NCBI RefSeq assembly: GCF_000331105.1
Contig: NC_020054.1
Location: 4,191,477 to 4,255,476 of the forward strand
Length of the DNA: 64,000 nucleotides
Direction: 5' to 3'
Source of the DNA: Fibrella aestuarina BUZ 2
GTDB lineage: Bacteria; Bacteroidota; Bacteroidia; Cytophagales; Spirosomataceae
Both the position numbers and the translations under genes were made by a program. The notes beneath the pieces are model-generated. The model worked only from the letters and a program-made list of their open reading frames with translations. It ran no database searches and was not told the origin of the DNA. Shown here one piece after another: positions 1 through 64,000 of this stretch; the first letter of the stretch is position 1, and each line of letters starts with the position of its first letter.

Positions 1-356
1 GGGTACGTCAGGCCGTTCTGAGTCAGCACCATCGAGCTTCCCTCCTCCCGCACCTGCGCTTTCCGCAAGGGCACCGCCTGCCGGTACGTACCGCGCTGCC
101 CGGCCGGCTTGAATCCCAGCGTTTGGAACTGCTTTTCAACGTATTGCGCCGCCAGTTCAAAGCCGGGCGTACCGGGTTTGCGGCCTGCCAGTTTGTCGTC
201 GGCCAGGTAGCGCATGTGGGCTTCAACGGCTTCAGGCCGGACTCCTTTGGCTGCCTGTTGGGCTTCGGCGGGAATGGCGATGGGGGTAACCTGAGCGGAA
301 ACGGACCGGATCAGTCCGGCGCAGAGCACGAGAAAAAGACGCGATTTCGGTGTCAT
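1..356 (-). CDS. M28-family zinc peptidase, N-terminal part (cut by window edge)
   Basis: The minus-strand frame starts at ATG 356 and runs off the left edge, so only about 118 residues are visible. They begin with a signal peptide (MTPKSRLFLVLCAGLIRSVS then AQ) and continue into an N-terminal motif with RYLADDKLAGRKPGTPG and a helix AAQYVEKQFQTLGFKPAG. That pattern (cleavable leader, 'L..D.L.GR..GT.G...AA.Y....F...G') is typical of secreted M28 aminopeptidases, which remove residues from peptides in the periplasm using two zinc ions. The metal ligands lie outside the window, so activity cannot be judged. About 100 bp separate it from the end of the regulator upstream. Confidence 0.75.
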   Translation of the reverse strand, partial: MTPKSRLFLVLCAGLIRSVSAQVTPIAIPAEAQQAAKGVRPEAVEAHMRYLADDKLAGRKPGTPGFELAAQYVEKQFQTLGFKPAGQRGTYRQAVPLRKAQVREEGSSMVLTQNGLTY

Positions 357-452
357 TCGGGGCGTATTACTTGACGGGATGTGCCGAGTCCAGGGATCGG
401 CTTAGCTATCGACAAGATACGGCATCTGACCGAGGAAAACGCCCCTGCCGCG

Positions 453-1502
453 TCAGTTGTCGGGCGCTGGCGGCCCCGTTGGCTCAGGCTCAGGCCCATA
501 GGCGGCTAATCCGGCTTGCAGCCGTTTCTGAATGCTATGGCGCAGCCGGGCGGGTTCCAGCACTTGCATGCCGTCGCCGAAGCCCAGAATTTCTTTTTCC
601 AACTCGAAATTGTGCTGTACCAGCAGTTCGATCACCATACCGGCCTCGGTTCGCGCCAGCACGCGTTGCGAGTGGTGCAGGGGTTTGGTCTCGACGTAGG
701 GCGCGTGGCGGGCGGTCACGAAGAGCTTCACGCGAACGGGCCGCAGGTTTTCGCTCACCGTGACGCCAATGACGTGCCGGTAATAGTGGTCGGGGTCGAT
801 GTGCTCGTTGGGTACGTAGTCGGCGGAGGTATCTACGCTGAGGGACAGCATCCGGTCGAGGGCCAGGTTGATGAGCAGCCCCTTTCCGTTGCGCAGGCCC
901 ACGGCAAACCAGCGGTTTTTAAACTCCTTGAGCCACCAGACGTGAAAGGTGAACGTTTGCGGAGCGCGGGCCGAAAACGACTGGTATTCGATTCGGAGCG
1001 CCCGTTGCTGCACCACTGCCTGATAGAGTTCGTCGAGCAGGTGGAGGCCCCGCAGGTTGTCGTTCTTCTCGAAATCGATTACCCGCGCCGACTTCCGGGC
1101 GGTGGCGTAGACGTGGTCTTCCAGTTTCTGCACCACATCGTTGAGCGCCGAGAAATGCGAGAAGCCCCGAAACTGCTTCAGCACTTCCACGGCCTCGTTC
1201 ATCCGCGACAGGTCGCCGTCTGACAGGGGGATGTTGGTGATGCTGTAGGTGGGATCGTCGTAGGTGTAATACTTTTTGTCGACCACCACGATGGGGGCAA
1301 AATAACCCAGTTTGTCACTGCGCATCAGTTGCAGATCGGCCTGCACGGTGCGGCGGCTGATGCCCTTGTCGATGCCTTCATACTCGTATAGCGCTTCCGA
1401 GACGCGCTCAATCAGGTCGTCAAGTGTCCAGGTACGTTGCCGGTTGCGCAGGCAGGCGTCGAGCGTTTTGTAGCGAATGAGGGCGTTTCGGTTAGCAGGC
1501 AT
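453..1502 (-). CDS. WYL-domain transcriptional regulator
   Basis: A 349-residue protein. Residues 1-75 form a winged helix-turn-helix (LIRYKTLDACLRNR, then SRRTVQADLQLMRSD as recognition helix). About residues 160-235 are the WYL domain (LRIEYQSFSA ... WWLKEFKNRWFAVGL, the equivalent of the W-Y-L signature). A C-terminal WCX-type region follows (VRVKLFVTARHAPYVETKPL). WYL regulators bind a ligand, in studied cases single-stranded DNA or nucleotides, and control damage or defence genes. The frame stays open to 1565, but codons before ATG 1502 lie in a dispersed repeat, so 1502 is preferred. The gene faces away from the leader RNA-slipin-rtcB unit and probably controls it (inference). It could instead be a general regulator unrelated to rtcB. 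Confidence 0.88.
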   Translation of the reverse strand: MPANRNALIRYKTLDACLRNRQRTWTLDDLIERVSEALYEYEGIDKGISRRTVQADLQLMRSDKLGYFAPIVVVDKKYYTYDDPTYSITNIPLSDGDLSRMNEAVEVLKQFRGFSHFSALNDVVQKLEDHVYATARKSARVIDFEKNDNLRGLHLLDELYQAVVQQRALRIEYQSFSARAPQTFTFHVWWLKEFKNRWFAVGLRNGKGLLINLALDRMLSLSVDTSADYVPNEHIDPDHYYRHVIGVTVSENLRPVRVKLFVTARHAPYVETKPLHHSQRVLARTEAGMVIELLVQHNFELEKEILGFGDGMQVLEPARLRHSIQKRLQAGLAAYGPEPEPTGPPAPDN

Positions 1503-1518
1503 AATGGCACGCGGAAGA

Positions 1519-1618
1519 CACGGATTTTTAGGATGATCGCGGATTTTATAGTCATACGGATTCATGCTTCTTACTCGGCCTCACGCTTTCAAATCCGCGA
1601 TCATCCTAAAAATCCGCG
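1519..1618. repeat. Dispersed inverted repeat with GATCATCCTAAAAATCCGCG arms
   Basis: Arms at 1519-1546 and 1591-1618 are reverse complements at 27 of 28 positions. A further partial copy follows at 1612-1640. Arms carry AAATCCGCGATCATCC. The repeat lies between the start of the WYL gene and its promoter region and could form a long hairpin. It is non-coding here, although an open frame runs through it in phase with the WYL gene. Confidence 0.8.
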
Positions 1619-1677
1619 ATCATCCATTTGATCCCCGTCATCCGCGTTCTGTCGTTCAAGTTTCATAAAAATTTTTT

Positions 1678-1699
1678 ACTGCGCAAAAAGACTGCGCAG
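1678..1699. promoter_or_regulatory. Candidate operator between WYL gene and leader RNA
   Basis: ACTGCGCA occurs twice (1678-1685 and 1691-1698), 13 bp apart start to start. Read as an inverted repeat it is CTGCGCA-7 nt-TGCGCAG. An A/T-rich stretch with six T's directly precedes it. The site lies in the divergent region between the WYL regulator and the slipin-rtcB unit, where a WYL protein would be expected to bind. The binding partner is inferred only. Confidence 0.45.
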
Positions 1700-1802
1700 G
1701 TGACCTAAACCTTTGTCGCAGTGAAAGCGCCGATGGCCAACCCGGACGAGGGTTTCTGCAGGGCCCCGTAGTATCGCAGCCGCTGGCTGATCCCGATATG
1801 CT

Positions 1803-1928
1803 GTTGGTCGTAGGTGGCTGCACTATAGGGATCTGTGGGTTGGGGGTTCAAGTCCTCCCTCTGTTTCGGCAGGGTAGCTCAATGGTAGAGCAACAGGGAA
1901 AATGCAGGTTCGAATCCTGCTACCAACG
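1803..1928 (+). ncRNA. Permuted/double tRNA-like leader RNA of the rtcB operon
   Basis: Base pairing gives two tRNA-like bodies. Inner body, in permuted order: anticodon-type stem 3' strand TCTGT (1832-1836), 5-nt variable loop (1837-1841), T-arm GGGGG-TTCAAGT-CCTCC (1842-1858), acceptor 3' strand CTCTGTT (1859-1865), 2-nt joint, acceptor 5' strand GGCAGGG (1868-1874), TA as positions 8-9, D-arm GCTC-AATGGTA-GAGC (1877-1891), A26, then stem 5' strand ACAGG (1893-1897). The 2-nt joint cannot close a hairpin, so the outermost acceptor pairs must open (loop TTTCGG). Outer shell: GTTGGT (1803-1808) with ACCAAC (1922-1927), a possible D-arm GTAG/CTAT (1810-1826), and T-arm GCAGG-TTCGAAT-CCTGC (1904-1920). 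The inner body looks most like tRNA-Trp. No usable anticodon loop or CCA end is present, so translation is unlikely. Two decayed tRNA genes is the alternative. Confidence 0.6.
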
Positions 1929-1935
1929 CTAACCC

Positions 1936-2039
1936 CGTTGGTCCATTGGTTGGGAAGTCGACCGCTTCTAAAAATGGTCACTCGCTAGTTGGATCGATCA
2001 GCCGCGATCCGGTGGCGGTTGGGTTCGCCCGACCACCAC
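1936..2039 (+). ncRNA. Structured leader segment with UUCG hairpin
   Basis: CGTTGGT (1936-1942) is the exact complement of ACCAACG (1922-1928), so it could compete with the outer stem of the preceding tRNA-like RNA. GACC/GGTC (1960-1963 with 1976-1979) enclose a loop with CTTCTAA, reminiscent of an anticodon loop. A strong hairpin follows: GTGG-C-GGTTGGG (2012-2023), TTCG loop (2024-2027), CCCGACC-A-CCAC (2028-2039), with one C/A mismatch and one G-T pair. No convincing protein frame covers it. The function as part of the rtcB-operon leader is inferred. Confidence 0.4.
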
Positions 2040-2117
2040 AGCTTAGTCAGCGCCTGCAGGCCGGTAACGCGGCTGTGGCGGGTCGGGTAGCGGTAAATGG
2101 GCTGTTGTTGGCCGGTA

Positions 2118-2183
2118 CGTTGGTTCATCAGATAGCGTTGCGTCTGACGGGATTGACAGCCTCGCCAGCACCGGTTACCAACG
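2118..2183 (+). ncRNA. Second GTTGGT...ACCAAC-bounded leader element
   Basis: CGTTGGT (2118-2124) and ACCAACG (2177-2183) can pair over 7 bp and enclose 52 nt, which is tRNA-like in span. Inside is a perfect 5-bp hairpin TCAGA/TCTGA (2128-2132 with 2143-2147). No TTCRANN T-loop is visible, so this is at most a degenerate tRNA-like or simply a structured leader element. The same boundary words delimit the better element at 1803-1928. Confidence 0.3.
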
Positions 2184-2206
2184 CCCGGCACCAAAGCAGT
2201 CGCCGC

Positions 2207-2253
2207 ACCGGCTTCCGCGTGGGCCAGGCGGGTCGCGGGCTGATCGGTTTTTT
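2207..2253 (+). terminator. Possible attenuator before slipin gene
   Basis: ACCG (2207-2210) with CGGT (2245-2248) and CCGCG (2215-2219) with CGCGG (2234-2238) form an interrupted stem that ends at a run of six T's (2248-2253), 27 bp before the slipin start codon. This resembles an intrinsic terminator or attenuator and would make readthrough from the leader RNA into slipin-rtcB adjustable. The internal loops make it weaker than a classical terminator. Confidence 0.35.
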
Positions 2254-2280
2254 ATTGAAGTACTTAAAACACCATTTGCA

Positions 2281-3411
2281 ATGAAAACAGTACGTATCCT
2301 GGCCCATCAGATTGGGCTGGTCTTCAAACATGGCGGCTACAAAAAAAGGCTGTCGGCGGGCAACCACTGGGTTTGGTCCAACGAAACCGTCTATGTCTAC
2401 AACCAGGGTGAGCCATTCCTGAACCCGCCCTGCGACCTGTCTCTGTTGCTGGCGCAGCCGGAGGTAGCCGCAGCCCTCGACGTCGTGGAGGTCAGCGACA
2501 ACGAAATTGCGCTGCAATACGAGCGGATCGCCGGGTCGTCGACGGGTCTGTTTCAGACCATCCTGCGCAAAGGCCGCTGGGCATTCTGGAAAGCAGATCA
2601 GTTGGCCGGGGGCAAACAGTACACCTACATCCGGGCCGATCTGAGCCAACTGACCATCCCGGCCGAGATCGATCTAGTGTCGCTGCTGCCGCAGCCCCTG
2701 TCACCCTACGTGCGTACCTACACCGTGGAAGCCCACGAGCAGGGCGTGCTGTTTGTCGACTGGCAGTTTGAGCGGCTGTTGACGCCGGGTACGTATCATT
2801 GGTGGAAAAACAACACCCCCGTCCACGTGCTGAAAGTCGACATGCGGCAGCAGCAGTTGGAAGTGTCGGGTCAGGAAATGCTGACCAAAGACAAAGCCTC
2901 GCTGCGATTGAGCTTCTTCGTACCGTATCAGGTACGTGACGTGCTGAAGGCATTGGTCGACAACAAAGACTACGACAAGCAGTTATATGTTGCCGTACAG
3001 TTGGCCCTGCGCGAGTACATCGGCGGCCTGACGCTCGACGAGTTGCTGGACCGTAAGAACGACCTGGCCCCGTTTGTGATAACGGCGACCGCCGCCAAAG
3101 CCGCCGCGTTGGGGATCGAGTTGCGGGGTGGTGGCGTTCGCGACATCATTTTGCCGGGCGACATGCGCGACATCATGAATCAGGTGCTTATGGCCGAGAA
3201 AAAAGCGCAGGCCAACAGCATCATGCGCCGCGAAGAAACCGCCTCGACCCGTAGCTTGCTGAACACGGCCAAGCTGATGGAAGACAACGAGATGCTGTGG
3301 AAGTTGAAAGAGATGGAGTATGTCGAGAAAATCGCCGACAAAATCAATTCGATTTCCGTTTCCAACGGCGGCCCGATCGTCGATCAGTTAAAGCAATTGT
3401 TTGTGAAGTAA
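2281..3411 (+). CDS. Slipin-type SPFH/band 7 protein
   Basis: A 376-residue protein. Residues about 1-150 are a slipin-associated N-terminal region without the usual hydrophobic hairpin. Residues about 160-300 are the band 7 domain (YTVEAHEQGVLFVDWQFERL, LTKDKASLRLSFFVPYQVRD, ALREYIGGLTLDELLDRK, AAALGIELRGGGVRDIILPG). A helical, charged C-terminus follows (MAEKKAQANSIMRREETAST). SPFH proteins assemble oligomeric scaffolds at membranes. Slipins are known as recurrent neighbours of rtcB in bacterial RNA-repair loci, though their exact role there is unclear. The ATG at 2281 is preceded by an A/T-rich stretch and no clear Shine-Dalgarno sequence. The gene is the first reading frame after the structured leader and lies 150 bp before rtcB in the same direction. 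Identification as a slipin is firm; function is not. Confidence 0.85.
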   Translation: MKTVRILAHQIGLVFKHGGYKKRLSAGNHWVWSNETVYVYNQGEPFLNPPCDLSLLLAQPEVAAALDVVEVSDNEIALQYERIAGSSTGLFQTILRKGRWAFWKADQLAGGKQYTYIRADLSQLTIPAEIDLVSLLPQPLSPYVRTYTVEAHEQGVLFVDWQFERLLTPGTYHWWKNNTPVHVLKVDMRQQQLEVSGQEMLTKDKASLRLSFFVPYQVRDVLKALVDNKDYDKQLYVAVQLALREYIGGLTLDELLDRKNDLAPFVITATAAKAAALGIELRGGGVRDIILPGDMRDIMNQVLMAEKKAQANSIMRREETASTRSLLNTAKLMEDNEMLWKLKEMEYVEKIADKINSISVSNGGPIVDQLKQLFVK

Positions 3412-3419
3412 GGGTCTTT

Positions 3420-3534
3420 GGGCTGCGCTGTCATTGGTAGTCATTGATGGTCATTCGTTGCGAAAAACAATGCATGACTATCAATGACAACCAATGACCA
3501 CTAATGACACCGAAGGCAAATGACGGCGCAGCCC
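3420..3534. repeat. Intergenic palindrome, GTCATTGGTAGTCATTGATG family (copy 1)
   Basis: The outer arms GGGCTGCGC (3420-3428) and GCGCAGCCC (3526-3534) are exact complements. Inside lie GTCATTGGT-A-GTCATTGAT and its imperfect complement, plus extra copies of the unit (A)ATGAC on the right side. The core is shared with the palindrome at 8149-8245. It fills the gap between slipin and rtcB and could act on transcript stability or polarity within the operon. Confidence 0.85.
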
Positions 3535-3561
3535 AATGACCACAAATGACTACCAACACCC

Positions 3562-5100
3562 ATGAACACCTCCTTTTCACTTGACGAATTACTGGCGCTG
3601 GGACCTATTCCCGAGTCGCTACAACCGGTGTTTCTGCGCGTGGCCAATGGGCTGACGCAGCGGGCCGACTACCCCAAAGCGTATGTACTGGGCTTACTGG
3701 CGCAGATGCTGCAAAGCCCGAAGAAGTTCGCCTATTCGAAAAACAAGGTCACCAACCTGGCGCGGTCGGTGTATGAGCTGAGCCAGCAGGGCGTCGCTAT
3801 TCCGCTGAGTGAAACGGGGGCAACGTACCTGCCCGCCGAGCCAGCGCCCTACGTGCTGAACACCGATCAGAAGCAGACCGAAACCGCCTTCGGCCTGCGC
3901 GAGGGACCACTGCCCTACGCGGTCTTCGGGCGTGATTTTATCGAAGAGGGGGCGCTTAAACAGATGCATACCGCCGCCAGTCTGCCGGTGTCGGTGGCCG
4001 GCGCGCTCATGCCCGACGCCCATCAGGGGTACGGACTGCCCATTGGTGGCGTGCTGGCCACGGAGGCCAATACCGTGATTCCGTTTGCGGTGGGCGTCGA
4101 CATCGCCTGCCGGATGTGCCTGTCGATCTTCGATTTATCGCCCGATTTTCTAAAGCGCGAACCGCATTTGCTGAAGAAGTCGCTGGTGGAACAAACCAAG
4201 TTTGGCATCGGTGGCGAAACCCGCGAGAAGCTCGACGAAAGCGTGATGGACCTGCCCGAATGGCGCGCCACGAAGGTGATCCGCGACCTGAAAGACAAGG
4301 CGTACCGACAGTTGGGCAGCTCGGGAACGGGCAATCACTTTGTTGAGTGGGGCATCGTGGACGTGTATGCCGACGAAACCGGAGCAGCGGCGGGCCTGAA
4401 CCTGCCACCGGGCAGTTACCTGGCCCTGCTCTCGCACTCGGGCTCGCGGGGGTTTGGCGGCAACGTGGCCAATTACTACTCGAAACTGGCCATGCAGAAG
4501 ACGAAGCTGCCCAAAGAAGCGGCGCACCTGGCCTGGCTCGACCTGAACACCGAAGAAGGGCAGGAATACTGGATTGCGATGAACCTGGCGGGTGAATACG
4601 CCTCGGCCAATCACCACGAAATCCACCGGAAGCTGGCCAAAGCACTGCGCCAAAAACCGCTGGTGATGGTGGAGAACCACCACAATTTTGCCTGGAAAGA
4701 ACAACTGGCCGACGGCCGTGAGGTGATCGTGCACCGCAAGGGCGCGACCCCCGCCGGTCCCGACGTGCTGGGCATCATTCCCGGCTCGATGACGCAGCCC
4801 GGCTACGTGGTGCGCGGGTTGGGCAACGACGCATCGATCAACTCGGCGTCGCACGGAGCCGGGCGGCTGATGTCACGTACCCAGGCGTTCAACACCATCA
4901 CGCGGTCGCAGTGGACCAAAGCCCTCACCGACGCCGACGTGCAGCTGGTGGGCGGGGATCTCGACGAAGCACCGATGGTGTACAAAGACATCGACACCGT
5001 CATCGACGCCCAGCGCGAGCTGGTATCGGTGTTGGCGAAGTTTACGCCCAAAATTGTGCGCATGGCCGACGCCAACCGCAAGGAAGGCCGGGAAGACTGA
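3562..5100 (+). CDS. rtcB: RNA-splicing ligase RtcB
   Basis: A 512-residue RtcB. The enzyme joins RNA ends carrying 2',3'-cyclic or 3'-phosphate to 5'-OH ends, using GTP and Mn2+, and repairs cleaved tRNAs. Visible core motifs: MPDAHQGYGLPIGGV, GVDIACRMC (metal ligands Asp180 and Cys183), GSSGTGNHFVEWG, LLSHSGSRGFGGNVA, VENHHNFAW, RKGATPAGPDVLGIIPGSM and SASHGAGR, with the guanylylated histidine at His431. All catalytic signatures look intact. The core begins near residue 110; the preceding helical region (YPKAYVLGLLAQMLQSPKKF, NLARSVYELSQQG) is absent from short RtcBs such as the 408-residue E. coli enzyme. Same-strand placement after slipin and the tRNA-like leader suggests one repair operon. 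A hairpin terminator follows at once. Confidence 0.97.
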   Translation: MNTSFSLDELLALGPIPESLQPVFLRVANGLTQRADYPKAYVLGLLAQMLQSPKKFAYSKNKVTNLARSVYELSQQGVAIPLSETGATYLPAEPAPYVLNTDQKQTETAFGLREGPLPYAVFGRDFIEEGALKQMHTAASLPVSVAGALMPDAHQGYGLPIGGVLATEANTVIPFAVGVDIACRMCLSIFDLSPDFLKREPHLLKKSLVEQTKFGIGGETREKLDESVMDLPEWRATKVIRDLKDKAYRQLGSSGTGNHFVEWGIVDVYADETGAAAGLNLPPGSYLALLSHSGSRGFGGNVANYYSKLAMQKTKLPKEAAHLAWLDLNTEEGQEYWIAMNLAGEYASANHHEIHRKLAKALRQKPLVMVENHHNFAWKEQLADGREVIVHRKGATPAGPDVLGIIPGSMTQPGYVVRGLGNDASINSASHGAGRLMSRTQAFNTITRSQWTKALTDADVQLVGGDLDEAPMVYKDIDTVIDAQRELVSVLAKFTPKIVRMADANRKEGRED

Positions 5101-5107
5101 GTTGGCG

Positions 5108-5156
5108 GGCTAACGGGTCGTGCATGGAGTAACTCCTTGTGAACGACCCGTTAGCC
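5108..5156. terminator. Bidirectional hairpin terminator after rtcB
   Basis: GGCTAACGGGTCGT (5108-5121) and ACGACCCGTTAGCC (5143-5156) are perfect 14-bp complements. A small inner hairpin GGAG-TAA-CTCC sits in the loop. It lies exactly between the convergent ends of rtcB (5100) and the outer-membrane protein gene (5157), so it can serve both strands, although no long T-run is present. Confidence 0.75.
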
Positions 5157-5726
5157 TTAGAACGCCAGTCCGAATTGAAAACCGATCGTAACGCTCGTGG
5201 GGCGGTCGTTGCCGAAGCGGACGGGTAGCGGTATAGCCAGGAAGTAGCTTACCGGACCGGGGCGGCGGAAGGTTTTGTTCAACACCGGCGTAACCCCATA
5301 GCGTCCGCCCGTTTCAAACGCCAGCCGATTGGCGAGCGTGAATCCCTTGCCCAGTCCCACCAGCACACCCGGATGAAACAGCACATTGTTGACCCGGCTG
5401 ACGCCTGCCTCGGACCGGATAAACGGCACGATTTCCAGCGAATAGCCAATTTTGGCCGTCTTCCAGATGTTGACCCCAACGGGAAAACCGACCTGGTAAA
5501 AATTCTTAAAATTAACCACCGGCGCATCCTGACTGAACGTCACGATCGGGTGAAGAATCCCCTGATATAGCACCGTGCGGGGGTAATCATGAGCCGGAGG
5601 TGCCTGCTGGGCGTGTGTCGCCAACGGGGTCAGGGTTAACAACAGGCTGACGGTTAGCAGCCCGATGGGCCGGAAAAACAGCGTTTGACAAAAGGTTGAG
5701 TAGCCGTAAAGCATGCGCGTAAACAT
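5157..5726 (-). CDS. Predicted outer-membrane beta-barrel protein
   Basis: About 190 residues. An N-terminal hydrophobic leader (FFRPIGLLTVSLLLTLTPLA then THAQ) marks export. The mature part alternates polar and hydrophobic residues in short strands (FYQVGFPVGVNIW, IGYSLEIVPFIRSE, FLAIPLPVRFG) and ends GFQFGLAF with a C-terminal Phe, the usual signature of an outer-membrane barrel. ATG 5726 is chosen because the leader then has normal length; 5714 is also possible. No specific family is recognised. The gene converges on rtcB and lies 92 bp after the ChrB-AraC gene without an obvious link to it. Confidence 0.6.
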   Translation of the reverse strand: MFTRMLYGYSTFCQTLFFRPIGLLTVSLLLTLTPLATHAQQAPPAHDYPRTVLYQGILHPIVTFSQDAPVVNFKNFYQVGFPVGVNIWKTAKIGYSLEIVPFIRSEAGVSRVNNVLFHPGVLVGLGKGFTLANRLAFETGGRYGVTPVLNKTFRRPGPVSYFLAIPLPVRFGNDRPTSVTIGFQFGLAF

Positions 5727-5818
5727 AGCGTTGACCGGGCTCGGCATACCAGAACCAAACCCGGTTACAAGGCTATGAACGCTTCGTTGGCTGGCATAGC
5801 ACAAAATTTCCTTTTGGC

Positions 5819-6685
5819 CTATTCTTTACCTTTTTGGGCCTGTTTTCGGTAGGCCGACGGGCTGGTGCCGACGACTTTCTTGAACACCCGGGTGAAGTGG
5901 CTCTGGTCGGAGAAACCCGTCAGGTAGGCAATGTCGAGCAGCGAATACGCGGGCTGATCGAGGAGTTGGATGGCTTTGTCGATGCGCAGTTTGCGGATGT
6001 ATTCGCCAAAGGTGAGGTTGTCGAAGTGGGTGGCAAACTCCCGCGACAGGTACGTTGGATTTAGCTGCACCGCTTCGGAAACGGCTTTAAGGCTGATGCC
6101 CGCCGGACCGCCGATCCGGTTAGTATCGACGTGTTCCTGAATCAGGGTTTCCAGTTCGCGAATCCAGCCGGGGGTACGTTTTCGGGCTTTCTTCTGCAAC
6201 GCCAGGTACGTTGCCATTACCTGCGCAAGCCGGTTTTCGGTGGGGCTTTGTGTGTGTTTTTCGTGTTGCAGGTACGTTGCCCAGCTGTACAGCGCGTCGT
6301 AAATGACCATGCCCTGCGCCAGTAGTGCCTCGTCGTCCCGTAGGTTATGGGCCAGCCCGGCCGAGATCGCCCACAACCCGGCGGCCTGTTCGGCCAGCGC
6401 ATGGTTGTCGGTGTCGGCCCCGCGCACGATGGGCGCCATCGTGTGCAGGGCCGGGTCGCGGAGGTCGTATTTTTTCAGGAAGTAGTCGAAGGTGCAGTCG
6501 GTGCCGTAGTGCGAAAACTCAACGCCGGGTACGTCGAAGGGCGTAGCGCCCAGGGCGGCGGCCTGCGCCAATACCTCGTCGGCAGGCACGAATACGATTT
6601 GGGCCTCGGGGTCGATAAACCGGCGAATAAGCCAGGGGCAGGCAATGCGGTCAATCTTGGGCCGCTCGCGGGTGATCCAGATCAT
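5819..6685 (-). CDS. ChrB-like domain fused to AraC-type DNA-binding domain
   Basis: 288 residues in two parts. Residues about 1-135 match the C-terminal domain of chromate-resistance protein ChrB (WITRERPKIDRIACPWLIRR, FVPADEV, GVEFSHYGTDCTFDYFLKKY). Residues about 185-285 are an AraC helix-turn-helix (SLKAVSEAVQLNPTYLSREF, LLDIAYLTGFSDQSHFTRVF). ChrB-type domains are linked to chromate response; fusion to an AraC head would give a single-chain sensor-regulator. No chrA transporter is visible; the adjacent upstream gene is an amino-acid permease whose 3' end overlaps this start by about 35 bp. ATG 6685 gives a start immediately before the ChrB motif, although the frame is open to 6751. The ligand and the target genes are unknown. 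Confidence 0.78.
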   Translation of the reverse strand: MIWITRERPKIDRIACPWLIRRFIDPEAQIVFVPADEVLAQAAALGATPFDVPGVEFSHYGTDCTFDYFLKKYDLRDPALHTMAPIVRGADTDNHALAEQAAGLWAISAGLAHNLRDDEALLAQGMVIYDALYSWATYLQHEKHTQSPTENRLAQVMATYLALQKKARKRTPGWIRELETLIQEHVDTNRIGGPAGISLKAVSEAVQLNPTYLSREFATHFDNLTFGEYIRKLRIDKAIQLLDQPAYSLLDIAYLTGFSDQSHFTRVFKKVVGTSPSAYRKQAQKGKE

Positions 6686-8129
6686 CACGTACGGTAGAAA
6701 GATACAGTTTACTGCGTTTTTTGCCGTAGGCAAAATAGATCGCCAGGCCAATGGCCAGCCAGATCACCAGCCGCAGCCAGGTGTCGCCGGGCAGCGAGAC
6801 CATCATCACGAGGCAGGTCAGAATGCCCAGTATCGGCACCACGGGCACCCAGGGCGTGCGGAACGCGCGCGGGGCATCGGGTTGTTTTTTGCGCAGGATC
6901 AGCACGCCGAGGCAGACCATCACGAAGGCCAGCAACGTGCCGATGCTCGTCATTTCGCCCACGACCCGGATGGGTACAAACCCGGCGAACAGGCCGATGA
7001 ACACGCACAGCAACACGTTGGCTTTCCAGGGCGTACGGAACCGGGGATGCACTTCGGAAAACGTTTTCGGCAGCAGCCCGTCGCGGCTCATCGAGAAAAA
7101 GACGCGCGACTGCCCCAGCAGATCAACCAGAATCACGGAGGTGTAGCCGATCAGGATGGCGCCGATGATGAGTTGACCCAGCCAGCGGTAGGGCGTTTTT
7201 TCGATGGCGATAGCGACCGGAGCCGCGCTGTTTTTAAACTCGGTGTAGTTGGCCATGCCGGTCATGACGTAGCCGAAGAGCACAAACAGGATGGTGCAGA
7301 CCACCAACGAGCCAATGATCCCGATGGGCATGTCGCGCTGGGGTTTCTTGGCTTCCTGCGCCATCGTCGCCACAATGTCAAAGCCGATAAAGACGAAAAA
7401 GACCACGCCCGCACCCCGCAACACGCCACTCCAGCCGTATTCGCCGAACGTCCCGGTGTTGGCCGGAATGTAGGGCTGGTAGTTGGCCGGATCGATATAT
7501 TGCCAGCCCAGCGCGATGAACACGAGCACGACCAGCACTTTGAGGGTCACCACGATCGCGTTGAAAATGGCCGACCCCGACGTGCCGCGAATGATGATGC
7601 TGGTAATCAGCACCACGATCAGCACCGCCGGTACGTTCAGGATACCCGACACGGTTGACCCATCGGCGCCGGTGGCGGTTTCGAAGGGCGACAGCATGAG
7701 TTGTGGGGGCAGGTGCAGGCCGTAATTGCTCAGGAACCGATTCAGGTATTGCGACCAGCTGATGGCTACCGTAGCCGCCCCAACAGAATATTCGAGCACC
7801 AGATCCCAGCCGATAATCCAGGCGAACAACTCGCCCAGCGTGGCGTAGGCGTAGGTATAGGCACTGCCCGAAATCGGCACCATCGCGGCAAATTCGGCGT
7901 AGCACAAGGCACTGAACGCACAACCCACGGCGGCCACCACAAAGGATAACGTCACGGCCGGGCCGGCATGGTTGGCGGCGGCAATGCCCGTGAGCGAGAA
8001 CAGGCCCGCACCGATGATGACACCAATACCAATGGCAACTAGATTAAAGGCCCCCAGCGAGCGCTTCAGGGTATTTTCGTTACTCTCGGCGGCTTCTTGC
8101 CGCAGTCTCTCCAGAGATTTAATTCGCAT
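6651..8129 (-). CDS. APC-family amino-acid permease
   Basis: 492 residues with about 12 hydrophobic segments. The first membrane helix carries the glycine-rich signature GIGVIIGAGLFSLTGI, which forms the unwound substrate site in APC transporters, followed by HAGPAVTLSFVVAAVGCAFS and ALCYAEFAAMVPISGSAYTY. This is the CAT/YfnA-like branch that imports amino acids with protons. The loop FIGFDIVATMAQEAKKPQRD is typical of cationic amino-acid transporter-like members. The substrate cannot be fixed from sequence. It is the first gene of a two-gene unit with the ChrB-AraC gene, which it overlaps. Confidence 0.93.
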   Translation of the reverse strand: MRIKSLERLRQEAAESNENTLKRSLGAFNLVAIGIGVIIGAGLFSLTGIAAANHAGPAVTLSFVVAAVGCAFSALCYAEFAAMVPISGSAYTYAYATLGELFAWIIGWDLVLEYSVGAATVAISWSQYLNRFLSNYGLHLPPQLMLSPFETATGADGSTVSGILNVPAVLIVVLITSIIIRGTSGSAIFNAIVVTLKVLVVLVFIALGWQYIDPANYQPYIPANTGTFGEYGWSGVLRGAGVVFFVFIGFDIVATMAQEAKKPQRDMPIGIIGSLVVCTILFVLFGYVMTGMANYTEFKNSAAPVAIAIEKTPYRWLGQLIIGAILIGYTSVILVDLLGQSRVFFSMSRDGLLPKTFSEVHPRFRTPWKANVLLCVFIGLFAGFVPIRVVGEMTSIGTLLAFVMVCLGVLILRKKQPDAPRAFRTPWVPVVPILGILTCLVMMVSLPGDTWLRLVIWLAIGLAIYFAYGKKRSKLYLSTVRDDLDHPRAAQD

Positions 8130-8148
8130 AGGTATGTTCGTTTGTTGC

Positions 8149-8245
8149 CATTAGGCTACGCCGTCATTGGTAGTCATTGATGGTCGTTCATAGCGAAAAA
8201 CAATGAATGACCATCAATGACTACCAATGACGGCGTAGCCTAATG
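8149..8245. repeat. Intergenic palindrome, GTCATTGGTAGTCATTGATG family (copy 2)
   Basis: Arms at 8149-8191 and 8203-8245 are complementary over 43 bp with a single G-T style mismatch and an 11-nt loop. The core is the same as in the palindrome at 3420-3534, while the outermost bases (CATTAGGCTACGCCG) differ. It sits between the end of the SDR gene and the start of the permease on the minus strand. Confidence 0.9.
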
Positions 8246-8256
8246 ACCCATAGCAT

Positions 8257-9090
8257 TCAGCGCGTCAACAGGCCCGCATCGAGCACGAATTGGGAGCCGG
8301 TGATGTAGCGCGCGCCGTCGGAGACCAGATACAGCACCATGGCCGACACGTCTTCTGGTTCAACCCAGGGCACCGGCAATAAATTTCCGGCCGACCGTTC
8401 GGCAATTTCCTGCGTGGTGGTGCCTTCCAGCGCCGCCAGCCCGTCATTCATCGGCGTGTTGACGCCTGTGGGATGAATGGAATTGACGCGTATGTTGTAG
8501 GGAGCCAGTTCGATAGCCCACGATTTGGTCAGGCCGACGAGTCCCCATTTTGAGGCGGCGTAATGGCTCAGGCGGTTCATTCCCCGCAGCCCGGCAATGC
8601 TCGAATTATTGATAATTACGCCCGATTGCTGCGCCATCATGATCGGAATCACTCGCCGCGCTACCAGCCACGCGCCCTTGAGGTTGATGTCGAGCATGGC
8701 ATCCCAGGCGTCTTCGGTCAGTTCGTGGGCCAGCCCGTAGGCGCAGATACCCGCGTTGTTGAAGAGTATGTCGATGCGTCCGAACGTGGCCATTGCCTGC
8801 TCCACGGCGCGGGTTATGTCGGCATCGTCACGCACGTCGCCCGTAACGGTCAGGCAGCCAACCGATGCGTCGGGCCGTCCGAGGGCTTCAACGTCCTGTT
8901 TTAGCTGGGTCAGTTCGTCGGCCGAGCCAAAGGTATACGCTGGGTACGTCAGGTTCTTGGCGACGTCGAACGCCACGATGTGGATGCCTTCTTTGGCTAA
9001 AGCGAGCGCTACGGCCCGGCCCTGTCCGTGGGCGGCACCGGTGATAAACGCCACCTTCTGGGCGGTCTGATTCGTGGCTAGGTCAGGCAT
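8257..9090 (-). CDS. SDR oxidoreductase, mycofactocin-coupled-like
   Basis: 277 residues. NAD-binding TGAAHGQG (residues 18-25), DVRDD, NNAG (111-114) and the catalytic Ser163/164, Tyr177 and Lys181 (NNSSIAG, YAASK) are all intact. The extended insert after the second strand (AKNLTYPAYTFGSADELTQL) and the C-terminal TGSQFVLDAG are typical of the mycofactocin-coupled SDR branch. No mycofactocin biosynthesis genes are visible, so an ordinary NAD(P)-dependent alcohol dehydrogenase role is as likely. Its start overlaps the end of the AhpD-like gene by 8 bp, indicating translational coupling, and it is the last gene of a three-gene operon. Confidence 0.88.
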   Translation of the reverse strand: MPDLATNQTAQKVAFITGAAHGQGRAVALALAKEGIHIVAFDVAKNLTYPAYTFGSADELTQLKQDVEALGRPDASVGCLTVTGDVRDDADITRAVEQAMATFGRIDILFNNAGICAYGLAHELTEDAWDAMLDINLKGAWLVARRVIPIMMAQQSGVIINNSSIAGLRGMNRLSHYAASKWGLVGLTKSWAIELAPYNIRVNSIHPTGVNTPMNDGLAALEGTTTQEIAERSAGNLLPVPWVEPEDVSAMVLYLVSDGARYITGSQFVLDAGLLTR

Positions 9091-9688
9091 GGGTAGTGCG
9101 GTCCGGCGATCCGGTTGTTCGGTCGGCCGATTGGGTTAAAGGTAGGTACGGATACAGGTAGTCGTCGATGGTCACGTGCAGGACGTTATTGATCAGGTTC
9201 GTGGCAATCATCTGCCCGGCAAAGGCAACGAGCGTGACCACGTCCCCGGCCGAAAAGCGGTGCCCGATGGGTGCGTACACCTCGTCAGGTACGTCGCCCC
9301 GGTTTTGGGCGATGGCCGCGCCGAAATTCAGCAGGTGCTGCTCGGCATCGGTCAGGCGCAGGTCTTCGGGCCGTTCGCCATTCTGGATGATGATCTTCCG
9401 GAAAAAGGTGGTGCAGAGCGGACAGTTCGAGGCTTCCGAAATAGCATGCGCAAACAGATACGCCGACCGTTCGCCCACGATGCCGATCACGGCGTGGTAG
9501 AGCGGGTACCATTGCATGTACACGTCGAACGCCAGCGGCGAATGGCTCAGCGTGGCTTTCATATTCGTGATTCGGGAGCCGGGGTAGTCGTCGATATGTT
9601 TCGCCCAGGCAGCTTTGAGCGCGTCGGAGGCGGCGGTTTCGGGCAAGGGGTCAATGCGGGGGGGCATAACGTCTGGTCTATGAGTCAT
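9083..9688 (-). CDS. Carboxymuconolactone decarboxylase / AhpD-like protein
   Basis: 201 residues, all-helical. The CxxC motif of the AhpD fold is present (SNCPLCTTFF, Cys89 and Cys92) after the helix YHAVIGIVGERSAYLFAHAI. AhpD-type proteins use the cysteine pair with a nearby proton relay for peroxide reduction, while other members act on lactones; the reaction here is unknown. It lies 64 bp after the FAD oxidoreductase and overlaps the SDR start, so the three gene products probably work on one small organic substrate (inference). Confidence 0.78.
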   Translation of the reverse strand: MTHRPDVMPPRIDPLPETAASDALKAAWAKHIDDYPGSRITNMKATLSHSPLAFDVYMQWYPLYHAVIGIVGERSAYLFAHAISEASNCPLCTTFFRKIIIQNGERPEDLRLTDAEQHLLNFGAAIAQNRGDVPDEVYAPIGHRFSAGDVVTLVAFAGQMIATNLINNVLHVTIDDYLYPYLPLTQSADRTTGSPDRTTHA

Positions 9689-9752
9689 ACGAAGTAAGGC
9701 AAGTTACGACCGCAACCGCTGCCTCGCTACGTACCGGCCATCACCCACTCGG

Positions 9753-11222
9753 CTACGAACCAAGCAGGGAGATGGGTACGTCCTTGCCAAAACTGTCACG
9801 CAGGGCGACCCGGGCCGCGTGGTACCCGCACATCCCGTGCACGCCGCCTCCCGGCGGGGTAGCCGACGAGCAGATGTACACGCCCGATTTGCCCGTCTGG
9901 TAGGGCGAGAGGCTCAGCGTAGGCCGCGTGAACAGTTGCCGCCAGTCGATGATGCCGCCGTTGATATCGCCACCCACGTAGTTGGGATTCCAGTCCTCGA
10001 CCTGCGCTGTATTCATCGTATGTCGGGCCAGAATGCGGTCGCGGAAGCCGGGCGCAAACCGCTCGACCTGCCGCTCGATCGCCCCGGTCATGTCGACGAT
10101 CGAGCCGTTGGGTACGTGGCAGTACGCCCAGGCGGTATGCTGGCCGGCGGGCGCCCGCGTCGGGTCGAATCGGCTCTGCTGCGCCAGCAACACGTAAGGC
10201 CGGTCGGGGTGGCCGCCGTCGTAGGTTTGCTGCTCGGCGGCTACGATGGCTTCCAGCGTGCCGCCGAGGTGGATGGTGCTCGCCCGCTCGCAGTCGGCGT
10301 TGGTAAACGGAATGGGGCCATCGAGCGCCCAGTCGATTTTGAAGATGCCGGGGCCGTAGCGGTAGTGCTCCAGTTGCTTTCGGTAAATGTACGGAAACCC
10401 ATCGCCCACGATGCGCAGCAGTTGTTTGGGCGTCAGGTCGAAGAGCACCACGCGCGATTTGGGCAGGTCGGCCAACGAGCGCACCGGCCGACCGACTTCG
10501 ATCTGCCCACCCAGCGATTGCAGGTAAGCCGCCAGCGCGTTGGCGATCTGCTGCGAACCACCCTTGGGCATGGGCCAGCCGGACCCGGATTCGGCCCGTT
10601 GGTGTCCCGCGGCCATCAGCACCAGCGCAATCGCCGAGGTGGTGAGGTTGGTGAGGGGCTGAATGGCGTGGGCCGCCATCCCCGCCAGCAGCCCCCGTGC
10701 CTCGGTGGTTTTGAACCGACGGGCCAGGTACGTGGCCGGCAGCAGCGCATCGAGGCCAAACGAAGCCAGATCGATCGGGTGGTTCGGAAAACGCAGTGGC
10801 CCCAGCAGGTCGGGGGCCAGCGTGGTCCAGTGCTGCACAATTGGCTCAAAGAGGCTTTGGTACGCGGCCGCATCGACGCCAAAGCGTTGAGCCGTTTCGG
10901 CCACGGAACCCGCCAGCACGGCCGCCCCGCCCCCATCAAACGGGTGCGCGGCGGCCACGGGTGGGTAAATCCAGTCCAGCCCGTACTCGGCCAGGGGTAG
11001 CTGCTGAAAGAAGGGCGAGCCCGCCGCCAGTGGATGAATCGCCGACCCCATGTCGTGCACGAAGCCGGGCAGCGTGAGTTGAGTCGATCGGGTGCCGCCC
11101 CCGATGGTGTCCTGGGCCTCGAGCACAACGACCGACAGCCCCGCTTTCGCCAGCACGATGGCCGCACTCAGGCCGTTCGGGCCAGCGCCCACAATCACCG
11201 CATCGTAGTTTGTTTCCGCCAT
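9753..11222 (-). CDS. FAD-dependent phytoene desaturase-like oxidoreductase
   Basis: About 489 residues. The N-terminal dinucleotide-binding motif [20 protein letters not shown] is followed by [16 protein letters not shown] and [12 protein letters not shown], the layout of the CrtI/amine-oxidase superfamily (NAD(P)/FAD-dependent). The C-terminus has [20 protein letters not shown], the second FAD contact (GG.VHG..G). Members desaturate or oxidise hydrophobic substrates. No carotenoid genes are nearby, so a carotenoid role is not supported. ATG 11222 is used; 11249 and 11255 are alternatives. It is the first gene of an operon with the AhpD-like protein and the SDR. Confidence 0.88.
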
Positions 11223-11341
11223 TCGTTCGCGTGATAAACTGGTAGTCATCCCCAATACCCGCCTGCAAGGTACGCCAGGGCGAGGTATTCGACCGTTCGC
11301 CGGGGTCGATTCAGGGGCTCCGGGATCAAAACTGGCGGGCG

Positions 11342-12223
11342 CTATTTGGCGGGTTCGTTGGGCCGTTGCGCTGGCTGGTTGATCACGGTTCGGTTCAGGA
11401 TATCAAACTGCTGGCCTTTGCCCAGGAAATAAAACGGCCCGCCCGTGCTGTTCTGCCCCGACGGGTACTTTGCCGAACTGCTGATCTGCTGGCTGTCGTA
11501 GATACCGACGAACGAGTTACCCAGCACCTCGAAGGTATTTTGCCGCACCACCACCGCCGTGCTCTCATCAATCCCGATGCCCAACAGTGCCGGCCGCGCC
11601 TTAATCACCTCGATCAGGTCGAACTGACGGTTCCGGCGCAACACGTGCTGATCGACGGTCAGGTTCTTTACAAAACCCAGCCCTTCGGTATGGTCGCCGA
11701 CCAGGATGCTGTTGCCCTTGGTATCGCCCCGGACCATAAACGAGCCCAGGATGGTGGCCCCGGCCGACGTTCCGCCAATCACGCCACCCCGGCTAAGCAG
11801 GGCATTGAACTCCTTATGCGCCAACGTATTCAGGTACGAATCGGCCAGCCGCCAGTGCCTCCCCCCATCGAACCAGACGGCGGTGGCTTCGCGCAGGGGC
11901 TTTACAAACGCCTCCTGATTGGCTTGTTTGGGGTCGCGGGTGTGGAGCAGCGTGACATGGGCCACGCCCAGTTCCTGCAACCGTTTCTGGGTACGTTGCC
12001 CGGTGGCCGTCAGGGTCGAGTCGTCGCCCGCCGTGGGGATTACCACAATCCGGGCGTTGGCCGCCCCACCCGCCAGTTCGATAAAGCGGTTCCAGATGTC
12101 GGGCGGGATAGCGCCTCCTCCGACGATGACCAGTGCGCCTTTTTCGGGACCGGTCGTTTGGGCAAAGCTGAGGGTCGTCAGTGTGGTCAGCAGCAGGACC
12201 AGTACGATGTTGATGCGTTTCAT
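11342..12223 (-). CDS. Secreted cyanophycinase-like serine peptidase (S51)
   Basis: 293 residues with a signal peptide ending near FAQ. The S51 core is evident: GALVIVGGGAIP, RIVVIPTAGDD, VWFDGGRHWRL and the nucleophile elbow GGTSAGA with Ser153. Cyanophycinases cut the Asp-Arg polymer cyanophycin to beta-Asp-Arg; other S51 members are alpha-aspartyl dipeptidases. The usual FTGGDQ segment is FDGGRHW here, so specificity may differ. It follows SusD by 12 bp and is the third gene of a SusC-SusD-peptidase unit, which argues that the substrate is bound and imported at the outer membrane and cut outside or in the periplasm. Family assignment is firm; the substrate is inferred. Confidence 0.88.
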   Translation of the reverse strand: MKRINIVLVLLLTTLTTLSFAQTTGPEKGALVIVGGGAIPPDIWNRFIELAGGAANARIVVIPTAGDDSTLTATGQRTQKRLQELGVAHVTLLHTRDPKQANQEAFVKPLREATAVWFDGGRHWRLADSYLNTLAHKEFNALLSRGGVIGGTSAGATILGSFMVRGDTKGNSILVGDHTEGLGFVKNLTVDQHVLRRNRQFDLIEVIKARPALLGIGIDESTAVVVRQNTFEVLGNSFVGIYDSQQISSSAKYPSGQNSTGGPFYFLGKGQQFDILNRTVINQPAQRPNEPAK

Positions 12224-12235
12224 ACAGTTGATGGA

Positions 12236-13585
12236 TTAGTAGCCGGGGTTTTGGGTCAGCACCTTATCGGCCAGGATTTCGCTCGTTGGGATGGGCAATA
12301 TATACTTGTTGGCATCCGTGATACCCAACACCGTCGCTACCCGGCCCGTGCGGATCAGGTCGAACCAACGGTCGGTTTCGAAGGCAAATTCGAGTCGCCG
12401 CTCGGTCTCGATGGCCAGCAGCAGCGATTCCGCCGTTGGGTTCGTCGTGGCAGTCAATGCCGTCAGGTCGGCGCGGCTCCGCACAGCGTTCAGGTCGGCC
12501 AGGGCGTCGGAGAGTTTACCCAGGCGGGCACGAGCTTCGGCCCGGATCAGGTACAGCTCGGCAATGCGGATCAGGTAAGCCGGGTCGGTGCCGGTTGGCG
12601 TGCGGTAATACAGGCGGCCATACCAGAGGTTACCCGGCGGGGCCGTCTGCGCAATCACCGCCGACCGGTTGCCACCCACCTGCGGGTTGTTGAGCAGGGC
12701 CACGAGTTGAGCGTTGGGCGCCCACTCCCGCCGACCGCTCAGGGCGGGGGGCAACCACCAGTTGCTGTGGCCGTTTTTGAACGAATTGGAATACGCCAGT
12801 TCAAAAATTGACTCCGTCGTGTTCACGGCATTGTTGGCAAAAAATGCGCTGTAAGGCTTCACCAGTTTGTAATTCGTGGCGTCGTCGATGAGCTTGCTGG
12901 CGTAGCTGTCGGCCTGCTCCCACTCGCTCCGGTAGAGGTGATACCGCGCCCGCAACGCCCAGACCGTCTTGCGCGTCACGCGGTTGCGGTTGGTGGTGTT
13001 GGCCAGCAGCGGCTCGGCGGCGGTCAAGTCGGCCAGCACCTGCGCGTAGGTATCGGTCAGGCTACTCCGTACAATCCCGACGTTATCGGCGGCAGTGCGG
13101 GTGGGTTTCAGCACCAGTTGCACGCCGCCCCAGCCCCGCGCCAGATCAAAGTAAGAAAGAGCCCGAATCGCGAGGGCCTCTCCCTGCAACTGCCGCTTAC
13201 GATCGGCGGTCAGCAGCGGGTCAGTCAGCGTCGGCACGGTTTCCAACAGGTAGTTGGCGGCAAGGATCGTGCGGTAAATAGCGCTCCAAGCCGAGCTAAC
13301 GTACCCATTGTCGGCGGTTAGTTTGCGGGCGGTGATCTCCTGCGGGGCACCCTGCGAACCCGTCCACTGGATGTCACCCCCCGACAGGTAGGCCAGCGCC
13401 GGGAAGTTGGAGCCGTAGTAGCCATCGTTGCCCAGCCGGTTGTAGAGGCCATTCAGCGCGACCTCGGCGGTGGCAGCGTTGGTAATCGCTTTTTGTTCGT
13501 CGACCTGCAAATCAGGCTGTACGGTCAGAAAATTGCTACAGCCCGATAGCAGCAGCAGGGGCAGGAGCCATTTACGAGTATTCAT
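12236..13585 (-). CDS. SusD/RagB-family nutrient-binding lipoprotein
   Basis: 449 residues. The lipoprotein signal LLLLSGC places the acyl-cysteine near residue 16, followed by SNFLTVQPDLQVDEQ. Internal SusD features include NAATAEVALNGLYNRLGNDG, LAIRALSYFDLARGWGGV and the C-terminal ETERRLEFAFETDRWFDLIR with NPGY at the end, as in RagB/SusD proteins. It caps the SusC barrel and binds substrate at the cell surface. ATG 13585 is chosen because the signal peptide starts there; the frame is open further upstream. It is downstream of the SusC gene and directly upstream of the S51 peptidase. Confidence 0.95.
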   Translation of the reverse strand: MNTRKWLLPLLLLSGCSNFLTVQPDLQVDEQKAITNAATAEVALNGLYNRLGNDGYYGSNFPALAYLSGGDIQWTGSQGAPQEITARKLTADNGYVSSAWSAIYRTILAANYLLETVPTLTDPLLTADRKRQLQGEALAIRALSYFDLARGWGGVQLVLKPTRTAADNVGIVRSSLTDTYAQVLADLTAAEPLLANTTNRNRVTRKTVWALRARYHLYRSEWEQADSYASKLIDDATNYKLVKPYSAFFANNAVNTTESIFELAYSNSFKNGHSNWWLPPALSGRREWAPNAQLVALLNNPQVGGNRSAVIAQTAPPGNLWYGRLYYRTPTGTDPAYLIRIAELYLIRAEARARLGKLSDALADLNAVRSRADLTALTATTNPTAESLLLAIETERRLEFAFETDRWFDLIRTGRVATVLGITDANKYILPIPTSEILADKVLTQNPGY

Positions 13586-13719
13586 GCTGGTTGAGTTTAG
13601 CCGTATGCGGTGGCGGTGCTTCGTCACGCCGTCAGCGGATGCCGTTCAGGGCCTGAAGGGTTGTTTGTTGATGAAGTAGCTGAACGACAACCCGCGACAA
13701 CGCGACGAAACACCCGGTT

Positions 13720-16700
13720 TTATAAGGTCAGATTCAGGCCGAACTGGGCTGTGCGCGGGATGGGCGGCGTACCCAGGTCGTAGCCCTGCGTCGTTGCGTT
13801 GGCGGTTACGTTCACTTCGGGATCGGGGCCCTGATAGCGACTCAGCAGCCACAGGTTCGAGCCGTTGTAATACACCCGCGCCGACGAAATCCCCACTTTA
13901 CGCAACAGAGCCTTGGGAAGCGTGTAGCCCAGCACCACGCTGCTCAGGCGCACAAACGAGCCATCTTCCACAAAGCGACTCGTGGGGCTCAGGTTGTAGT
14001 TGTTGCCCAGCGTCGTAACGCGGGGTACGTCGGTGATGTCGCCGGGTTTCTGCCAGCGGGTCAGCTGGTTTTTGTTGATAGCCCGCCGGTCGTCGCGCGT
14101 GCCACCCGATTCGTGGAAGAAGCGGTTGCTGTTGTAAACCAGTCCCCCCGAACTGAAATTGACAAACACCGACAGGTCAAATCCTTTGTAAGTCAGGGTG
14201 TTGTTCAGACCACCAACGAAGGTGGGCAGTGCCGTACCGACATACTGCCGGTCGGCGGCCGTAATGACCCCGTCTTTGTTGTAATCGTCGTAGACGGCAT
14301 CGCCCGTTTCGGGGTCAACCCGGAGTTGCTTGTAAACGAAGTAGGCGTGGTACGGATAACCCTGCACCAGCCGCTCCACGTTGTAGCTGGCATCCACGGG
14401 AATCGACAGTTTTTCGATCCGGTTACGGTTGGCCGAGATATTGAAACTGGTATTCCAGGTGAGGTCTTTGCCCTGAATGTTCACCGTGTTCAGCCCCAGT
14501 TCCAACCCCCGGTTGCTGATTTCCCCGTCGTTGCGGAATATGCTCGAAAAGCCGGTGCTCTGCGCCAGTGGCACCTGAATCAGCAGGTCGTAGGTGTATT
14601 TCTCGTACGCGTTGATTTCCAGCCCGATGCGGTTGTTGAACAACCCGACGTTCAGCCCGGCGTTGATCTGCCGGGTGGTCTCCCATTTCAGGTCGGGGTT
14701 GGCCAGTTGCGTGGGGAACGTACCTGGGTTGTCCTGGTAGTTGAAGCCCCCACCCCACAGGCCGCGTGAGGCAAAATCGTTGATGCCGTTCTGGTTGCCC
14801 GTCCAGCCGATGCTGGCGCGGAGTTTCAGGTCGCTGATGGCGCGTAGGTCGCGCAAAAAGCCTTCCTGCTTGATCTGCCACGCCACCCCCGCCGACGGGA
14901 AATAGCCCCAGCGGTGATTCGCGCCGAACCGGCTCGATGCATCGCCCCGCAGGCTGGCTTCGAGGAAGTACTTGCGGGCGAAATTGTAATCGACCCGCCC
15001 GAAGAACGACACCAGCCGGTTCTGGCTCCGGGCCGACGACGAGGTGGTGACCGATGCCGACGACAGCTGCCGGAAATCGTCGGACGGGAAGTTGGTGCCC
15101 TGCGCCTGCGTCTGTTTGTTTACGTTCCCCTGAATGGTATTGCCCACCAGCACCCCAAACGCATGGCTGTCCAGCGTCCGCCGGAATTGCAGCGTCTGTT
15201 CGTTGATCCAGATCGTGTTCTGGCTTAGGCTCGACGTACCCAGCCCTTTGTTGGCGCTTCCCCGGTTGGTCAGCGTATTCCAGTATTCGTATTCGTCATA
15301 GAGGTTATAGTCGAGGCTCCAGCTGCTGCGAAATTTCAGGCTGGACGCCGAACGGCCCTGCAGGATATCCCACTCGCCGTAGAGGTTGCCGATGTAGCGC
15401 GTGCTCGTCGACTGCATGTCGGTGTTGTTGATGAGCACGTCGAGGTTATCGAAGCCCGCCCATTTGGCATACGACCCGTCGGCGTTGACCTTCGGCAGGT
15501 ACGTTGGCGTGTGGAGTGCCGCCTGCAAAATACCCCCCTGCGGGCCATCGCCCACCCGGGCGTTGCTCCGCGTCGACTGGGCGAAACTATTGCTGGTTCC
15601 CACCCGAATGTGGTCGGTCAGCTCATGGTCGAGGTTGAGTTTAAAACTGGCGCGGGCGAAATCGTTGGTGCGCAGCGTGGCCTGTTGGCTGGTATAACCC
15701 CCGCCGAGGTAAAAGCGGGTTTGCTGGTTACCGCCCGACACCGACAGGTCATAGTTTTGCAGGATGCCCGCGCGGAAGATATAGCCCAGCCGGTCGTAGG
15801 TTGGCTGCTCTTCGGGCAGGCCGCGCCCACCCTCCGTGACCGGGCGGAACGGCCGGGTAGCGACCGGTTTGCCATCGTTGATCCAGGCTTCGTTGATGAT
15901 GGTAGCGTGTTCGGGGCCGGTCACCAGGTCCCAGAGTTTGGGGGCCCACGCCTGCCCGGCCGACGTGTTCAGCGCCACTTTTGTTTTGGCGTTGTACGCC
16001 CCGCGCTTGGTCGTGATCACCACCACGCCGTTGGCCGCCCGTGCCCCGTAGATAGCGGTCGCCTCCGCGTCTTTCAGAATCGAAATCGACTCAATATCGG
16101 CCGGATTCAGATCAGCCAGGGGGTTGTTGGCCTGCCCCTGCGTCGTAATTTTCTGGAGGCTGTTGTTGTTGATAAACACCCCGTCGACCACGTAGAGCGG
16201 ATCGTTACTGGCGTTGATGGAGGTGTTGCCCCGGATGCGAAAATAGAGCCCGTCGCCCGGCACGCCCGTGTTGGCCGATACCTGTACCCCGGCCACCCGG
16301 CCCTGCAACTGCTGCTCGAAGCTGGCAACCGGGCGGGTCTTGATTTCTTCGGCGTTGACCTGCGTCACCGAGCCAATGAGGTTCTTGCGCTCCTGCGTGC
16401 CGTAGCCCACCACCACCAGTTCATTGAGCTGGGAGGGGGCTTCGGTGAGTGTCGCGTCGAGGGTGGTTGAGCTGCCTACATTCCCTACCGTCAGTTCGGC
16501 GTTCTGATAACCGATCGCCGAGATAACCAGCACCTGCCCCGGCCCGGCGGTAATCGAATACCGGCCGTTGCCATCGGTGCTGGTGCCCTTGCCTTGCCCT
16601 TTCAGCACCACGTTGGCGCCGGGTAAGGGTTGGTTGTCATCCGTCCGGATGGTGCCGCTGATTTGAGCCGTTTGTGCCAGCAACCGGTTGGGCAACAGCA

Positions 16701-16749
16701 GGCCCATTAGTAGCAGACAAGCCGCTACTGATCCAATAAACGTTTGCAT
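13720..16749 (-). CDS. SusC/RagA-family TonB-linked outer-membrane transporter
   Basis: 1009 residues. Signal peptide (CLLLMGLLLPNRLLAQ), then a carboxypeptidase-D regulatory-like domain (ISGTIRTDDNQPLPGANVVL, DGNGRYSITAGPGQVLVISA), the SusC signature ELVVVGYGTQERKNLIGSV, a plug with LYVVDGVFINN and SISILKDAEATAIYGARAAN, and a long barrel. It pumps bound oligomers across the outer membrane with TonB energy. ATG 16749 is chosen at the signal peptide; the frame is open 60 codons further upstream without leader features. It is followed by SusD after 134 bp. No sigma/anti-sigma pair or hybrid regulator is seen beside it, so its regulation is not evident. Confidence 0.95.
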   Translation of the reverse strand: MQTFIGSVAACLLLMGLLLPNRLLAQTAQISGTIRTDDNQPLPGANVVLKGQGKGTSTDGNGRYSITAGPGQVLVISAIGYQNAELTVGNVGSSTTLDATLTEAPSQLNELVVVGYGTQERKNLIGSVTQVNAEEIKTRPVASFEQQLQGRVAGVQVSANTGVPGDGLYFRIRGNTSINASNDPLYVVDGVFINNNSLQKITTQGQANNPLADLNPADIESISILKDAEATAIYGARAANGVVVITTKRGAYNAKTKVALNTSAGQAWAPKLWDLVTGPEHATIINEAWINDGKPVATRPFRPVTEGGRGLPEEQPTYDRLGYIFRAGILQNYDLSVSGGNQQTRFYLGGGYTSQQATLRTNDFARASFKLNLDHELTDHIRVGTSNSFAQSTRSNARVGDGPQGGILQAALHTPTYLPKVNADGSYAKWAGFDNLDVLINNTDMQSTSTRYIGNLYGEWDILQGRSASSLKFRSSWSLDYNLYDEYEYWNTLTNRGSANKGLGTSSLSQNTIWINEQTLQFRRTLDSHAFGVLVGNTIQGNVNKQTQAQGTNFPSDDFRQLSSASVTTSSSARSQNRLVSFFGRVDYNFARKYFLEASLRGDASSRFGANHRWGYFPSAGVAWQIKQEGFLRDLRAISDLKLRASIGWTGNQNGINDFASRGLWGGGFNYQDNPGTFPTQLANPDLKWETTRQINAGLNVGLFNNRIGLEINAYEKYTYDLLIQVPLAQSTGFSSIFRNDGEISNRGLELGLNTVNIQGKDLTWNTSFNISANRNRIEKLSIPVDASYNVERLVQGYPYHAYFVYKQLRVDPETGDAVYDDYNKDGVITAADRQYVGTALPTFVGGLNNTLTYKGFDLSVFVNFSSGGLVYNSNRFFHESGGTRDDRRAINKNQLTRWQKPGDITDVPRVTTLGNNYNLSPTSRFVEDGSFVRLSSVVLGYTLPKALLRKVGISSARVYYNGSNLWLLSRYQGPDPEVNVTANATTQGYDLGTPPIPRTAQFGLNLTL

Positions 16750-16961
16750 TATCGCCTTGGTTTCGTGAAAAATGAGCACGGTCCGACGGGTCGGTTGCCA
16801 GCACTCTGTTACAGGCCAACCGACCCGGTTGCCGCCGATTCGGTTGGCCTGATGGGACCCTAGGTGAGTTGCCGCTCCTCTATGGCCTCCTGTTGTAACC
16901 AGCCCAATCGAGTCCGTCAGGCTATTCATCAGGCCGTACGACCTGGTATTTCTTGCGTTAC

Positions 16962-17777
16962 CTAATCCTGAATCCGCTTCGCAAACCGGTGGTAAAAGGG
17001 GGTCCGGCTGCTGGCGTCCTTGGGCTGGTAGTCGCCCGTGATGATGGGGATATACATCACCCGGCGGCGGCTGGCGGCGCCAATGTGCGGCGACTGCTCA
17101 ACGCGGTGCCAGAGGTTGCCATCGTGGATGGTGAGGTCGCCCGCCTCGATGTCGAAGCCCACCTCCCGGCGATCAGGTCGATGATCGATAAACTGGCGTT
17201 TGCGGAAGAGCGTCAGCAGCGTGCTTTGCCGGTGCGTGCCGGGCAGCACCCGCAGCCCCCCGTTCGATTGCGGGCAGTCGTCGAGGTGGAGCCCCACGTT
17301 GAGCATCGGCCGGATGCGCCCGCCCAAAAACAGGTCGCGGGGGCTATCAGTATGCCAGCCCATGCGCGAGAAGCTCGACTCCGATGCCCGCACGTAATGG
17401 TTGACCACCAGCCCGTCTTTCTCTTCGGGGCTGATCCGGCCCTCGTAAGGCGTAAGAAGCTGGGTAAGGGCCTGCAGGCGTTCGTCGGCCAGGAACTCCG
17501 TCAGCAGCGGGCTGTAGTGCGACGTAAACGCGAACCGCTGCACAATCCGGCGCCCGGTTTCGTCATGGCCAAATTTGATGGGTGTCCCGTTGATCTTGTC
17601 GATGCCCTCGGCAAGCCATTCGGCTTCAACCCGGTCAATGTCAGCCAGAAACGACTGTACCGTGGAGCGGTCGACAAACTGTTTGATGTGGAGATAGCCG
17701 TTACGGCGGAAAAACTCGAGTTGCTGGGTGGACAGTAGTTCGTGAAGTTGAACCGGGGTTTCGGTGATGGTCAGCAT
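16962..17777 (-). CDS. Phytanoyl-CoA dioxygenase-like Fe(II)/2-oxoglutarate enzyme
   Basis: 271 residues with the double-stranded beta-helix iron site: GWHTDSP (His142, Asp144) and a distal His224 in NLWHRVEQSPH. The 2-oxoglutarate-binding arginine is probably in the RRRVMYIPI segment. PhyH enzymes hydroxylate lipids or small metabolites; the substrate is not predictable. ATG 17777 begins directly before the family start (QQLEFFRRNGYLHIKQFVD), although the frame is open to 17936. It lies 10 bp after the DUF4395 gene, last of four closely spaced genes. Confidence 0.85.
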   Translation of the reverse strand: MLTITETPVQLHELLSTQQLEFFRRNGYLHIKQFVDRSTVQSFLADIDRVEAEWLAEGIDKINGTPIKFGHDETGRRIVQRFAFTSHYSPLLTEFLADERLQALTQLLTPYEGRISPEEKDGLVVNHYVRASESSFSRMGWHTDSPRDLFLGGRIRPMLNVGLHLDDCPQSNGGLRVLPGTHRQSTLLTLFRKRQFIDHRPDRREVGFDIEAGDLTIHDGNLWHRVEQSPHIGAASRRRVMYIPIITGDYQPKDASSRTPFYHRFAKRIQD

Positions 17778-17787
17778 GCGGATGAAT

Positions 17788-18246
17788 TTAGTTAAGCGCC
17801 TTCGGAAACAGACGCACGTAAAGAGTATAAACGTAGCAACCGGCGCAGAAGCCAAGCCCTGACTCCAGCGCGGCAAACAGGGCCAGCACGGCGGTTGGAA
17901 TAAGGGTGGGGCTACCCGCCAGTTGCAGGCCGGCAATCAGCAGACTGAACCCCAGCCCGATGCGGGCCGCGAAGCGCTTGGGGGCCTGGTCGGTCCCTTT
18001 ATAGGAGAGATTAAGGGCGCTTACCAGCCAGTCGGCCACGTACCCGAGCGGGCTGTAGCGCGCCCATTCGGAGCCACGAAGGCCAAAATCAATCAGTAAC
18101 AGCAGGGGCAGCAGCAGGCTACCGGCCCATAGGGAGGCCGTCAGGAGGTAGACGATGGCGATGGTCAGGACCAGCCCGGCCACCAGCCGGACTTTGGTTT
18201 CATTGACCTGGACGCCATCCGTTGGACAAATGAGTTGTTTGCTCAT
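17788..18246 (-). CDS. DUF4395 membrane protein
   Basis: 152 residues with about four membrane segments (LVAGLVLTIAIVYLLTASLW, LLLPLLLLIDFGLRG, GLGFSLLIAGLQLA, AVLALFAALESGLGFC). Cysteines at CPTDG near the N-terminus and in GFCAGCYVYTLYVRLFP near the C-terminus match the DUF4395 pattern. The conserved CxxC on the membrane side suggests a redox role, but none is established. It lies 15 bp after the DUF1684 gene and 10 bp before PhyH, consistent with one transcript. Confidence 0.82.
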   Translation of the reverse strand: MSKQLICPTDGVQVNETKVRLVAGLVLTIAIVYLLTASLWAGSLLLPLLLLIDFGLRGSEWARYSPLGYVADWLVSALNLSYKGTDQAPKRFAARIGLGFSLLIAGLQLAGSPTLIPTAVLALFAALESGLGFCAGCYVYTLYVRLFPKALN

Positions 18247-18261
18247 GGCAATATCGATGAA

Positions 18262-19194
18262 TCAGTGGTTACCGTACCGTTTTTCGCCCGCCCGAACGGC
18301 CGTCGCCAGTCGGTTCTGCTGCGGGGGCAGCGGGCAGGTAGCAAAGGGCGTAAAGGCACACGGTGGGTTGATACTCTGGTTGAAGTCAAGCGTGACGTTG
18401 CCCTGCTCATCGGGCAGATCGGCGTACAGAAACCGGCCCGATCCGTAGGTGTCGTGGGTATTGGTCTGGTCGCCAAACAGGATAAACAATTTCCGGTCGC
18501 CTTCCCGAACGGCATCGAGCCGGTAGGTTTTCCCCTGATGCTCAAAAACCAACGTACCCGCCAGCGGCTGTTGCGAGGTCTGGCCCGTAACGTCCAGAAT
18601 CGGGATGGTGCGGGGCGCGGTGGGGCGTTCGAGGTGGGCCGTTACGCGCCAGCTTTCGTCGGCCGGAAACCGCTCGATACCCGTAAACGCCTTCAGCAGC
18701 GGGCTGGCCAGATCGCGCAGCCGAACCGCGTACCGATCGCCGCGCTTGATCACAAACCAGCGCAACGACCCGTGGCTGAGCGTAACGGGTTTCGTCAGAT
18801 CGGGCGAAAAAATGGTTTTCGTAGCCAGCACGGGCTCGCCGTCGGCCAGGACGGTGGCACCGGGGGCCGCCTCAAACTGCACCGTCCCCTTCACCAGCCG
18901 GAACGTACCCAGCTGGGCGGACGCGCGGTCGGCGGGAAACGTCAGGTCATTGCCCAGGTCGGCACCGGCTTCGTTGGCCCCTTCTTTGAGCCAGAACAGC
19001 CCCGCCAGGTTCAGCCAACCGGTTTCGCTCCGCAGCGATTCGAGCCGCTGCTGATGCCAGACGTCGAGTCGCTGCCGGTAGGTTGGCTCGTCGGACCGGA
19101 AGCCGATGAGGGCCAGACAAGCTAATCCCCAGAACCAGAAGAACGTGCGGGCGTAGGGGTTTACCGGGCCCGTTTCGATGATCATTTCGTCCAT
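18262..19194 (-). CDS. DUF1684 domain protein, membrane-anchored
   Basis: 310 residues. One hydrophobic segment (FFWFWGLACLALIGF, residues 18-32) acts as signal anchor. The DUF1684 core is clear: TYRQRLDVWHQQRLESL, ETGWLNLAGLFWLKEG, PTAPRTIPILDVTG, and the conserved end GSGRFLYADLP, FNQSINPPCAFTPFATCPLP. The family is common in Bacteroidota and Actinobacteria but has no known reaction. It starts 3 bp after the stop codon of the ACT-domain gene and is followed by DUF4395, so it is the second gene of a four-gene unit. Confidence 0.88.
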   Translation of the reverse strand: MDEMIIETGPVNPYARTFFWFWGLACLALIGFRSDEPTYRQRLDVWHQQRLESLRSETGWLNLAGLFWLKEGANEAGADLGNDLTFPADRASAQLGTFRLVKGTVQFEAAPGATVLADGEPVLATKTIFSPDLTKPVTLSHGSLRWFVIKRGDRYAVRLRDLASPLLKAFTGIERFPADESWRVTAHLERPTAPRTIPILDVTGQTSQQPLAGTLVFEHQGKTYRLDAVREGDRKLFILFGDQTNTHDTYGSGRFLYADLPDEQGNVTLDFNQSINPPCAFTPFATCPLPPQQNRLATAVRAGEKRYGNH

Positions 19195-19197
19195 GGC

Positions 19198-19521
19198 TTA
19201 GTCGTTGGTTAGTTCGTTGATGCTCACCACGCCCCGGATCGCCCGCAGCTGCCGCTGCAACACGGTCCGATGGGTTTCGTCGGGTACGTCGACCGTCAGG
19301 TAGCCCGTTACCCGCACCCCCGCCTGCACGTCGAAAGTCATGCCCAGAATGCGGCAGCGGTCATCTTGCGGCACCGCCTGCGTGATGTCGTTGACGAAAC
19401 TGGGGCGATCGAAACCGGTGATGTAATAACTGGTTCGTGCGCCCGCTACAGCCACTGGGGTGGAGCGTGTTGCCGGCCCGCCCGACAAAATTGCCTGTGT
19501 TGCTGGTTGTGCTGGGTTCAT
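19198..19521 (-). CDS. Stand-alone ACT-domain protein
   Basis: About 107 residues: a short proline/alanine-rich N-terminus, then a single ACT domain (SYYITGFDRPSFVNDITQAV, RILGMTFDVQAGVRVTGYLT, VLQRQLRAIRGVVSINELT). This most resembles the C-terminal ACT domain of RelA/SpoT (p)ppGpp enzymes but no catalytic domain is attached. ACT domains bind amino acids or other small ligands. ATG 19521 is chosen; 19536 is possible. First gene of the ACT-DUF1684-DUF4395-PhyH set, with an inverted repeat 30 bp upstream. Confidence 0.75.
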   Translation of the reverse strand: MNPAQPATQAILSGGPATRSTPVAVAGARTSYYITGFDRPSFVNDITQAVPQDDRCRILGMTFDVQAGVRVTGYLTVDVPDETHRTVLQRQLRAIRGVVSINELTND

Positions 19522-19550
19522 GGGACTCAAAAACAAGTTATAGCCTATGT

Positions 19551-19571
19551 AATCTATCTATTTGATAGATT
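19551..19571. promoter_or_regulatory. Inverted repeat upstream of ACT-DUF1684 operon
   Basis: AATCTATC (19551-19558) and GATAGATT (19564-19571) are exact complements with a 5-bp spacer, located 30 bp upstream of the ACT gene start. This is a plausible operator or promoter-overlapping site. The rest of the 19537-19933 gap shows no gene; it is A/T-richer than its surroundings and must hold the promoter of the ACT operon. Confidence 0.4.
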
Positions 19572-19933
19572 TATTCCTTAAATAAATAAGCCAGCGTGGT
19601 ACTGACTTAGGCCTGACGACTACAGCGATCTGTAGCGTATTCGGTGCGGGACAAAGTTGGCACGCGATTTTATACAATGCAAGTAATAGCTAAAAAAATG
19701 ATTGTCAGCCTTTTACGTATTAGTCTATCTAGTTTGCGGACTAAATGCGTATTTTACTGATTGTTAGCCTTTTTCGGCCCATGCGCAGCACAAGCCTCTC
19801 CCTGCACGGCCAGTCTGTCTAGATGCAGAAATGGACTGGTTCCCGCAAGAATCCGGTGATTTAACCCTACTCGCGAATAAAATGCTGTACGTTCAGATGG
19901 CTTGGTAGCTGGCCAGAGGTGGCGAATTGGCCG

Positions 19934-20497
19934 TTAGTTACGGCCGCTGTTGGCGTGTTTGGGGCGCGAAAATGGCGGCTGACGCAGCAATTGGAAGGCG
20001 TTTTCATCGCCCAGCAGCACGGCCCGGCGCAGGTCGTTTTCGGCCTGGCTCAATTGCCGGAGCTCGATCCGGGCCAGGGCGCGCCAGCGGTAGGCGTCGG
20101 GGCGTTCGTCGCGGATGTGCCACACGGCCTTATCAAATTCCCGGAAGGCTTCGGTGTATTGCTCGACCCGGTAGAGCGCAATGCCCCGGTCCAGGTAGCA
20201 GTCGGCCAGGGTATTGTCGCGGTTGACGGCCTGGGTGAGGTCGTAGATAGCCGAGAAGTGGTTTTCCAGCAACAGCTGACATTTGCCCCGATAGGCATAC
20301 GCCACCGCCGACTGTGGGTATTTCTGGACGGCCTCGTTGAAGTAATCGAACGCCGCCTCGATTTCCCGGTTCTTCACCAGCTGAATTCCCGCCTGAAACC
20401 GCTTGATGTCTTTTTCGGAGGCTGTTTCATGGTCGATCAGATAGTACCGGAGCACCAGGTAGACGACGAATAAAAAGCCCAGCAGTATAACCTCCAT
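19934..20497 (-). CDS. TPR-repeat protein with N-terminal membrane helix
   Basis: 187 residues. An N-terminal hydrophobic helix (VILLGFLFVVYLVLRYYLI) is followed by at least three tetratricopeptide repeats (AAFDYFNEAVQKYPQSAVAY, SAIYDLTQAVNRDNTLADCY, EAFREFDKAVWHIRDERPDA) and a shorter fourth (LSQAENDLRRAVLLGDENAF). TPR arrays mediate protein contacts; the protein is expected to be anchored in the inner membrane. It is alone between two gaps and gives no further hint of partners. Confidence 0.82.
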   Translation of the reverse strand: MEVILLGFLFVVYLVLRYYLIDHETASEKDIKRFQAGIQLVKNREIEAAFDYFNEAVQKYPQSAVAYAYRGKCQLLLENHFSAIYDLTQAVNRDNTLADCYLDRGIALYRVEQYTEAFREFDKAVWHIRDERPDAYRWRALARIELRQLSQAENDLRRAVLLGDENAFQLLRQPPFSRPKHANSGRN

Positions 20498-20607
20498 ACC
20501 ACGCTGTTCCTACGATTTACGGATAGCTAAATTACGCAGATCCCCACACATAATGGGTGTTAAAACTAGTTTACTGGTCAATAATTGCCGATTGGTGGCG
20601 AGGCCGC

Positions 20608-20958
20608 TCAACCCAGCGTTTGCCGAACGGCTTTGGGCAGCCCCGCCACGACCAGCTCATAGGAATGGTCGATCAGCTCGCGAATCAGGCTATCGCGCAG
20701 CGATCCATCCGAGGTGACGGTGTTCCAGTGCCGTTTGTTCATGTGGTAGGCCCCTTCGATGGCCGCGTGTTCCTCGCGCAGCAGTACGGCGCGCTCGGGA
20801 TCGCACTTGAGACTCACCCGCATGGGGCGGCTCTCCATGTCGCTAAGGGCAAACATCTTCCCGGCCACCTTAAACACGAGCGTGGTTTCATCGAACGGAA
20901 GCGACTCGGTAGTAGCGGGCTTGCTCAGGCAGTACGCGCGCAGGTCATCAAAGCTCAT
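20608..20958 (-). CDS. MmcQ/YjbR-family protein
   Basis: 116 residues matching the MmcQ/YjbR (CyaY-like fold) family: LRAYCLSKPATTESLPFDE, TLVFKVAGKMFALSDMES, VSLKCDPERAVLLREEH, YHMNKRHWNTV and LIRELIDHSYELVVAGLPK. Members are small DNA-binding-like proteins without firmly known function. Its start codon overlaps the stop of the 62-residue membrane protein upstream by 4 bp (ATGA type), so the two are co-translated. Confidence 0.88.
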   Translation of the reverse strand: MSFDDLRAYCLSKPATTESLPFDETTLVFKVAGKMFALSDMESRPMRVSLKCDPERAVLLREEHAAIEGAYHMNKRHWNTVTSDGSLRDSLIRELIDHSYELVVAGLPKAVRQTLG

Positions 20959-21143
20959 CGGAAAAAGGCGCGGTAAAGCATCACCAGCAAACAGAACAGG
21001 AACATGATGATGGAGATCCGGTTGATCCCGTGCATCATGCGCAGGTTTACGCTCGTTGGCTGGTTGGGGTCGGGTTTACGAAATACCCGCAGGAAGTAAT
21101 TAAACACCGGCCCAATCTTGAGATAATCAGTTAAACGGCTCAC
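20955..21143 (-). CDS. Small single-helix membrane protein
   Basis: 62 residues with GTG start at 21143. An amphipathic N-terminal part (YLKIGPVFNYFLRVFRKPDP), a polar middle (PTSVNLRMMHGINR) and one C-terminal membrane helix (ISIIMFLFCLLVMLYRAFF). The pattern recalls the short Bacteroidota family DUF6728, but that match is from memory and uncertain. It overlaps the MmcQ-like gene by 4 bp. Function unknown. The gap 21144-21564 upstream holds no gene that I can support; it must contain two divergent promoters. Confidence 0.65.
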   Translation of the reverse strand: MSRLTDYLKIGPVFNYFLRVFRKPDPNQPTSVNLRMMHGINRISIIMFLFCLLVMLYRAFFR

Positions 21144-21564
21144 AGAAAGTGTGTTTTAGAGTTTGACTGCCGGATGAACAACCGCCCCGTTGGGCGCGGC
21201 TCCACCTACAACTATAGCGTTTTGGCTGGCAAAAAGGTTTACCATCCAGACAAAAATAGGGCTGGCAGCCGTCCACAAACTCTTACCTGCCAACCGATCG
21301 TTTTGGCTAGCCCGGTTTGCGCTGACCTAAGTGGGCCAAATAATCAATCGGCGCGGCCAAAGTGCCCGCCATCTGGTTATCTCAGAGGACAAATGAGTAA
21401 CTCGTTGCCGCCGCCTCAGCCCTGTCTGGGTACGTTGTAGCGGCATCGCGTTGGCCTGAGCTCTGGCTTCGCCGCCTCGTCGGTCGACTTTGCGGCTTCG
21501 GTCAGCGAGTCATTGGCGATACCCGCCAGCGGCGAGACTTTTACGACCGGTAAACAACAACGTT

Positions 21565-22476
21565 ATGAGCAATCACTACCTGCGGGTGGGCTTTATCCTT
21601 CTAATCCTCCCCATTTCCATTGCCCTGCGCACGGGCGATGTACTCACCGATGTTGGCGTGACGATGGCCGACGTGCGGACAGGTACGTTGCATTGCCTGC
21701 GCCACGAAGGCCTGTTGTCGTTCACGCCCAGTTCGGCGATCCGGGCCGCCGCCGCGCGGATTCCGCCCGGTTCACGCGCCGCCACCGTGCAGCTATTGGG
21801 TAAGGTGGTGCGTAGCTACGTCGAATCAGACGCATTCCGGCACGACTACCAACAGTCGTTACAGGGGCCGTCGCCCGACGGCGACAGCCGGGAGGCGCAA
21901 CAGGCCGATGCCGACGAGACGCTCAACGCCGAATTGCTCGCCATTCAGCAGGCCTATACGCACCTGGACCCCGCCGTGCTTTACAGCGGCATCACCACGC
22001 AGTTGCCCCAGATGGAGGCCGAACTGGCCACACTTCAGGGCGACGACCGGCGGCTGATGCAACAGCACATCACCGAAACGAGCCGAATGTTGTCGGACTA
22101 CGCGGGTAAACCCGCCGAGTTTAAAAAGCAGTATCTCGCGTATCAGCTCCAGCAACTGCGGCAAAGCGCCCGGCCATCGGCCAACGACGCCGCTACCGGG
22201 CGGGCGAAGGCAGCCTCGTCCGCTGCTCGGCGCCGCATTCCGAAAGCGCAGCCCGATGTACGGCCTGTATTGCGGAAGCAATTGACGGCCTTCGTTGCGC
22301 TCTGTAACGATGTCGATTTTAGGGCTAAACTCGTCGCAGACGGGGCGCGTCAGGAGTTTGCCAATCCAGCTTATCGGGCCAAGTCGGCTACCTGGAAGCT
22401 CCTGTTCCGGATGGGCAAAGAGCCCGTTATGGCCGCCCGTGCTTTCGCGCAGGCGTGGCTGGCCGACTTGCACTGA
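21565..22476 (+). CDS. Exported helical protein of unknown function
   Basis: 303 residues. ATG 21565 opens a signal-like segment (LRVGFILLILPISIALRTGD). The rest is largely helical and rich in Ala, Gln and Arg, with coiled-coil-like stretches (LNAELLAIQQAYTHLDP, QMEAELATLQGDDRRLMQQH, KKQYLAYQLQQLRQSARPS) and a basic linker (ASSAARRRIPKAQ) before a final helical section. I do not recognise a family. It precedes the histidine kinase by 185 bp on the same strand; no functional link is visible. Confidence 0.6.
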   Translation: MSNHYLRVGFILLILPISIALRTGDVLTDVGVTMADVRTGTLHCLRHEGLLSFTPSSAIRAAAARIPPGSRAATVQLLGKVVRSYVESDAFRHDYQQSLQGPSPDGDSREAQQADADETLNAELLAIQQAYTHLDPAVLYSGITTQLPQMEAELATLQGDDRRLMQQHITETSRMLSDYAGKPAEFKKQYLAYQLQQLRQSARPSANDAATGRAKAASSAARRRIPKAQPDVRPVLRKQLTAFVALCNDVDFRAKLVADGARQEFANPAYRAKSATWKLLFRMGKEPVMAARAFAQAWLADLH

Positions 22477-22661
22477 TTAGCGGATAAAAGTCAGCAGTTA
22501 CCTTCATGTAGTGACCGGTCAGACCACGCGTTACGCTACATCGATGCTATCTATCTGGTAAGTACATTTTTTGTACCTTGCCTGTAGAACCGTACCAGCT
22601 TACCCGATCAAGATCGCCCGTCAGGGCAGGCCGGTGCGGCTGGTTACTGCCTACCGTAACC

Positions 22662-24227
22662 ATGAACGTAATGAATAACCAGGTCGCTGACCTGTTGCCC
22701 GGTGCGCTGCCCGCTCCGCAAAGCGGCGTATTGTTGTTACATCCCGTTTACCAGCCCGATGGTATGCTGACCGACTTACGGCTGGGTATGCTTAACCCGC
22801 AGGCAGAACGCGACACGGCGCAGCCGATCAGCGCGATCGAGGGGCAGTCACTGCGCCTCAGCTTTCCTCAGTTTATCAACGCGCCGTTATTGCCTCTGTA
22901 TCAGGATGTACTCGACACGGGGCTATCCGCTCGGTTCGAGTGCCCGGCCGACTCGACGCAGACGACTCCCTTGCCAGGCTACGAGGTGTCGGCTACGCGG
23001 CTGGCCGATAACCTGCTGCTTACCTACGCCGACCTGTCGCAGGCCCGGCAGCACGCCCAGCTCATGGAGGTAATCCAGGGCGTCAATCCGGCGGGGGTTG
23101 TGTTGTTCGACCCGGTCTGGGACGATTCCTGCGAAGAGACCCCGCGCCGGATCGTCGACTTCATTTACACGGCCGTCAATAAGACCGAGCTGGAAATTAC
23201 CCGCAAACCCGCGGATCAGTTGATAGGCCATCGGCTGAAGACCGTATGTCCCAGCGCCGAAGCGTTCGGGCTGGTGGGGGCGCTGATCGAGGCGGTGCAT
23301 ACCAACCAGCCCACCGAGTGGCTCATGCCTTATTTCGGGGATGGCATCAGCGGCTGGTTTCAGTCGGCAGCCGTGCGGCATGGTGAGCAAGTACTGTTCA
23401 CCTTTCTGGAAGTTACCGAACTGAAGCAGCATCAGGAAGCCCTCGAAATGGCCATTCAGGAGCTACGCCGCGCCAACGATAACCTCCAGCAGTTTGCCTA
23501 CGTGGCCTCGCACGATCTCCAGGAGCCCCTGCGGAAGATTCAGTCGTTTGGGAACATGCTGGCGGTTGGCCAGGCCGCTACCCTCGACGCCAGCACCCAG
23601 GATCTGATCCAGCGCATGCAGGCAGCCGCCAAACGCATGTCGGTGCTGATCAGCGACCTGCTTACCTATTCGCGCCTCACCACCCAACAGGAGCCGTTCA
23701 GGCCGGTATCGCTGACCAATCTGCTCCCAATGGTGCTGACGAACCTTACCGAGGCCATTACCGAATCGGGAGCGCAAGTAAACTGGTCCGAGCTTCCCAC
23801 CATTAACGGTGACCCCGCCCAGTTAGAGCAACTGTTTGATAACCTTCTGGCTAATGCCATCAAGTTTCGGCACACCGACACGGTCCCCATCGTTACGGTT
23901 TCCGCTGACTGGCTTCTCTTCAACGACATTCCCCAGGCGGTCAGGGCGCGTCTGCCAAACCGGCTGCTCCAACAGCCCGGCCAGCAAACATCCTTCTGGG
24001 CGATCAGCATTACCGACAACGGCATTGGCTTCGACGAAAAATACCTCAACCGCATCTTCGTTGTTTTTCAACGACTACACGGCAAGAACAGGTACCCCGG
24101 CACCGGCATTGGGCTGGCCATTTGCCAAAAGATCGTCGACAACCATGGCGGGGCCATCACGGCCACCAGCGCACCCGGCCAGGGCAGTACCTTCACGGTC
24201 TACCTGCCCGCCCGGGGCCAGGAGTAG
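22662..24227 (+). CDS. PAS-containing histidine kinase, soluble
   Basis: 521 residues with no membrane segment. Two PAS-like regions fill residues about 15-255. The HisKA domain follows a short coiled coil; the phospho-accepting histidine is His284 in YVASHDLQEPLRKIQSF. The ATPase domain shows the N box (DNLLANAIKFRH), G1 (ITDNGIGFDEKY) and G2 (GTGIGLAICQKI) motifs intact. This is the layout of cytoplasmic phytochrome-like or PAS kinases in Bacteroidota. ATG 22662 is chosen; 22671 is possible. A receiver-domain gene converges on its end with a 16-bp gap, but that receiver lacks the phospho-Asp, so the true partner is uncertain. Confidence 0.9.
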   Translation: MNVMNNQVADLLPGALPAPQSGVLLLHPVYQPDGMLTDLRLGMLNPQAERDTAQPISAIEGQSLRLSFPQFINAPLLPLYQDVLDTGLSARFECPADSTQTTPLPGYEVSATRLADNLLLTYADLSQARQHAQLMEVIQGVNPAGVVLFDPVWDDSCEETPRRIVDFIYTAVNKTELEITRKPADQLIGHRLKTVCPSAEAFGLVGALIEAVHTNQPTEWLMPYFGDGISGWFQSAAVRHGEQVLFTFLEVTELKQHQEALEMAIQELRRANDNLQQFAYVASHDLQEPLRKIQSFGNMLAVGQAATLDASTQDLIQRMQAAAKRMSVLISDLLTYSRLTTQQEPFRPVSLTNLLPMVLTNLTEAITESGAQVNWSELPTINGDPAQLEQLFDNLLANAIKFRHTDTVPIVTVSADWLLFNDIPQAVRARLPNRLLQQPGQQTSFWAISITDNGIGFDEKYLNRIFVVFQRLHGKNRYPGTGIGLAICQKIVDNHGGAITATSAPGQGSTFTVYLPARGQE

Positions 24228-24243
24228 CTTCGGCGGCAGCCAC

Positions 24244-24678
24244 TCAGTTGTTCCGGCGGGCGCGGTTGGGGTGCAGGCAGTCCTGCCAGTAGTCGATGAT
24301 AACCTTCAGTTGGTGGCGAATCTGGAGAATATCGCTCTGCTTTTCAAAAAAGCCCTGAATCGTCAGCTCGTAGGCTTCATCGACCAGTTGTTCGTAGGCG
24401 GGGTGGGTGAAGAAAATAAAGGGAATGGCTTTTTTCCGAAGCTTGGGATCCTGTTCGATTTGCCGACGAAGTTCCAGCCCGGTCATGCGGGGCATGGTGA
24501 TTTCCGAGATAATCAGGAACGGCTTCTGCTCGGTGGTCTGTAAGAAGTCAAAGGCGGTTTCGCCATCGTTGAACAGCAAAACGGGATGGTCGGGGGCTAA
24601 CTCTTGAAGGATGGGTTTCAGCAGCTCCTGATCATCCTGATCGCTGTCGATAAAAAGAATTGGTTGGTTGGCGTTCAT
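24244..24678 (-). CDS. Single-domain receiver protein with Glu at phosphorylation site
   Basis: 144 residues forming a CheY-like fold: ILFIDSDQDDQELLKPIL (acidic pocket), LIISEITMPRMTGLELRR, FIFFTHP, and the conserved lysine in GFFEKQSD. The residue that normally accepts phosphate (Asp before x-x-MP) is Glu59, codon GAA at 24502-24504. Glu at this place often mimics the phosphorylated state or marks a receiver that is not phosphorylated. ATG 24678 starts immediately before the first beta strand. The gene converges on a PAS histidine kinase. Confidence 0.88.
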   Translation of the reverse strand: MNANQPILFIDSDQDDQELLKPILQELAPDHPVLLFNDGETAFDFLQTTEQKPFLIISEITMPRMTGLELRRQIEQDPKLRKKAIPFIFFTHPAYEQLVDEAYELTIQGFFEKQSDILQIRHQLKVIIDYWQDCLHPNRARRNN

Positions 24679-24776
24679 TAAGTAAAGCGAGATCCAGGTG
24701 TATTTTCTACAAACCCAGTTTCGCCCTAAAACGCCCAACTCAACGGCCAAGAACTGAGCCTGTGGCTAACCGCCGC

Positions 24777-26789
24777 CTACACCGTAGCCGGTTCAAGCCA
24801 GCGGCCATCCTCCCGGATCAGCTCGATCAGTTCGTCGACGGCCCGGGCGGCGGGCACCGATTTCTTCACCACCTGCTGACCCCGATACAGCGCAATCTTG
24901 TCGCGGCCAATACCGACGTACCCGTAGTCGGCGTCGGCCATTTCGCCGGGACCATTGACGATGCAGCCCATGATACCGATCTTGACGCCTTTCAGGTGGT
25001 CGGTTCGCTGCCGGATCATCGCCGTCGTTTCCTGCAAATCGAACAGGGTACGCCCACATGACGGGCACGAGATGTATTCGGTCTTGGTGATGCGGGTACG
25101 GGCGGCCTGCAAAATACCAAACGCCAGTCCGTTCAGCTGCTTCAGTTCGTCGGGGTCGTCGGTGCGGGTGCTGCACAGGAGCGCGCCATCCCCGAAGCCA
25201 TCGATCAACAGCCCCCCCACGTCTGTGGCGGCGTAGAGCGGCAGGTGCTCAGCTGGTGCGTGGGTGTAGCCGCGCTGAATCACCACGGGGAGGGTCAGCT
25301 GGCGGTCGGCCAGGTCGATAAACAGCCGCCGCAGTTCGGGCAGGGCGTGGGTGTTATCCGTATGCACGATGCCCACCACGTTCCGGTCCTGCCGCAGCGC
25401 GGCGGCCAGTTCGTCGTTCAGGTCGAGCAGCGAAAAGCGCACGAAGTTGAGCCGGAAGTGCAGCCCCTGCGGCTGATGCCGGGCATGCAGGTACTCGGCG
25501 GCCGTCAGCATCGGTAGCGTGTTTGCCGCATCGGCATGGCCGCGCCAGACGGCGTAATCGACGATCTCCTTGAGGCCGTTGGGCAGCATAAACTGCGCCG
25601 GTTTACTACCGGTGTACAGGTAGTCGGCACCGAGGTCATTCATGGCCCACTTATCGGGCACGGGCAGGTAAAAGTGCCCTACCGCTTTCAGCACGTCGGT
25701 TTCATTCACGAGCGTGTGACTGTAGTCGGCGATGACTCTGGGTACGTTGCTGCCGCCGAAATTGGCCACCTCGCTCGTTTGCCGCCGCGCATACTGGAAC
25801 GGGTCGTAGGGCAACGGGCCGGTGAGGGCGGGGATGGGGTCGGCGGTCTGGGCGCGATTGGTATAGCGGTCAATGAGCGCTTTAGCCACGGGGGCTTCAA
25901 ATTCGGGTTCTTCCGTCAGCGATACGCGCACGGTGTCGCCCAGCCCATCTTCGAGCAGCGTACCGATGCCCAGCGCCGATTTGATACGGCCGTCTTCGGC
26001 TTCGCCCGCCTCGGTCACGCCCAAATGGAGCGGATAAGGTTTCAGACCCTCTTCGGCTAGCCGTTGCACCAGCAGCCGGTAGGCCTGCACCATCACCTGC
26101 GGGTTGCTCGACTTCATCGACAACACGATGTTGTAGTAGTTTTCGGCTTCGCAGATGCGCAGAAATTCGAGCGCCGACTCCACCATCCCGACGGGCGTAT
26201 CGCCGTAGCGGCTCAGAATCCGGTCAGACAGGGAGCCGTGGTTAGTGCCGATGCGCATGGCGGTGCCGTACTCTTTACAGATGCGCACCAGCGGCAGGAA
26301 TTTCTCCCGGATGCGCTCCAGTTCAGCCGCGTAGGCCGCGTCGGTGTAGTCGATGTGCTCGAACCGCTTCCGGTCGGCGTAGTTGCCGGGGTTGATGCGG
26401 ACCTTTTCCACCAGCCGCGCGGCCAGTTCGGCTGCGTTGGGCGTAAAGTGAATGTCGGCAATGAGCGGCGTGTTGTAGCCCCGCGCCCGCAGCTCTTTGC
26501 GAATGTTATCGAGGTTCTGCGCTTCCTTCACGCTCGGCGCCGTAATGCGGATGTACTCGCAGCCCGCCTCGATCATCCGGATGCTCTGCGCCACCGACCC
26601 CATCGTGTCCATGGTGTCGATGGTGGTCATCGACTGCACCCGGATGGGGTAGTCGGAGCCCATCGGGACGTCACCAATGTTGACCGTGATGGTCTCGCGG
26701 CGGATATACTGGGTCAGAGACGGGGCGTAGAGGGCAGGTGAGGCGGGGGGTACGTCGTCGGTGAAAGCGTTAGTCAGAAAATCGAGCAT
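24777..26789 (-). CDS. ispG: 4-hydroxy-3-methylbut-2-enyl diphosphate synthase IspG, long form
   Basis: 670 residues. IspG converts methylerythritol cyclodiphosphate to HMBPP in the MEP isoprenoid pathway using a [4Fe-4S] cluster. N-terminal TIM barrel: GDVPMGSDYPIRVQSMTT, IRITAPSVKEAQNLDNIRKE, PLIADIHFTPNAAELAARLV, KVRINPGNYADRK, RIGTNHGSLSDRIL. The C-terminal cluster domain has CPSCGRTLFDLQ and IGIMGCIVNGPGEMADADYG with the three cysteine ligands. About 250 extra residues between the two domains mark the three-domain form seen in Bacteroidota, Chlamydia and plants. ATG 26789 is preferred over upstream alternatives. It stands alone. Confidence 0.97.
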   Translation of the reverse strand: MLDFLTNAFTDDVPPASPALYAPSLTQYIRRETITVNIGDVPMGSDYPIRVQSMTTIDTMDTMGSVAQSIRMIEAGCEYIRITAPSVKEAQNLDNIRKELRARGYNTPLIADIHFTPNAAELAARLVEKVRINPGNYADRKRFEHIDYTDAAYAAELERIREKFLPLVRICKEYGTAMRIGTNHGSLSDRILSRYGDTPVGMVESALEFLRICEAENYYNIVLSMKSSNPQVMVQAYRLLVQRLAEEGLKPYPLHLGVTEAGEAEDGRIKSALGIGTLLEDGLGDTVRVSLTEEPEFEAPVAKALIDRYTNRAQTADPIPALTGPLPYDPFQYARRQTSEVANFGGSNVPRVIADYSHTLVNETDVLKAVGHFYLPVPDKWAMNDLGADYLYTGSKPAQFMLPNGLKEIVDYAVWRGHADAANTLPMLTAAEYLHARHQPQGLHFRLNFVRFSLLDLNDELAAALRQDRNVVGIVHTDNTHALPELRRLFIDLADRQLTLPVVIQRGYTHAPAEHLPLYAATDVGGLLIDGFGDGALLCSTRTDDPDELKQLNGLAFGILQAARTRITKTEYISCPSCGRTLFDLQETTAMIRQRTDHLKGVKIGIMGCIVNGPGEMADADYGYVGIGRDKIALYRGQQVVKKSVPAARAVDELIELIREDGRWLEPATV

Positions 26790-26942
26790 AGAGGTGGCAG
26801 TTGGGGCACCACAAAGGTAACACAAACGCGGGCAAGCCTGTTCGCCCGTCGGGACCTTCCAGATGCAAGTACTGCATCAACGCAACCGATTGGCGACCGG
26901 CTCGTTGTTTCTACCTGACAAACCCTCCTCAACCTACATCAT

Positions 26943-27302
26943 CTAGTCGTCAGCGTTGGTTTTGATGACGAAGGCCTTTAGCTCGGCCAGCTTACCATCG
27001 CGCAAACGCCACACATCGCAGTACGCATACCGGACCGGCTGCCCATCCTTGTCTTTCATGATGATGTCGCCGAGAGCCGTCAGGAAGTCCCCTTCAGCGA
27101 TCAGGTTGGTGACAGTGAAGTTGGGTGGCTCGCTATTGGTCGTTTCCAGATAGCGGCGCACGGCCTCTTTGCCTGTAAGGGTTATGTCGCCGACATATGT
27201 CCACTCGGTGTCGTCGGAGCAGAACGCCAGAAACCCGTCCAGGTCGCCTTTGGCAATGGCCGCGTTCGCCTTTTCCAAGATCGCTTTATTGTTGTCTGTC
27301 AT
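26943..27302 (-). CDS. NTF2-like/SnoaL-type small protein
   Basis: 119 residues with the cone-shaped NTF2 fold: ILEKANAAIAKGDLDGFLAF, DDTEWTYVGDITLTGKEAVR, NFTVTNLIAEGDFLTALGDI and CDVWRLRDGKLAELKAFV. Members include isomerases, hydrolases and binding proteins of limited predictability. ATG 27302 starts two residues before the first helix. Stand-alone gene with about 150 bp on either side. Confidence 0.82.
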   Translation of the reverse strand: MTDNNKAILEKANAAIAKGDLDGFLAFCSDDTEWTYVGDITLTGKEAVRRYLETTNSEPPNFTVTNLIAEGDFLTALGDIIMKDKDGQPVRYAYCDVWRLRDGKLAELKAFVIKTNADD

Positions 27303-27475
27303 AAGATTGAGCGGATACGCCAACAATCAGTTGGGCCGTTTCGAGGTAATAGCCGATGTTTCTTCTTGTTTGCCTGACCAACCGAAGCTGAGCCGATCGA
27401 ACGAATACCACACCCGAACCCACCTTTCTTTCGAGAAAATAAATACCAACGCCTTTTGGCCCCACAAATCTGATT

Positions 27476-28339
27476 TTACGGGCTCACAGCGTTGCCTTTT
27501 TTGTCAGTCAAAAAGTCGATGGCCAGTTGGCAAAGCCGCTCACTTTTCTGTTCCGGCATATCATGCCCCGTGTTTGGGTAAATACACAATTGGCCTTGCT
27601 TGAGCGAGCGAAAGAGCGCCAGGCTATGCTCTAACCGAATCATATCCCGATCACCCCGAACAAGCAAGACCGGCACCCTAATACTGGCCAACTGCCGGTC
27701 TGATAGTTTGATTTCTCTCGCCCACATTTTCTGGTTATCCTCCCAGAATTTGACCCACTTGTCGGGTTGTGGATTCAGCCGCTGATAGTGGTCGAGCCAG
27801 TCCTTGTCTTCCTTCACCGCATCTACGGTATAGGCGTCTAACAGATCCCGCCCCTCCTGCGTTAGCCCGCTGGCTTTCGAGTTGGACGCTCCGCTGACCA
27901 CTTTTTTCACTTTGTCGGGCCGGTTGGCGGCGAGCAACAGGGCCGTGTTGCCGCCCATGCTCCACCCCATCACGTAGACACTGTCCAGCTGAAGCTTGTC
28001 AAGTAAAGCGGAGCTGTAGTCGGCCAACAGGTCGCCACTCAGACTATCGGCCTGCTCGGAGCGGCCATGTCCGGGCGCATCGGGGGCGATGACTCTGAAG
28101 TGTTTGGCCAGTTGGGGAATGAGGTCACCCACGTTTTCAATTGAGCCGAGGCCCTGGTGCAGCAGCAGTAACGGCGTTCCGCTGCCGTATTCCTCATAGT
28201 ACAGCTTCGTACCGTGGATGGTCAGGTACGTTCCGTTATTGGAGCCGTATTGGATCGCTTTTGGCGCCTCGTTCGTATGCGTACACGCCGCCAACGACAG
28301 ACTGAGTAACAGGCAGCCGATTCGCAGTTTCTTCCCCAT
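27476..28339 (-). CDS. Alpha/beta-hydrolase lipoprotein
   Basis: 287 residues. The lipoprotein signal SLSLAAC places an acylated cysteine at residue 19, followed by a short polar linker. The hydrolase fold shows LLLLHQGLGS (oxyanion region), VIAPDAPGHGRSEQ, the nucleophile elbow GWSMGGN, the acid in VRGDRDMI and the histidine in NTGHDMPEQ, so the triad is complete. Substrate unknown; proline iminopeptidase-like or haloperoxidase-like hydrolases share this layout. The ATG at 28339 is used; an in-frame TTG lies 12 bases upstream. Confidence 0.88.
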   Translation of the reverse strand: MGKKLRIGCLLLSLSLAACTHTNEAPKAIQYGSNNGTYLTIHGTKLYYEEYGSGTPLLLLHQGLGSIENVGDLIPQLAKHFRVIAPDAPGHGRSEQADSLSGDLLADYSSALLDKLQLDSVYVMGWSMGGNTALLLAANRPDKVKKVVSGASNSKASGLTQEGRDLLDAYTVDAVKEDKDWLDHYQRLNPQPDKWVKFWEDNQKMWAREIKLSDRQLASIRVPVLLVRGDRDMIRLEHSLALFRSLKQGQLCIYPNTGHDMPEQKSERLCQLAIDFLTDKKGNAVSP

Positions 28340-28606
28340 TTGTTCGCCCAATGTTCATGGCTACCCCCAAACGGAGCGGCCTGTTTGGGGTAACGATTAC
28401 CGCCTGCAGCGAATGGTTGCAACGATCAGCGTTTTAGTCGTTCAGCGCCAAAGGGTGTAGCTGTAGTCCGTTCAACTCACTGAAACGAACGTACTGGCCC
28501 TTCATACGCTCATCCTGTTAGGCTGTTGCTTGCCAGCGGGACGTGCGTTCGGCTACTGAGAGGCCGACTATGCGAAGCATTTTGGTTAGTCTTATGGCGT
28601 TACGCC

Positions 28607-28870
28607 TCAAATCACGTTTTGCCTGGAGTTGAGTTCTTTCTTCAATGTTTTTAAACTGTTCCAGTTCAGCAATAGTATGGGCATCAATGCAAAAGGAATC
28701 ACACCCAGACCTATGCTGGTTGCATCAAGCCCTTTTTTGATTGCCAAAAGCACGACCATAACCAGCAACATCAAAAGCGCCCCAGCCAACATACCCGTTG
28801 CGAGTTCCGTTGTTTTTTTTTGTTTGAGCAATGCCTCATTGCTCATCTCTTCAATTTTTTGGCTTTTCAT
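28607..28870 (-). CDS. Small two-helix membrane protein
   Basis: 87 residues: a charged N-terminus (SNEALLKQKKTTELATG), two membrane segments (MLAGALLMLLVMVVLLAI and LGVIPFALMPILLLNW) and a basic tail (LKTLKKELNSRQ). No family recognised with certainty; similar small proteins are frequent in Bacteroidota. The flanking gaps (28340-28606 and 28871-29144) show no other gene, only a hairpin TTGTCGG/CCGACAA at 28959-28979. Confidence 0.65.
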   Translation of the reverse strand: MKSQKIEEMSNEALLKQKKTTELATGMLAGALLMLLVMVVLLAIKKGLDATSIGLGVIPFALMPILLLNWNSLKTLKKELNSRQNVI

Positions 28871-29144
28871 GTGATCAGGTTAGCGTTAGGAAACAGTTAG
28901 GCTATATCGCCGAGAAACCGGACCGGGGGCCTACCCTATCCCAAGCAAGGTGTTTGTGTTGTCGGGTTTTGGCCGACAACGGAGGGCTAAACGCTGCATT
29001 CCAGCCCGTGCGACCTGTGGCCGAGACAACGGCAGGCACACGCTTTACTTGTTTGGTAGGGCCCCCAAGTGTTGCTGATAGGCAAGTCACTACAGACTTA
29101 GTTGGCCGCCCGAGATTCCCTATTTAAGTGAATACCCAATGATC

Positions 29145-29495
29145 TTATTTATACTTGATGGCCTTTATAGTTGCTTTCGCTTCGCCATATGAAGCAAGAT
29201 TTACCCCTCGCCGGTCAGAGGACATTACGATAATGGCATCGGCTCCTGCCTGACAGGCTTTTGGCTTCGCTAAATCAATGGCTGCCGAAATAGTTTTTTT
29301 GTCGAACAATGTCGAACCCGTTTTACTATCGATAAGAGCAACGGTTTCATACTCGCGCTTCACATCTTTTTCGTCAGCGTACACATCAATAGCGCAATTA
29401 CTGGCCTTGGCGGGTTGCTGTTTCAGCACCTGAACACCTACAGAAGCACAGGCTGCCAAGTTTAAAATCAACGCTGAGAAGACAATCTTTTTCAT
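29145..29495 (-). CDS. Small lipoprotein, RcsF/DUF4156-like
   Basis: 116 residues from ATG 29495. Lipobox LNLAAC with the cysteine at residue 16, then ASVGVQVLKQQPAKASNCAI, VYADEKDVKREYETVALID and a conserved end KACQAGADAIIVMSSDRRG. Small envelope lipoproteins of this shape (DUF4156, RcsF-like) have an alpha/beta fold and carry a 'C..GA.A' motif; the match is by pattern only. Predicted to sit in the inner or outer membrane leaflet. Function unknown. Confidence 0.65.
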   Translation of the reverse strand: MKKIVFSALILNLAACASVGVQVLKQQPAKASNCAIDVYADEKDVKREYETVALIDSKTGSTLFDKKTISAAIDLAKPKACQAGADAIIVMSSDRRGVNLASYGEAKATIKAIKYK

Positions 29496-29734
29496 CGAAT
29501 CAATGACGTTTTGAATAGAAAAGTTAATATAGGACAAACCTGTGCAGAGAACCACGTCAACTATTGCGAACTGACGTTTATTGTAAGCGCAGTCCAGCTA
29601 TTGTTTACTGAGTCATTTGTGTGGCTACCCAACGCCACAAAGGCTGATGGTGAACGAAAGATAAGCCAAAACGAAGGTACGTGACAACCTCTACGCCCTT
29701 TTCCACGTTGAGTTCCGGTTTGGCTAGCCGGATA

Positions 29735-30505
29735 GTGTCCTGTCCGAGGTAAGTGGACCCCGCAGCACTAACCAACAACGCACAATTTAAAGTAAACCGC
29801 GATAGGTCGAACTATGTCCGCTGAAGCCGCCGAGCGGTATATCATAGGCATAGGTACGTTCCTCTGTCGACCATAAATTGACGAACTTAGTGTTAACCCA
29901 TTCTAGGGCTAAGCAATCAAAAGAATTTTACAAAATCTTGATTGCTTTCGACAAGGTTTTGTAAAGCTGGTGCAAACTTCCGATCATAGCCTACATACAG
30001 CGAGTCACCATCATAGACTGAGATTCCAGCCCATTTCATTGAGAGGCTGATAAAATACCAATCGATATACCGATACAGACCATGATCAACATCATCAATA
30101 AATTCTCTTATTTTATTAATATCAATGTCAACTGGAATCTTGTAATAAGGTGTCATTTTAGAAGGGCAAGCATAGGTAGCTAAGAAATAATCCTCCTTAT
30201 TTAATTCCATTAAATTCTGAAAAATAGCAAAACTATGTCTTTCAATAAAAAAATCATTTGCTATTTCAACAGACATCCAGTCCTTATTAACAAAATAATT
30301 GGGTTCTGATTTATAAAAAGGGTCATTGATTAAATTAAGAACCATAGCATTAGAATCTATGAATCTTTGTAAATCAATCTTTTCAAGATCTTCTCCTTGA
30401 CAAAGCATTTCCTTGCAGTAAAAGTATAAATATCTAAAACGTATTCTGTAGAGACGAGCGATCTGTCAGACGAGGCCGCCCACGCCACTCACCTGAATGG
30501 GACAC
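29735..30505. mobile_element. Possible IS-like remnant bracketed by inverted repeats
   Basis: Left end GTGTCC...AGGTAAGTGG (29735-29756) and right end CCACTCACCT...GGGACAC (30485-30505) are imperfect inverted repeats: CCACT-Y-ACCT and GGACAC match, with one base difference in spacing. TG...CA termini of this kind are seen in IS3-type elements. The roughly 770-bp interior carries one AT-rich reading frame (29917-30408) and no transposase. No target duplication is obvious. This could be a decayed insertion or a coincidence of two IS ends. The gaps 29496-29916 and 30409-30789 contain nothing else I can support. Confidence 0.4.
29917..30408 (-). CDS. AT-rich orphan protein
   Basis: 163 residues, soluble, with many Asp, Asn, Phe and Tyr (VLNLINDPFYKSEPNYFVNK, IANDFFIERHSFAIFQNLME, GLYRYIDWYFISLSMKWAG). 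Base composition is strikingly A/T-rich beside GC-rich neighbours, with codons such as ATA, TTA and AAT, which points to transfer from another source. No family is recognised; small acidic orphans like this are often immunity-type proteins, but nothing here proves it. It lies inside an IS-like pair of inverted repeats. Confidence 0.6.
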   Translation of the reverse strand: MLCQGEDLEKIDLQRFIDSNAMVLNLINDPFYKSEPNYFVNKDWMSVEIANDFFIERHSFAIFQNLMELNKEDYFLATYACPSKMTPYYKIPVDIDINKIREFIDDVDHGLYRYIDWYFISLSMKWAGISVYDGDSLYVGYDRKFAPALQNLVESNQDFVKFF

Positions 30506-30789
30506 CCAATGTAGTCTCGGACGCAACACAACGAAGCTATTTCTTATTGATAATCAACCAATTATAGCTCTATAATCACGTTCTCTTGTGTTGATTCGGT
30601 GCAATGCGTTTCCAAATACGGAAACAGGTAACTTTTGTCCAATAGCCGTTGCGGATTTTCTTGATGATAACCCTGATCGGTGTCCCGGTCGCGCGCCGGA
30701 CGTTACGGATGTAGCGTCGATCCTACCTCAGGTACGTTCAACGCCAAGGTATTCGCCATTGCGAGACATGTCCGTAAAGCGATAGTCGT

Positions 30790-31707
30790 TTAGTTGAACG
30801 AAGCCCGGAACGCCAGGGGGCTTTGATTGGTCTTGGCTTTGAACAGCTTATTGAATGACTGTGGGTGCTCGAAGCCTAATTCATAGGCAATTTCGCCCAC
30901 CGACAACTCCGTCGTTGACAGTCGTTCTTTCGCTTTGTCGATCAGCTTCTGATGAATAAGCTGCTGCGTGGTTTGCCCCGTGAGCTGCTTCAACAAACTG
31001 CTCAGGTACTTGGTCGACACCGTCAGCGCCTCAGCAAGCTGTTGAACCGTAGGCAGGCCTTTGGTACTCAATTCATCCCCGTTGATGTACTCAGTCAGCA
31101 GGTCGTCCAGCCGTTCGAGCAACTTACTGCTGCTCACTTTCCGGGTAATGAACTGCCGTTCATAGAATCGTTGGGCATAGGTGAACAGCACCTCCAGATG
31201 GGCAATGAGGACGTCCTGACTGAACTTGTCCATATTGGCCTGATACTCGTGCCGGATGGTGTCGATGATGCCGTTGATAATCGCCTCTTCTTTGTCGGAC
31301 AGAAACAGGGCTTCGTGGGTGGAATAGCCAAAATAGTCGTACTGCTTTATCTTCCTGGACAGCGACGTATTCCATAAGAAGTCGGGGTGAATGAACAGCA
31401 TCCAGCCTTCGAGCTGAGGCGGCACCCCGTTCTCGTCACCCCGAAGCAGTTGTCCGGGCGCCATAAACGCCATCAACCCTTCATCGAAATCATAATGCTG
31501 CTGCCCATACAGTAGTTTATCGCATCCTCGTTTCAACGAAACCACATACAGGTCTAACAGAACGGTATTAAGAGCCGGATCTGTTGCTAGCCCTCTGAGA
31601 TCTTTCAGGTTGATGATGCCGATGAGGGGATGGTGGGGACTGGGCAGTCCCATCAGCCGATGAATCTGCGTAATGGAGTCGATTCGGTATGGTTTCGGCG
31701 CGGCCAT
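30790..31707 (-). CDS. AraC-family transcriptional regulator
   Basis: 305 residues. N-terminal cupin-like sensor (residues 1-190: LLDLYVVSLKRGCDKLLYGQ, GLMAFMAPGQLLRGDENG, GWMLFIHPDFLWNTSL) and C-terminal double helix-turn-helix (residues 205-305: TVQQLAEALTVSTKYLSSLL and VGEIAYELGFEHPQSFNKLF). It is the last gene of a three-gene set with an SDR and a DoxX-like membrane protein and probably regulates that set (inference from position). Confidence 0.9.
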   Translation of the reverse strand: MAAPKPYRIDSITQIHRLMGLPSPHHPLIGIINLKDLRGLATDPALNTVLLDLYVVSLKRGCDKLLYGQQHYDFDEGLMAFMAPGQLLRGDENGVPPQLEGWMLFIHPDFLWNTSLSRKIKQYDYFGYSTHEALFLSDKEEAIINGIIDTIRHEYQANMDKFSQDVLIAHLEVLFTYAQRFYERQFITRKVSSSKLLERLDDLLTEYINGDELSTKGLPTVQQLAEALTVSTKYLSSLLKQLTGQTTQQLIHQKLIDKAKERLSTTELSVGEIAYELGFEHPQSFNKLFKAKTNQSPLAFRASFN

Positions 31708-31722
31708 GATCCAAAAGCGGGT

Positions 31723-32073
31723 TTAGCATGTAAACGGATAGGTCAACCTAATCAGGATCAGCGGCATGGCCAGAAACGGAATTTCGAGTAACGCCAGGCT
31801 CACGTTGCCCGCCCGTAACGCTAAGGCCATGATCAGCACAATGGTGATCGCGTTCAGCACATTACTGATGAAGAAGGTTTGCGGGAAAAGCAGCATCAGC
31901 CCGATCACGATGGAAAATACCCCAAAATACGGCATGATGGCTTTGCTGATACCCAGATCTGCCAGCAAGCTGGTTTGTTCGGCGCTGGCAGGCTGGAAGG
32001 CGTCCCAGCCGTGTTTGAGGCTCAGGAACGCCGAAATGGCTAACAACCCTACGGAGAATAGCGTCTTGATCAT
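31723..32073 (-). CDS. DoxX-like four-helix membrane protein
   Basis: 116 residues with four hydrophobic segments (TLFSVGLLAISAFLSL, AIMPYFGVFSIVIGLMLLF, VLNAITIVLIMALALRAG, LALLEIPFLAMPLILIRL). The layout fits DoxX-like small membrane proteins. Its ATG overlaps the SDR stop codon by 4 bp and the AraC gene starts 15 bp further on, so all three are co-transcribed. Confidence 0.72.
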   Translation of the reverse strand: MIKTLFSVGLLAISAFLSLKHGWDAFQPASAEQTSLLADLGISKAIMPYFGVFSIVIGLMLLFPQTFFISNVLNAITIVLIMALALRAGNVSLALLEIPFLAMPLILIRLTYPFTC

Positions 32074-32852
32074 GGCTTGGTGATCTGTTTGAATTTTTTA
32101 AACTCGCGGTGTCCCAGGTTCCGCTCAATGAAAGCGGGCGCAATCCGGCTGGCGAACTTAATCACGTTTACCAAGCCTGGCTTAATCTCCCACGTATCGT
32201 TGAGCAGTCCTTTAATGGCAGCGCTGACCAGTTTATCGACGTCCATCATCTGGCCAGGATCGGGCTGTACCGCCCAGGTAGTCTGAAGGTTGGTATTCAC
32301 CCCCGGCGGAATCAGTTCAAAGACGTTGACGTTCGTATCCTCAAGTTGCAACCGCAACGCTTTTGTGTAGGCGTGCACCCCTGCTTTTGCCGCACTGTAA
32401 ATAGGCGCAGACGAATACGCCATGAAGGCAATGGCCGATGACACATTGACGATGGCCGCGGCTTTTTGCGTTAGCAGGTGCGGCAAAAATTGATGCACCA
32501 TCTGGATGGTTCCAGACAGGTTGGTGTTGATCTCCCGAATGATATCAGCCAAATCGTGGCGCGTATCCTGCAAATCGATCAGCCGCATCAGCCCGGCGTT
32601 GTTGATGATCATGTTCAGGGCGGGAAACTGTTGGGTGACCGCTTGGTAAAGCCGTTCGATGTCGTTCGGGTTGCTCACGTCGCTTTGCACGATGTGGACC
32701 TGGGGAAACCGGCTTTTTGTTGCGTGTAAGGCCTCCAGGTTACGGCCTGTGACAATAAGGGTTGCCCCCTGCTGCGTAAGCTGGCTGACCAGCTCTAACC
32801 CGATGCCGCTGGTTCCGCCTGTAATCAGAATGGTGCTGTTGGCTATGTTCAT
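32070..32852 (-). CDS. SDR oxidoreductase, DltE-like
   Basis: 260 residues from ATG 32852. NAD(P) motif ILITGGTSGIGLELVSQL, NNAGLMRL, catalytic NVSSAIAFM and YSAAKAG (Tyr-x-x-x-Lys), then PPGVNT. The long C-terminus (KPGLVNVIKFASRIAPAFIE) is typical of DltE/YciK-like SDRs in Bacteroidota. Substrate unknown. First gene of the SDR-DoxX-like-AraC unit. Confidence 0.9.
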   Translation of the reverse strand: MNIANSTILITGGTSGIGLELVSQLTQQGATLIVTGRNLEALHATKSRFPQVHIVQSDVSNPNDIERLYQAVTQQFPALNMIINNAGLMRLIDLQDTRHDLADIIREINTNLSGTIQMVHQFLPHLLTQKAAAIVNVSSAIAFMAYSSAPIYSAAKAGVHAYTKALRLQLEDTNVNVFELIPPGVNTNLQTTWAVQPDPGQMMDVDKLVSAAIKGLLNDTWEIKPGLVNVIKFASRIAPAFIERNLGHREFKKFKQITKP

Positions 32853-33112
32853 TGCTTCCGTTTTTTGTTGGGACAAAAGTCAGAAGCCGTCAGCAACCGG
32901 ATGTAGCCAAAAGTCGCGGTGTTGTAGTAGAAAGGGAATAGGACGACCCAACAGCCTGAGCCAGCCGATGAAAGGGCCGCTTTTTTGCGTGTATACCTAA
33001 GCGAGCAGGCGCCTGGATACCCGGTTTCGGCCCGACCGATGGGCGTCAATCAGGTAAGGTAACCTTTTCCAGATCGGTCAGTTGTAGGGGAACGAACCCA
33101 CTGTCTGTGTCC

Positions 33113-34885
33113 ATGCGTCGTGTGTTACTGACCCTGCTGCTTCCTCTTCTTCTACCAACCTACAAAGCGACGGGGCAACCGCGGCCGACCGACTTTATCC
33201 AGGAATTATGGTATAAAAAAGGCGTCGTTTATAACCTCGATGTCAAGGTATTCCAGGATTCGGACGGTGATGGCGTGGGCGATTTCAACGGCCTGACCCG
33301 ACGGCTGGATTACCTCAGCGACCTGGGCGTAACCGTTCTCTGGCTCGCGCCTTTCCAGCCCAGCCCCAACCAGGACGACGGCTATGACATCAGTGATTTC
33401 TACGGCATCGATGCCCGCCTGGGCACGCAGGCGGACCTCAGGAATTTCATTCAACAAGCCAAAAAGCGGGGCATTCGCGTCGTGATGGACCTAGTGGTCA
33501 ATCACACCTCCAGCCAGCACCCCTGGTTTCAGCAGGCCCGGCGCAACAAAGAGTCGCCTTACCGTTCCTGGTATGTCTGGTCGCAACAACGGCCCCGCGA
33601 CTGGAACAAGGGCATGATTTTCCCCGGCGTTCAGCACGAAACGTGGAGCTACGACTCGCTGGCGGGGGCCTACTTTTATCACCGTTTCTACCGCTTTCAG
33701 CCCGACCTCAACGCCCAGAATCCGGCCGTGCAAGCCGAGTTGCGCAACGTCGTTCGGCATTGGCTCGCGCTGGGTATCGACGGGTTCCGGCTCGATGCGG
33801 TGCCTTTTTTCATTGAAGTACCCGGCACGTCCGTCAATAACCCGGACCTTCAGTTCGATTTGCTGATGTGGCTGCGGCAGTTCATCCAGTGGCAGAAAGG
33901 CGATGCGCTGCTGCTGGGCGAGACCAATGTGGCCCCGAAGGAAAACAAGCAGTATTTCGGGCAGTACGGCGAAGGCATGCAGATGATGTTCAACTTCTAC
34001 GTCAACCAGTTTCTGTTCTACGCCCTGGCAACGGGCGACGTCGGAACACTGGAAAAAGCACTGGAAGCTACCAGGGACGTACCCACGACGGCCCAATGGG
34101 CCTTCTTTCTGCGTAACCACGACGAGATCGACCTCGGCCGACTCAGCAAACGCCAACGCGAGGCGGTGTATGCCCGTATGGGGCCGGACAAAAACATGCA
34201 GCTTTATGAGCGGGGTATCCGCCGACGGCTGGCCCCGATGCTGGCCAACCCCGCTCAACTGCGGATGGCGTATAGCCTGCTGTTCGCCCTGCCGGGCACG
34301 CCGGTGTTGCGCTACGGCGAAGAAATCGGCATGGGTGATGACCTCCGGTTGAAAGAACGGCTCGCCATCCGCACGCCTATGCAGTGGCTGGCCGGACCGA
34401 ACGGCGGGTTTACGACCGCCCGCCAACCGATACGTCCGCCGATTCAGCAAGGCCCCTATAGGTACGCCAATGTGAATGTAACCGCCCAGCGGCAGGATTC
34501 GGCGTCGTTACTGACGCACATCCGACGGCTGATTCGACTGCGGAAGCAGTACCCCGAAATCGGTCAGGGCGTTTGGCAGCTGCGAAAAAGCCATTCGCCA
34601 CACGTGCTGATCCTGGCCAGCGAAGGTCCCAACCGGACGGTGGTGACGGTTCATAATTTCAGCCCGCATCCACAAACCATCCGGGGGCTTTTTGAAGGGG
34701 CAAGGGGAGCCCGGGGCATCGGGATAAACGGAAAAACAGGGCCATCGCCGATCGACAAAACGGGGGATATCCAGCTACCGGGCTACGGCTACGGCTGGTT
34801 TACCATCGAACCAAAAACCAACCCAGTGCCGCCAGACGGGAAGTCTACCTCGGGCAGAGCAACCCCTACCGGACGAGGACGATGA
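33113..34885 (+). CDS. Secreted GH13 alpha-amylase-family enzyme (trehalose synthase-like)
   Basis: 590 residues from ATG 33113 (GTG at 33107 possible). A signal peptide (RVLLTLLLPLLLPTYKATG) is followed by the GH13 barrel: VYNLDVKVFQDSDGDGVGDF, VVMDLVVNHTSSQHPWF, GIDGFRLDAVPF (nucleophile Asp228), LLLGETNV (acid/base Glu270) and FFLRNHDEIDL (Asp337). The GDGVGDF and NHT motifs are those of trehalose synthase and oligo-1,6-glucosidase branches. Secretion suggests action on extracellular or periplasmic maltooligosaccharides. The last 20 bp overlap the convergent transporter gene, and the final residues (TSGRATPTGRGR) come from that overlap. Exact specificity cannot be read from sequence. Confidence 0.9.
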   Translation: MRRVLLTLLLPLLLPTYKATGQPRPTDFIQELWYKKGVVYNLDVKVFQDSDGDGVGDFNGLTRRLDYLSDLGVTVLWLAPFQPSPNQDDGYDISDFYGIDARLGTQADLRNFIQQAKKRGIRVVMDLVVNHTSSQHPWFQQARRNKESPYRSWYVWSQQRPRDWNKGMIFPGVQHETWSYDSLAGAYFYHRFYRFQPDLNAQNPAVQAELRNVVRHWLALGIDGFRLDAVPFFIEVPGTSVNNPDLQFDLLMWLRQFIQWQKGDALLLGETNVAPKENKQYFGQYGEGMQMMFNFYVNQFLFYALATGDVGTLEKALEATRDVPTTAQWAFFLRNHDEIDLGRLSKRQREAVYARMGPDKNMQLYERGIRRRLAPMLANPAQLRMAYSLLFALPGTPVLRYGEEIGMGDDLRLKERLAIRTPMQWLAGPNGGFTTARQPIRPPIQQGPYRYANVNVTAQRQDSASLLTHIRRLIRLRKQYPEIGQGVWQLRKSHSPHVLILASEGPNRTVVTVHNFSPHPQTIRGLFEGARGARGIGINGKTGPSPIDKTGDIQLPGYGYGWFTIEPKTNPVPPDGKSTSGRATPTGRGR

Positions 34886-35759
34886 GGGCGGCGCCGATGG
34901 CCATGATCGTGGCGCCGAGTAGTTTGGGGAGCAACTGGCGCTCGCCGAAAAACTGGTAGCCAAACAGCACGCTCACCACCGCCGAGGTCTGGAAAAGAGC
35001 CAGCGCGTAGCCTACCTGCATGCCGCTGAAGACCACGGTGGTCGATAGCTGCATCAGGCCCACCAGCGCAATCAGGGCCAGGTAACTCAGGCGGTGTTTG
35101 GCTACCAGCTGCCATTGGCCCACCAGCGTCGAGCGGTGCAGGCTGCCGTACCAACCCCACGACAACACGCAGCCGAGCGCGCACCAGACCACAAACACGG
35201 TGGTGGCATCGGCCAGCAGCACGGCCCTTTTGATGTACACCGCCTCGACGGCCGAGCAGATCAGCGCCAGCACGCGCCACCGGATTTCGGGTTGCCCCAT
35301 CAGCCGCCAGCCGCCACCGCCCGCCCCGCGTTTGGGTTGCAGCACAACGTAGCTCCCCGCCACGATCAGCCCAACGCCCAACAGGCCAGCTACGCTCGGC
35401 ACTTCGCCCAGCAGCACGACGCCCACCACCAGGCTGACCACGGCCTTGTAGGCGTTGATCGGCCCCAGCACCGACAAATCGCCCGTCTGCAAGGCTTTGA
35501 CCAGCAGGGTGTTGCCCAGCACGGCCAGCACCCCCATGAGCAGCGCGTTGGCCCAGAAGTCGAGGCGCAGGTGCCGGGCGGTCTCCCAGCGATAAACGAA
35601 CAGGCAGGCGATGAACAAGCCGGTGTAGGTCACCGCCGTCACGAACAACGGGTCGGCCGACTGGTGGGTGAGTTTCTTCTGAAACACGTTAGCCAGCGGA
35701 TTGGCCAGAATCCGAACCAGCAGGGCCAGCGAGGTGATCGTACCAACGAAGAGCAGCAT
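34866..35759 (-). CDS. EamA/DMT-family transporter
   Basis: 297 residues with about ten membrane helices in two similar halves, each with an EamA pattern (VLGPINAYKAVVSLVVGVVL in the first; ALALFQTSAVVSVLFGYQFF in the second, followed by GERQLLPKLLGATIMAIGAA). Members export or import amino acids, nucleosides or other metabolites; the substrate is unknown. Its end overlaps the GH13 gene by 20 bp on the opposite strand. Confidence 0.88.
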   Translation of the reverse strand: MLLFVGTITSLALLVRILANPLANVFQKKLTHQSADPLFVTAVTYTGLFIACLFVYRWETARHLRLDFWANALLMGVLAVLGNTLLVKALQTGDLSVLGPINAYKAVVSLVVGVVLLGEVPSVAGLLGVGLIVAGSYVVLQPKRGAGGGGWRLMGQPEIRWRVLALICSAVEAVYIKRAVLLADATTVFVVWCALGCVLSWGWYGSLHRSTLVGQWQLVAKHRLSYLALIALVGLMQLSTTVVFSGMQVGYALALFQTSAVVSVLFGYQFFGERQLLPKLLGATIMAIGAALIVLVR

Positions 35760-35834
35760 GAGCCAGGCAGATGGGATAAGGCAAACAGCAGCGTATAAAT
35801 GAGTTTGCCCCGCAAGGCGGGGGCGGTGGGCGGG

Positions 35835-36950
35835 TCAGTCGGTGGTCAGGGTCGTGCCTTCGGCTACGCGCACCACGTAAGCCTTCCCCCCCACCCGGTC
35901 AATGGCGTCGGCAACGGCGTCGGCCCCGGTGGGTGCGTACACGAACATGGAGCCGCCCCCACCCGAGCCGTTGATTTTACCGCCCAGCGCCCCCGCCGAC
36001 AGCGCTGCCTCGAGCATCCGATCAATTTTGGGCGTCGAAATGCGCTGGGCATCGCGCAGGTTGGCCTGGTGCTCGGTCAGCAACGTACCCAGCCGCCCAT
36101 CAAACGCCCGTACGTTGGCGGAAGGCGTCTGGAGCAGCGTGCGGGCCTCCCGCAGCAGATCGCGGTTGGCAAGGGTGCCTTTCAGGAGGATGTATTCGTC
36201 TTTCGAAAGCTGGTCTTTGAACTCAGGTACGTCGGTCAGCGCGGCCGTGTGCAACGAGAAGTCGGGGCGGCTCTGCCGGATGCGTTGCACCACGTCGAGC
36301 ATCCCGAGTTTGACCCGCCGCAGAATGCCGATGGTGTCTTTTGGCTCCCTCGAATCGCCCAGCACGAAGGTGCCAAGTTGGGGCGTCAGGGTTTCCAGGG
36401 TGATGGCGGACGTGCCGTCGGGTCGTTGCGATTCGAGGTAGATCACGTTGCCCACGGCGGTGGCGAAGTGGTCCATCATGCCGCCCGGTTCGCCAAATTC
36501 GAGTACTTCGGCGCGGTACGCCAGTTCGGCCAGGGTCATAGGCGGCAGGTGGCGGGGTACATCGGCAAGTTGACTCAGCACATTCAGCCAGCTAACAATC
36601 AGCGCCGACGAGCTCGACGCCCCGGCGTTGATCGGGATGGTACCGCGTACGGTAGCCTCGACCCCCCGGCTGAAGGTGAAGCCCTCCTGCAACAACACGT
36701 TCACGGACGACCGCAGGTAATCCCGGTCGTGGGGATACGGCAGGCGCCCCCCATCGAAGGAAATATTGACCTGTTGATCGATATCGGGCAGGCGGATACG
36801 AAAGCGGCGATCAATGGGGTCGGGGCGGGCCGTGAGGGCAACGCGGCGATCGATGGCGGCGGCAATGACCGGCAAACCCAGGTAGTCGAGATGTTCGCCA
36901 AACAGACAGATACGGCCGGGTGTTGAGGCAGTGAGGTTAGTTGTTAACAC
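35835..36950 (-). CDS. GHMP-family sugar kinase (galactokinase-like)
   Basis: 371 residues, GTG start. The galactokinase-type signature TPGRICLFGEHLDYLGLPVI opens the protein; the ATP-binding motif is INAGASSSSALIVSWLN and the third GHMP motif is LGGKINGSGGGGSMFVY. GHMP kinases phosphorylate sugars such as galactose, L-arabinose or mannose derivatives; PGR...GEH.DY points to a galactokinase branch, but the exact sugar is open. It stands between the EamA transporter (76 bp) and the DUF5009 gene (88 bp), all on the minus strand. A role in sugar scavenging is plausible. Confidence 0.88.
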   Translation of the reverse strand: MLTTNLTASTPGRICLFGEHLDYLGLPVIAAAIDRRVALTARPDPIDRRFRIRLPDIDQQVNISFDGGRLPYPHDRDYLRSSVNVLLQEGFTFSRGVEATVRGTIPINAGASSSSALIVSWLNVLSQLADVPRHLPPMTLAELAYRAEVLEFGEPGGMMDHFATAVGNVIYLESQRPDGTSAITLETLTPQLGTFVLGDSREPKDTIGILRRVKLGMLDVVQRIRQSRPDFSLHTAALTDVPEFKDQLSKDEYILLKGTLANRDLLREARTLLQTPSANVRAFDGRLGTLLTEHQANLRDAQRISTPKIDRMLEAALSAGALGGKINGSGGGGSMFVYAPTGADAVADAIDRVGGKAYVVRVAEGTTLTTD

Positions 36951-37038
36951 GCAGAAACAAGCGGGAAGGGTTAGGTAAGTGTTGGCGATTAGGCCAAAAG
37001 GGTCACTATTACAGAATTGAGCCGTTCGTCGGGCGGCG

Positions 37039-38244
37039 TCACAGCTTCAGCCGGATACCCAGCCGGTTCAGGCCACCGGTCACGCCCACGCAGAGCAACG
37101 CAAACAGCAGCGATTTGATCAGCCCAACACCGCCCGTCAGCAGCACGGCAGGCAGATGAAGATCAAAGAAATCAACGAGGGCGTAGGCGAAATAAGGGAT
37201 CAGGTAGCACAGCAGCGTGTCGGTCCCGGCGGGTTTGATCGCCCGGAACCAATGGCCTTTGCCAGCAACGTCGACCAGCCAGTGCAGGGCCGTAAAGGCG
37301 AGCAACGTAAAGGCACTGCACAAAAACAGCCAGGCGGGGGTAGCGCCCAGTTTGGCCAGCCCCCAGATGGGTCGGGTGTAGATCGACAGCCCGATCAGCC
37401 CGGCCGCCGCCAGCAGAAACCCGAGGGTCATGGCCCGCCCGTAGCCCCGTTCGACGCACCACCGGAATACGGTAGCCGTGAGCGCACCGCCCAACGTCAG
37501 CCCGGCGAGGGTGCCTCCCCGGATGGCGTCGGGTATCCACTGCACCAGCGGCGGGAACGTGTAGGTTTTAGCCGCCATGCTCAGCACACAGAAGCCCACC
37601 CAGATCAGGGCCAGCACGGCGATGCGCTCACGAGCCAGCAGCGTGGCCAATGCCCCCACCAGATACGACCAGCCGATCAGGCCCAGAATACCCCACCAGT
37701 GGGTCTCGAATCGTTCGGCCGACTCGCCTCGGTATGCAAATGCGAGCGCCAGCAACACTACCCAGCCAAGGAGCTGACCAACGCGGCGGCGCGTTGGCGA
37801 TAGCGCCTTGGGGTACGTGTTCCAGATGAGGATGAAGGCGGTACAAGCCAGCACATTCCAGCCGAGGCGGGCAATACCCGTGGCCGCTTCGTTCAGGTAT
37901 TCGCCGTTGACCAGCCACAGCCCCATCACCAGCAGGGCCGCCGCGCGGGTCAGGACATGCCCGGCGATCTGCGCGTCGGTTTCGTGTCGGGTGCGTCGGT
38001 GCTGAATGGCAAAGGGGATCGACAGCCCCACGATAAACAGAAAGGCCGGGAACACCACATCGGCGAGGCCAATGCCATCGGCCCCTTCAGGTACGTGCTC
38101 CAGCCAGCCGGGAATGGCCGTCAGCGACCACAGGTCATTGACAAAGATCATCAGCACCATGGTCAGCGCCCGCAGCACGTCGATGGAGTCGACGCGGGTG
38201 AGCACCCGGAATGGGCTGGATGTAGCGGAAGCGGTCGATACCAT
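37039..38244 (-). CDS. DUF5009 / heparan-alpha-glucosaminide acetyltransferase-like membrane protein
   Basis: 401 residues with about ten membrane helices. N-terminal RVDSIDVLRALTMVLMIFVN and GLADVVFPAFLFIVGLSIPF are diagnostic of the DUF5009/NagX group, related to the lysosomal enzyme that acetylates terminal glucosamine across a membrane. GIARLGWNVLACTAFILIWN and the closing GTDTLLCYLIPYFAYALVDF also fit. Predicted to modify amino sugars at the inner membrane; not tested. Tight cluster with the HDAC-like gene (71 bp upstream). Confidence 0.86.
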   Translation of the reverse strand: MVSTASATSSPFRVLTRVDSIDVLRALTMVLMIFVNDLWSLTAIPGWLEHVPEGADGIGLADVVFPAFLFIVGLSIPFAIQHRRTRHETDAQIAGHVLTRAAALLVMGLWLVNGEYLNEAATGIARLGWNVLACTAFILIWNTYPKALSPTRRRVGQLLGWVVLLALAFAYRGESAERFETHWWGILGLIGWSYLVGALATLLARERIAVLALIWVGFCVLSMAAKTYTFPPLVQWIPDAIRGGTLAGLTLGGALTATVFRWCVERGYGRAMTLGFLLAAAGLIGLSIYTRPIWGLAKLGATPAWLFLCSAFTLLAFTALHWLVDVAGKGHWFRAIKPAGTDTLLCYLIPYFAYALVDFFDLHLPAVLLTGGVGLIKSLLFALLCVGVTGGLNRLGIRLKL

Positions 38245-38315
38245 AGCGGGCCTGTTTTCGCCCCAAGATAAGGCTGATCGACCCGCTTTTGACGACCCGA
38301 GCGCGCCAAACCAGC

Positions 38316-39233
38316 CTAGAAATACAAATTGGCGGCGGTGCGAAAGGTGTTGCAGTGCGCATCGACAATGTCGGCCACGCGGGGCGAGTAGCCGCCGCCC
38401 ATCGACACCACAATGGGCAGGCCCGCCCGCCGGGCTTCTTCGAACACAAACTGATCGCGCTGCTGCACGCCGGTCATCGACACGCCCAGTCTACCCAGCC
38501 GGTCGGTTTCCAGAATATCGACGCCCGCCACGTAGAACAGAAAGTCGGGCTGTTGGTCGGTCAGGAGGCGGGGCAACGTGTCGTAGAGCAAGTTCAGGTA
38601 CGTATCGTCGCGGGTGCCGGTGGCCAGTTCCACGTCGAGGTCCGACTGCTCTTTCTTGAGCGGGTAATTGTCTTTGCCATGCATGCTGAAGGTGAACACG
38701 CGCGGCTCGCCTTGAAACATGACCGCCGTACCATTGCCCTGATGCACGTCGAGGTCGATGACCAGAATCTGGCGGGCCTGCCCCGTTTCGAGCAGGTAAT
38801 GGGCCGCCACGCCCACGTCGTTGAGCAGACAGAAGCCTTCGCCATGATCGGGGTAAGCGTGGTGCGTACCACCCGCCACGTTCATGGCGACGCCATCGCG
38901 GCGGGCATGGTGCGTGGCATCAAGGGTGCCCTGCGTGATCACCCATTCGCGCTCGATCAGCCGGGGCGACATCGGGAAGCCAATCCGCCGCACCATGCGG
39001 GCGTCGACGGTCTGCGTTTTGAGGGCGTCGACGTACCCAGCCGTATGCACGCCCAGCACCCACCGATCATCGACGGGACTGGGCGCGAAAAAGTTGGCCT
39101 CGGTGCAGGTGCCGTCGTACAGCAGCTGTTCATGAATGAGTTCGTATTTGATCATCGGGAACCGGTGAGGTTCGCCGTTGGGGCCGGTGGGCAATTCGTG
39201 CTTGTAGAGCGGAGCGTAGGCAATTCTGAGCAT
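38316..39233 (-). CDS. HDAC-like zinc amidohydrolase
   Basis: 305 residues of the class I/II histone deacetylase fold. Catalytic His124/His125 (GGTHHAYPDHGEGFCLLND) and the zinc ligands in VIDLDVHQGNGTA (Asp162, His164) with the distal Asp in VAGVDILETDRLG are present. Bacterial members act on acetylated small amines such as acetylpolyamines. Substrate unknown. Possibly co-transcribed with DUF5009, an acetyltransferase-like protein, which would put opposing acetyl chemistry side by side (inference). Confidence 0.9.
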   Translation of the reverse strand: MLRIAYAPLYKHELPTGPNGEPHRFPMIKYELIHEQLLYDGTCTEANFFAPSPVDDRWVLGVHTAGYVDALKTQTVDARMVRRIGFPMSPRLIEREWVITQGTLDATHHARRDGVAMNVAGGTHHAYPDHGEGFCLLNDVGVAAHYLLETGQARQILVIDLDVHQGNGTAVMFQGEPRVFTFSMHGKDNYPLKKEQSDLDVELATGTRDDTYLNLLYDTLPRLLTDQQPDFLFYVAGVDILETDRLGRLGVSMTGVQQRDQFVFEEARRAGLPIVVSMGGGYSPRVADIVDAHCNTFRTAANLYF

Positions 39234-39395
39234 GTCAACAAATGATGGGCCGTTGGATAAAAATTGACGTCCGCTAAGGAAATGAGTCTCAACGTATAGC
39301 GACCTGCGTTCGTAATTTGGGCCTCTTCGCGGTCCCGAAATACAAAACCCAAAAGCAGGAAGGGCAGTTTACTCCGTACCAATTTCATCAACCCT

Positions 39396-39830
39396 ATGAA
39401 CATCGAACTATCTACCTCCGCCGAGCCGGTGCCCTTCGAACTTCTCGACGTACTGGTTCAGAATCGCCGCGATCAAGACGCGAACCGCTCGCTGTTGTCG
39501 CTGCATTTTGTGGGCAAACGGGGCCTTCAGACCGATCGCCTCAAGATGCCCCTGCTGACCTGGTACGATGCCAATCGGTTGCACCAATTTACCCATCAGT
39601 TAGCCAACGCCGACCCCACGGCCCGCCCGAACGATGCCCATATCGACCTGCCCGATGCGGGGTTGCGACTGGTGGCCAGCACTAAAGGTCGCCCGTCGAT
39701 CCGGATGGAAGCCATGCCCACCGCCAAACGTCGGTTTGCGCCGGTTGTCATCAACGGCAGCGCCGCCGGGCTGCGCGACTACGCCAAAGTACTCTACACC
39801 CGCCTGTGGGAAGCCTTTTGCCGGGGGTGA
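39396..39830 (+). CDS. Uncharacterised 144-residue protein
   Basis: A soluble protein without membrane or signal features: FELLDVLVQNRRDQDANRSL, LLSLHFVGKRGLQTDRLKMP, then RFAPVVINGSAAGLRDYAKV. ATG 39396 is preferred over an upstream in-frame start region because it begins the coherent part. No family recognised. Divergent from the HDAC-like gene; converges on the histidine kinase with a 45-bp perfect palindrome between them. Confidence 0.62.
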   Translation: MNIELSTSAEPVPFELLDVLVQNRRDQDANRSLLSLHFVGKRGLQTDRLKMPLLTWYDANRLHQFTHQLANADPTARPNDAHIDLPDAGLRLVASTKGRPSIRMEAMPTAKRRFAPVVINGSAAGLRDYAKVLYTRLWEAFCRG

Positions 39831-39833
39831 TTT

Positions 39834-39935
39834 GAATGTATAATGGATAGTGTACAATGTATAATGGGTTGCTGACGCGAAATCACCCGTGCGTCAGCAA
39901 CCCATTATACATTGTACACTATCCATTATACATTC
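39834..39935. repeat. Perfect 45-bp intergenic palindrome (ATACATTGTACAC family)
   Basis: Arms 39834-39878 and 39891-39935 are perfect reverse complements over 45 bp with a 12-nt loop. Arms include TGTATAATGG and TGTACAATGTATAATGGG, ending GCTGACGC. It lies between convergent genes and can serve as a two-way terminator. The stop codon of the histidine kinase (39926-39928) lies inside the right arm. Related arms occur at 43807-43900 and 46425-46535. Confidence 0.95.
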
Positions 39936-41224
39936 AGTATCCGAAACACGGTCTCGCCGGTGGGTTCGGTCAGTAGCGAGAAGGCGAAGCCGTGGTTGAG
40001 CAGGATTTCGCGGGTGAGCGTAAGGCCGATACCCTGCCCGTCGCGTTTGGTGCTGTAAAAGGGGTTGAACAACTGCCCGGCCACCTCGTCGGGGATGGGG
40101 TCGCCGTTGTTGCGAATCAGCAACTGCTGCGCCGACAGCTCCAGCGATACGGTGTTGCCCGCCCGGCAACTTTCCAGCGCGTTTTTTACCACGTTGATGA
40201 GCACCTGCTCCAGTTGCGATTCGTCCATCAGCCACCATACCGGTTCGTCGGGCGTCGTCACCTGCAACGTCACGGCCCGGCCCTCGGCCTGCGGTGCCAT
40301 CAGCCGGGCGATGTTCTGCACCAGCGCGGCCATGTCGGCCCGAACGCGGTGAGGCACCGGCAGGCGCACCACATCGGCAAACCGCCGCATGAAGCCATTC
40401 AGTCGCTCGTTGCGCTCGATCGCCACCCGCATCGCCCGTTGCAGGTCGGCCTCCCCCACCGTCGGCTCCACGATACTCAGGATGGTGTTGACCGCGCCGA
40501 TGGAGTTGTTGACTTCGTGGGCCATCATGCGGATGACCTTGCCGTAGGCCTTCTTCTCGGTGTCGATGATTTCGGCGGTCAGCTCTTCGATAAACAGAAA
40601 CTGCCGCCCAAAACCCCGGTCGATAAACTGCCCGCGCAAGACCCGGTACGTCTCCACGCCCGTCAGCCTGACGATCTGCGGTTGATCGAGCGGCAGGGTA
40701 TCCAGTTGGTTCAGCAGCGGGTGGTCGATGGCCGACAGCGGCTTACCGAGCAGATCGGCCTCGGGGCATTTCAGGAGCTGCCGGGCTTTGGGGTTGATGC
40801 CCGCCACGCGCGCGTCGAAGTCGAAAATCAGCAGGGCGATGGGCGACGCGTCGATGAGTTTATCCAGAAAAAACTGCTGCTCGGCCTGCCGGGTACGTTC
40901 CTGCCGCAACTGATCGATCATCAGGTTGTAGACCCGAATCAGTTCGTCGACTTCGCTATTCCCCGTGGGCACGAACTTGATGGTGAAGTCTTTATCACGG
41001 ATAGCCTCGATCCCCGACGCAATAAAGGCCGACGGCCGCCGAAACGCCCGGTATATGGAGAAGGCGGTGTAGAGCGACAGGATAATCAGCACTTCAACGG
41101 CAATCAGCAGCACCTCTTTCGACGCGAACAGGGGCTTTTCCTGCCGCAGTTCCGTGAACAGCAGCCAGCCCAGCAGGGCATGGAGCAGCAGAATATAGAC
41201 GAGGTAACGGGTTTGAAAACGCAT
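39926..41224 (-). CDS. NtrY-like sensor histidine kinase, partner of the sigma54 regulator
   Basis: 432 residues. Two N-terminal membrane helices (LVYILLLHALLGWLLF and VLLIAVEVLIILSLYTAF), a HAMP-like linker (FIASGIEAIRDKDFTIKF), a PAS domain (DASPIALLIFDFDARVAGIN), then HisKA with His236 in RMMAHEVNNSIGAVNTI and an ATPase domain (VLINVVKNALESC, NPFYSTKRDGQGIGLTLTR). This is the NtrY-type layout that pairs with sigma54 response regulators, and such a regulator lies 1.2 kb upstream on the same strand, separated only by an opposing oxidoreductase gene. It presumably senses an envelope signal relevant to the export operon. The last two codons (Asn-Val) and the stop come from a palindrome arm. 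Confidence 0.92.
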   Translation of the reverse strand: MRFQTRYLVYILLLHALLGWLLFTELRQEKPLFASKEVLLIAVEVLIILSLYTAFSIYRAFRRPSAFIASGIEAIRDKDFTIKFVPTGNSEVDELIRVYNLMIDQLRQERTRQAEQQFFLDKLIDASPIALLIFDFDARVAGINPKARQLLKCPEADLLGKPLSAIDHPLLNQLDTLPLDQPQIVRLTGVETYRVLRGQFIDRGFGRQFLFIEELTAEIIDTEKKAYGKVIRMMAHEVNNSIGAVNTILSIVEPTVGEADLQRAMRVAIERNERLNGFMRRFADVVRLPVPHRVRADMAALVQNIARLMAPQAEGRAVTLQVTTPDEPVWWLMDESQLEQVLINVVKNALESCRAGNTVSLELSAQQLLIRNNGDPIPDEVAGQLFNPFYSTKRDGQGIGLTLTREILLNHGFAFSLLTEPTGETVFRILNV

Positions 41225-41290
41225 AACGAAAAGGAGACGGGTATTTCGGTATCTTGTCGATGTCTTGCGGAATGTCCGCTCTCACAATTC

Positions 41291-42385
41291 ATGAACCGAC
41301 GACTTTTTCTTGGCCAGGCGGCGCTCGGCAGCGGTGCGTTATTAACCGCTCAGGCGAACCCGTGGCCTTCGGTTGCCCCCGACCGTAAGCTGGGCGTGGC
41401 GCTGGTGGGGCTGGGTACGTATAGCACGCTGCAACTGGCCCCCGCCCTTCAGCATACCGAACGCTGCCAACTGGCCGGCATCGTGACGGGCACGCCCGCC
41501 AAAGCCCAGGCGTGGATGCAGCAATACGCCATTCCCCAGGCAAACGTCTACGACTACCAAACGTTCGACCGCCTGGCCGACAACCCCGCCATCGACATCG
41601 TGTATGTGGTGCTGCCTAACGCGATGCATGCCGAGTACGTGATTCGGGCGGCGAAAGCAGGCAAGCACGTCATTTGCGAGAAGCCGATGGGCCTCAACGT
41701 GCGCGAGTGCGAGCAGATGATCCAGGCGTGTCGACAGGCGGGCGTCAAGCTGTCGGTAGGCTACCGGCTGTATTTTGAACCGCATCATCTGGAAGTCAGG
41801 CGGCTGGCCCAATCGAAGGAGCTGGGCACGGTGAAGCTGATGGAAACGGCCTTGGGCTTTTCGATGGCCGACCCAAAATCATGGCGACTCAACAAGCAAT
41901 TGGGGGGTGGCGGGGCCATCATGGATCTGGGGGTGTATGCCGTACAGGGCGCCCGCCGCACCATCGGCGAAGACCCGATTGCCGTAACGGCTCAGGGGTT
42001 CGTGCGCGACAAGGCGGTGTTCAAAGGCATTTACGAAAGTATGTTTTTTCAGCTGGAATTTCCGGGCGGGGCGCTGTCGAGTTCATCGACCACCTACACA
42101 TCGTACGTCGACCGGCTGTACGCAACTACGGGGTATCAGTGGTTTGGCCTGCAACCCGCCTTCAACGCCACCGGCGCCCGGGGCGACTCGTCGAACGGCA
42201 AGATCGAACTGAGCACACCGCCGTTCCAGCAAATCCGGCAGCTCGACGCCTTCGCCGCCAACATCCTCGACAACACCGAGCCGCTTGCGTCGGGGGCCGA
42301 GGGCCTCAAAGACATCCGCATCATCGACGCCATCGTCCGCGCCGCCGATACCGGCCGCCGTGTCGAAATCGACTGGAACGGGTAA
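41291..42385 (+). CDS. Gfo/Idh/MocA oxidoreductase with Tat-type leader
   Basis: 364 residues. The leader MNRRLFLGQAALGSGALLTA has a twin-arginine motif, predicting folded export with cofactor. NAD-binding fold: KLGVALVGLGTYSTLQLAPA, IDIVYVVLPNAMHAEYVIRA, HVICEKPMGLNVRECEQMI (EKP motif), and AIMDLGVYAVQGARRTIGED. Related Tat-exported enzymes act on glycosides or sugars in the periplasm (glucose-fructose oxidoreductase type). ATG 41291 is chosen at the leader; the frame is open far upstream without coding sense. It lies on the opposite strand between the histidine kinase and its likely regulator. Confidence 0.92.
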   Translation: MNRRLFLGQAALGSGALLTAQANPWPSVAPDRKLGVALVGLGTYSTLQLAPALQHTERCQLAGIVTGTPAKAQAWMQQYAIPQANVYDYQTFDRLADNPAIDIVYVVLPNAMHAEYVIRAAKAGKHVICEKPMGLNVRECEQMIQACRQAGVKLSVGYRLYFEPHHLEVRRLAQSKELGTVKLMETALGFSMADPKSWRLNKQLGGGGAIMDLGVYAVQGARRTIGEDPIAVTAQGFVRDKAVFKGIYESMFFQLEFPGGALSSSSTTYTSYVDRLYATTGYQWFGLQPAFNATGARGDSSNGKIELSTPPFQQIRQLDAFAANILDNTEPLASGAEGLKDIRIIDAIVRAADTGRRVEIDWNG

Positions 42386-42420
42386 GGGGCCGGGTACTTC
42401 GTGCGCCATAGGCACCCCCG

Positions 42421-43806
42421 CTACTCCCTGCTTTCATACGGAATACCGTATTTATCCAGGCGGCGGTAGAGGGCAAACCGGGTGATGCCCAGTGCCCGCG
42501 CCACATTGGCCACGCGGTTGTGGTGATAGGCCATCGCCCGTTCGATCATCTGGCGTTCCATCTGATCGAGCGTCATGCTGCCGACGGCGGGTAACTGACC
42601 TGGGGCATTGGACGTAGCGCTGGCCAGCGCGGGGGTCAGGTGTTTTTCGAAGTCGGCGACGGTCAGCGTGTCGGAGGCGGTCAGGAGTACAGCCCGCTCG
42701 ACGCCGTTTTTCAGTTGCCGGATATTGCCGGGCAGGGTCAGCCCTTTGAGCCACTGCTGCGCCTCTTTACTGATGGCCAGCTTAGGCCGGGCGTACATCG
42801 TTTTGAGGTTATCGATAAAGAAATTCACCAGCCGCGGAATGTCGGCGGGGCGTTCGCGCAGGGCGGGCAGGCGCACCGTGATGAGGTTGATGCGGTAAAA
42901 CAGATCCTCGCGGAACGTACCCAGCCTCACCATCTCCTCCAGGTTGCGGTTGGTCGCGCAGATCACCCGCACGTCGACGGTGCGGGTTTTGCTGCTGCCC
43001 AGCGGCTCAAACGTCCGGTCCTGCAACACGCGCAACAGCTTCACCTGACTGGCCGGGTCGAGGTCGCCGATTTCGTCGAGGAAGATGCTGCCTTTGTTGG
43101 CTAGCTCAAACCGCCCGATCCGGTCGGTTTTGGCGTCGGTGAACGCGCCCCGCACGTGCCCGAACAGCTCACTGTCAAACAGCGTGCTTGAGATACCGCC
43201 CAGGTTGACCTTCACGAAGGGCTGGCGTTTGCGGCGGCTGTTCTGGTGCACGGCCTCGGCAATCAGCTCTTTGCCCGTCCCGCTTTCGCCCGTAATCAGC
43301 ACCGGCGCATCCGTGGACGCTACGCGGCCAATGGTCGTGAGCACGTCGAGCAGGTGTGGGTCCTCGCCCACGATGTTGTCGAACTGAAACTGCTCGTCCA
43401 GCTGCCGCCGGCTCGCTGAGGGGAACGTACCTGGCTTATTGGCCAGGTTGATGGCCGTCCTGACCGACTGAATAAGGTGGTCGTTCTGCCAGGGTTTGGT
43501 GATGAAATCGCTGGCCCCCGCCTTCATGCCGTCCACGGCCAGACCAATACTGCCCCAGCCCGTAATCAGGATCACAGGTACGTTGGGGAGCCGTTCGCGG
43601 AGGTACCGCAGCAGCCGCAGCCCATCGTCGCCCGACGTTTCGACCGAGAAATTCATGTCGAGCAGGATAGCTTCCGGCGTTTCTTCGTCCAGCACCGCCC
43701 GCGTTTCAAAAGGGCCGTCGGCCACACGCACGGCAAAGCCCTCCCGCCGGAACAGCAGGGAGAGCGACAGTTGAATGGCCGTATCGTCGTCGATGATTAA
43801 AAGCAT
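42421..43806 (-). CDS. Sigma54-dependent NtrC-family response regulator
   Basis: 461 residues. Receiver domain with phospho-Asp50 in AILLDMNFS and lysine in FITKPWQND. AAA+ domain with Walker A GESGTGKE (173-180), the sigma54-contact loop GAFTDA (220-225; the classic loop is GAFTGA), Walker B SIFLDEIGDL and the arginine finger region TFREDLFYRINLI. A Fis-type helix-turn-helix ends the protein (NVARALGITRFALYRRLDKY). ATG 43806 starts at the first receiver strand; codons further upstream lie in a palindrome. It activates sigma54 promoters; a matching site is visible upstream of the export operon (50166-50181), so autoregulation is likely. Confidence 0.95.
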   Translation of the reverse strand: MLLIIDDDTAIQLSLSLLFRREGFAVRVADGPFETRAVLDEETPEAILLDMNFSVETSGDDGLRLLRYLRERLPNVPVILITGWGSIGLAVDGMKAGASDFITKPWQNDHLIQSVRTAINLANKPGTFPSASRRQLDEQFQFDNIVGEDPHLLDVLTTIGRVASTDAPVLITGESGTGKELIAEAVHQNSRRKRQPFVKVNLGGISSTLFDSELFGHVRGAFTDAKTDRIGRFELANKGSIFLDEIGDLDPASQVKLLRVLQDRTFEPLGSSKTRTVDVRVICATNRNLEEMVRLGTFREDLFYRINLITVRLPALRERPADIPRLVNFFIDNLKTMYARPKLAISKEAQQWLKGLTLPGNIRQLKNGVERAVLLTASDTLTVADFEKHLTPALASATSNAPGQLPAVGSMTLDQMERQMIERAMAYHHNRVANVARALGITRFALYRRLDKYGIPYESRE

Positions 43807-43900
43807 TCTTTGGGAATGAATAATGTACGGTGTATAATGAACAATGAGTCGGCGCCCGACATCATTCATTGTCCATTATACATCATACATTATTCATTAA
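43807..43900. repeat. Intergenic palindrome (ATACATTGTACAC family)
   Basis: Imperfect arms, left AATGAATAATGTAC... from 43812 and right ...CATACATTATTCATT ending near 43898, complementary over about 32 bp with scattered mismatches, around a GC-rich centre GTCGGCGCCCGAC. It fills the gap between the second permease gene and the sigma54 regulator. The arms share the words ATTCATTGTTCATTATACA with palindromes at 39834 and 46425. Confidence 0.85.
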
Positions 43901-45070
43901 TTAATCCTCATGTAACGCTACAGCAGGTTGCACCATCGCGGCCTGCCGGCTGGGGTACAGCGCACAGAGCGTGACAATCAGGTAGATGACCACGACGGAA
44001 ATCAGCATGGCGATGAGGTACACGCGGGCGTCGAGGTCAAACACATGCATGAGCGGAAACTGCCCCGCCAGCAGCAGGCCCAGCACCAGCGCAAAGGTAG
44101 CCAGCACCCACATTTCGCCTACAAATTGCCGTGAAATGCGGCCTTCGGTGGCCCCCAGCGCCCGCCGCAACCCGATTTCGCCCCGCCGACGGGTGATGCT
44201 CACGTTCAGCACGCCAAACAGACCGAGCGCCACGTTCACGAGCAGAAACGAACTGACGACGAGGAAGATGATCATGGGTACCAGCGACAGGTTATGTTGA
44301 TTTTCGCGCTGATCAGCCATGTAAGTAAGCTCTAGGTTCCATCCTTTGGCGATCTGACCGAGGTCTTTCATCAGCTTCGCCTCAAACTGCGCATCGGTAC
44401 CAGGCTGCACGTGGAGCACGAGCGCGTTTTGCCAGTCGCCGGGGTGCGCCCGGTAGAACATTCCCGCCTCGACTTTCTCGAATTCGCCGCCCCGCTTGTA
44501 ATTGTCAACCACGCCGATGATGCGCCTTTTGTCCGTTTTGTCGTCGCCGATGAGCAGCTTCCCCACGGCGGGTTCGTCGCCAAACACCTTCTCGCGGAGT
44601 TTGCGCGTCACCACCACCGGCGTCACCGCCGCGGCCACATCCGACTTGTCGAACCAGCGCCCTTCCAGCAACGGCATCTCCATCGTGCGGGCAAAATCTT
44701 CGTCCGTCCAGAAATTATAGGTGTAGACCTTTACACCGTTGTAGGTAGGCACCCCATTGGACGTACCGTTAGCAAAAGGCGTATTGCCCGACGACGAACT
44801 GACCGCCAGCACCTCCGGGTACGCCCCAATCCGCTGCTTCAGCTGCTGCCAGATGGGCGTCACCAGCGAGTCGGGTACCTGGCCCCAATCGGCGTTCACC
44901 ACCCAGCGGTCTTTGTATTGATACCCAATGGGTTCGCGGTAGTTATTGACATTGTAGACGATCAGGCTCGTGACGCCGAACAGCACCAGAAACGAGGCCA
45001 GCAGTTCGACAAGCAGCAGCGCATTGCTCCGCTTTTTGTTCCAGATCAGGGTAAACAGATGACGGATCAT
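43901..45070 (-). CDS. MacB-type ABC permease (FtsX fold), second permease
   Basis: 389 residues. N-terminal membrane helix (NALLLVELLASFLVLFGVTS), a large periplasmic MacB-type core (about residues 45-260), then three helices (IIFLVVSSFLLVNVALGLFG, LATFALVLGLLLAGQFPL, YLIAMLISVVVIYLIVTLCA) with the FtsX motif GEIGLRRALGATEGRI. ALYPSRQAAMVQPAVALHED closes the protein as in MacB. These permeases drive export from the periplasm through an HlyD-TolC path instead of moving substrate across the inner membrane. It pairs with the permease immediately upstream. Confidence 0.92.
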   Translation of the reverse strand: MIRHLFTLIWNKKRSNALLLVELLASFLVLFGVTSLIVYNVNNYREPIGYQYKDRWVVNADWGQVPDSLVTPIWQQLKQRIGAYPEVLAVSSSSGNTPFANGTSNGVPTYNGVKVYTYNFWTDEDFARTMEMPLLEGRWFDKSDVAAAVTPVVVTRKLREKVFGDEPAVGKLLIGDDKTDKRRIIGVVDNYKRGGEFEKVEAGMFYRAHPGDWQNALVLHVQPGTDAQFEAKLMKDLGQIAKGWNLELTYMADQRENQHNLSLVPMIIFLVVSSFLLVNVALGLFGVLNVSITRRRGEIGLRRALGATEGRISRQFVGEMWVLATFALVLGLLLAGQFPLMHVFDLDARVYLIAMLISVVVIYLIVTLCALYPSRQAAMVQPAVALHED

Positions 45071-45078
45071 AATGGGTA

Positions 45079-45173
45079 AAAGAGCGAAAGAGTGAATGAG
45101 CGAAAGAGTGAAGCGATAACCAGTTAAGGGAAGCGTTGTGCGTCAGCAACGCTCATTCACTCTTTCGCTCTTT
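45079..45173. repeat. Intergenic palindrome (GAGCGAAAGAGTGAATGAG family)
   Basis: Arms 45079-45100 and 45152-45173 are perfect 22-bp complements (AAAGAGCGAAAGAGTGAATG then AG). The left arm is followed by a second, partial copy of the unit. The loop contains an inner hairpin AGCGTTG/CAACGCT. It fills the gap between the two permease genes. Confidence 0.92.
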
Positions 45174-46412
45174 TTAGTTTTTCAACGCGTCGGCAATGGA
45201 GAGTTTGGCCATGCGCCAGGCCGGCACCACGCCCGATACCACGCCGAACAGCAGGCAGATGAGCAGGCTGATGCCCAGCACCGACAGGTTGACGGTCAGG
45301 TCGCTGTGCGCAATCCAGCCGCTCTGGTTAATGAGCATGATGGTCAGGCCCGATAGCGTGAGGGCGATGAGGCCGCCGAGCAGGGTGATGAAGACGTTTT
45401 CGATCACAAACTGCCCCAGCAACACGCGCACCGGTGCGCCAAAGGCCTTGCGAACGCCGATCTCCGAGGCGCGCTCCATACTCCGGCCCACGTTCAGGTT
45501 GATGAGGTTGATGGCGGGCAACAGCATGAACAGGAACATGATCAGGCCAATGACGGTGTACAGAATAGTGCTGTCGGGGCCCGTCGGGAAGTTGCTCAGG
45601 AACGTGTCGACGTAGGGCAGCGCGTCGGTGTGGAGGTGAAAGACCTTCAGCCAGCCATCCTGAAACGGCTTCGGAATCCGACCCACCGACGCCTTGTATT
45701 CGGCCTGAATAGCGGGAAAGTCGCTCTTGTTTTTGGCCAGAATGATGGCGTTGAACGACCCCAGGTAGTCGCCGCGCTGGTAATTGCTTTTGGGCACGGT
45801 GTAGGGCAGGTATACCTCGGCGGCCGTAAACAACCGGGTGATGGGCACCGATTTGACCACCCCGCTTACCCGGTAACGCGTGTTATCGACTTCGATGGTT
45901 TTGCCCACGGCCGGTTCGTCCAGCCCAAAATAGTCGTCGCGGAAGGCATCGGAGATCACCGCCACCATATCGCCGTTGCCCACGTTCTGGGCCGAATAGG
46001 GTTTGCCTTCGAGAAACGTGAATTGGGTTACGTCCCAGAAAGCGGCGTCGCTGAACTTGGTTTTCAGCCTGATGCGTTTGTCGCCCACGTAGGCGTTGGC
46101 CCAGGCCCAGGCCGACACCAGCGCCACGTTCTCGGGCGTTTGCAGCGACAGGGCGTGTTTCTTCAGAAACTTGTAACTCAGGTCGCTGTTGCTGCCCGAT
46201 TGATCCATCGAGTCACGCATGCTCATGTGCAGCAGGTACAGCGACCGGTCGCGGTTCGCTTCGGGGTAATGGCTCCCGACCAGGTGATCGATGAAGGAGG
46301 TCAGCACCATCAGGACCGTCAGGGTCAGGCTAATGCCGAAGAGGGTAATGAAGGTGTAGAACGGATGCCGCAGCAACACCTTCCAGGCGATTTTGATGTA
46401 GTTCGTCAGCAT
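45174..46412 (-). CDS. MacB-type ABC permease (FtsX fold), first permease
   Basis: 412 residues. N-terminal helix (HPFYTFITLFGISLTLTVLM), periplasmic MacB-core domain, then three C-terminal helices (LIMFLFMLLPAINLINLNVG, FVIENVFITLLGGLIALTLS, VLGISLLICLLFGVVSGVVP) and the FtsX motif ASEIGVRKAFGAPVRVLLGQ. PAWRMAKLSIADALKN closes the protein. It forms a likely heterodimer with the second permease and uses the ATPase encoded directly upstream. Confidence 0.92.
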   Translation of the reverse strand: MLTNYIKIAWKVLLRHPFYTFITLFGISLTLTVLMVLTSFIDHLVGSHYPEANRDRSLYLLHMSMRDSMDQSGSNSDLSYKFLKKHALSLQTPENVALVSAWAWANAYVGDKRIRLKTKFSDAAFWDVTQFTFLEGKPYSAQNVGNGDMVAVISDAFRDDYFGLDEPAVGKTIEVDNTRYRVSGVVKSVPITRLFTAAEVYLPYTVPKSNYQRGDYLGSFNAIILAKNKSDFPAIQAEYKASVGRIPKPFQDGWLKVFHLHTDALPYVDTFLSNFPTGPDSTILYTVIGLIMFLFMLLPAINLINLNVGRSMERASEIGVRKAFGAPVRVLLGQFVIENVFITLLGGLIALTLSGLTIMLINQSGWIAHSDLTVNLSVLGISLLICLLFGVVSGVVPAWRMAKLSIADALKN

Positions 46413-46424
46413 GGCTTGTCAGAA

Positions 46425-46535
46425 TGAACAATGAATAATGTACGATGCACAATGGGCCGGGCAACCGGCCATTGACGCGTCAGCGGTCCGCCGCCCGGCC
46501 CATTGTTCATTATTCATTGTTCATTGTACATTAAC
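46425..46535. repeat. Intergenic palindrome (ATACATTGTACAC family)
   Basis: The arms share a perfect 14-bp complement next to the loop (ACAATGGGCCGGGC on the left, GCCCGGCCCATTGT on the right) and imperfect complement further out, where both carry units of ATTCATTGTTCATT. It fills the gap between the ATPase and the first permease. The last codons and stop of the ATPase gene are formed by the right arm. Confidence 0.85.
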
Positions 46536-47209
46536 GTTGAGTCCCCCACCATTGAGCCGTCGAAGAGGCGAACGAGGCGGTGTGTTTTCTTGGCCATCGT
46601 TTCGTCGTGCGTCACCATCACGATTGTGGCGCCGTCGGCGTTGAGCTGTTGCAGAATACCCATGATCTCGTTGCCCATGCCGCTGTCGAGGTTGCCAGTA
46701 GGTTCATCGGCCAGGATGATGCTGGGGCGCCCCACAATGGCCCGCGCAATGGCCACGCGCTGTTTCTGCCCGCCCGATAATTGCCCCGGAAAGTGCTTCA
46801 TCCGGTTGCTTAGGCCCACCCGTTCCAGCGCCAGTTGCGCCAGTTGACGGCGCGACGAACCCGTTTCGTCTCCTTTACGATACAGCAGCGGGATCTCCAC
46901 GTTGTCGAGCACCGACAGGTCGTTGATGAGGTGGAAACTCTGGAAAATGAAGCCGATGTGCTGATTCCGCAGCCGCGCCAGTTCCTGATCGCGGTATTGC
47001 GTCACCGTCTGCCCGTTGATCTCGACCTGTCCCGAGCTGGGGGCGTCGAGCAGGCCCATCATGTTGAGCAGCGTCGATTTGCCGCAGCCGCTCGGCCCCA
47101 TGATCGAGACAAACTCACCCGCCCCAATGTGCAGGTTTACGTTGGTGAGCGCCAGCGTCTCGATGCTGCTGGTGCGGTACACTTTTTCGATGTTTTTAAG
47201 GTGTATCAT
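46514..47209 (-). CDS. MacB/LolD-type ABC transporter ATPase
   Basis: 231 residues. Walker [10 protein letters not shown] (38-46), Q-loop region [20 protein letters not shown], signature LSGGQKQR, Walker B ILADEPTG and the switch histidine in VMVTHDE are all intact. This is the MacB/LolD subfamily, which works with FtsX-type permeases and couples ATP hydrolysis to movement in the periplasm. It is followed by two permeases. The C-terminal residues MYNEQ are encoded by a palindrome arm. Confidence 0.95.
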
Positions 47210-47220
47210 GGAAGAAGGAC

Positions 47221-47338
47221 CTCACCCCCGGCCCCTCTCCTTGAACTAAGGAGAGGGGAGTCTTTCGGAGTAGCTTCGCTAGTCGGCAAAGCTCCCGGAG
47301 GCCCCCCCCTCCCCTGAAAGCAGGGGAGGGGCCGGGGG
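47221..47338. repeat. Intergenic palindrome (CACCCCCGGCCCCTCTCC type)
   Basis: Arms CACCCCCGGCCCCTCTCC (left, from 47223) and GGGGAGGGGCCGGGGGTG (right, ending 47340) are complementary with one mismatch; each arm carries its own small hairpin (CTCCTTGAACTAAGGAG; CCCCTGAAAGCAGGGG). This type of repeat is common in many bacterial genomes. It fills the gap between the outer-membrane factor gene and the ATPase. Confidence 0.9.
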
Positions 47339-47341
47339 TGG

Positions 47342-48889
47342 TCAGTTTAGTTTTTCATTCGATTCAAAATCATACAAGGTCAAAAAGCGGAGCGTGTAAT
47401 ACGACTGCCAGTAGTCGCGCAGGGCCAGGATGGCATCGCGGCGGGCGCGGTCTTTGTCCTGGGTGGCAATGCCGAGGTCCGTCACGGTCAGGTCGCTGAG
47501 CCGGAACCGCTCCTGCGCAATCTGGTAGCGCGACTGAGCAATCTGGTCGGCTTCGGCGGTGAGTTTCACCTGCTGCCGCAGCATGTCCAGCAGCGTGACC
47601 TGCGTGTAAATCTGCTGCTCGAACGTCCGTTTGGCCTGCTCGATGCTCTGCACCGCCAGTTGCTGGTTGGCGCGGGCCGTTTCGGTGCGGGCCTGCTGCC
47701 GCCCCCACGACATGATGGGCACGATAAACTGCAACTCAACAAATTGCCGGTCCTGCGGTCGCGTGTAGACATCCACTGGCCGCGCGCCCCGGTTGGTGAG
47801 GCCGAAGTTGGCGTTGAGCGTGGCGTTAAGGCCGTTTTCTTTCCGGGCGTTCTCCACGTCGCGGTCGGCTTCGAGCTGTCGACGCTGGAAGGCAATGGCA
47901 TCGGAGCGGTTGGCAAACGCCTGCCGGATCGCCTGTTGCAGATCGACCTCGAACGAACGTACCCCGTCGGGAATCACCAGCTCGAAGGGACGTACCCCAG
48001 CGCCCGTTTCGGTCGCCAAATTCAGGTACGAGCGCAGTTTCAGCGACGCCACCTCCGCCGTTTGCCGCGCCGACGCCAGGTCTTTGCGGGCGTTCAGCAC
48101 GCTCAGTTGCAGTTGCAGCAGGTCGTTGCGCGAGAGCCGCCCCAGGGCCAGCTTGTGCTGGGCGATGGTAAACAGCGTATCGTTGTTGGCGCGGTTCGTC
48201 TCGGCAATTTGCAGGTTCACCTGCGCCACCAGCAGATCGAAATACAGCGACGTGGCATCCAGCGACACCTGTTCGAGCGCCTCGATGTACTGCTGATTGC
48301 TTTCGGCATAGCGCAACGGTTCGATGCGCCGCGCCCACTTCATGGGGTTGTATCGAAACAGCGGCTGACTCAGGCCAATGGCAAACGGAATGCCGTTATA
48401 GAGCGTGTTGCGGTCGAGAAAGTTGTCGAACCGCTGCAACTGATGCTGCACGTAGATCGACCCGCCCGTCAGCGGAATGTTCTGGCTCAGCGCGAGGTTC
48501 AGCAGCGAATTGTTGTTCGACACGGGCTGGAACGCGATGGTGCCGTCGGGCTGCTGCACTTGGATGAATGAGCGCGTGAAGCTGGGCAGTGAGCCGTCGA
48601 GGCTCAGTTGCGGCTTGTAGTCCGCCAGAAACGAGCGGTATTTCCAGTAGTTGGTTTTCTGCAACGTCGCCGCCTGCCGACTCGCAATCGACTGTGTACG
48701 GGCCAGGTTCACCACCTCCCCCAGCGTCAGCGTCAATGCGGTCCGAGGGGTCGGCTGCGCCAACGCGGGGAAGCCCATCAGCAACGTACCCAGCATGACT
48801 AGTACGAAGATTATGTAGGCTGACTGTACTGGGTACGTTACTAACGCACCGGCCTCCACGCCCATCCGATCACTGGTTCGCTTTTTCAT
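47342..48889 (-). CDS. TolC-family outer-membrane efflux protein
   Basis: 515 residues. A signal segment (AYIIFVLVMLGTLLMGFPAL then AQ) and two tandem TolC-type helical repeats: LTLGEVVNLARTQSIASRQA, EALEQVSLDATSLYFDLLVA, and FANRSDAIAFQRRQLEADRD with IYTQVTLLDMLRQQVKLTAE. These proteins form the outer-membrane channel of tripartite exporters. It overlaps the HlyD gene by 4 bp (ATGA), showing translational coupling. The signal is preceded by about 23 extra residues. Confidence 0.92.
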   Translation of the reverse strand: MKKRTSDRMGVEAGALVTYPVQSAYIIFVLVMLGTLLMGFPALAQPTPRTALTLTLGEVVNLARTQSIASRQAATLQKTNYWKYRSFLADYKPQLSLDGSLPSFTRSFIQVQQPDGTIAFQPVSNNNSLLNLALSQNIPLTGGSIYVQHQLQRFDNFLDRNTLYNGIPFAIGLSQPLFRYNPMKWARRIEPLRYAESNQQYIEALEQVSLDATSLYFDLLVAQVNLQIAETNRANNDTLFTIAQHKLALGRLSRNDLLQLQLSVLNARKDLASARQTAEVASLKLRSYLNLATETGAGVRPFELVIPDGVRSFEVDLQQAIRQAFANRSDAIAFQRRQLEADRDVENARKENGLNATLNANFGLTNRGARPVDVYTRPQDRQFVELQFIVPIMSWGRQQARTETARANQQLAVQSIEQAKRTFEQQIYTQVTLLDMLRQQVKLTAEADQIAQSRYQIAQERFRLSDLTVTDLGIATQDKDRARRDAILALRDYWQSYYTLRFLTLYDFESNEKLN

Positions 48890-50139
48890 TCGTTCGCGAT
48901 CGTGATTTGGTCCACATGGTTGAATTCACTCAGATCGGTCAGGATCACGCGCTCACCCGGTTTGAGGCCGCTTTTGATCTCGACCCAGTCGAAATTGGAC
49001 AGACCAAGTTCCACCTCCCGCCGATGGGCGACGTTGCCGCTGCCCATCACAAACACGACCTGCTTGCGCTTGCCTTTGAAGGCCGGTCCGTTGGGTACCC
49101 GCACAGCCTGCGCGCTGCGGTTCGTCACGATAAAGACCTCCACCTTCTGGTTAGGTCGCAGTGACGCATGCCGACTGTCATCGAGCGAGACCGCGAACTG
49201 AATCGTGCTGTTCTGCACCGACGGTTTGATCTGGGTAATCTGCCCGCGCAGCTCGGTATCGTTGATGCGCACCACCACCGGCAACCCCGCCCGTAGCTGA
49301 TCGGCGTAGGCATCGGAGCAGGACCCGTCGACCCGAAAACTCCCCAGATCGGCCACTTTGGCCAGCATCTCGCCTTCGTTCACCGCCGACCCCACGTTTT
49401 CGTTGACCCAGGTAAGCACCCCAGCGCGGTCGGCCAGGATATCGGCCTGCCGGAGTTTCTGAGCCATCACCTTTAGGTTGGTGCTTTCGATGCGGGCCTG
49501 CAACTGCGTCTCGCGCAGGCTCGCTCCCATCGACTGCCGGTTGTAGGCCAGGTCGTTTTCCAGTTGCTTCTTTTCCAGTTGGGCAATGCGGAGCGCGTTC
49601 TCGGCGCGGGTGACATCTTCGGGCGTTTGGCCGCCCACTTTCAGCAACCGACGGGCGTTTTCGACCTCGGCCTGTAGCTTATTGATATTCAGCAGCTTGA
49701 TCTGATCGTTTATGTCAGCATCGTAAAGATTCTTGTCCAGCCGCATGCGTAGCTGCTCGATGCCGTTCTGTTTAAGCGCCAGCTGATCCTGAAGCTTTTC
49801 GTACTCGATCTGCGTCAGCGATTTATCCAGCTCGACAATCGCCTGACCGGGACGTACCCGCGCCCCCGGCGTCAGCAGCACCCGCCGGATACTGGCCCGG
49901 ATGGGGCTCGTCATAATCTGTTCGTAGGCCGGGATGATCTCGCCCGTGGCGTTGAGCGTGTTATCGACGGGCCCCGACCCAACCACCACCGTACGAATTT
50001 TGGTCGCTTCGACCGACGTTTTCAACAGGGAACGTACCCCCAGCGTCGCGCCCAGCAGGGCCACCACCGCCAGCCCCCCAATCAGCCAGGGTTTTCGGCG
50101 GGAACGCGTAACAAATTCAGGAGCAAGAGCACGGTCCAT
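48886..50139 (-). CDS. HlyD/MacA-type periplasmic adaptor protein
   Basis: 417 residues from ATG 50139. One membrane helix (KPWLIGGLAVVALLGATLGV), a lipoyl half (VRPGQAIVELDKS), a long coiled-coil hairpin (EIYEKLQ-type helices, ARRLLKVGGQTPEDVTRAEN, IAQLEKKQLENDLAY), the second lipoyl half (ADRAGVLTWVNENVGSAVNE) and beta-barrel segments (LRAGLPVVVRINDTELRGQI, GLKPGERVILTDLSEF). It bridges MacB-type permeases and TolC. First gene of the export operon; a sigma54 promoter motif lies 27-42 bp upstream. Confidence 0.92.
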   Translation of the reverse strand: MDRALAPEFVTRSRRKPWLIGGLAVVALLGATLGVRSLLKTSVEATKIRTVVVGSGPVDNTLNATGEIIPAYEQIMTSPIRASIRRVLLTPGARVRPGQAIVELDKSLTQIEYEKLQDQLALKQNGIEQLRMRLDKNLYDADINDQIKLLNINKLQAEVENARRLLKVGGQTPEDVTRAENALRIAQLEKKQLENDLAYNRQSMGASLRETQLQARIESTNLKVMAQKLRQADILADRAGVLTWVNENVGSAVNEGEMLAKVADLGSFRVDGSCSDAYADQLRAGLPVVVRINDTELRGQITQIKPSVQNSTIQFAVSLDDSRHASLRPNQKVEVFIVTNRSAQAVRVPNGPAFKGKRKQVVFVMGSGNVAHRREVELGLSNFDWVEIKSGLKPGERVILTDLSEFNHVDQITIANE

Positions 50140-50165
50140 ACAACAAATCAATTTGCCAATGGAGT

Positions 50166-50181
50166 TGCCAACGCCGTGCCA
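50166..50181 (-). promoter_or_regulatory. Sigma54 (-24/-12) promoter of the export operon
   Basis: On the minus strand the site reads TGGCACGGCGTTGGCA, matching the sigma54 consensus TGGCACGNNNNTTGCW at all defined positions except one (TGGC in place of TTGC). The GG at -24 and GC at -12 are correctly spaced. It lies 27 bp upstream of the HlyD start codon. The operon encodes its own sigma54-dependent activator. Confidence 0.72.
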
Positions 50182-50238
50182 GTTTCTATGTAACTGGTTT
50201 GCAAGTACTTGCCTTAAATACCAGTCAATTCGTTTGTG

Positions 50239-50265
50239 CGAAACCGCACAACTTGTGCGGTTTCG
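50239..50265. promoter_or_regulatory. Enhancer-like inverted repeat for the sigma54 regulator
   Basis: CGAAACCGCACA (50239-50250) and TGTGCGGTTTCG (50254-50265) are perfect 12-bp complements around a 3-bp centre, about 60-90 bp upstream of the -24 element. Size, symmetry and distance are as expected for a dimeric NtrC-type activator site. A perfect 12-bp palindrome GCAAGTACTTGC (50201-50212) lies between. The rest of the gap to 50617 is A/T-rich and holds the start region of the kelch-like gene. Confidence 0.55.
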
Positions 50266-50617
50266 TGAAAAGAAAATTAACTAAGAGACTTACAAAGGAA
50301 CAATTGCGGCGATCAAGCCCAGTTGGTACAATTGCCCATTGCTAGCCATAATTATTCAGAGGAGGCTTATACTTGGCAATAACCTCTTGACAATCAAATT
50401 AATAATATTAAATCTTTCGACATACGTCAGTATCCCGGATAATTCAAGAAGCCTACGAAGCGGGAGCGTCAGCCTTTAAGCCAGGAGGCCATATTCAGAG
50501 AATGACACCGTATTTTTTAGTGTAACAATGTATCAGGATCAGCTCTGCTCCGAATCTCAATAAACAACGAACACTCTTTATTAAACAGATTTTTCACTCT
50601 GCTACCTCTTCGAAGAA

Positions 50618-51745
50618 ATGGCTTTACCGCTGAATCGATTCGCTTCTTTTATCTTTCTGCTGAGTTTTGTTGCAAGCTGGCTTAGCAGCTGTACCGTTGA
50701 TCATCCTGCTGCACCAACCAAGCCGCAATCTGCCTATATCTCACCCCCGACTACTAATGGTCCAAGTGGTTTGGCTTATGCCATGCAGCTAGGCACGAAA
50801 TGCTTTGTACTTGACGCTAAGGAGCAATTCTGGCAGTATGACCCCATTAATCGTTCATACACTGCCAAGGCAAAGCCTCCTCAACTACCCGAATTGAGCA
50901 GGGCCGGCTTCTTTGCCATTAAGCTGTTTACCTTCTCGTCGGCTGACAAAATTTACTTAGGCGGACAGAGCACAGCTGCCATACCAGGCACGACTGATTT
51001 TCCGGTCTTTCTACACGTTTACGATCCAACAACTGACACTTGGACATCGACCAATCCTTATCCGGGCAATGGCAATCCTTATCCAGATAACTATATTGGT
51101 TTTTTTGCTAGTGGACGAGGCTACGCCTGTTCCTTCGTTAATGGCTTCGCCAACGGTAGCCTTACTAACCAGTATAGAATTTATTGCTACGAATACGAGC
51201 CAGCAAGTTCGAGGTGGGCCAAACGTTTCGACACACCATTTACTTTACCTTCAGGCCTGATTTATGGTAACTCAACTCAGTCAGTAGTGCTCAATGGCAA
51301 GGCTTATTGGGCAGTCAACGCCTACCCAGCTGCTAAAGTAGGAAAGCCCCTCAGCAATGAAGATAAGTATGTTTGTATCTACGAGTTAAACCCGCAAACC
51401 AATGAACTGACGCTTAAGCTAACGACAAATCCGTTTGGTAATGGTATGCCTGTTTCCCCTAGCCTTCAACTTGGCCTGTCAGCCGACAACAAGATATGGT
51501 TCGTAACGGATGGTGGTTTTGACAGCACGAGTTCAATTGCTAACCAGTTATTTGTTTATGATTCAGCTGTCAATCAACTAAGTCAGACCTCGGCTAGTTT
51601 ATTGACTAGTTCCGATAAAGCACTTCATTCTTCGGTCGGGTTTTCTGTCAACGATCACTTATACATCGGCTTGGGCCAATATAGCTTTCGTAATGGTACG
51701 CCTGCAGGACTCGAAAGTGGTTTTGCCGAATTTAACGTGAAGTAG
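50618..51745 (+). CDS. Kelch-type beta-propeller lipoprotein
   Basis: 375 residues. Lipobox SWLSSC gives an acyl-cysteine near residue 25. The body has repeated propeller-blade patterns with YDPTTDTW-like motifs (VLDAKEQFWQYDPINRSY, FLHVYDPTTDTWTSTNPYPG, YCYEYEPASSRWAKRF, VCIYELNPQTNELTLKL, FVYDSAVNQLSQ) and glycine pairs before strands, as in kelch proteins. Probably displayed on the surface or in the periplasm; partner unknown. The sequence is A/T-richer than the export operon beside it. Confidence 0.8.
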   Translation: MALPLNRFASFIFLLSFVASWLSSCTVDHPAAPTKPQSAYISPPTTNGPSGLAYAMQLGTKCFVLDAKEQFWQYDPINRSYTAKAKPPQLPELSRAGFFAIKLFTFSSADKIYLGGQSTAAIPGTTDFPVFLHVYDPTTDTWTSTNPYPGNGNPYPDNYIGFFASGRGYACSFVNGFANGSLTNQYRIYCYEYEPASSRWAKRFDTPFTLPSGLIYGNSTQSVVLNGKAYWAVNAYPAAKVGKPLSNEDKYVCIYELNPQTNELTLKLTTNPFGNGMPVSPSLQLGLSADNKIWFVTDGGFDSTSSIANQLFVYDSAVNQLSQTSASLLTSSDKALHSSVGFSVNDHLYIGLGQYSFRNGTPAGLESGFAEFNVK

Positions 51746-51995
51746 TCTTAAGTTAACAAAGATCAAATTCTTATAGAAAGCTAGCAGGTATTGGTTTGAT
51801 TAACAGGACAGATGCTGCATGTGAGTATTCTTCACATTCAGTATGACACTATAAATTAGTAGCTGGTCGAGCCGCGTGGGATCATTTTCGCGGGATAGAA
51901 GACACTTAAAAGGTGTTCGGAAATTAGAATTAGCCACCACACAGATCATGCTCAACGCATTCAAGCTAGCCGCTATACAAACCTTCCAACACGAT

Positions 51996-52268
51996 TTAAA
52001 AAGTCTCACCTTCTATTTCGTTGTCATATTCATCTCTATTATAATAGTCTTTCAGCTTTGAACCGCAGAAAGGACAAAATGATATACTTAGTTTTGCTGA
52101 ATCTCTTTCGAAGCGATAATATCCTATTGTAAGATAGAAAAGCCGAGGCTCATCTAGTCTTAGATATGCGTTTGGCTTGTATCTGACGATTCTGATTGCG
52201 GGTGCTGTCGTAGGAGGAACTTTAGCAGCAACTTCAAAGTCAGGGCAACAATAATTTATTTTTTTCAT
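51996..52268 (-). CDS. Small zinc-ribbon-like protein
   Basis: 90 residues from ATG 52268: MKKINYCCPDFEVAAKVPP, a middle with IRIVRYKPNAYLRLDE and LFYLTIGYYRFERDSAKLS, then ISFCPFCGSKLKDYYNRDEY. The CPFCG knuckle with the N-terminal CCPDFE suggests one zinc site. Short proteins of this 'CC.DFE ... CPFCG' design recur in bacteria but have no known function. The strand opposes the kelch gene. The gaps 51746-51995 and 52269-52882 are A/T-rich; I see no other gene I can support there. Confidence 0.6.
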   Translation of the reverse strand: MKKINYCCPDFEVAAKVPPTTAPAIRIVRYKPNAYLRLDEPRLFYLTIGYYRFERDSAKLSISFCPFCGSKLKDYYNRDEYDNEIEGETF

Positions 52269-52882
52269 GGTACAACTGGTCTCAGGCCACGTGTTCGACT
52301 CCAAACGGGGGTATTTGCGATTTTCTGGCAGCAGATTCGGTTAAGAGCTTGGTAGAGAATTGATGAGGATTAGCAGTCGAGTCAACTTTGTATCAACCAA
52401 GAAACAAAGTAATGACCAAACAACGGTCCGCCGCTGCGGTAGCAACCACTGACCAACTACCGGCTTTTTGCAATTACCCAACATACTCTTAGTGATGAAC
52501 AAATAGAAAGTAATATGGGGTTTGTGTAATATACAAACCGTATGCCTTGCATTACTTACGCTTGATAGCTGTACCATTTTCTTTGTTTTCATCTTATTAT
52601 TAATACTACCAATAACTTTAATCATACTTCGTGATGCTGTACGGATTTGTATTCGAAAAAATTAATGACCTAGATTATATCTGAGTTTGAGTGGAATTAC
52701 GTTTTTAGAGCTAACCATATTTTCCCTAATTCATGATTGGGGCTTCTTAGGGACCAAGTTTTTGAAAGCAGAGTTTATTGATGATTTAAATAGGGTTGAT
52801 CTTATTCTCTGAAAAAACGGAAAGTTCCGAGTGAAACCAGGGAATCTAATGTCGAATCTTCGTACCAAACGACGAATTATAT

Positions 52883-53341
52883 ATGTCAATTCGACTATTT
52901 CTTTTACTCATCTTGGGTCTGGTTTTTCTGAGCAACTGCCAGCGTGACTCATCAACAATAACCCCATCAGAAAACGCTAAACTATTGGGCAACTGGCGGT
53001 TGACTAAATCAGTAGGCGGTCTTGGCGGGTGGACAGTCACGCCCCAGGAAACGTCAATACTCCGGTTCACTTCGGCAGGCACCTACGCACGGTTGATCGC
53101 TGGCGTAACACGGGAGACAGGCCGTTACAACTATACCCCAATCGCCAATGCCAGGCCAAATGAGAAACAAGCTACAATCACGCTAAGTAAGATCGTTTTC
53201 TACAACAGCAGTGGTCAACAGAGCAGTACTAGTAATCAGCCAGTCAACTTGGTTGTACTGGATCACACGGATAGCGAGTTGACCGTATACGAAGATCAAG
53301 TGGCTGATGGGTATGTGGATTACTACACTCGCGCCAACTGA
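52883..53341 (+). CDS. Lipocalin-like lipoprotein
   Basis: 152 residues. Lipobox LVFLSNC with cysteine at residue 19, then LLGNWRLTKSVGG, a typical first strand of lipocalin-like domains in Bacteroidota, and further strands ETSILRFTSAGTYARLI and EKQATITLSKIVFYNSSG, VVLDHTDSELTVYED. Probably a small ligand-binding envelope protein. Unremarkable neighbours: AT-rich gap upstream, pseudogene downstream. Confidence 0.75.
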   Translation: MSIRLFLLLILGLVFLSNCQRDSSTITPSENAKLLGNWRLTKSVGGLGGWTVTPQETSILRFTSAGTYARLIAGVTRETGRYNYTPIANARPNEKQATITLSKIVFYNSSGQQSSTSNQPVNLVVLDHTDSELTVYEDQVADGYVDYYTRAN

Positions 53342-53352
53342 TTGTATCAGTC

Positions 53353-53650
53353 ACCAGTGCTGCTGGTCAAGGGTTTAATGAGTGGAAAAAGGGGTTTGTG
53401 GAAGAAGGGGCCATCTTCAAGTCGGCCAGGCCGGTGCCGGGCACCACGATCCTGCGCATTTACAATGGCGATGCGGCGGTGAAGAACGTTGTCCTAGACG
53501 TCGTTTTCGGCTACGAAAAAAGGCGACTTCCCACTTCAGGTTGTTCGGACCGAAGCGTACATCAACCAGAATGGCACCTGGTATTTTGTCGCCGGGCAAG
53601 GAACCCGCGTGCTGTCTAAAGACGAATACAATGCGCGCATGAAGCCTTAA
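53353..53650 (+). pseudogene. NTF2/DUF4440-like gene fragment with frameshift
   Basis: The first frame (GFNEWKKGFVEEGAIFKSAR, VPGTTILRIYNGDAAVKNVV, VLDVVFGYEK) runs into a run of six A's near 53515-53520. If one A is removed, coding continues as GDFPLQVVRTEAYINQNGTW, YFVAGQGTRVLSKDEYNARM and stops at 53650. The end resembles the last strands of NTF2-like (DUF4440) proteins. The N-terminus is missing, so this is a decayed copy or a sequencing error in a homopolymer. Confidence 0.6.
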
Positions 53651-53860
53651 AAATCGGCTATCCAATTGCGTTTTGCCAGCGGTGCGTTAAGCCATCATAC
53701 AGGACAGGTCAACGTACCGACCACCAGCTGGGTAAGTCCCGTTCCAGTCTGCCCACACAATTTTTTCACCACCGCTTGCTTTGGGTCAAAAAATTATTTC
53801 ACTTTGTAACACAAAGTTCTTTTAACATTCAAACCTGCTTACGCTTAACACAATCACAAC

Positions 53861-54199
53861 ATGACAAACATTAACCAATCGCCGAGTCAGCCCCTCCATC
53901 CGGTTTCGGCCCGTAACCGGATGCTCATCGGCGCCGGTATCGGGCTGCTGGTCATTGCCTTCTTCGTCGTCGGTGTCGACCAGCCCAACCCCGCCTGGGG
54001 CAAGTGGTGGATGATCCGGCCGCTGCTCGTCACACCCGCCGCCGGAGCCATGGGTGGCCTGTTCTACTACTTCATGGACTACCTGCGCTATCAGGGCGGC
54101 GCCAAAAAAATAGCTGGCATTGTGCTGGGGGTGCTGGGCCATGCTGTGGCCATCTGGCTGGGCGTCGTGCTGGGTCTGGATGGCACGATGTGGGATTAA
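53861..54199 (+). CDS. Small membrane protein, family not recognised
   Basis: 112 residues with three hydrophobic segments: MLIGAGIGLLVIAFFVVGVD, PLLVTPAAGAMGGLFYYFMD and IAGIVLGVLGHAVAIWLGVV. The N-terminus is polar (NQSPSQPLHPVSARN). No charged motif suggests a function. The ATG at 53861 follows an A/C-rich stretch. Stand-alone gene. Confidence 0.68.
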   Translation: MTNINQSPSQPLHPVSARNRMLIGAGIGLLVIAFFVVGVDQPNPAWGKWWMIRPLLVTPAAGAMGGLFYYFMDYLRYQGGAKKIAGIVLGVLGHAVAIWLGVVLGLDGTMWD

Positions 54200-54394
54200 C
54201 CGCCATCCAAACGGCCGGGTGGTGGCGTCGGTCTCCCCTAACGGCATCACCCGGCCCGGTTGTCCATTGGTTTGCTGATGCCCCACTTACCTGTCAGTTG
54301 GTTTTCGGTCCGGTTACGCTAGATTCTGGCGTTCGCTGCGTTTAGTAGTTGACAGGCGCAGGCAGGGAGCCGTTGCCCTGTTCGGAACAAACGT

Positions 54395-55375
54395 ATGGAG
54401 TCAATCAACTGGGGAATTATTGGCTGTGGAGACGTGACGGAGGTCAAAAGTGGGCCTGCGTTTAACAACGTACGCGGCTCGGCGCTCGTGGCGGTGATGC
54501 GGCGCGATGCCGAGAAAGCCGCCGACTACGCCCGTCGGCATAACGTACCCACCTGGTACACCGATGCCGACGCGCTCATCAACGACCCGGCTGTCAATGC
54601 CGTCTACGTGGCCACCCCACCCGACAGCCACGCCGACTACACCATCCGGGCCCTGCGCGCGGGTAAACCCGTCTACGTGGAGAAGCCGATGGCGCTCAAT
54701 GCCGTCGAGTGCGGGGCCATGAACCGGATCAGCCGCGAAACGGGCGTTCCGCTGTTCGTGGCGTTCTACCGCCGGGCACTCCCCTATTTTCTCAAGGTAA
54801 AAGAACTAGTCGACAGCGGCGCGATCGGCCCCATCCGGCACGTCAGCACCCAACTCAACTGGCCGCCCGCCGACCGGGAGCTGGGGCTGGCCCCACAGGC
54901 CAACTGGCGCGTCACACCCGCGGTGTCGGGCGGCGGGTTGTTTCATGACCTCGCCGCGCATCAATTCGATTTTCTGGAGTTTCTGCTGGGGCCCATCCAG
55001 ACGGCCCGTGGCTTTGCCCGCAATCAGGCCGGTCTCTACGAAGCCGACGACATGGTGGTGGCTGCCTTTACGTTTGCTTCGGGCGTAGTGGGCACAGGCA
55101 GTTGGTGCTTCACCGTCAACCCCGAACAGCGCCTTGAACAAACGACGCTGGTAGGTGCCAGGGGCACTATCACGTTTTCCTTCTTCGAAAATTTTGTCAT
55201 CACCGTAACCACCCGAAGCGGTACAGAAATACTCACCGTGCCCTTCCCTGACCACGTTCAGCAACCCCTGATCGAGTCGGTAGTGGCGGCGTTGCAGGGC
55301 CGGGGTACGTGCCCCAGCACGGGTGAAACCGGCCTCCGCGCCAGCCTCATCCTCGACTGGATCACGGCGGGATAA
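54395..55375 (+). CDS. Gfo/Idh/MocA-family oxidoreductase
   Basis: 326 residues, cytoplasmic (no leader). Dinucleotide fold: NWGIIGCGDVTEVKSGPAF, AVNAVYVATPPDSHADYTIR, AGKPVYVEKPMALNAVECGA (EKP), then the substrate domain with GGGLFHDLAAHQFDFLEFLL and the histidine typical of the family. NAD(P)-dependent sugar or inositol oxidation is likely; the substrate is not evident. Separate from the Tat-exported relative at 41291. Confidence 0.92.
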   Translation: MESINWGIIGCGDVTEVKSGPAFNNVRGSALVAVMRRDAEKAADYARRHNVPTWYTDADALINDPAVNAVYVATPPDSHADYTIRALRAGKPVYVEKPMALNAVECGAMNRISRETGVPLFVAFYRRALPYFLKVKELVDSGAIGPIRHVSTQLNWPPADRELGLAPQANWRVTPAVSGGGLFHDLAAHQFDFLEFLLGPIQTARGFARNQAGLYEADDMVVAAFTFASGVVGTGSWCFTVNPEQRLEQTTLVGARGTITFSFFENFVITVTTRSGTEILTVPFPDHVQQPLIESVVAALQGRGTCPSTGETGLRASLILDWITAG

Positions 55376-55553
55376 CCGTTGGTATGCGTGTCGCTTCAGG
55401 TACTCATCAGGCTATTTTAGCGAACGTTTCTGTATATCCGGTTGACTAAAATTTACCTGATTAACCACTTAGTAAATATGCTTACTGTGCGTAAACGGCT
55501 GGTATAGATTCGTCTGTTTTTATAGTTTTTCTATACTAAATCCTGTTTACTGC

Positions 55554-58073
55554 ATGAAACACGCTTTACACACACTCCTTTACAGCCTCTTGATGAGTAC
55601 GTTACTGGGCCTGCTGGCCACGCCGGTAGCGGCTCAGGTACTGTTCAAAGAAACCTTCAATAATATCCCCGGCCCGCGATCAGGTGGCGCGGGCACCTAC
55701 GCCTTTCCCGCTGGCTGGCTGCTACGTAACGTAGACAACCGAACGCCGAACGGTGCGGTATCCTATGTTAACGATGCCTGGGAACGGCGCGAAGATTTCG
55801 CGAACAACACGGCCGATTCAGCGGCGTTCAGCACGTCATGGTACGCGCCAACCGGACAGGCCGACGACTGGATGTGGACGCCCCTGATCGGAACGATTTC
55901 GGCGACCACGAAACTACGGTGGCGAGGTCTGGCCTACGACCCACTGTTCCGGGACGGCTACGAAGTCCGCATTATGACGGCCGAGCAAGGCCCTCCCACG
56001 GGTGGCAGCGGAGCCATTGGCAATCAGGTCACTAACTCAACGGTGGTATTCTCATTAGCGAACGAAAACGCCTCCTGGACTAACCGGGAGGTCAGCCTGA
56101 GCAGCTTCGCGGGTAAGTCGGTCTACGTTGGGTTCCGTAACAATTCGAACGACCAGTTTTTACTGCTCATCGACGACGTTGAAGTGGTAAACGACAACTC
56201 GTATGACGCCAAGCTGGTCACGGCGGCCCGGCCGTCTAACTACAGCAAAATCCCAACAACGCAGGTATCGTCGCTGTCGTTGGCGGCAACCATCCGAAAC
56301 GAAGGCACGCAATCGCTGACCAACGTAAAACTGGCTGTCGACGTACAGAAAAACGGCACAACCATCGAAACGCTTTATTCCGATCCGATTGCTACGTTAC
56401 CTACGGGCGCCACCGCCAGTTTTTCCATTGCCGGGGGCTACACGCCTACGGCAGGCGTCGGAACATACGCCTTTGTGTACCGATGTATGCAGACCCAGAC
56501 CGACGAGAACGCGAGCAACAACACCGCTCAGAGCAGGCCAATACAGATCGATCCCGACACCTACGCCCGCCATACCGGCGCGGCCGCGAGCAACCTGGGC
56601 ATTGGCGATAACAGTGGTCAGGGCGAACTGGGATCGCTGTTCACCTTTGTCCAGTCGCAGACGCTGCGACATGTTACGGTCGATTTTAACGCTGTGGAGA
56701 CACCCACGCAGGTGAAAGCCCGGATCTACGGCACAACGGGCGGATTACCCACCGCCAATTCCACCCTGCTCTGGGAGTCGGGGGTCATGACTCTGACCAA
56801 TACGGCGCCGCAGGCCGTTACGTTTACGGGGCCAGCCCTGACGCTCTCCCCCGGCACGTACCTGATTAGTTTACTCGAACTGGACAACACGCTCACGGTG
56901 GCCAATCATACCGATATCTTCACGCCCAGCACCCAGTTCGTTCGGTTTCCCGGTAGCCCATACGGGTCGGGATGGGCTACCGTCGAGACGTTCGGCGCGA
57001 CCTTTGCCAAAACGCTGGCGATCAGTGCGGTAGGCGGCTGCGCTCAACCCATCACCCCAACGCTCACGGCCAGCAGCACGGCGGTTTGCGCACCAAGTCA
57101 GATTACCCTGACGGCGGGCGGCGGCAGCCAGTATACCTTCGCGGGGCCGGGCCTGAGCCAGTCGGGCAGTTCAAACACGGCAGTCGCGTCGCAGTCAGGT
57201 ACATATAGCGTAACTGTCAGCGACGGGGTAGCCTGTTCGGCCGTGGCGAGTCTGTCGGTGACGATCAACACGCCCCCTAATCCCCCGACCGTATCAGGCA
57301 GCCTGACGGTTTCCACATCGGCTACGCCGCTCCCTCTAAGCAGTCTGGTTACGGCCGCCGCCAGCCACACCCTGACGTTCTACAATGCCAACGGGCCCGT
57401 TCAGCCACCTGTCGCCAACATCAGTCAGGCGGGCATACAAACGTTCTCGGCCGTCCAGACGTCGCCGCAAGGGTGTGTCAGCCCGGCCGCGGTGTTTAGT
57501 CTCACGGTGATTGCCCCGCTGCCGCCCGCCACGCAAAGCACCTGCCGGGGCGCGCAGGTGGTGTTGACGGTCCCCGCCACCGGGGTACGTTACCAGTGGG
57601 TCCGACTGAACGGTACGTCGTCACTCCGCCTCACCGATGCGGCGGGTGTTCAGCGAGGCACCGCCACGGCCAGCCTTACGCTGCTGAGTCCGCAAACGTC
57701 GGCAACCTATACCTGCCAGGTCACCCAGGCTAATGGCTCGGTGCAGACAGTCGGGCCATTTACCGTACAGGTCACGGTCTGTTCGGGCGGACGGGTAGCC
57801 GCCGCTGAGCCGGGCGAAGCACTTCAGATACGGGTGGTGCCCAATCCGCTGGTCGACAATCGGCTGCGGGCCATCATCAGCGGCGCCGGTGGCCAATCGC
57901 TGCGGGTCGAACTGACCGACGTGCAGGGGCGGTCGCTTCGGCAACAGCAGTGGTTACAGGCAGCCGACGAACAGCGCCTGGATTGGGATGTCAGCCAGAC
58001 CGCCGGGGGCATGCTGTTTTTGAGAGCCACCACTGACCACCAAAGCCATACGGTGAAAGTGGTCAAAGAATAA
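55554..58073 (+). CDS. Secreted T9SS-sorted adhesin-like protein
   Basis: 839 residues. A signal peptide (LLYSLLMSTLLGLLATPVAA) leads into a choice-of-anchor J/cleaved-adhesin domain (VLFKETFNNIPGP, ADDWMWTPLIGTISATTKLR, FLLLIDDVEVVNDN), a CARDB-like strand region (SSLSLAATIRNEGTQSLTNV), a further carbohydrate-binding-like module, Ig-like segments (LTASSTAVCAPSQITLTAGG) and a type A C-terminal sorting domain (VVPNPLVDNRLRAIISGAGG, LDWDVSQTAGGMLFLRATTD). The last domain directs export by the type IX system to the cell surface. Isolated gene; promoter region A/T-rich. Confidence 0.9.
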   Translation: MKHALHTLLYSLLMSTLLGLLATPVAAQVLFKETFNNIPGPRSGGAGTYAFPAGWLLRNVDNRTPNGAVSYVNDAWERREDFANNTADSAAFSTSWYAPTGQADDWMWTPLIGTISATTKLRWRGLAYDPLFRDGYEVRIMTAEQGPPTGGSGAIGNQVTNSTVVFSLANENASWTNREVSLSSFAGKSVYVGFRNNSNDQFLLLIDDVEVVNDNSYDAKLVTAARPSNYSKIPTTQVSSLSLAATIRNEGTQSLTNVKLAVDVQKNGTTIETLYSDPIATLPTGATASFSIAGGYTPTAGVGTYAFVYRCMQTQTDENASNNTAQSRPIQIDPDTYARHTGAAASNLGIGDNSGQGELGSLFTFVQSQTLRHVTVDFNAVETPTQVKARIYGTTGGLPTANSTLLWESGVMTLTNTAPQAVTFTGPALTLSPGTYLISLLELDNTLTVANHTDIFTPSTQFVRFPGSPYGSGWATVETFGATFAKTLAISAVGGCAQPITPTLTASSTAVCAPSQITLTAGGGSQYTFAGPGLSQSGSSNTAVASQSGTYSVTVSDGVACSAVASLSVTINTPPNPPTVSGSLTVSTSATPLPLSSLVTAAASHTLTFYNANGPVQPPVANISQAGIQTFSAVQTSPQGCVSPAAVFSLTVIAPLPPATQSTCRGAQVVLTVPATGVRYQWVRLNGTSSLRLTDAAGVQRGTATASLTLLSPQTSATYTCQVTQANGSVQTVGPFTVQVTVCSGGRVAAAEPGEALQIRVVPNPLVDNRLRAIISGAGGQSLRVELTDVQGRSLRQQQWLQAADEQRLDWDVSQTAGGMLFLRATTDHQSHTVKVVKE

Positions 58074-58082
58074 ACCTAGTCC

Positions 58083-58165
58083 AACTAGTTGCTAATCAGC
58101 GCCTTGCTAACACATGAGCTTGTCGAAGGCTCATGCCCTAGCAAGGCGCTGATTAGCAACTAGTT
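58083..58165. terminator. Long palindrome between convergent genes
   Basis: Perfect 27-bp arms at 58083-58109 and 58139-58165 (AACTAGTTGCTAATCAGCGC...), plus an inner 7-bp stem CATGAGC/GCTCATG around the loop TTGTCGAAG. The loop word CATGAGCTTGTCGAAGG is a repeat type seen widely in bacteria. It lies between the T9SS protein gene (ends 58073) and the NTF2-like gene (ends 58164) and is a likely bidirectional terminator. Confidence 0.85.
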
Positions 58166-58643
58166 AGCTTGGCTGCTGGCCTTTGTTCATAAACGCGGCC
58201 AGACTCCCGAGGGCGGTTTGCTGCACTTTTTGCTGGAGAAAACTGGTCCAGCCGAGCAGCAGGCCCGTCAGGCCCAGCGCCTGTTTGGCCCAGGTGTGAA
58301 AATCGAATTGGTCGGTATGGCTGACGATCTTCCCATCGGCAAACGTGAAACTCGACCGAACCTGGTTGACCACGGGTCGGCCTGTCTTTGAGAAGGTATA
58401 AGTCGCCGTCCATTCGGCGTGACCCGTGGTTTCGTCGGCATCGAGCACACGGTAGGTAAGCTGCATGTCTTTCCCCTGCCGGATCAGCATCTCCCACATG
58501 GCCCGAACCTGCGCCGCGTTCAGGTTCGGAAAGGCCGGATCATTGAATACGGCCGTATCGGCATAACAGGCCTGCATGGTGGCGTAATCCTTGCGTTGAA
58601 ACGCCTCGTAAAACGTGGTCAGTAACTGCTGCGTAGCCGTCAT
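58164..58643 (-). CDS. SnoaL/NTF2-like protein
   Basis: 159 residues from ATG 58643. NTF2 fold pattern: LLTTFYEAFQRKDYATMQAC, YADTAVFNDPAFPNLNAAQV, MWEMLIRQGKDMQLTYRVL, TGHAEWTATYTFSKTGRPVV, SSFTFADGKIVSHTDQFDFH. A C-terminal extension (GLTGLLLGWTSFLQQKVQQT) is typical of DUF4440/SnoaL proteins in Bacteroidota. Function unknown. Ends at the palindrome terminator. Confidence 0.85.
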   Translation of the reverse strand: MTATQQLLTTFYEAFQRKDYATMQACYADTAVFNDPAFPNLNAAQVRAMWEMLIRQGKDMQLTYRVLDADETTGHAEWTATYTFSKTGRPVVNQVRSSFTFADGKIVSHTDQFDFHTWAKQALGLTGLLLGWTSFLQQKVQQTALGSLAAFMNKGQQPS

Positions 58644-58715
58644 GGGATGGGGCGGCTCTTCGCCGCGTTGCACCACAAACATAGCCCGAACCCGCCAGAT
58701 CCGCTACGTACCTGA

Positions 58716-59798
58716 CTAAGCGGCGGGTACGGGATCGTCCACGTAATTAAAAAAAAGGTAATCGACGGCGCGGGCAAACTCGCGGCTCCAGCGCCATTCT
58801 TCGTGTTTCCCAATCGGGTCCACGCTGATCTGCGTAATGGCGCAGTCGATGTCCGGGCAGTTGAGCGAGTCGTGTACCCGTTGCAGGCTGCTGACCATCG
58901 TGGCCGACTCGGCTTCACCGCCATACAGGTATACCCGCACGTAGGGGGGCAGGGGCGTCTGGGCGACCTGTTCGTAAATGCCCGGCGCCACCCAGAGCGA
59001 GGGCGAAAACACCAGCCATTTTCCAAATACGTCGGGCCGTAACAAACCCGCATACAGGCTGATGAGCCCGCCCAGCGAACTCCCGCCGATACCCGTGTGC
59101 GCCGCGTCGGGTTGGGTTCTGAACTGGGCGTCGATGTAGGGTTTAACCACGTCGGTCAGAAACGCAATGTACTGCTCGCCGTTGCCCCGCCGTCGCAACG
59201 TCTTGCCGATCGTAAACTCCGTCAGCCGGGCCGGGCCACCGTGGTCCACCGCCACCACAATCAATTCATGATGACTGCGACTAGCCAGAAGGGCCATGCG
59301 CTCTTCCACACTCCAGGAGCCGAACCCTTCACCCGCTCCGATAATGTTCTGCCCGTCGTTGAGGTACAGCACCGGGTATCGTTTCGCCGACGCGTCATAA
59401 TCGGCGGGTAGCAACACCCGGATACGCCGCGGCGCGTTGGTTTTGGGGTAGGCCAGTGATAGCTCGGTGTAGTTGGGTAGCCAGTTCGGCCGGTACGAGG
59501 CCCCATCCCACTGCCAGAGCGGCACAAAATCGGTGAGCTGATCGACGCCGCGGGGCGCCAGCCGGTTGGGTCGGGCTTCGCCCAGTGCATTCAGTTCGAT
59601 GCTGCCTTCGCCTCCCCGGTAATATTTGTATTCGATGGGGTCAGGCCAGGTTTCGTCGACGGGCAGGTCGATGCTGTACTGATTATCGCCGATAGGCTGA
59701 AGCTGCAAGGCGTCGATGTCGAGAGCCCAATTGCAAAAATTACCGGTCAGGTACACAGGTCGATCATCCTGAGCCGGGCTAGTTACTGTAAAGCGCAT
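58716..59798 (-). CDS. Alpha/beta-hydrolase esterase with N-terminal starch-binding-like domain
   Basis: 360 residues. An N-terminal CBM20/CBM48-like beta domain (TSPAQDDRPVYLTGNFCNWA, WPDPIEYKYYRGGEGSIELN) precedes an esterase domain related to enterochelin esterase Fes and EstD: ADYDASAKRYPVLYLNDGQN, HHELIVVAVDHGGPARLTEF, nucleophile elbow GIGGSSLGGLISLYAG and KHEEWRWSREFARAVDYLF with the catalytic histidine. No signal peptide is seen. The binding module suggests a carbohydrate-linked ester, which is inferred. ATG 59798 is preferred over upstream frame. Confidence 0.85.
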   Translation of the reverse strand: MRFTVTSPAQDDRPVYLTGNFCNWALDIDALQLQPIGDNQYSIDLPVDETWPDPIEYKYYRGGEGSIELNALGEARPNRLAPRGVDQLTDFVPLWQWDGASYRPNWLPNYTELSLAYPKTNAPRRIRVLLPADYDASAKRYPVLYLNDGQNIIGAGEGFGSWSVEERMALLASRSHHELIVVAVDHGGPARLTEFTIGKTLRRRGNGEQYIAFLTDVVKPYIDAQFRTQPDAAHTGIGGSSLGGLISLYAGLLRPDVFGKWLVFSPSLWVAPGIYEQVAQTPLPPYVRVYLYGGEAESATMVSSLQRVHDSLNCPDIDCAITQISVDPIGKHEEWRWSREFARAVDYLFFNYVDDPVPAA

Positions 59799-59868
59799 GA
59801 TTGAAGCAAGAGGAAGCAATGGTTGCTACCTCATCAACCAATTTGGTAACACTTTGTCTTTACAAAAC

Positions 59869-59964
59869 GAACAACGGGGACGTACCTGACACTCGCCAGG
59901 TACGTCCCCGTTGTTCGTAAACCGTTTTTCTAACCCTATACTGTTTTTGAAACCGTATAGGGTT
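59869..59964. terminator. Double hairpin after the ATP-grasp gene
   Basis: Two perfect inverted repeats: GAACAACGGGGACGTACCTG (59869-59888) with its complement at 59897-59916 (20 bp, 8-nt loop), and AACCCTATAC (59932-59941) with GTATAGGGTT (59955-59964). They lie between the ends of two minus-strand genes, just downstream of the ATP-grasp stop codon, and probably terminate it. The first arm contains the frequent word GGTACGT/ACGTACC. Confidence 0.82.
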
Positions 59965-59971
59965 GATCCGC

Positions 59972-61105
59972 CTACTTCTTGCCTTTTTTCTCCGCTTTCG
60001 GCTTATCGGCCTTCGGTTCGTCGGCTTTCTTGGCGGCTTTAGGCGCTTTTTTATCGGCCTTCTTTTCGGGGGCCATCGCCTTATCTTCCTGAATGGCCTC
60101 GCCTATCGCTGCCTTCGGCGCTTTGGCTGGCTTGTCGGTGCTGACCGATTGCAGGCCGGTGCCACCCACCGAACCCCGCACAAACATACCCCAGGTGAGG
60201 TTGTCTTTGCCCGCCTGCACGCGTTTGGCCCGCTCGATCGCCATGTTGGCCGCTGCTTCCACGACCCAGTCGAAATTGGCCTGCCCCACCGAGTTGATGT
60301 CGGCGTCGGGGGCCGGATTGCAGAAATCAATCGCGATAGGAATGCCGTCGCGCACCGCAAATTCAACCGTATTGAAATCATAGCCGAGGCCGTGGTTGAG
60401 CTTCAGCACGTAGTCGGTCATGGTCTCGATGAGCTTCTTGCCCGCGTCGCCGGTCGTTTTCATCTCGGTGGCGTAGCGCAGATGGTGCGGGTTGCGCGGC
60501 TCGTAGGGCATGATCCGCACGTCTTTCCCGCCGATGCAGTAGCAGCGGAAGTAATCGGTGAAGTCGATCGCCTCCTGGTAGAGCATCACCAGTTGGCCCG
60601 TTTCGTCGTAAGCCCGGAACATCTCCTCGGCATTGTCGACTTTATACACGTTTTTCCAGCCACCACCCGAGTGAGGCTTCATAAACGCCGGAAAGCCGAT
60701 CCGCTCAAAAATGGCGTTCCAGTCCATGTGTTGCAGGTTTGAGAACGACTCATGCCGCGTATCGTCGGGACGGTGTTTCGACGGCAACAGAACGGTCTTC
60801 GGAACCGGCACGCCCAGCTGGGTCGCCAGCGCGTTATTGAAAAACTTTTCGTCGGCACTCCACCAGAACGGGTTGTTGACGACGGCGGTACCCATGAGGG
60901 CGGCGTTTTTCAGAAAAGCTTTGTAGAAGGGTACATCCTGCGAGATACGGTCGATGATGACGGCGTAGTCGGTAGCCACGCCCTGCTCTACGCGATCGAT
61001 CGACACCGGCTCGGCTACAAAATCAGACTGTTTCTGATTGACGCGCTCAATAAAGGCGTATGGAAACGAGCGCTCCATACCGAAAAGGATACCAATTTTT
61101 TTCAT
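59972..61105 (-). CDS. ATP-grasp protein with lysine-rich tail
   Basis: 377 residues. N-terminal Rossmann-like segment (KKIGILFGMERSFPYAFIER), ATP-grasp lid and core (FNNALATQLGVPVPKTVLLP, IGFPAFMKPHSGGGWKNVYK, LVMLYQEAIDFTDYFRCYCI) and the metal-binding end NTVEFAVRDGIPIAIDFCNP. Such enzymes join a carboxylate to an amine or thiol. The last ~60 residues are low-complexity Lys/Ala/Pro (KKADKKAPKAAKKADEPKAD), histone-H1-like. ATG 61105 is chosen; a TTG lies 6 bases upstream. No partner or substrate can be named. Confidence 0.8.
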   Translation of the reverse strand: MKKIGILFGMERSFPYAFIERVNQKQSDFVAEPVSIDRVEQGVATDYAVIIDRISQDVPFYKAFLKNAALMGTAVVNNPFWWSADEKFFNNALATQLGVPVPKTVLLPSKHRPDDTRHESFSNLQHMDWNAIFERIGFPAFMKPHSGGGWKNVYKVDNAEEMFRAYDETGQLVMLYQEAIDFTDYFRCYCIGGKDVRIMPYEPRNPHHLRYATEMKTTGDAGKKLIETMTDYVLKLNHGLGYDFNTVEFAVRDGIPIAIDFCNPAPDADINSVGQANFDWVVEAAANMAIERAKRVQAGKDNLTWGMFVRGSVGGTGLQSVSTDKPAKAPKAAIGEAIQEDKAMAPEKKADKKAPKAAKKADEPKADKPKAEKKGKK

Positions 61106-61221
61106 ATGCAATGCGATTTGGTTGGCGTAAAAATAGGAATGTCAGGCACGCATCCCAGCATTGGCAACCGGATGTCTACCGAATAGCCAACAATTTGGTG
61201 TACGGCCCTGCATGGGTAGGT

Positions 61222-61695
61222 TCAGCGCGGGCAGTCGGTGGGTGTAAGCCGCAGCGTCGAGGTGAAGGCCAGTTTGGTGCGGTCAGCAAAGACCTGTTGG
61301 CCGTTCTGCTCAGCCACCGGCCCATAACCTTCCACCAGCGCATCGGCCTGCTTCAGAAAAGCAACCTCCCGCACCGACTCAATCCCCTCCGACTGGAAGG
61401 TATACCGCGCCAGCAGCGTATCGCCACGCATACGACCGCGCAGCGTGCCGATGTTCTGGTCTTTTTCGGCCAGTTTATACGTCAGCTCGCCGGTTAAGCT
61501 ATCGCCCTGCGGCAGCAGCGTCAGCCGGACGGTATCCCGCGCCGAGACGTAGGCGTAGCATTGCTGAGCCTGTGGCGCAGATGCCGGAGTTGCGGCCGAT
61601 GAGTCGGCGGTTGTTTCGGTCTGGTTTGCCGGACGGCTCTGGCAACCGGCCAGCCCGATCAGGCAGGTGATAGCGGCTAAAAATTGGCTGTTCAT
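61222..61695 (-). CDS. Uncharacterised lipoprotein
   Basis: 157 residues. Lipobox LIGLAGC gives an acyl-cysteine at residue 18, then a Thr/Ala/Ser-rich linker (TETTADSSAATPASAPQAQ) and a compact beta domain (VRLTLLPQGDSLTGELTYKL, DKGTLRGR-like strand, LLARYTFQSEGIESVREVAF). Similar short lipoproteins of unknown role are common in Cytophagales. It lies 31 bp before the lipase gene on the same strand. Confidence 0.75.
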   Translation of the reverse strand: MNSQFLAAITCLIGLAGCQSRPANQTETTADSSAATPASAPQAQQCYAYVSARDTVRLTLLPQGDSLTGELTYKLAEKDQNIGTLRGRMRGDTLLARYTFQSEGIESVREVAFLKQADALVEGYGPVAEQNGQQVFADRTKLAFTSTLRLTPTDCPR

Positions 61696-61726
61696 ACGTT
61701 TTGGGGCAACCGATGCACCACCCGGC

Positions 61727-62860
61727 TTATCGACCCGCCGCGGTAGGCGGCTGATGCAGCAGCTGGGTTTCGGTCAGGTAGAGATAGGGCGGATGAAAAT
61801 GATGGGTGAAAATTTTCTCTTTGCTGTCGGGGAAACGCTGATAGTAGGCCGAATCGGCGCGCAACACGATGAACGTACCCGTGCGGACGTAGTGGTTGCT
61901 GTTGTAATAATTCGGGGCAACGTACCCATTGAGGTTCTTGCTCACGGTTTTCGACGCGATCGACCCCAGGTACTTCTGGTAATTGCGCTGCGCTTTCAGA
62001 GCGGGCTTGGTCAGGCTGTTGTAGACCGACTTCAGCACGATCCGGTTCAGCAGTTTTTGCTTTTTGATGAGGCCCGGCGCGCCCTGAAAGGGATTTGTCG
62101 TGTTGAAATCGTTGACGGTCTGAATCGACAGCGGGACTTCGGGCACCCAGTCGGCTGAGTTGATCACGTTGTAAGCCCAGCCGTCCTGCGTCTGCGCCTC
62201 GTAGTCATAGGCAAAATACAGATTGCCCGGTTTGGGCCCGGCGCTGCAATACGTCTTGAACCGGATATCGGCGGGGAGCTTGCCTTGTTTTTGCAGCGCA
62301 TAGAGGTGTGCCGTGAGCAGGTAGGCGATGGCCCCACCCTGGCTGTGCCCGACGATGAGCATGTTTTTCACGCCCTTCCGGTAGCTCGAATCGATCCGGG
62401 GCAGGATGTCTTTGCTCAGAAAGGCCGTGCTGACGAGCCACCCCACGTGCACCGCGGCCTTCGGATTCTGGGCGAGTTCGTAGACGAATTTATCGGTATC
62501 GCTCAATTGCAGTTTTCCTTTCGCCGGTACCATGGCCGCGTAAAAATTAGCCAGCCAGCTCACGCTGTTGGCGGTGGTGCCGCGCAGGCTGATCACCGCC
62601 GTCTGGGCGTTGTCGGTCCAGAGGTCCCACCGGTTATCGAGGCCCATGATGGGCGAGCGGTACACGAGCTTGTAGCGTTGCGGCACCGGGAAGCTCGCCA
62701 CGTAGGCCGAATCGCCGAAGCGGGCCGACACTTTCAGCAGTTCAACGTATTCGGCGACATCAAACCCAGGTTTGAGCGATTGGGCAGCGGCGCCTCGACC
62801 AAACCAAACTGCAAGCAGGACGACTACGTACCTGCTCATCAACCGGAAAGCGTGTTGCAT
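61727..62860 (-). CDS. Secreted class 3 lipase
   Basis: 377 residues with a signal peptide (VVVLLAVWFGRGAAAQ). The lipase 3 domain shows TAVISLRGTTANSVSWLANF, the nucleophile elbow MLIVGHSQGGAIAYLLTAHL and FKTYCSAGPKPGNLYFAYDY, followed by INSADWVPEVPL where the catalytic Asp is expected; the His may be in NSNHYVR. Predicted to hydrolyse acylglycerols outside the cytoplasm. Confidence 0.88.
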   Translation of the reverse strand: MQHAFRLMSRYVVVLLAVWFGRGAAAQSLKPGFDVAEYVELLKVSARFGDSAYVASFPVPQRYKLVYRSPIMGLDNRWDLWTDNAQTAVISLRGTTANSVSWLANFYAAMVPAKGKLQLSDTDKFVYELAQNPKAAVHVGWLVSTAFLSKDILPRIDSSYRKGVKNMLIVGHSQGGAIAYLLTAHLYALQKQGKLPADIRFKTYCSAGPKPGNLYFAYDYEAQTQDGWAYNVINSADWVPEVPLSIQTVNDFNTTNPFQGAPGLIKKQKLLNRIVLKSVYNSLTKPALKAQRNYQKYLGSIASKTVSKNLNGYVAPNYYNSNHYVRTGTFIVLRADSAYYQRFPDSKEKIFTHHFHPPYLYLTETQLLHQPPTAAGR

Positions 62861-63003
62861 GGCGTTGGGACATCAGGGGTGAAAGGCAGGCAACAGCGCA
62901 GGCATTCAGTCGTGGATCAACAACGAATTAGTTAGCCACCAAAGCGGACCATTGCGCGTTTTACACGCAACAAAATGACTACGCTTTTGTTTTGCCCCAA
63001 CGC

Positions 63004-63846
63004 CTACGCCGACAGGCCCTGCCGGTAGAACGTGGGCGTATGGTTGTACTGGCGCTTGAACTGTTTATTGAGGTGACACACGTCGGCAAAGCCAAATTCG
63101 TCGGCAATCTGAGCAATCGTCAGGGAGGTGTGCCGAAGTTTCAGGGCCACCAGTTTGAGCTTATGCCGGATAATGAACTGCTGCATGGAATCGCCGACCT
63201 GTTGCCGGAACAACGCCCGCAGATGACCAGGCGAATAGTTGAATTCGTCGGCAATGGTATCGATGCGTAACCGCTGCGGTTCGCTGATATGCTGACTGAT
63301 GTAGGCAATCACGCGCCGGGTTATGTCCGACGAAAACGTGGGCTGAACGGGCGCCGCCACGCCGCGTTGTGCGACCAACCGATCGACCAGACTGAATAGC
63401 GTTTTCATCACCCCTTCCACAACGGGATTGCCCGTCAGCGGCCGGCGGCTGCGCTCTTCCGACAGCAAAATGGCGATCAGCGCCCCCAGGTTGGCCCTCT
63501 CCGTCGCGTCGGTGGTAACGGCCTCCCGACTCCGCCACGCAGCCGGGTCGAGACAGGTCCACCCCGGCCGGTCTGTCGGCAGCAGGGTGTTGACGAACGC
63601 GGGCGAAAACGAGAGCCAGTAGCCAGTCGTTGGTTGCGTAACCTGAAACTGGTAAGCCTCCCGGATTCCGATCAGGAACAGATCGCCCGCGCGGTAGGCA
63701 AACGGATTGCCATTGACGGCACCGTAGCCTTCGCCCGTTTGCACCAGAATGAGGCTGTAGCAATCGGCCGGTTCGGCGGGCCGGCTGTACGGATCCAGGT
63801 CGAGGTGTTGAATAGACAGAATGTCTTGTTGAGCAGCATCTTTCAT
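63004..63846 (-). CDS. AraC-family transcriptional regulator
   Basis: 280 residues from ATG 63846. N-terminal cupin sensor (CYSLILVQTGEGYGAVNGNP, AYRAGDLFLIGIREAYQFQV) and C-terminal double helix-turn-helix (IDTIADEFNYSPGHLRALFR; IAQIADEFGFADVCHLNKQF). Sugar or aromatic ligands are typical for this layout. The target is unclear. The region upstream to the window end contains a perfect 16-bp palindrome, a candidate operator. Confidence 0.9.
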   Translation of the reverse strand: MKDAAQQDILSIQHLDLDPYSRPAEPADCYSLILVQTGEGYGAVNGNPFAYRAGDLFLIGIREAYQFQVTQPTTGYWLSFSPAFVNTLLPTDRPGWTCLDPAAWRSREAVTTDATERANLGALIAILLSEERSRRPLTGNPVVEGVMKTLFSLVDRLVAQRGVAAPVQPTFSSDITRRVIAYISQHISEPQRLRIDTIADEFNYSPGHLRALFRQQVGDSMQQFIIRHKLKLVALKLRHTSLTIAQIADEFGFADVCHLNKQFKRQYNHTPTFYRQGLSA

Positions 63847-63980
63847 GGGTTGAGATCGGTTGTAGTTGATTACCGACGTACCCCTCTCGAATTCAGTGCC
63901 AGCCCGAAACGGCGCCACAAATCATAACACAACCCATTGACAATAAGTACATTACATCGACACACCAGCGACCAGATAAG

Positions 63981-63996
63981 CTCCAATATATTGGAG
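63981..63996. promoter_or_regulatory. Perfect 16-bp palindrome at window edge
   Basis: CTCCAATATATTGGAG is its own reverse complement. It lies about 135 bp upstream of the AraC regulator start, toward whatever gene follows outside the window. It could be an operator for a dimeric regulator. No further context is available. Confidence 0.4.
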
Positions 63997-64000
63997 ACTC

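Follow-up and report, generated by a model that had tools for sequence, protein, structure and literature searches.

The locus and its predicted RNA

The window, a 64,000-nucleotide stretch of DNA from Fibrella aestuarina BUZ 2, carries near its start a divergent WYL/WCX transcription regulator, a slipin and an RtcB RNA ligase, with a predicted structured noncoding RNA (ncRNA) lying directly ahead of the slipin gene (Table 1). The RNA-repair setting and the WYL regulator of the initial annotation are borne out, and the RNA feature reaches far past the limits that had been set for it (1803-1928). From 5' to 3', its modules are a 5' domain, a first circularly permuted tRNA-like body (body 1), a second permuted body (body 2), an H-type pseudoknot and a 3' element. 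Comparison with relatives makes it highly probable that approximately 1716 to 2253 encodes a structured ncRNA with this fold.

Table 1 Features of the slipin-rtcB locus, numbered from the first base of the window
Feature	Positions	Strand	Basis and remarks
WYL/WCX transcription regulator, divergent	453..1565	-	Pfam WCX 4.6e-13, WYL 1.7e-10
Palindrome TGCGCAAAAAGACTGCGCA, candidate operator	1680..1698	.	recurs upstream of the 5' domain in WYL loci
AACCTTTG, promoter-like	1708-1715		basis for the predicted RNA 5' end; one mismatch to the promoter consensus
Structured ncRNA, predicted extent	1716..2253	+	both ends inferred; order of parts the same in relatives
5' domain	1735..1817	+	covariation in 37 sequences; model R1, 66.2 bits
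5'-domain helices	P1 1735-1741/1803-1809; P2 1746-1748 and 1750-1752 with 1764-1769; P3 1773-1776/1794-1797	+
Body 1, tRNA mimic in circularly permuted order, anticodon loop open	1832..1897	+	covariation; model R2, 69.5 bits; YrlA match
Body 1, leading segments	1832-1836; 1842-1858	+	anticodon-stem 3' strand TCTGT; 5-nt variable loop; T-arm
Body 1, acceptor	1859-1865; 1868-1874	+	3' strand; joint TC; 5' strand
Body 1, closing segments	1877-1891; 1892; 1893-1897	+	TA, then D-arm; A; anticodon-stem 5' strand ACAGG
Body-2 remnant	1904..1943	+	parser; T-arm 1904-1920, acceptor 1921-1927/1937-1943 (6/7 pairs); D and anticodon arms missing
H-type pseudoknot	1954..1979	+	GAAG 1954-1957/CTTC 1965-1968, GACC 1960-1963/GGTC 1976-1979, A-rich loop
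3' element, TTCCG and T-run, possibly terminator-like	2206..2253	+	basis for the predicted RNA 3' end
Slipin (SPFH/Band 7 protein), 376 aa	2281..3411	+	Pfam Band_7 3.9e-21
RtcB RNA ligase, 512 aa	3562..5100	+	Pfam RtcB 1.4e-84

A scan of 1566-2280 against Rfam 15 (E up to 1) returned YrlA, tRNA and a weak mascRNA match and nothing else, and ARAGORN called no tRNA anywhere in the window. The Rfam tRNA match (1873-1925) fuses the body-1 D-arm with the body-2 T-arm; a canonical tRNA has its parts in the usual order and a free acceptor end, and here the order is permuted. Eight homologous loci (E up to 0.05) likewise gave tRNA and YrlA matches, with sub-threshold Thr_leader and tmRNA matches in L171. 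Folding energy was ordinary both for 1716-2000 (z -0.59), whose minimum-energy fold retained the second T-arm and all arms belonging to body 1 and lost the 5'-domain helices, and for the isolated 66-nt body 1 (z -0.78), in which the cloverleaf was the minimum-free-energy structure (6/7 acceptor pairs, 4/5 anticodon-stem pairs). As single-sequence folding energies are unremarkable, the case for the RNA stands on comparison.

Comparative evidence for the modules

All segments of body 1 were found at the positions given in the initial annotation, and its reading as a permuted, Y-RNA-like imitation of a tRNA with an open anticodon loop agrees with both covariation and the YrlA match. Across 40 aligned homologues (of 41 rows), 93.9% of 840 cells were paired against a shuffled mean of 70.4% (0/500 shuffles equal), percentages that are somewhat flattered, as are those for body 2, because the rows were chosen by a parser that requires pairing. 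Double-change cells numbered 220 versus 63 in shuffles, with changes on both sides in 18 of the 21 pairs, and the covariation score was 0.738 against 0.247 for shuffled alignments and at most 0.203 for slid partners, which left 42.5-51.7% paired. The parser, which looks for a T-arm, acceptor, joint, acceptor and D-arm, found at least one permuted core in 77/88 slipin upstream regions versus 10/440 shuffled ones, and at least two in 40/88; two T-arms lay 57-92 nt apart in 61/88. These 88 regions include two duplicates (L085 of L102, L086 of L108), both outside later counts. The body-1 model R2 reached at least 50 bits in 73/86 loci, two of the 73 matches (L125, L134) falling on body 2. Six clade relatives without the two bodies (L082, L083, L099, L101, L103, L104) gave no body-1 match.

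In 37 aligned relatives (of 39 rows; L154 and L174 were excluded for length or fit), body 2 is a full permuted cloverleaf with an anticodon arm, 94.6% paired under the same flattering choice of rows, with 227 double-change cells versus 69 shuffled and a covariation score of 0.776 versus 0.229; the 18 pairs with changes on both sides were equalled by 49/500 shuffles. Many Chitinophagaceae and others have a complete body 2 with an anticodon stem of 5 bp and a loop of 7 nt. The loop varies by species (CTGATAA, CTGTTAA, CTGTCAC, CTTCCAC, TTTTGGT and others) and, on our own reading, may be taken to display Ile, Asn, Asp, Gly and Gln anticodons. The clade of the window has a body 2 without D and anticodon arms and with the pseudoknot immediately after it. 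This reduced body 2, together with the six relatives in which body 1 was not found, indicates that neither body is indispensable.

The two bodies also decide a simpler origin that the initial annotation had named as its own refutation, two tandem tRNA genes decaying independently. Tandem tRNA genes likewise place a T-arm before a D-arm, and true tRNA arrays lie upstream in many loci, but within each body the paired acceptor strands covary (40 and 37 homologues), which would not be expected of neighboring tRNAs, and body 1 has an anticodon stem whose strands pair across the permuted core. Covariation in bodies 1 and 2 rules this origin out, and we give it virtually no weight.

The second T-arm reported earlier is present; it belongs, however, to the second permuted body. 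Nor were a wrapping stem GTTGGT/ACCAAC and two bodies sharing one anticodon-type stem borne out by partner swapping. Between the strand after ATGCTG and the second acceptor strand, the mean longest pairing run was 2.96 versus 2.88 with swapped partners (27 two-T-arm homologues), a value equalled or beaten by 30% of 1000 shuffles, and the outer stem from GTTGGT at 1803 was rejected. The same strand against the strand upstream of ACC gave 4.57 versus 3.36 (maximum of 1000 shuffles 3.92; n = 37). The GTTGGT at 1803 belongs to the closure of the 5' domain, where GTTGGTC pairs with GGCCAAC in P1 (TAACCAA/TTGGTTA in L082, GTAGCCGA/TCGGCTAC in L084), and ACCAAC (1922-1927) pairs with the GTTGGT at 1937-1942 as the acceptor stem of body 2, with ATCATC/GATGAT as its counterpart in L084. 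Of the three stems proposed for a covariance-model check, TCTGT/ACAGG and CTCTGTT/GGCAGGG showed compensatory changes, and GTTGGT/ACCAAC paired no better than swapped partners.

The remaining modules were compared in the same manner. In the 5' domain (37 of 43 candidate rows), 89.5% of cells were paired, double-change cells numbered 136 versus 50 shuffled, the covariation score was 0.678 versus 0.227, and 12 pairs had changes on both sides, a count equalled by 21/500 shuffles; unconstrained RNAalifold recovered most of these pairs and three additional covarying ones. The second stem of the pseudoknot pairs in 50/54 loci compared with 15.0 for swapped partners (maximum 24 over 2000 shuffles), the 54 being those of 86 loci with a fixed anchor, picked by that sequence anchor alone. 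TTCCG followed by a T-run occurs in 43/86 loci, where block shuffles averaged 2.4 (maximum 8), and, as an uncontrolled count, 20 of the 43 have a closing stem of at least 4 pairs.

Slipin linkage, distribution and neighboring genes

At least 530 slipin relatives were listed, of which the 80 best make up the named loci; these were picked via slipin, so that slipin adjacency among them is by construction. Two tests of linkage are free of this selection, namely the search for extra 5'-domain matches in the fetched DNA and the phylum sample. The 5'-domain model R1 had exactly one match, just upstream of slipin, in 83/86 slipin loci (37 rows that built R1 and 46 that did not, the match in L164 being weak and partial, E 0.007), and none elsewhere in 1.12 Mb of fetched DNA (E up to 0.1), including the Ro locus of the window genome. 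The exceptions, L130, L132 and L135, have instead a normal-order tRNA-Tyr-like sequence between palindrome and slipin, which ARAGORN recognized in L130 only.

Among the 296 genomes of the phylum sample, R1 was found in 10 and slipin (E 1e-40 or better) in 14; the 10 all fall within the 14, with every R1 match 0.36-0.60 kb before slipin on the same strand. An occurrence of 10/296 makes the RNA patchy across the phylum. The search filters miss weak matches, and R1 was unseen in 4/14 slipin genomes (L192, L198, L199, G544), three of which (L192, L198, L199) do have body 1. All 9 additional slipin loci read from the phylum sample had body 1 (58.5-78.9 bits); R1 scored above 25 bits in 6 of these, only 13-14 bits in 2, and was not seen in 1. 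The named loci are scattered across the Bacteroidota, spanning Spirosoma, Larkinella, Chitinophaga, Chryseolinea, Roseivirga and Flavobacterium; in 58 other genomes sampled among relatives, 7 had close slipin orthologues (59-82% identity). The constant partner of the RNA is slipin, not RtcB or Ro.

A phage origin was considered and rejected: viral contigs gave two slipin relatives (37% and 25% identity), neither with body 1 or the 5' domain. The 37%-identity relative (L242:172-1254) lies on a contig classed as viral from which the RNA is absent.

An RtcB homologue lies inside the fetched stretch in 60/85 loci, not always downstream of slipin; in a few it is on the opposite strand or before slipin, and in two the similarity is weak. 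For 25 genomes without RtcB in the stretch (L146 having a weak one; three are Tyr-like variants, and L159 was excluded), the genome search placed RtcB elsewhere in 19 and did not find it in 6, several of which are metagenome assemblies and possibly incomplete. The earlier view of RtcB as a necessary partner is hence not upheld. The RNA could in principle be a substrate, guide or sensor of RtcB, with body 1 imitating a tRNA broken in its anticodon loop, and the 60/85 stretches with RtcB favor this, as does a similar idea raised for a mutant tRNA of Pelobacter carbinolicus (PMC3543383). Against it, no RtcB was found in those 6/25 genomes, which makes RtcB a poor fit as sole target, and the open ends of body 1 continue into the RNA and are not broken ends; we consider this reading improbable.

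Other neighbors were more varied. Ten downstream proteins from seven loci were examined, among them a PNKP phosphatase domain (L118:7194-7838) and two RlaP proteins (L114:7148-8966), both directly after slipin and, by their Pfam names, belonging to RNA-repair families; L114 also has rtcB further downstream. The others were RecD-like, leucine-rich, AAA and DinB proteins and three without any match, so that most of the downstream neighbors examined had no RNA connection. PADLOC matched the WYL protein and neither slipin nor RtcB.

A WYL homologue is encoded in 36/85 homologous stretches. The palindrome TRCGCAAAAANACTGCGYA was scored in 81 loci (leaving out L083, L087 and three loci without the 5' domain) and stands at most 170 nt before the 5' domain in 22/35 WYL loci and farther upstream in 12 more; it is thus ahead of the unit in 34/35 WYL loci, compared with a near position in 3/46 other loci and a background of 12 in 455 kb. 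In L155, L160, L161 and L169 it precedes tRNA or Ro genes, as for one operon.

Between 1 and 15 tRNA genes lie upstream of the RNA on the same strand in 47/80 loci (243 same-strand genes in 403 kb versus 8 on the opposite strand; downstream, 12 on both strands in 550 kb), and in the other 33/80 ARAGORN found no tRNA upstream, a group to which the window would also belong. Arrays were observed in, among others, L108, L110, L113, L114, L116, L125, L138, L139, L140, L147 and L148. The commoner isotypes are Phe (22), Ile (22), Lys (20), Gln (20), His (19) and Asn (17), followed by Asp (16), Arg-ACG (16), Pro-UGG (14), Glu (14) and Tyr (13), with Gly (5), Leu (4), Ala (2), Val (2) and Thr (1) being scarce. 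In Niastella caeni, 13 array tRNAs were set against 42 other tRNAs of the genome and proved divergent from them: for 11 of the 13, a tRNA with that anticodon exists elsewhere, at 57-72% identity; two Ile array tRNAs had no counterpart among those fetched, so the array cannot be called wholly redundant. Across 14 loci, 137 array tRNAs were compared with the N. caeni tRNAs that share their anticodon and were 56% identical in the anticodon arm and 62% elsewhere, the 78% in the anticodon loop being inflated because the anticodon was matched.

Relation to known RNAs and possible function

A permuted tRNA mimic as such is already known from YrlA, and in Y RNAs a stem formed by the joined 5' and 3' ends binds the Ro protein. 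The predicted fold of body 1 has the tRNA-mimic topology of YrlA, distantly: the Rfam match (1834-1895) scored 37.7 bits (E 1.3e-6 in a 715-base search) against a gathering score of 69, a cut-off reached in 0/200 family genomes and by none of the matches in eight homologous loci. Weak YrlA matches occurred in 88/200 genomes and also in six controls, E. coli and B. subtilis among them, and since controls give them too, they are probably in part tandem tRNA genes. With YrlA (RF02553; Salmonella rsr-yrlBA-rtcBA) the RNA shares a permuted tRNA-like module, the same arm order and RNA-repair neighbors. It differs in its added 5' domain, second body, pseudoknot and slipin neighbor, in the mostly absent Ro and in size (about 540 nt versus 114 model positions). 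What is new relative to YrlA is the permuted mimic inside a large slipin-linked RNA with a 5' domain, second body and pseudoknot. We recognized no account of such a slipin-linked RNA in the open PMC literature, with an earlier mention in papers on Y RNAs or RNA repair being possible.

TROVE (Ro) was detected in 10/50 genomes searched, out of 80 with the locus, and within the fetched stretch in 4/85 loci. L108, L110, L144 and L155 combine a Ro gene, YrlA-like matches, the permuted RNA and slipin-rtcB in one stretch. The window genome has a separate Ro (TROVE) locus (L089, G000:C2:4926500-4936500) with YrlA-like matches and 8 same-strand ARAGORN tRNAs. The RNA could accordingly be a large Y RNA of YrlA type, a partner of the Ro protein Rsr that tethers the latter or gates its access, a reading to which the body-1 match, the Ro gene of the window genome with another YrlA-like match adjoining, and the four loci with Ro in the same stretch all lend something. 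However, TROVE occurs in only 10/50 genomes with the locus, the Rfam cut-off was missed in every listed case, and in 56/72 loci the second T-arm begins 1-12 nt past the body-1 anticodon stem, which on geometry alone leaves no space for a YrlA-like closing Ro stem. Co-occurrence and geometry both lower the plain Y RNA reading, to which we assign a small probability.

A linker of 2 to about 20 nt (parser cores) connects the acceptor strands of each body, so that there is no free 3' end and neither body is chargeable as it stands. Their order of halves is that of a permuted precursor that is circularized and cut into functional tRNAs, as in some algae and archaea, and an RNA ligase gene is nearby; but body 1 itself lacks an anticodon loop, there is no known maturation route, and to our knowledge a splicing endonuclease gene is not to be expected here, leaving such a precursor very unlikely. 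The algal and archaeal permuted tRNA genes (PMC3978253, PMC3218864) share the reversed tRNA halves and mature to ordinary tRNAs, whereas here the permuted form is embedded in a larger RNA.

We suggest, at somewhat less than an even chance for the statement as a whole, that the RNA is an inducible, unchargeable tRNA mimic that serves as decoy or scaffold in a slipin-centered tRNA-damage island; the decoy or scaffold function taken by itself is held with much the same reserve. The locus would be transcribed as one unit, with the WYL regulator acting at the palindrome to control it. Under stress the RNA would be made, in many species together with divergent tRNA-like transcripts, followed by slipin and a repair enzyme, usually RtcB. 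The bodies would present tRNA surfaces, namely the T-arm/D-arm elbow, to which body 2 would add its species-variable anticodon loop, and the RNA might thereby act as a stable decoy for tRNA-acting proteins, such as anticodon nucleases and enzymes of modification or repair, or give them a scaffold to dock on, with slipin perhaps keeping it at the membrane. For the YrlA tRNA-like domain, competitive inhibition of an anticodon nuclease has been suggested by Hughes and colleagues (PMC7790460). Covariation, slipin linkage, the anticodon arm kept in body 2, upstream tRNA arrays, PNKP and RlaP neighbors and the palindrome before WYL units count for a tRNA-damage island; ordinary folding energies, dispensable bodies, the rarity of 10/296, the 33/80 loci without upstream tRNA and the mostly RNA-unrelated downstream neighbors count against it.

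The main rival is a cis-acting leader that senses the state of tRNA, for instance by binding or cleavage of the bodies, and tunes read-through into slipin-rtcB. The RNA is invariably directly before slipin, the T-run element stands just ahead of slipin in 43/86 loci, and the Salmonella rtcBA operon is induced by tRNA fragments, though through RtcR (PMC7790460). Yet the RNA is long and multi-domain for this role, a body-2 anticodon that varies by species would be odd in a sensor of a single signal, and the upstream palindrome and WYL gene offer an alternative control; we regard a leader as unlikely, if a serious contender. A broader version of the decoy or scaffold reading, which we put forward tentatively, is a new class of large bacterial RNA in the form of a slipin-associated particle, in which an RNA with one or two permuted unchargeable mimics, together with the divergent tRNAs, would bait or gather tRNA-cutting and tRNA-mending enzymes at the membrane. 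The mimics may then have been re-derived from different tRNAs in different lineages, and the core of what would be a tRNA-damage defense would be slipin, not RtcB.

Large conserved bacterial RNAs without an assigned function are few, and the anatomy of the slipin-linked RNA is readable. With it, the notion of a tRNA mimic at an RNA-repair locus, familiar from YrlA, reaches a system that mostly does without Ro. It also suggests that slipin/SPFH proteins may have a part in RNA biology, and it opens to testing the connection of tRNA arrays with RNA ligases and tRNA-cutting enzymes. Shared as it is by relatives, the RNA may point to an unrecognized RNA player in how bacteria cope with tRNA damage.

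Two known systems resemble parts of this arrangement. In the trn operon and TrcR regulon of Anabaena (PMC10272220), removal of one repressor raises a tRNA array along with rtcB and a slipin-family gene, a combination also seen here; there the loci are separate, the regulator is another one, and the available part of that report mentions no permuted RNA. In Pelobacter carbinolicus, the mutant tRNA Pcar_R0061 precedes a stomatin-like gene, rtcA and rtcB (PMC3543383); here too a tRNA-like RNA stands right ahead of a stomatin-family gene with rtcAB, and it is thought to act outside translation. Pcar_R0061 itself is a single tRNA with the ordinary order of parts and an RtcR regulator, and in this it is nearer to the Tyr-like L130, L132 and L135.
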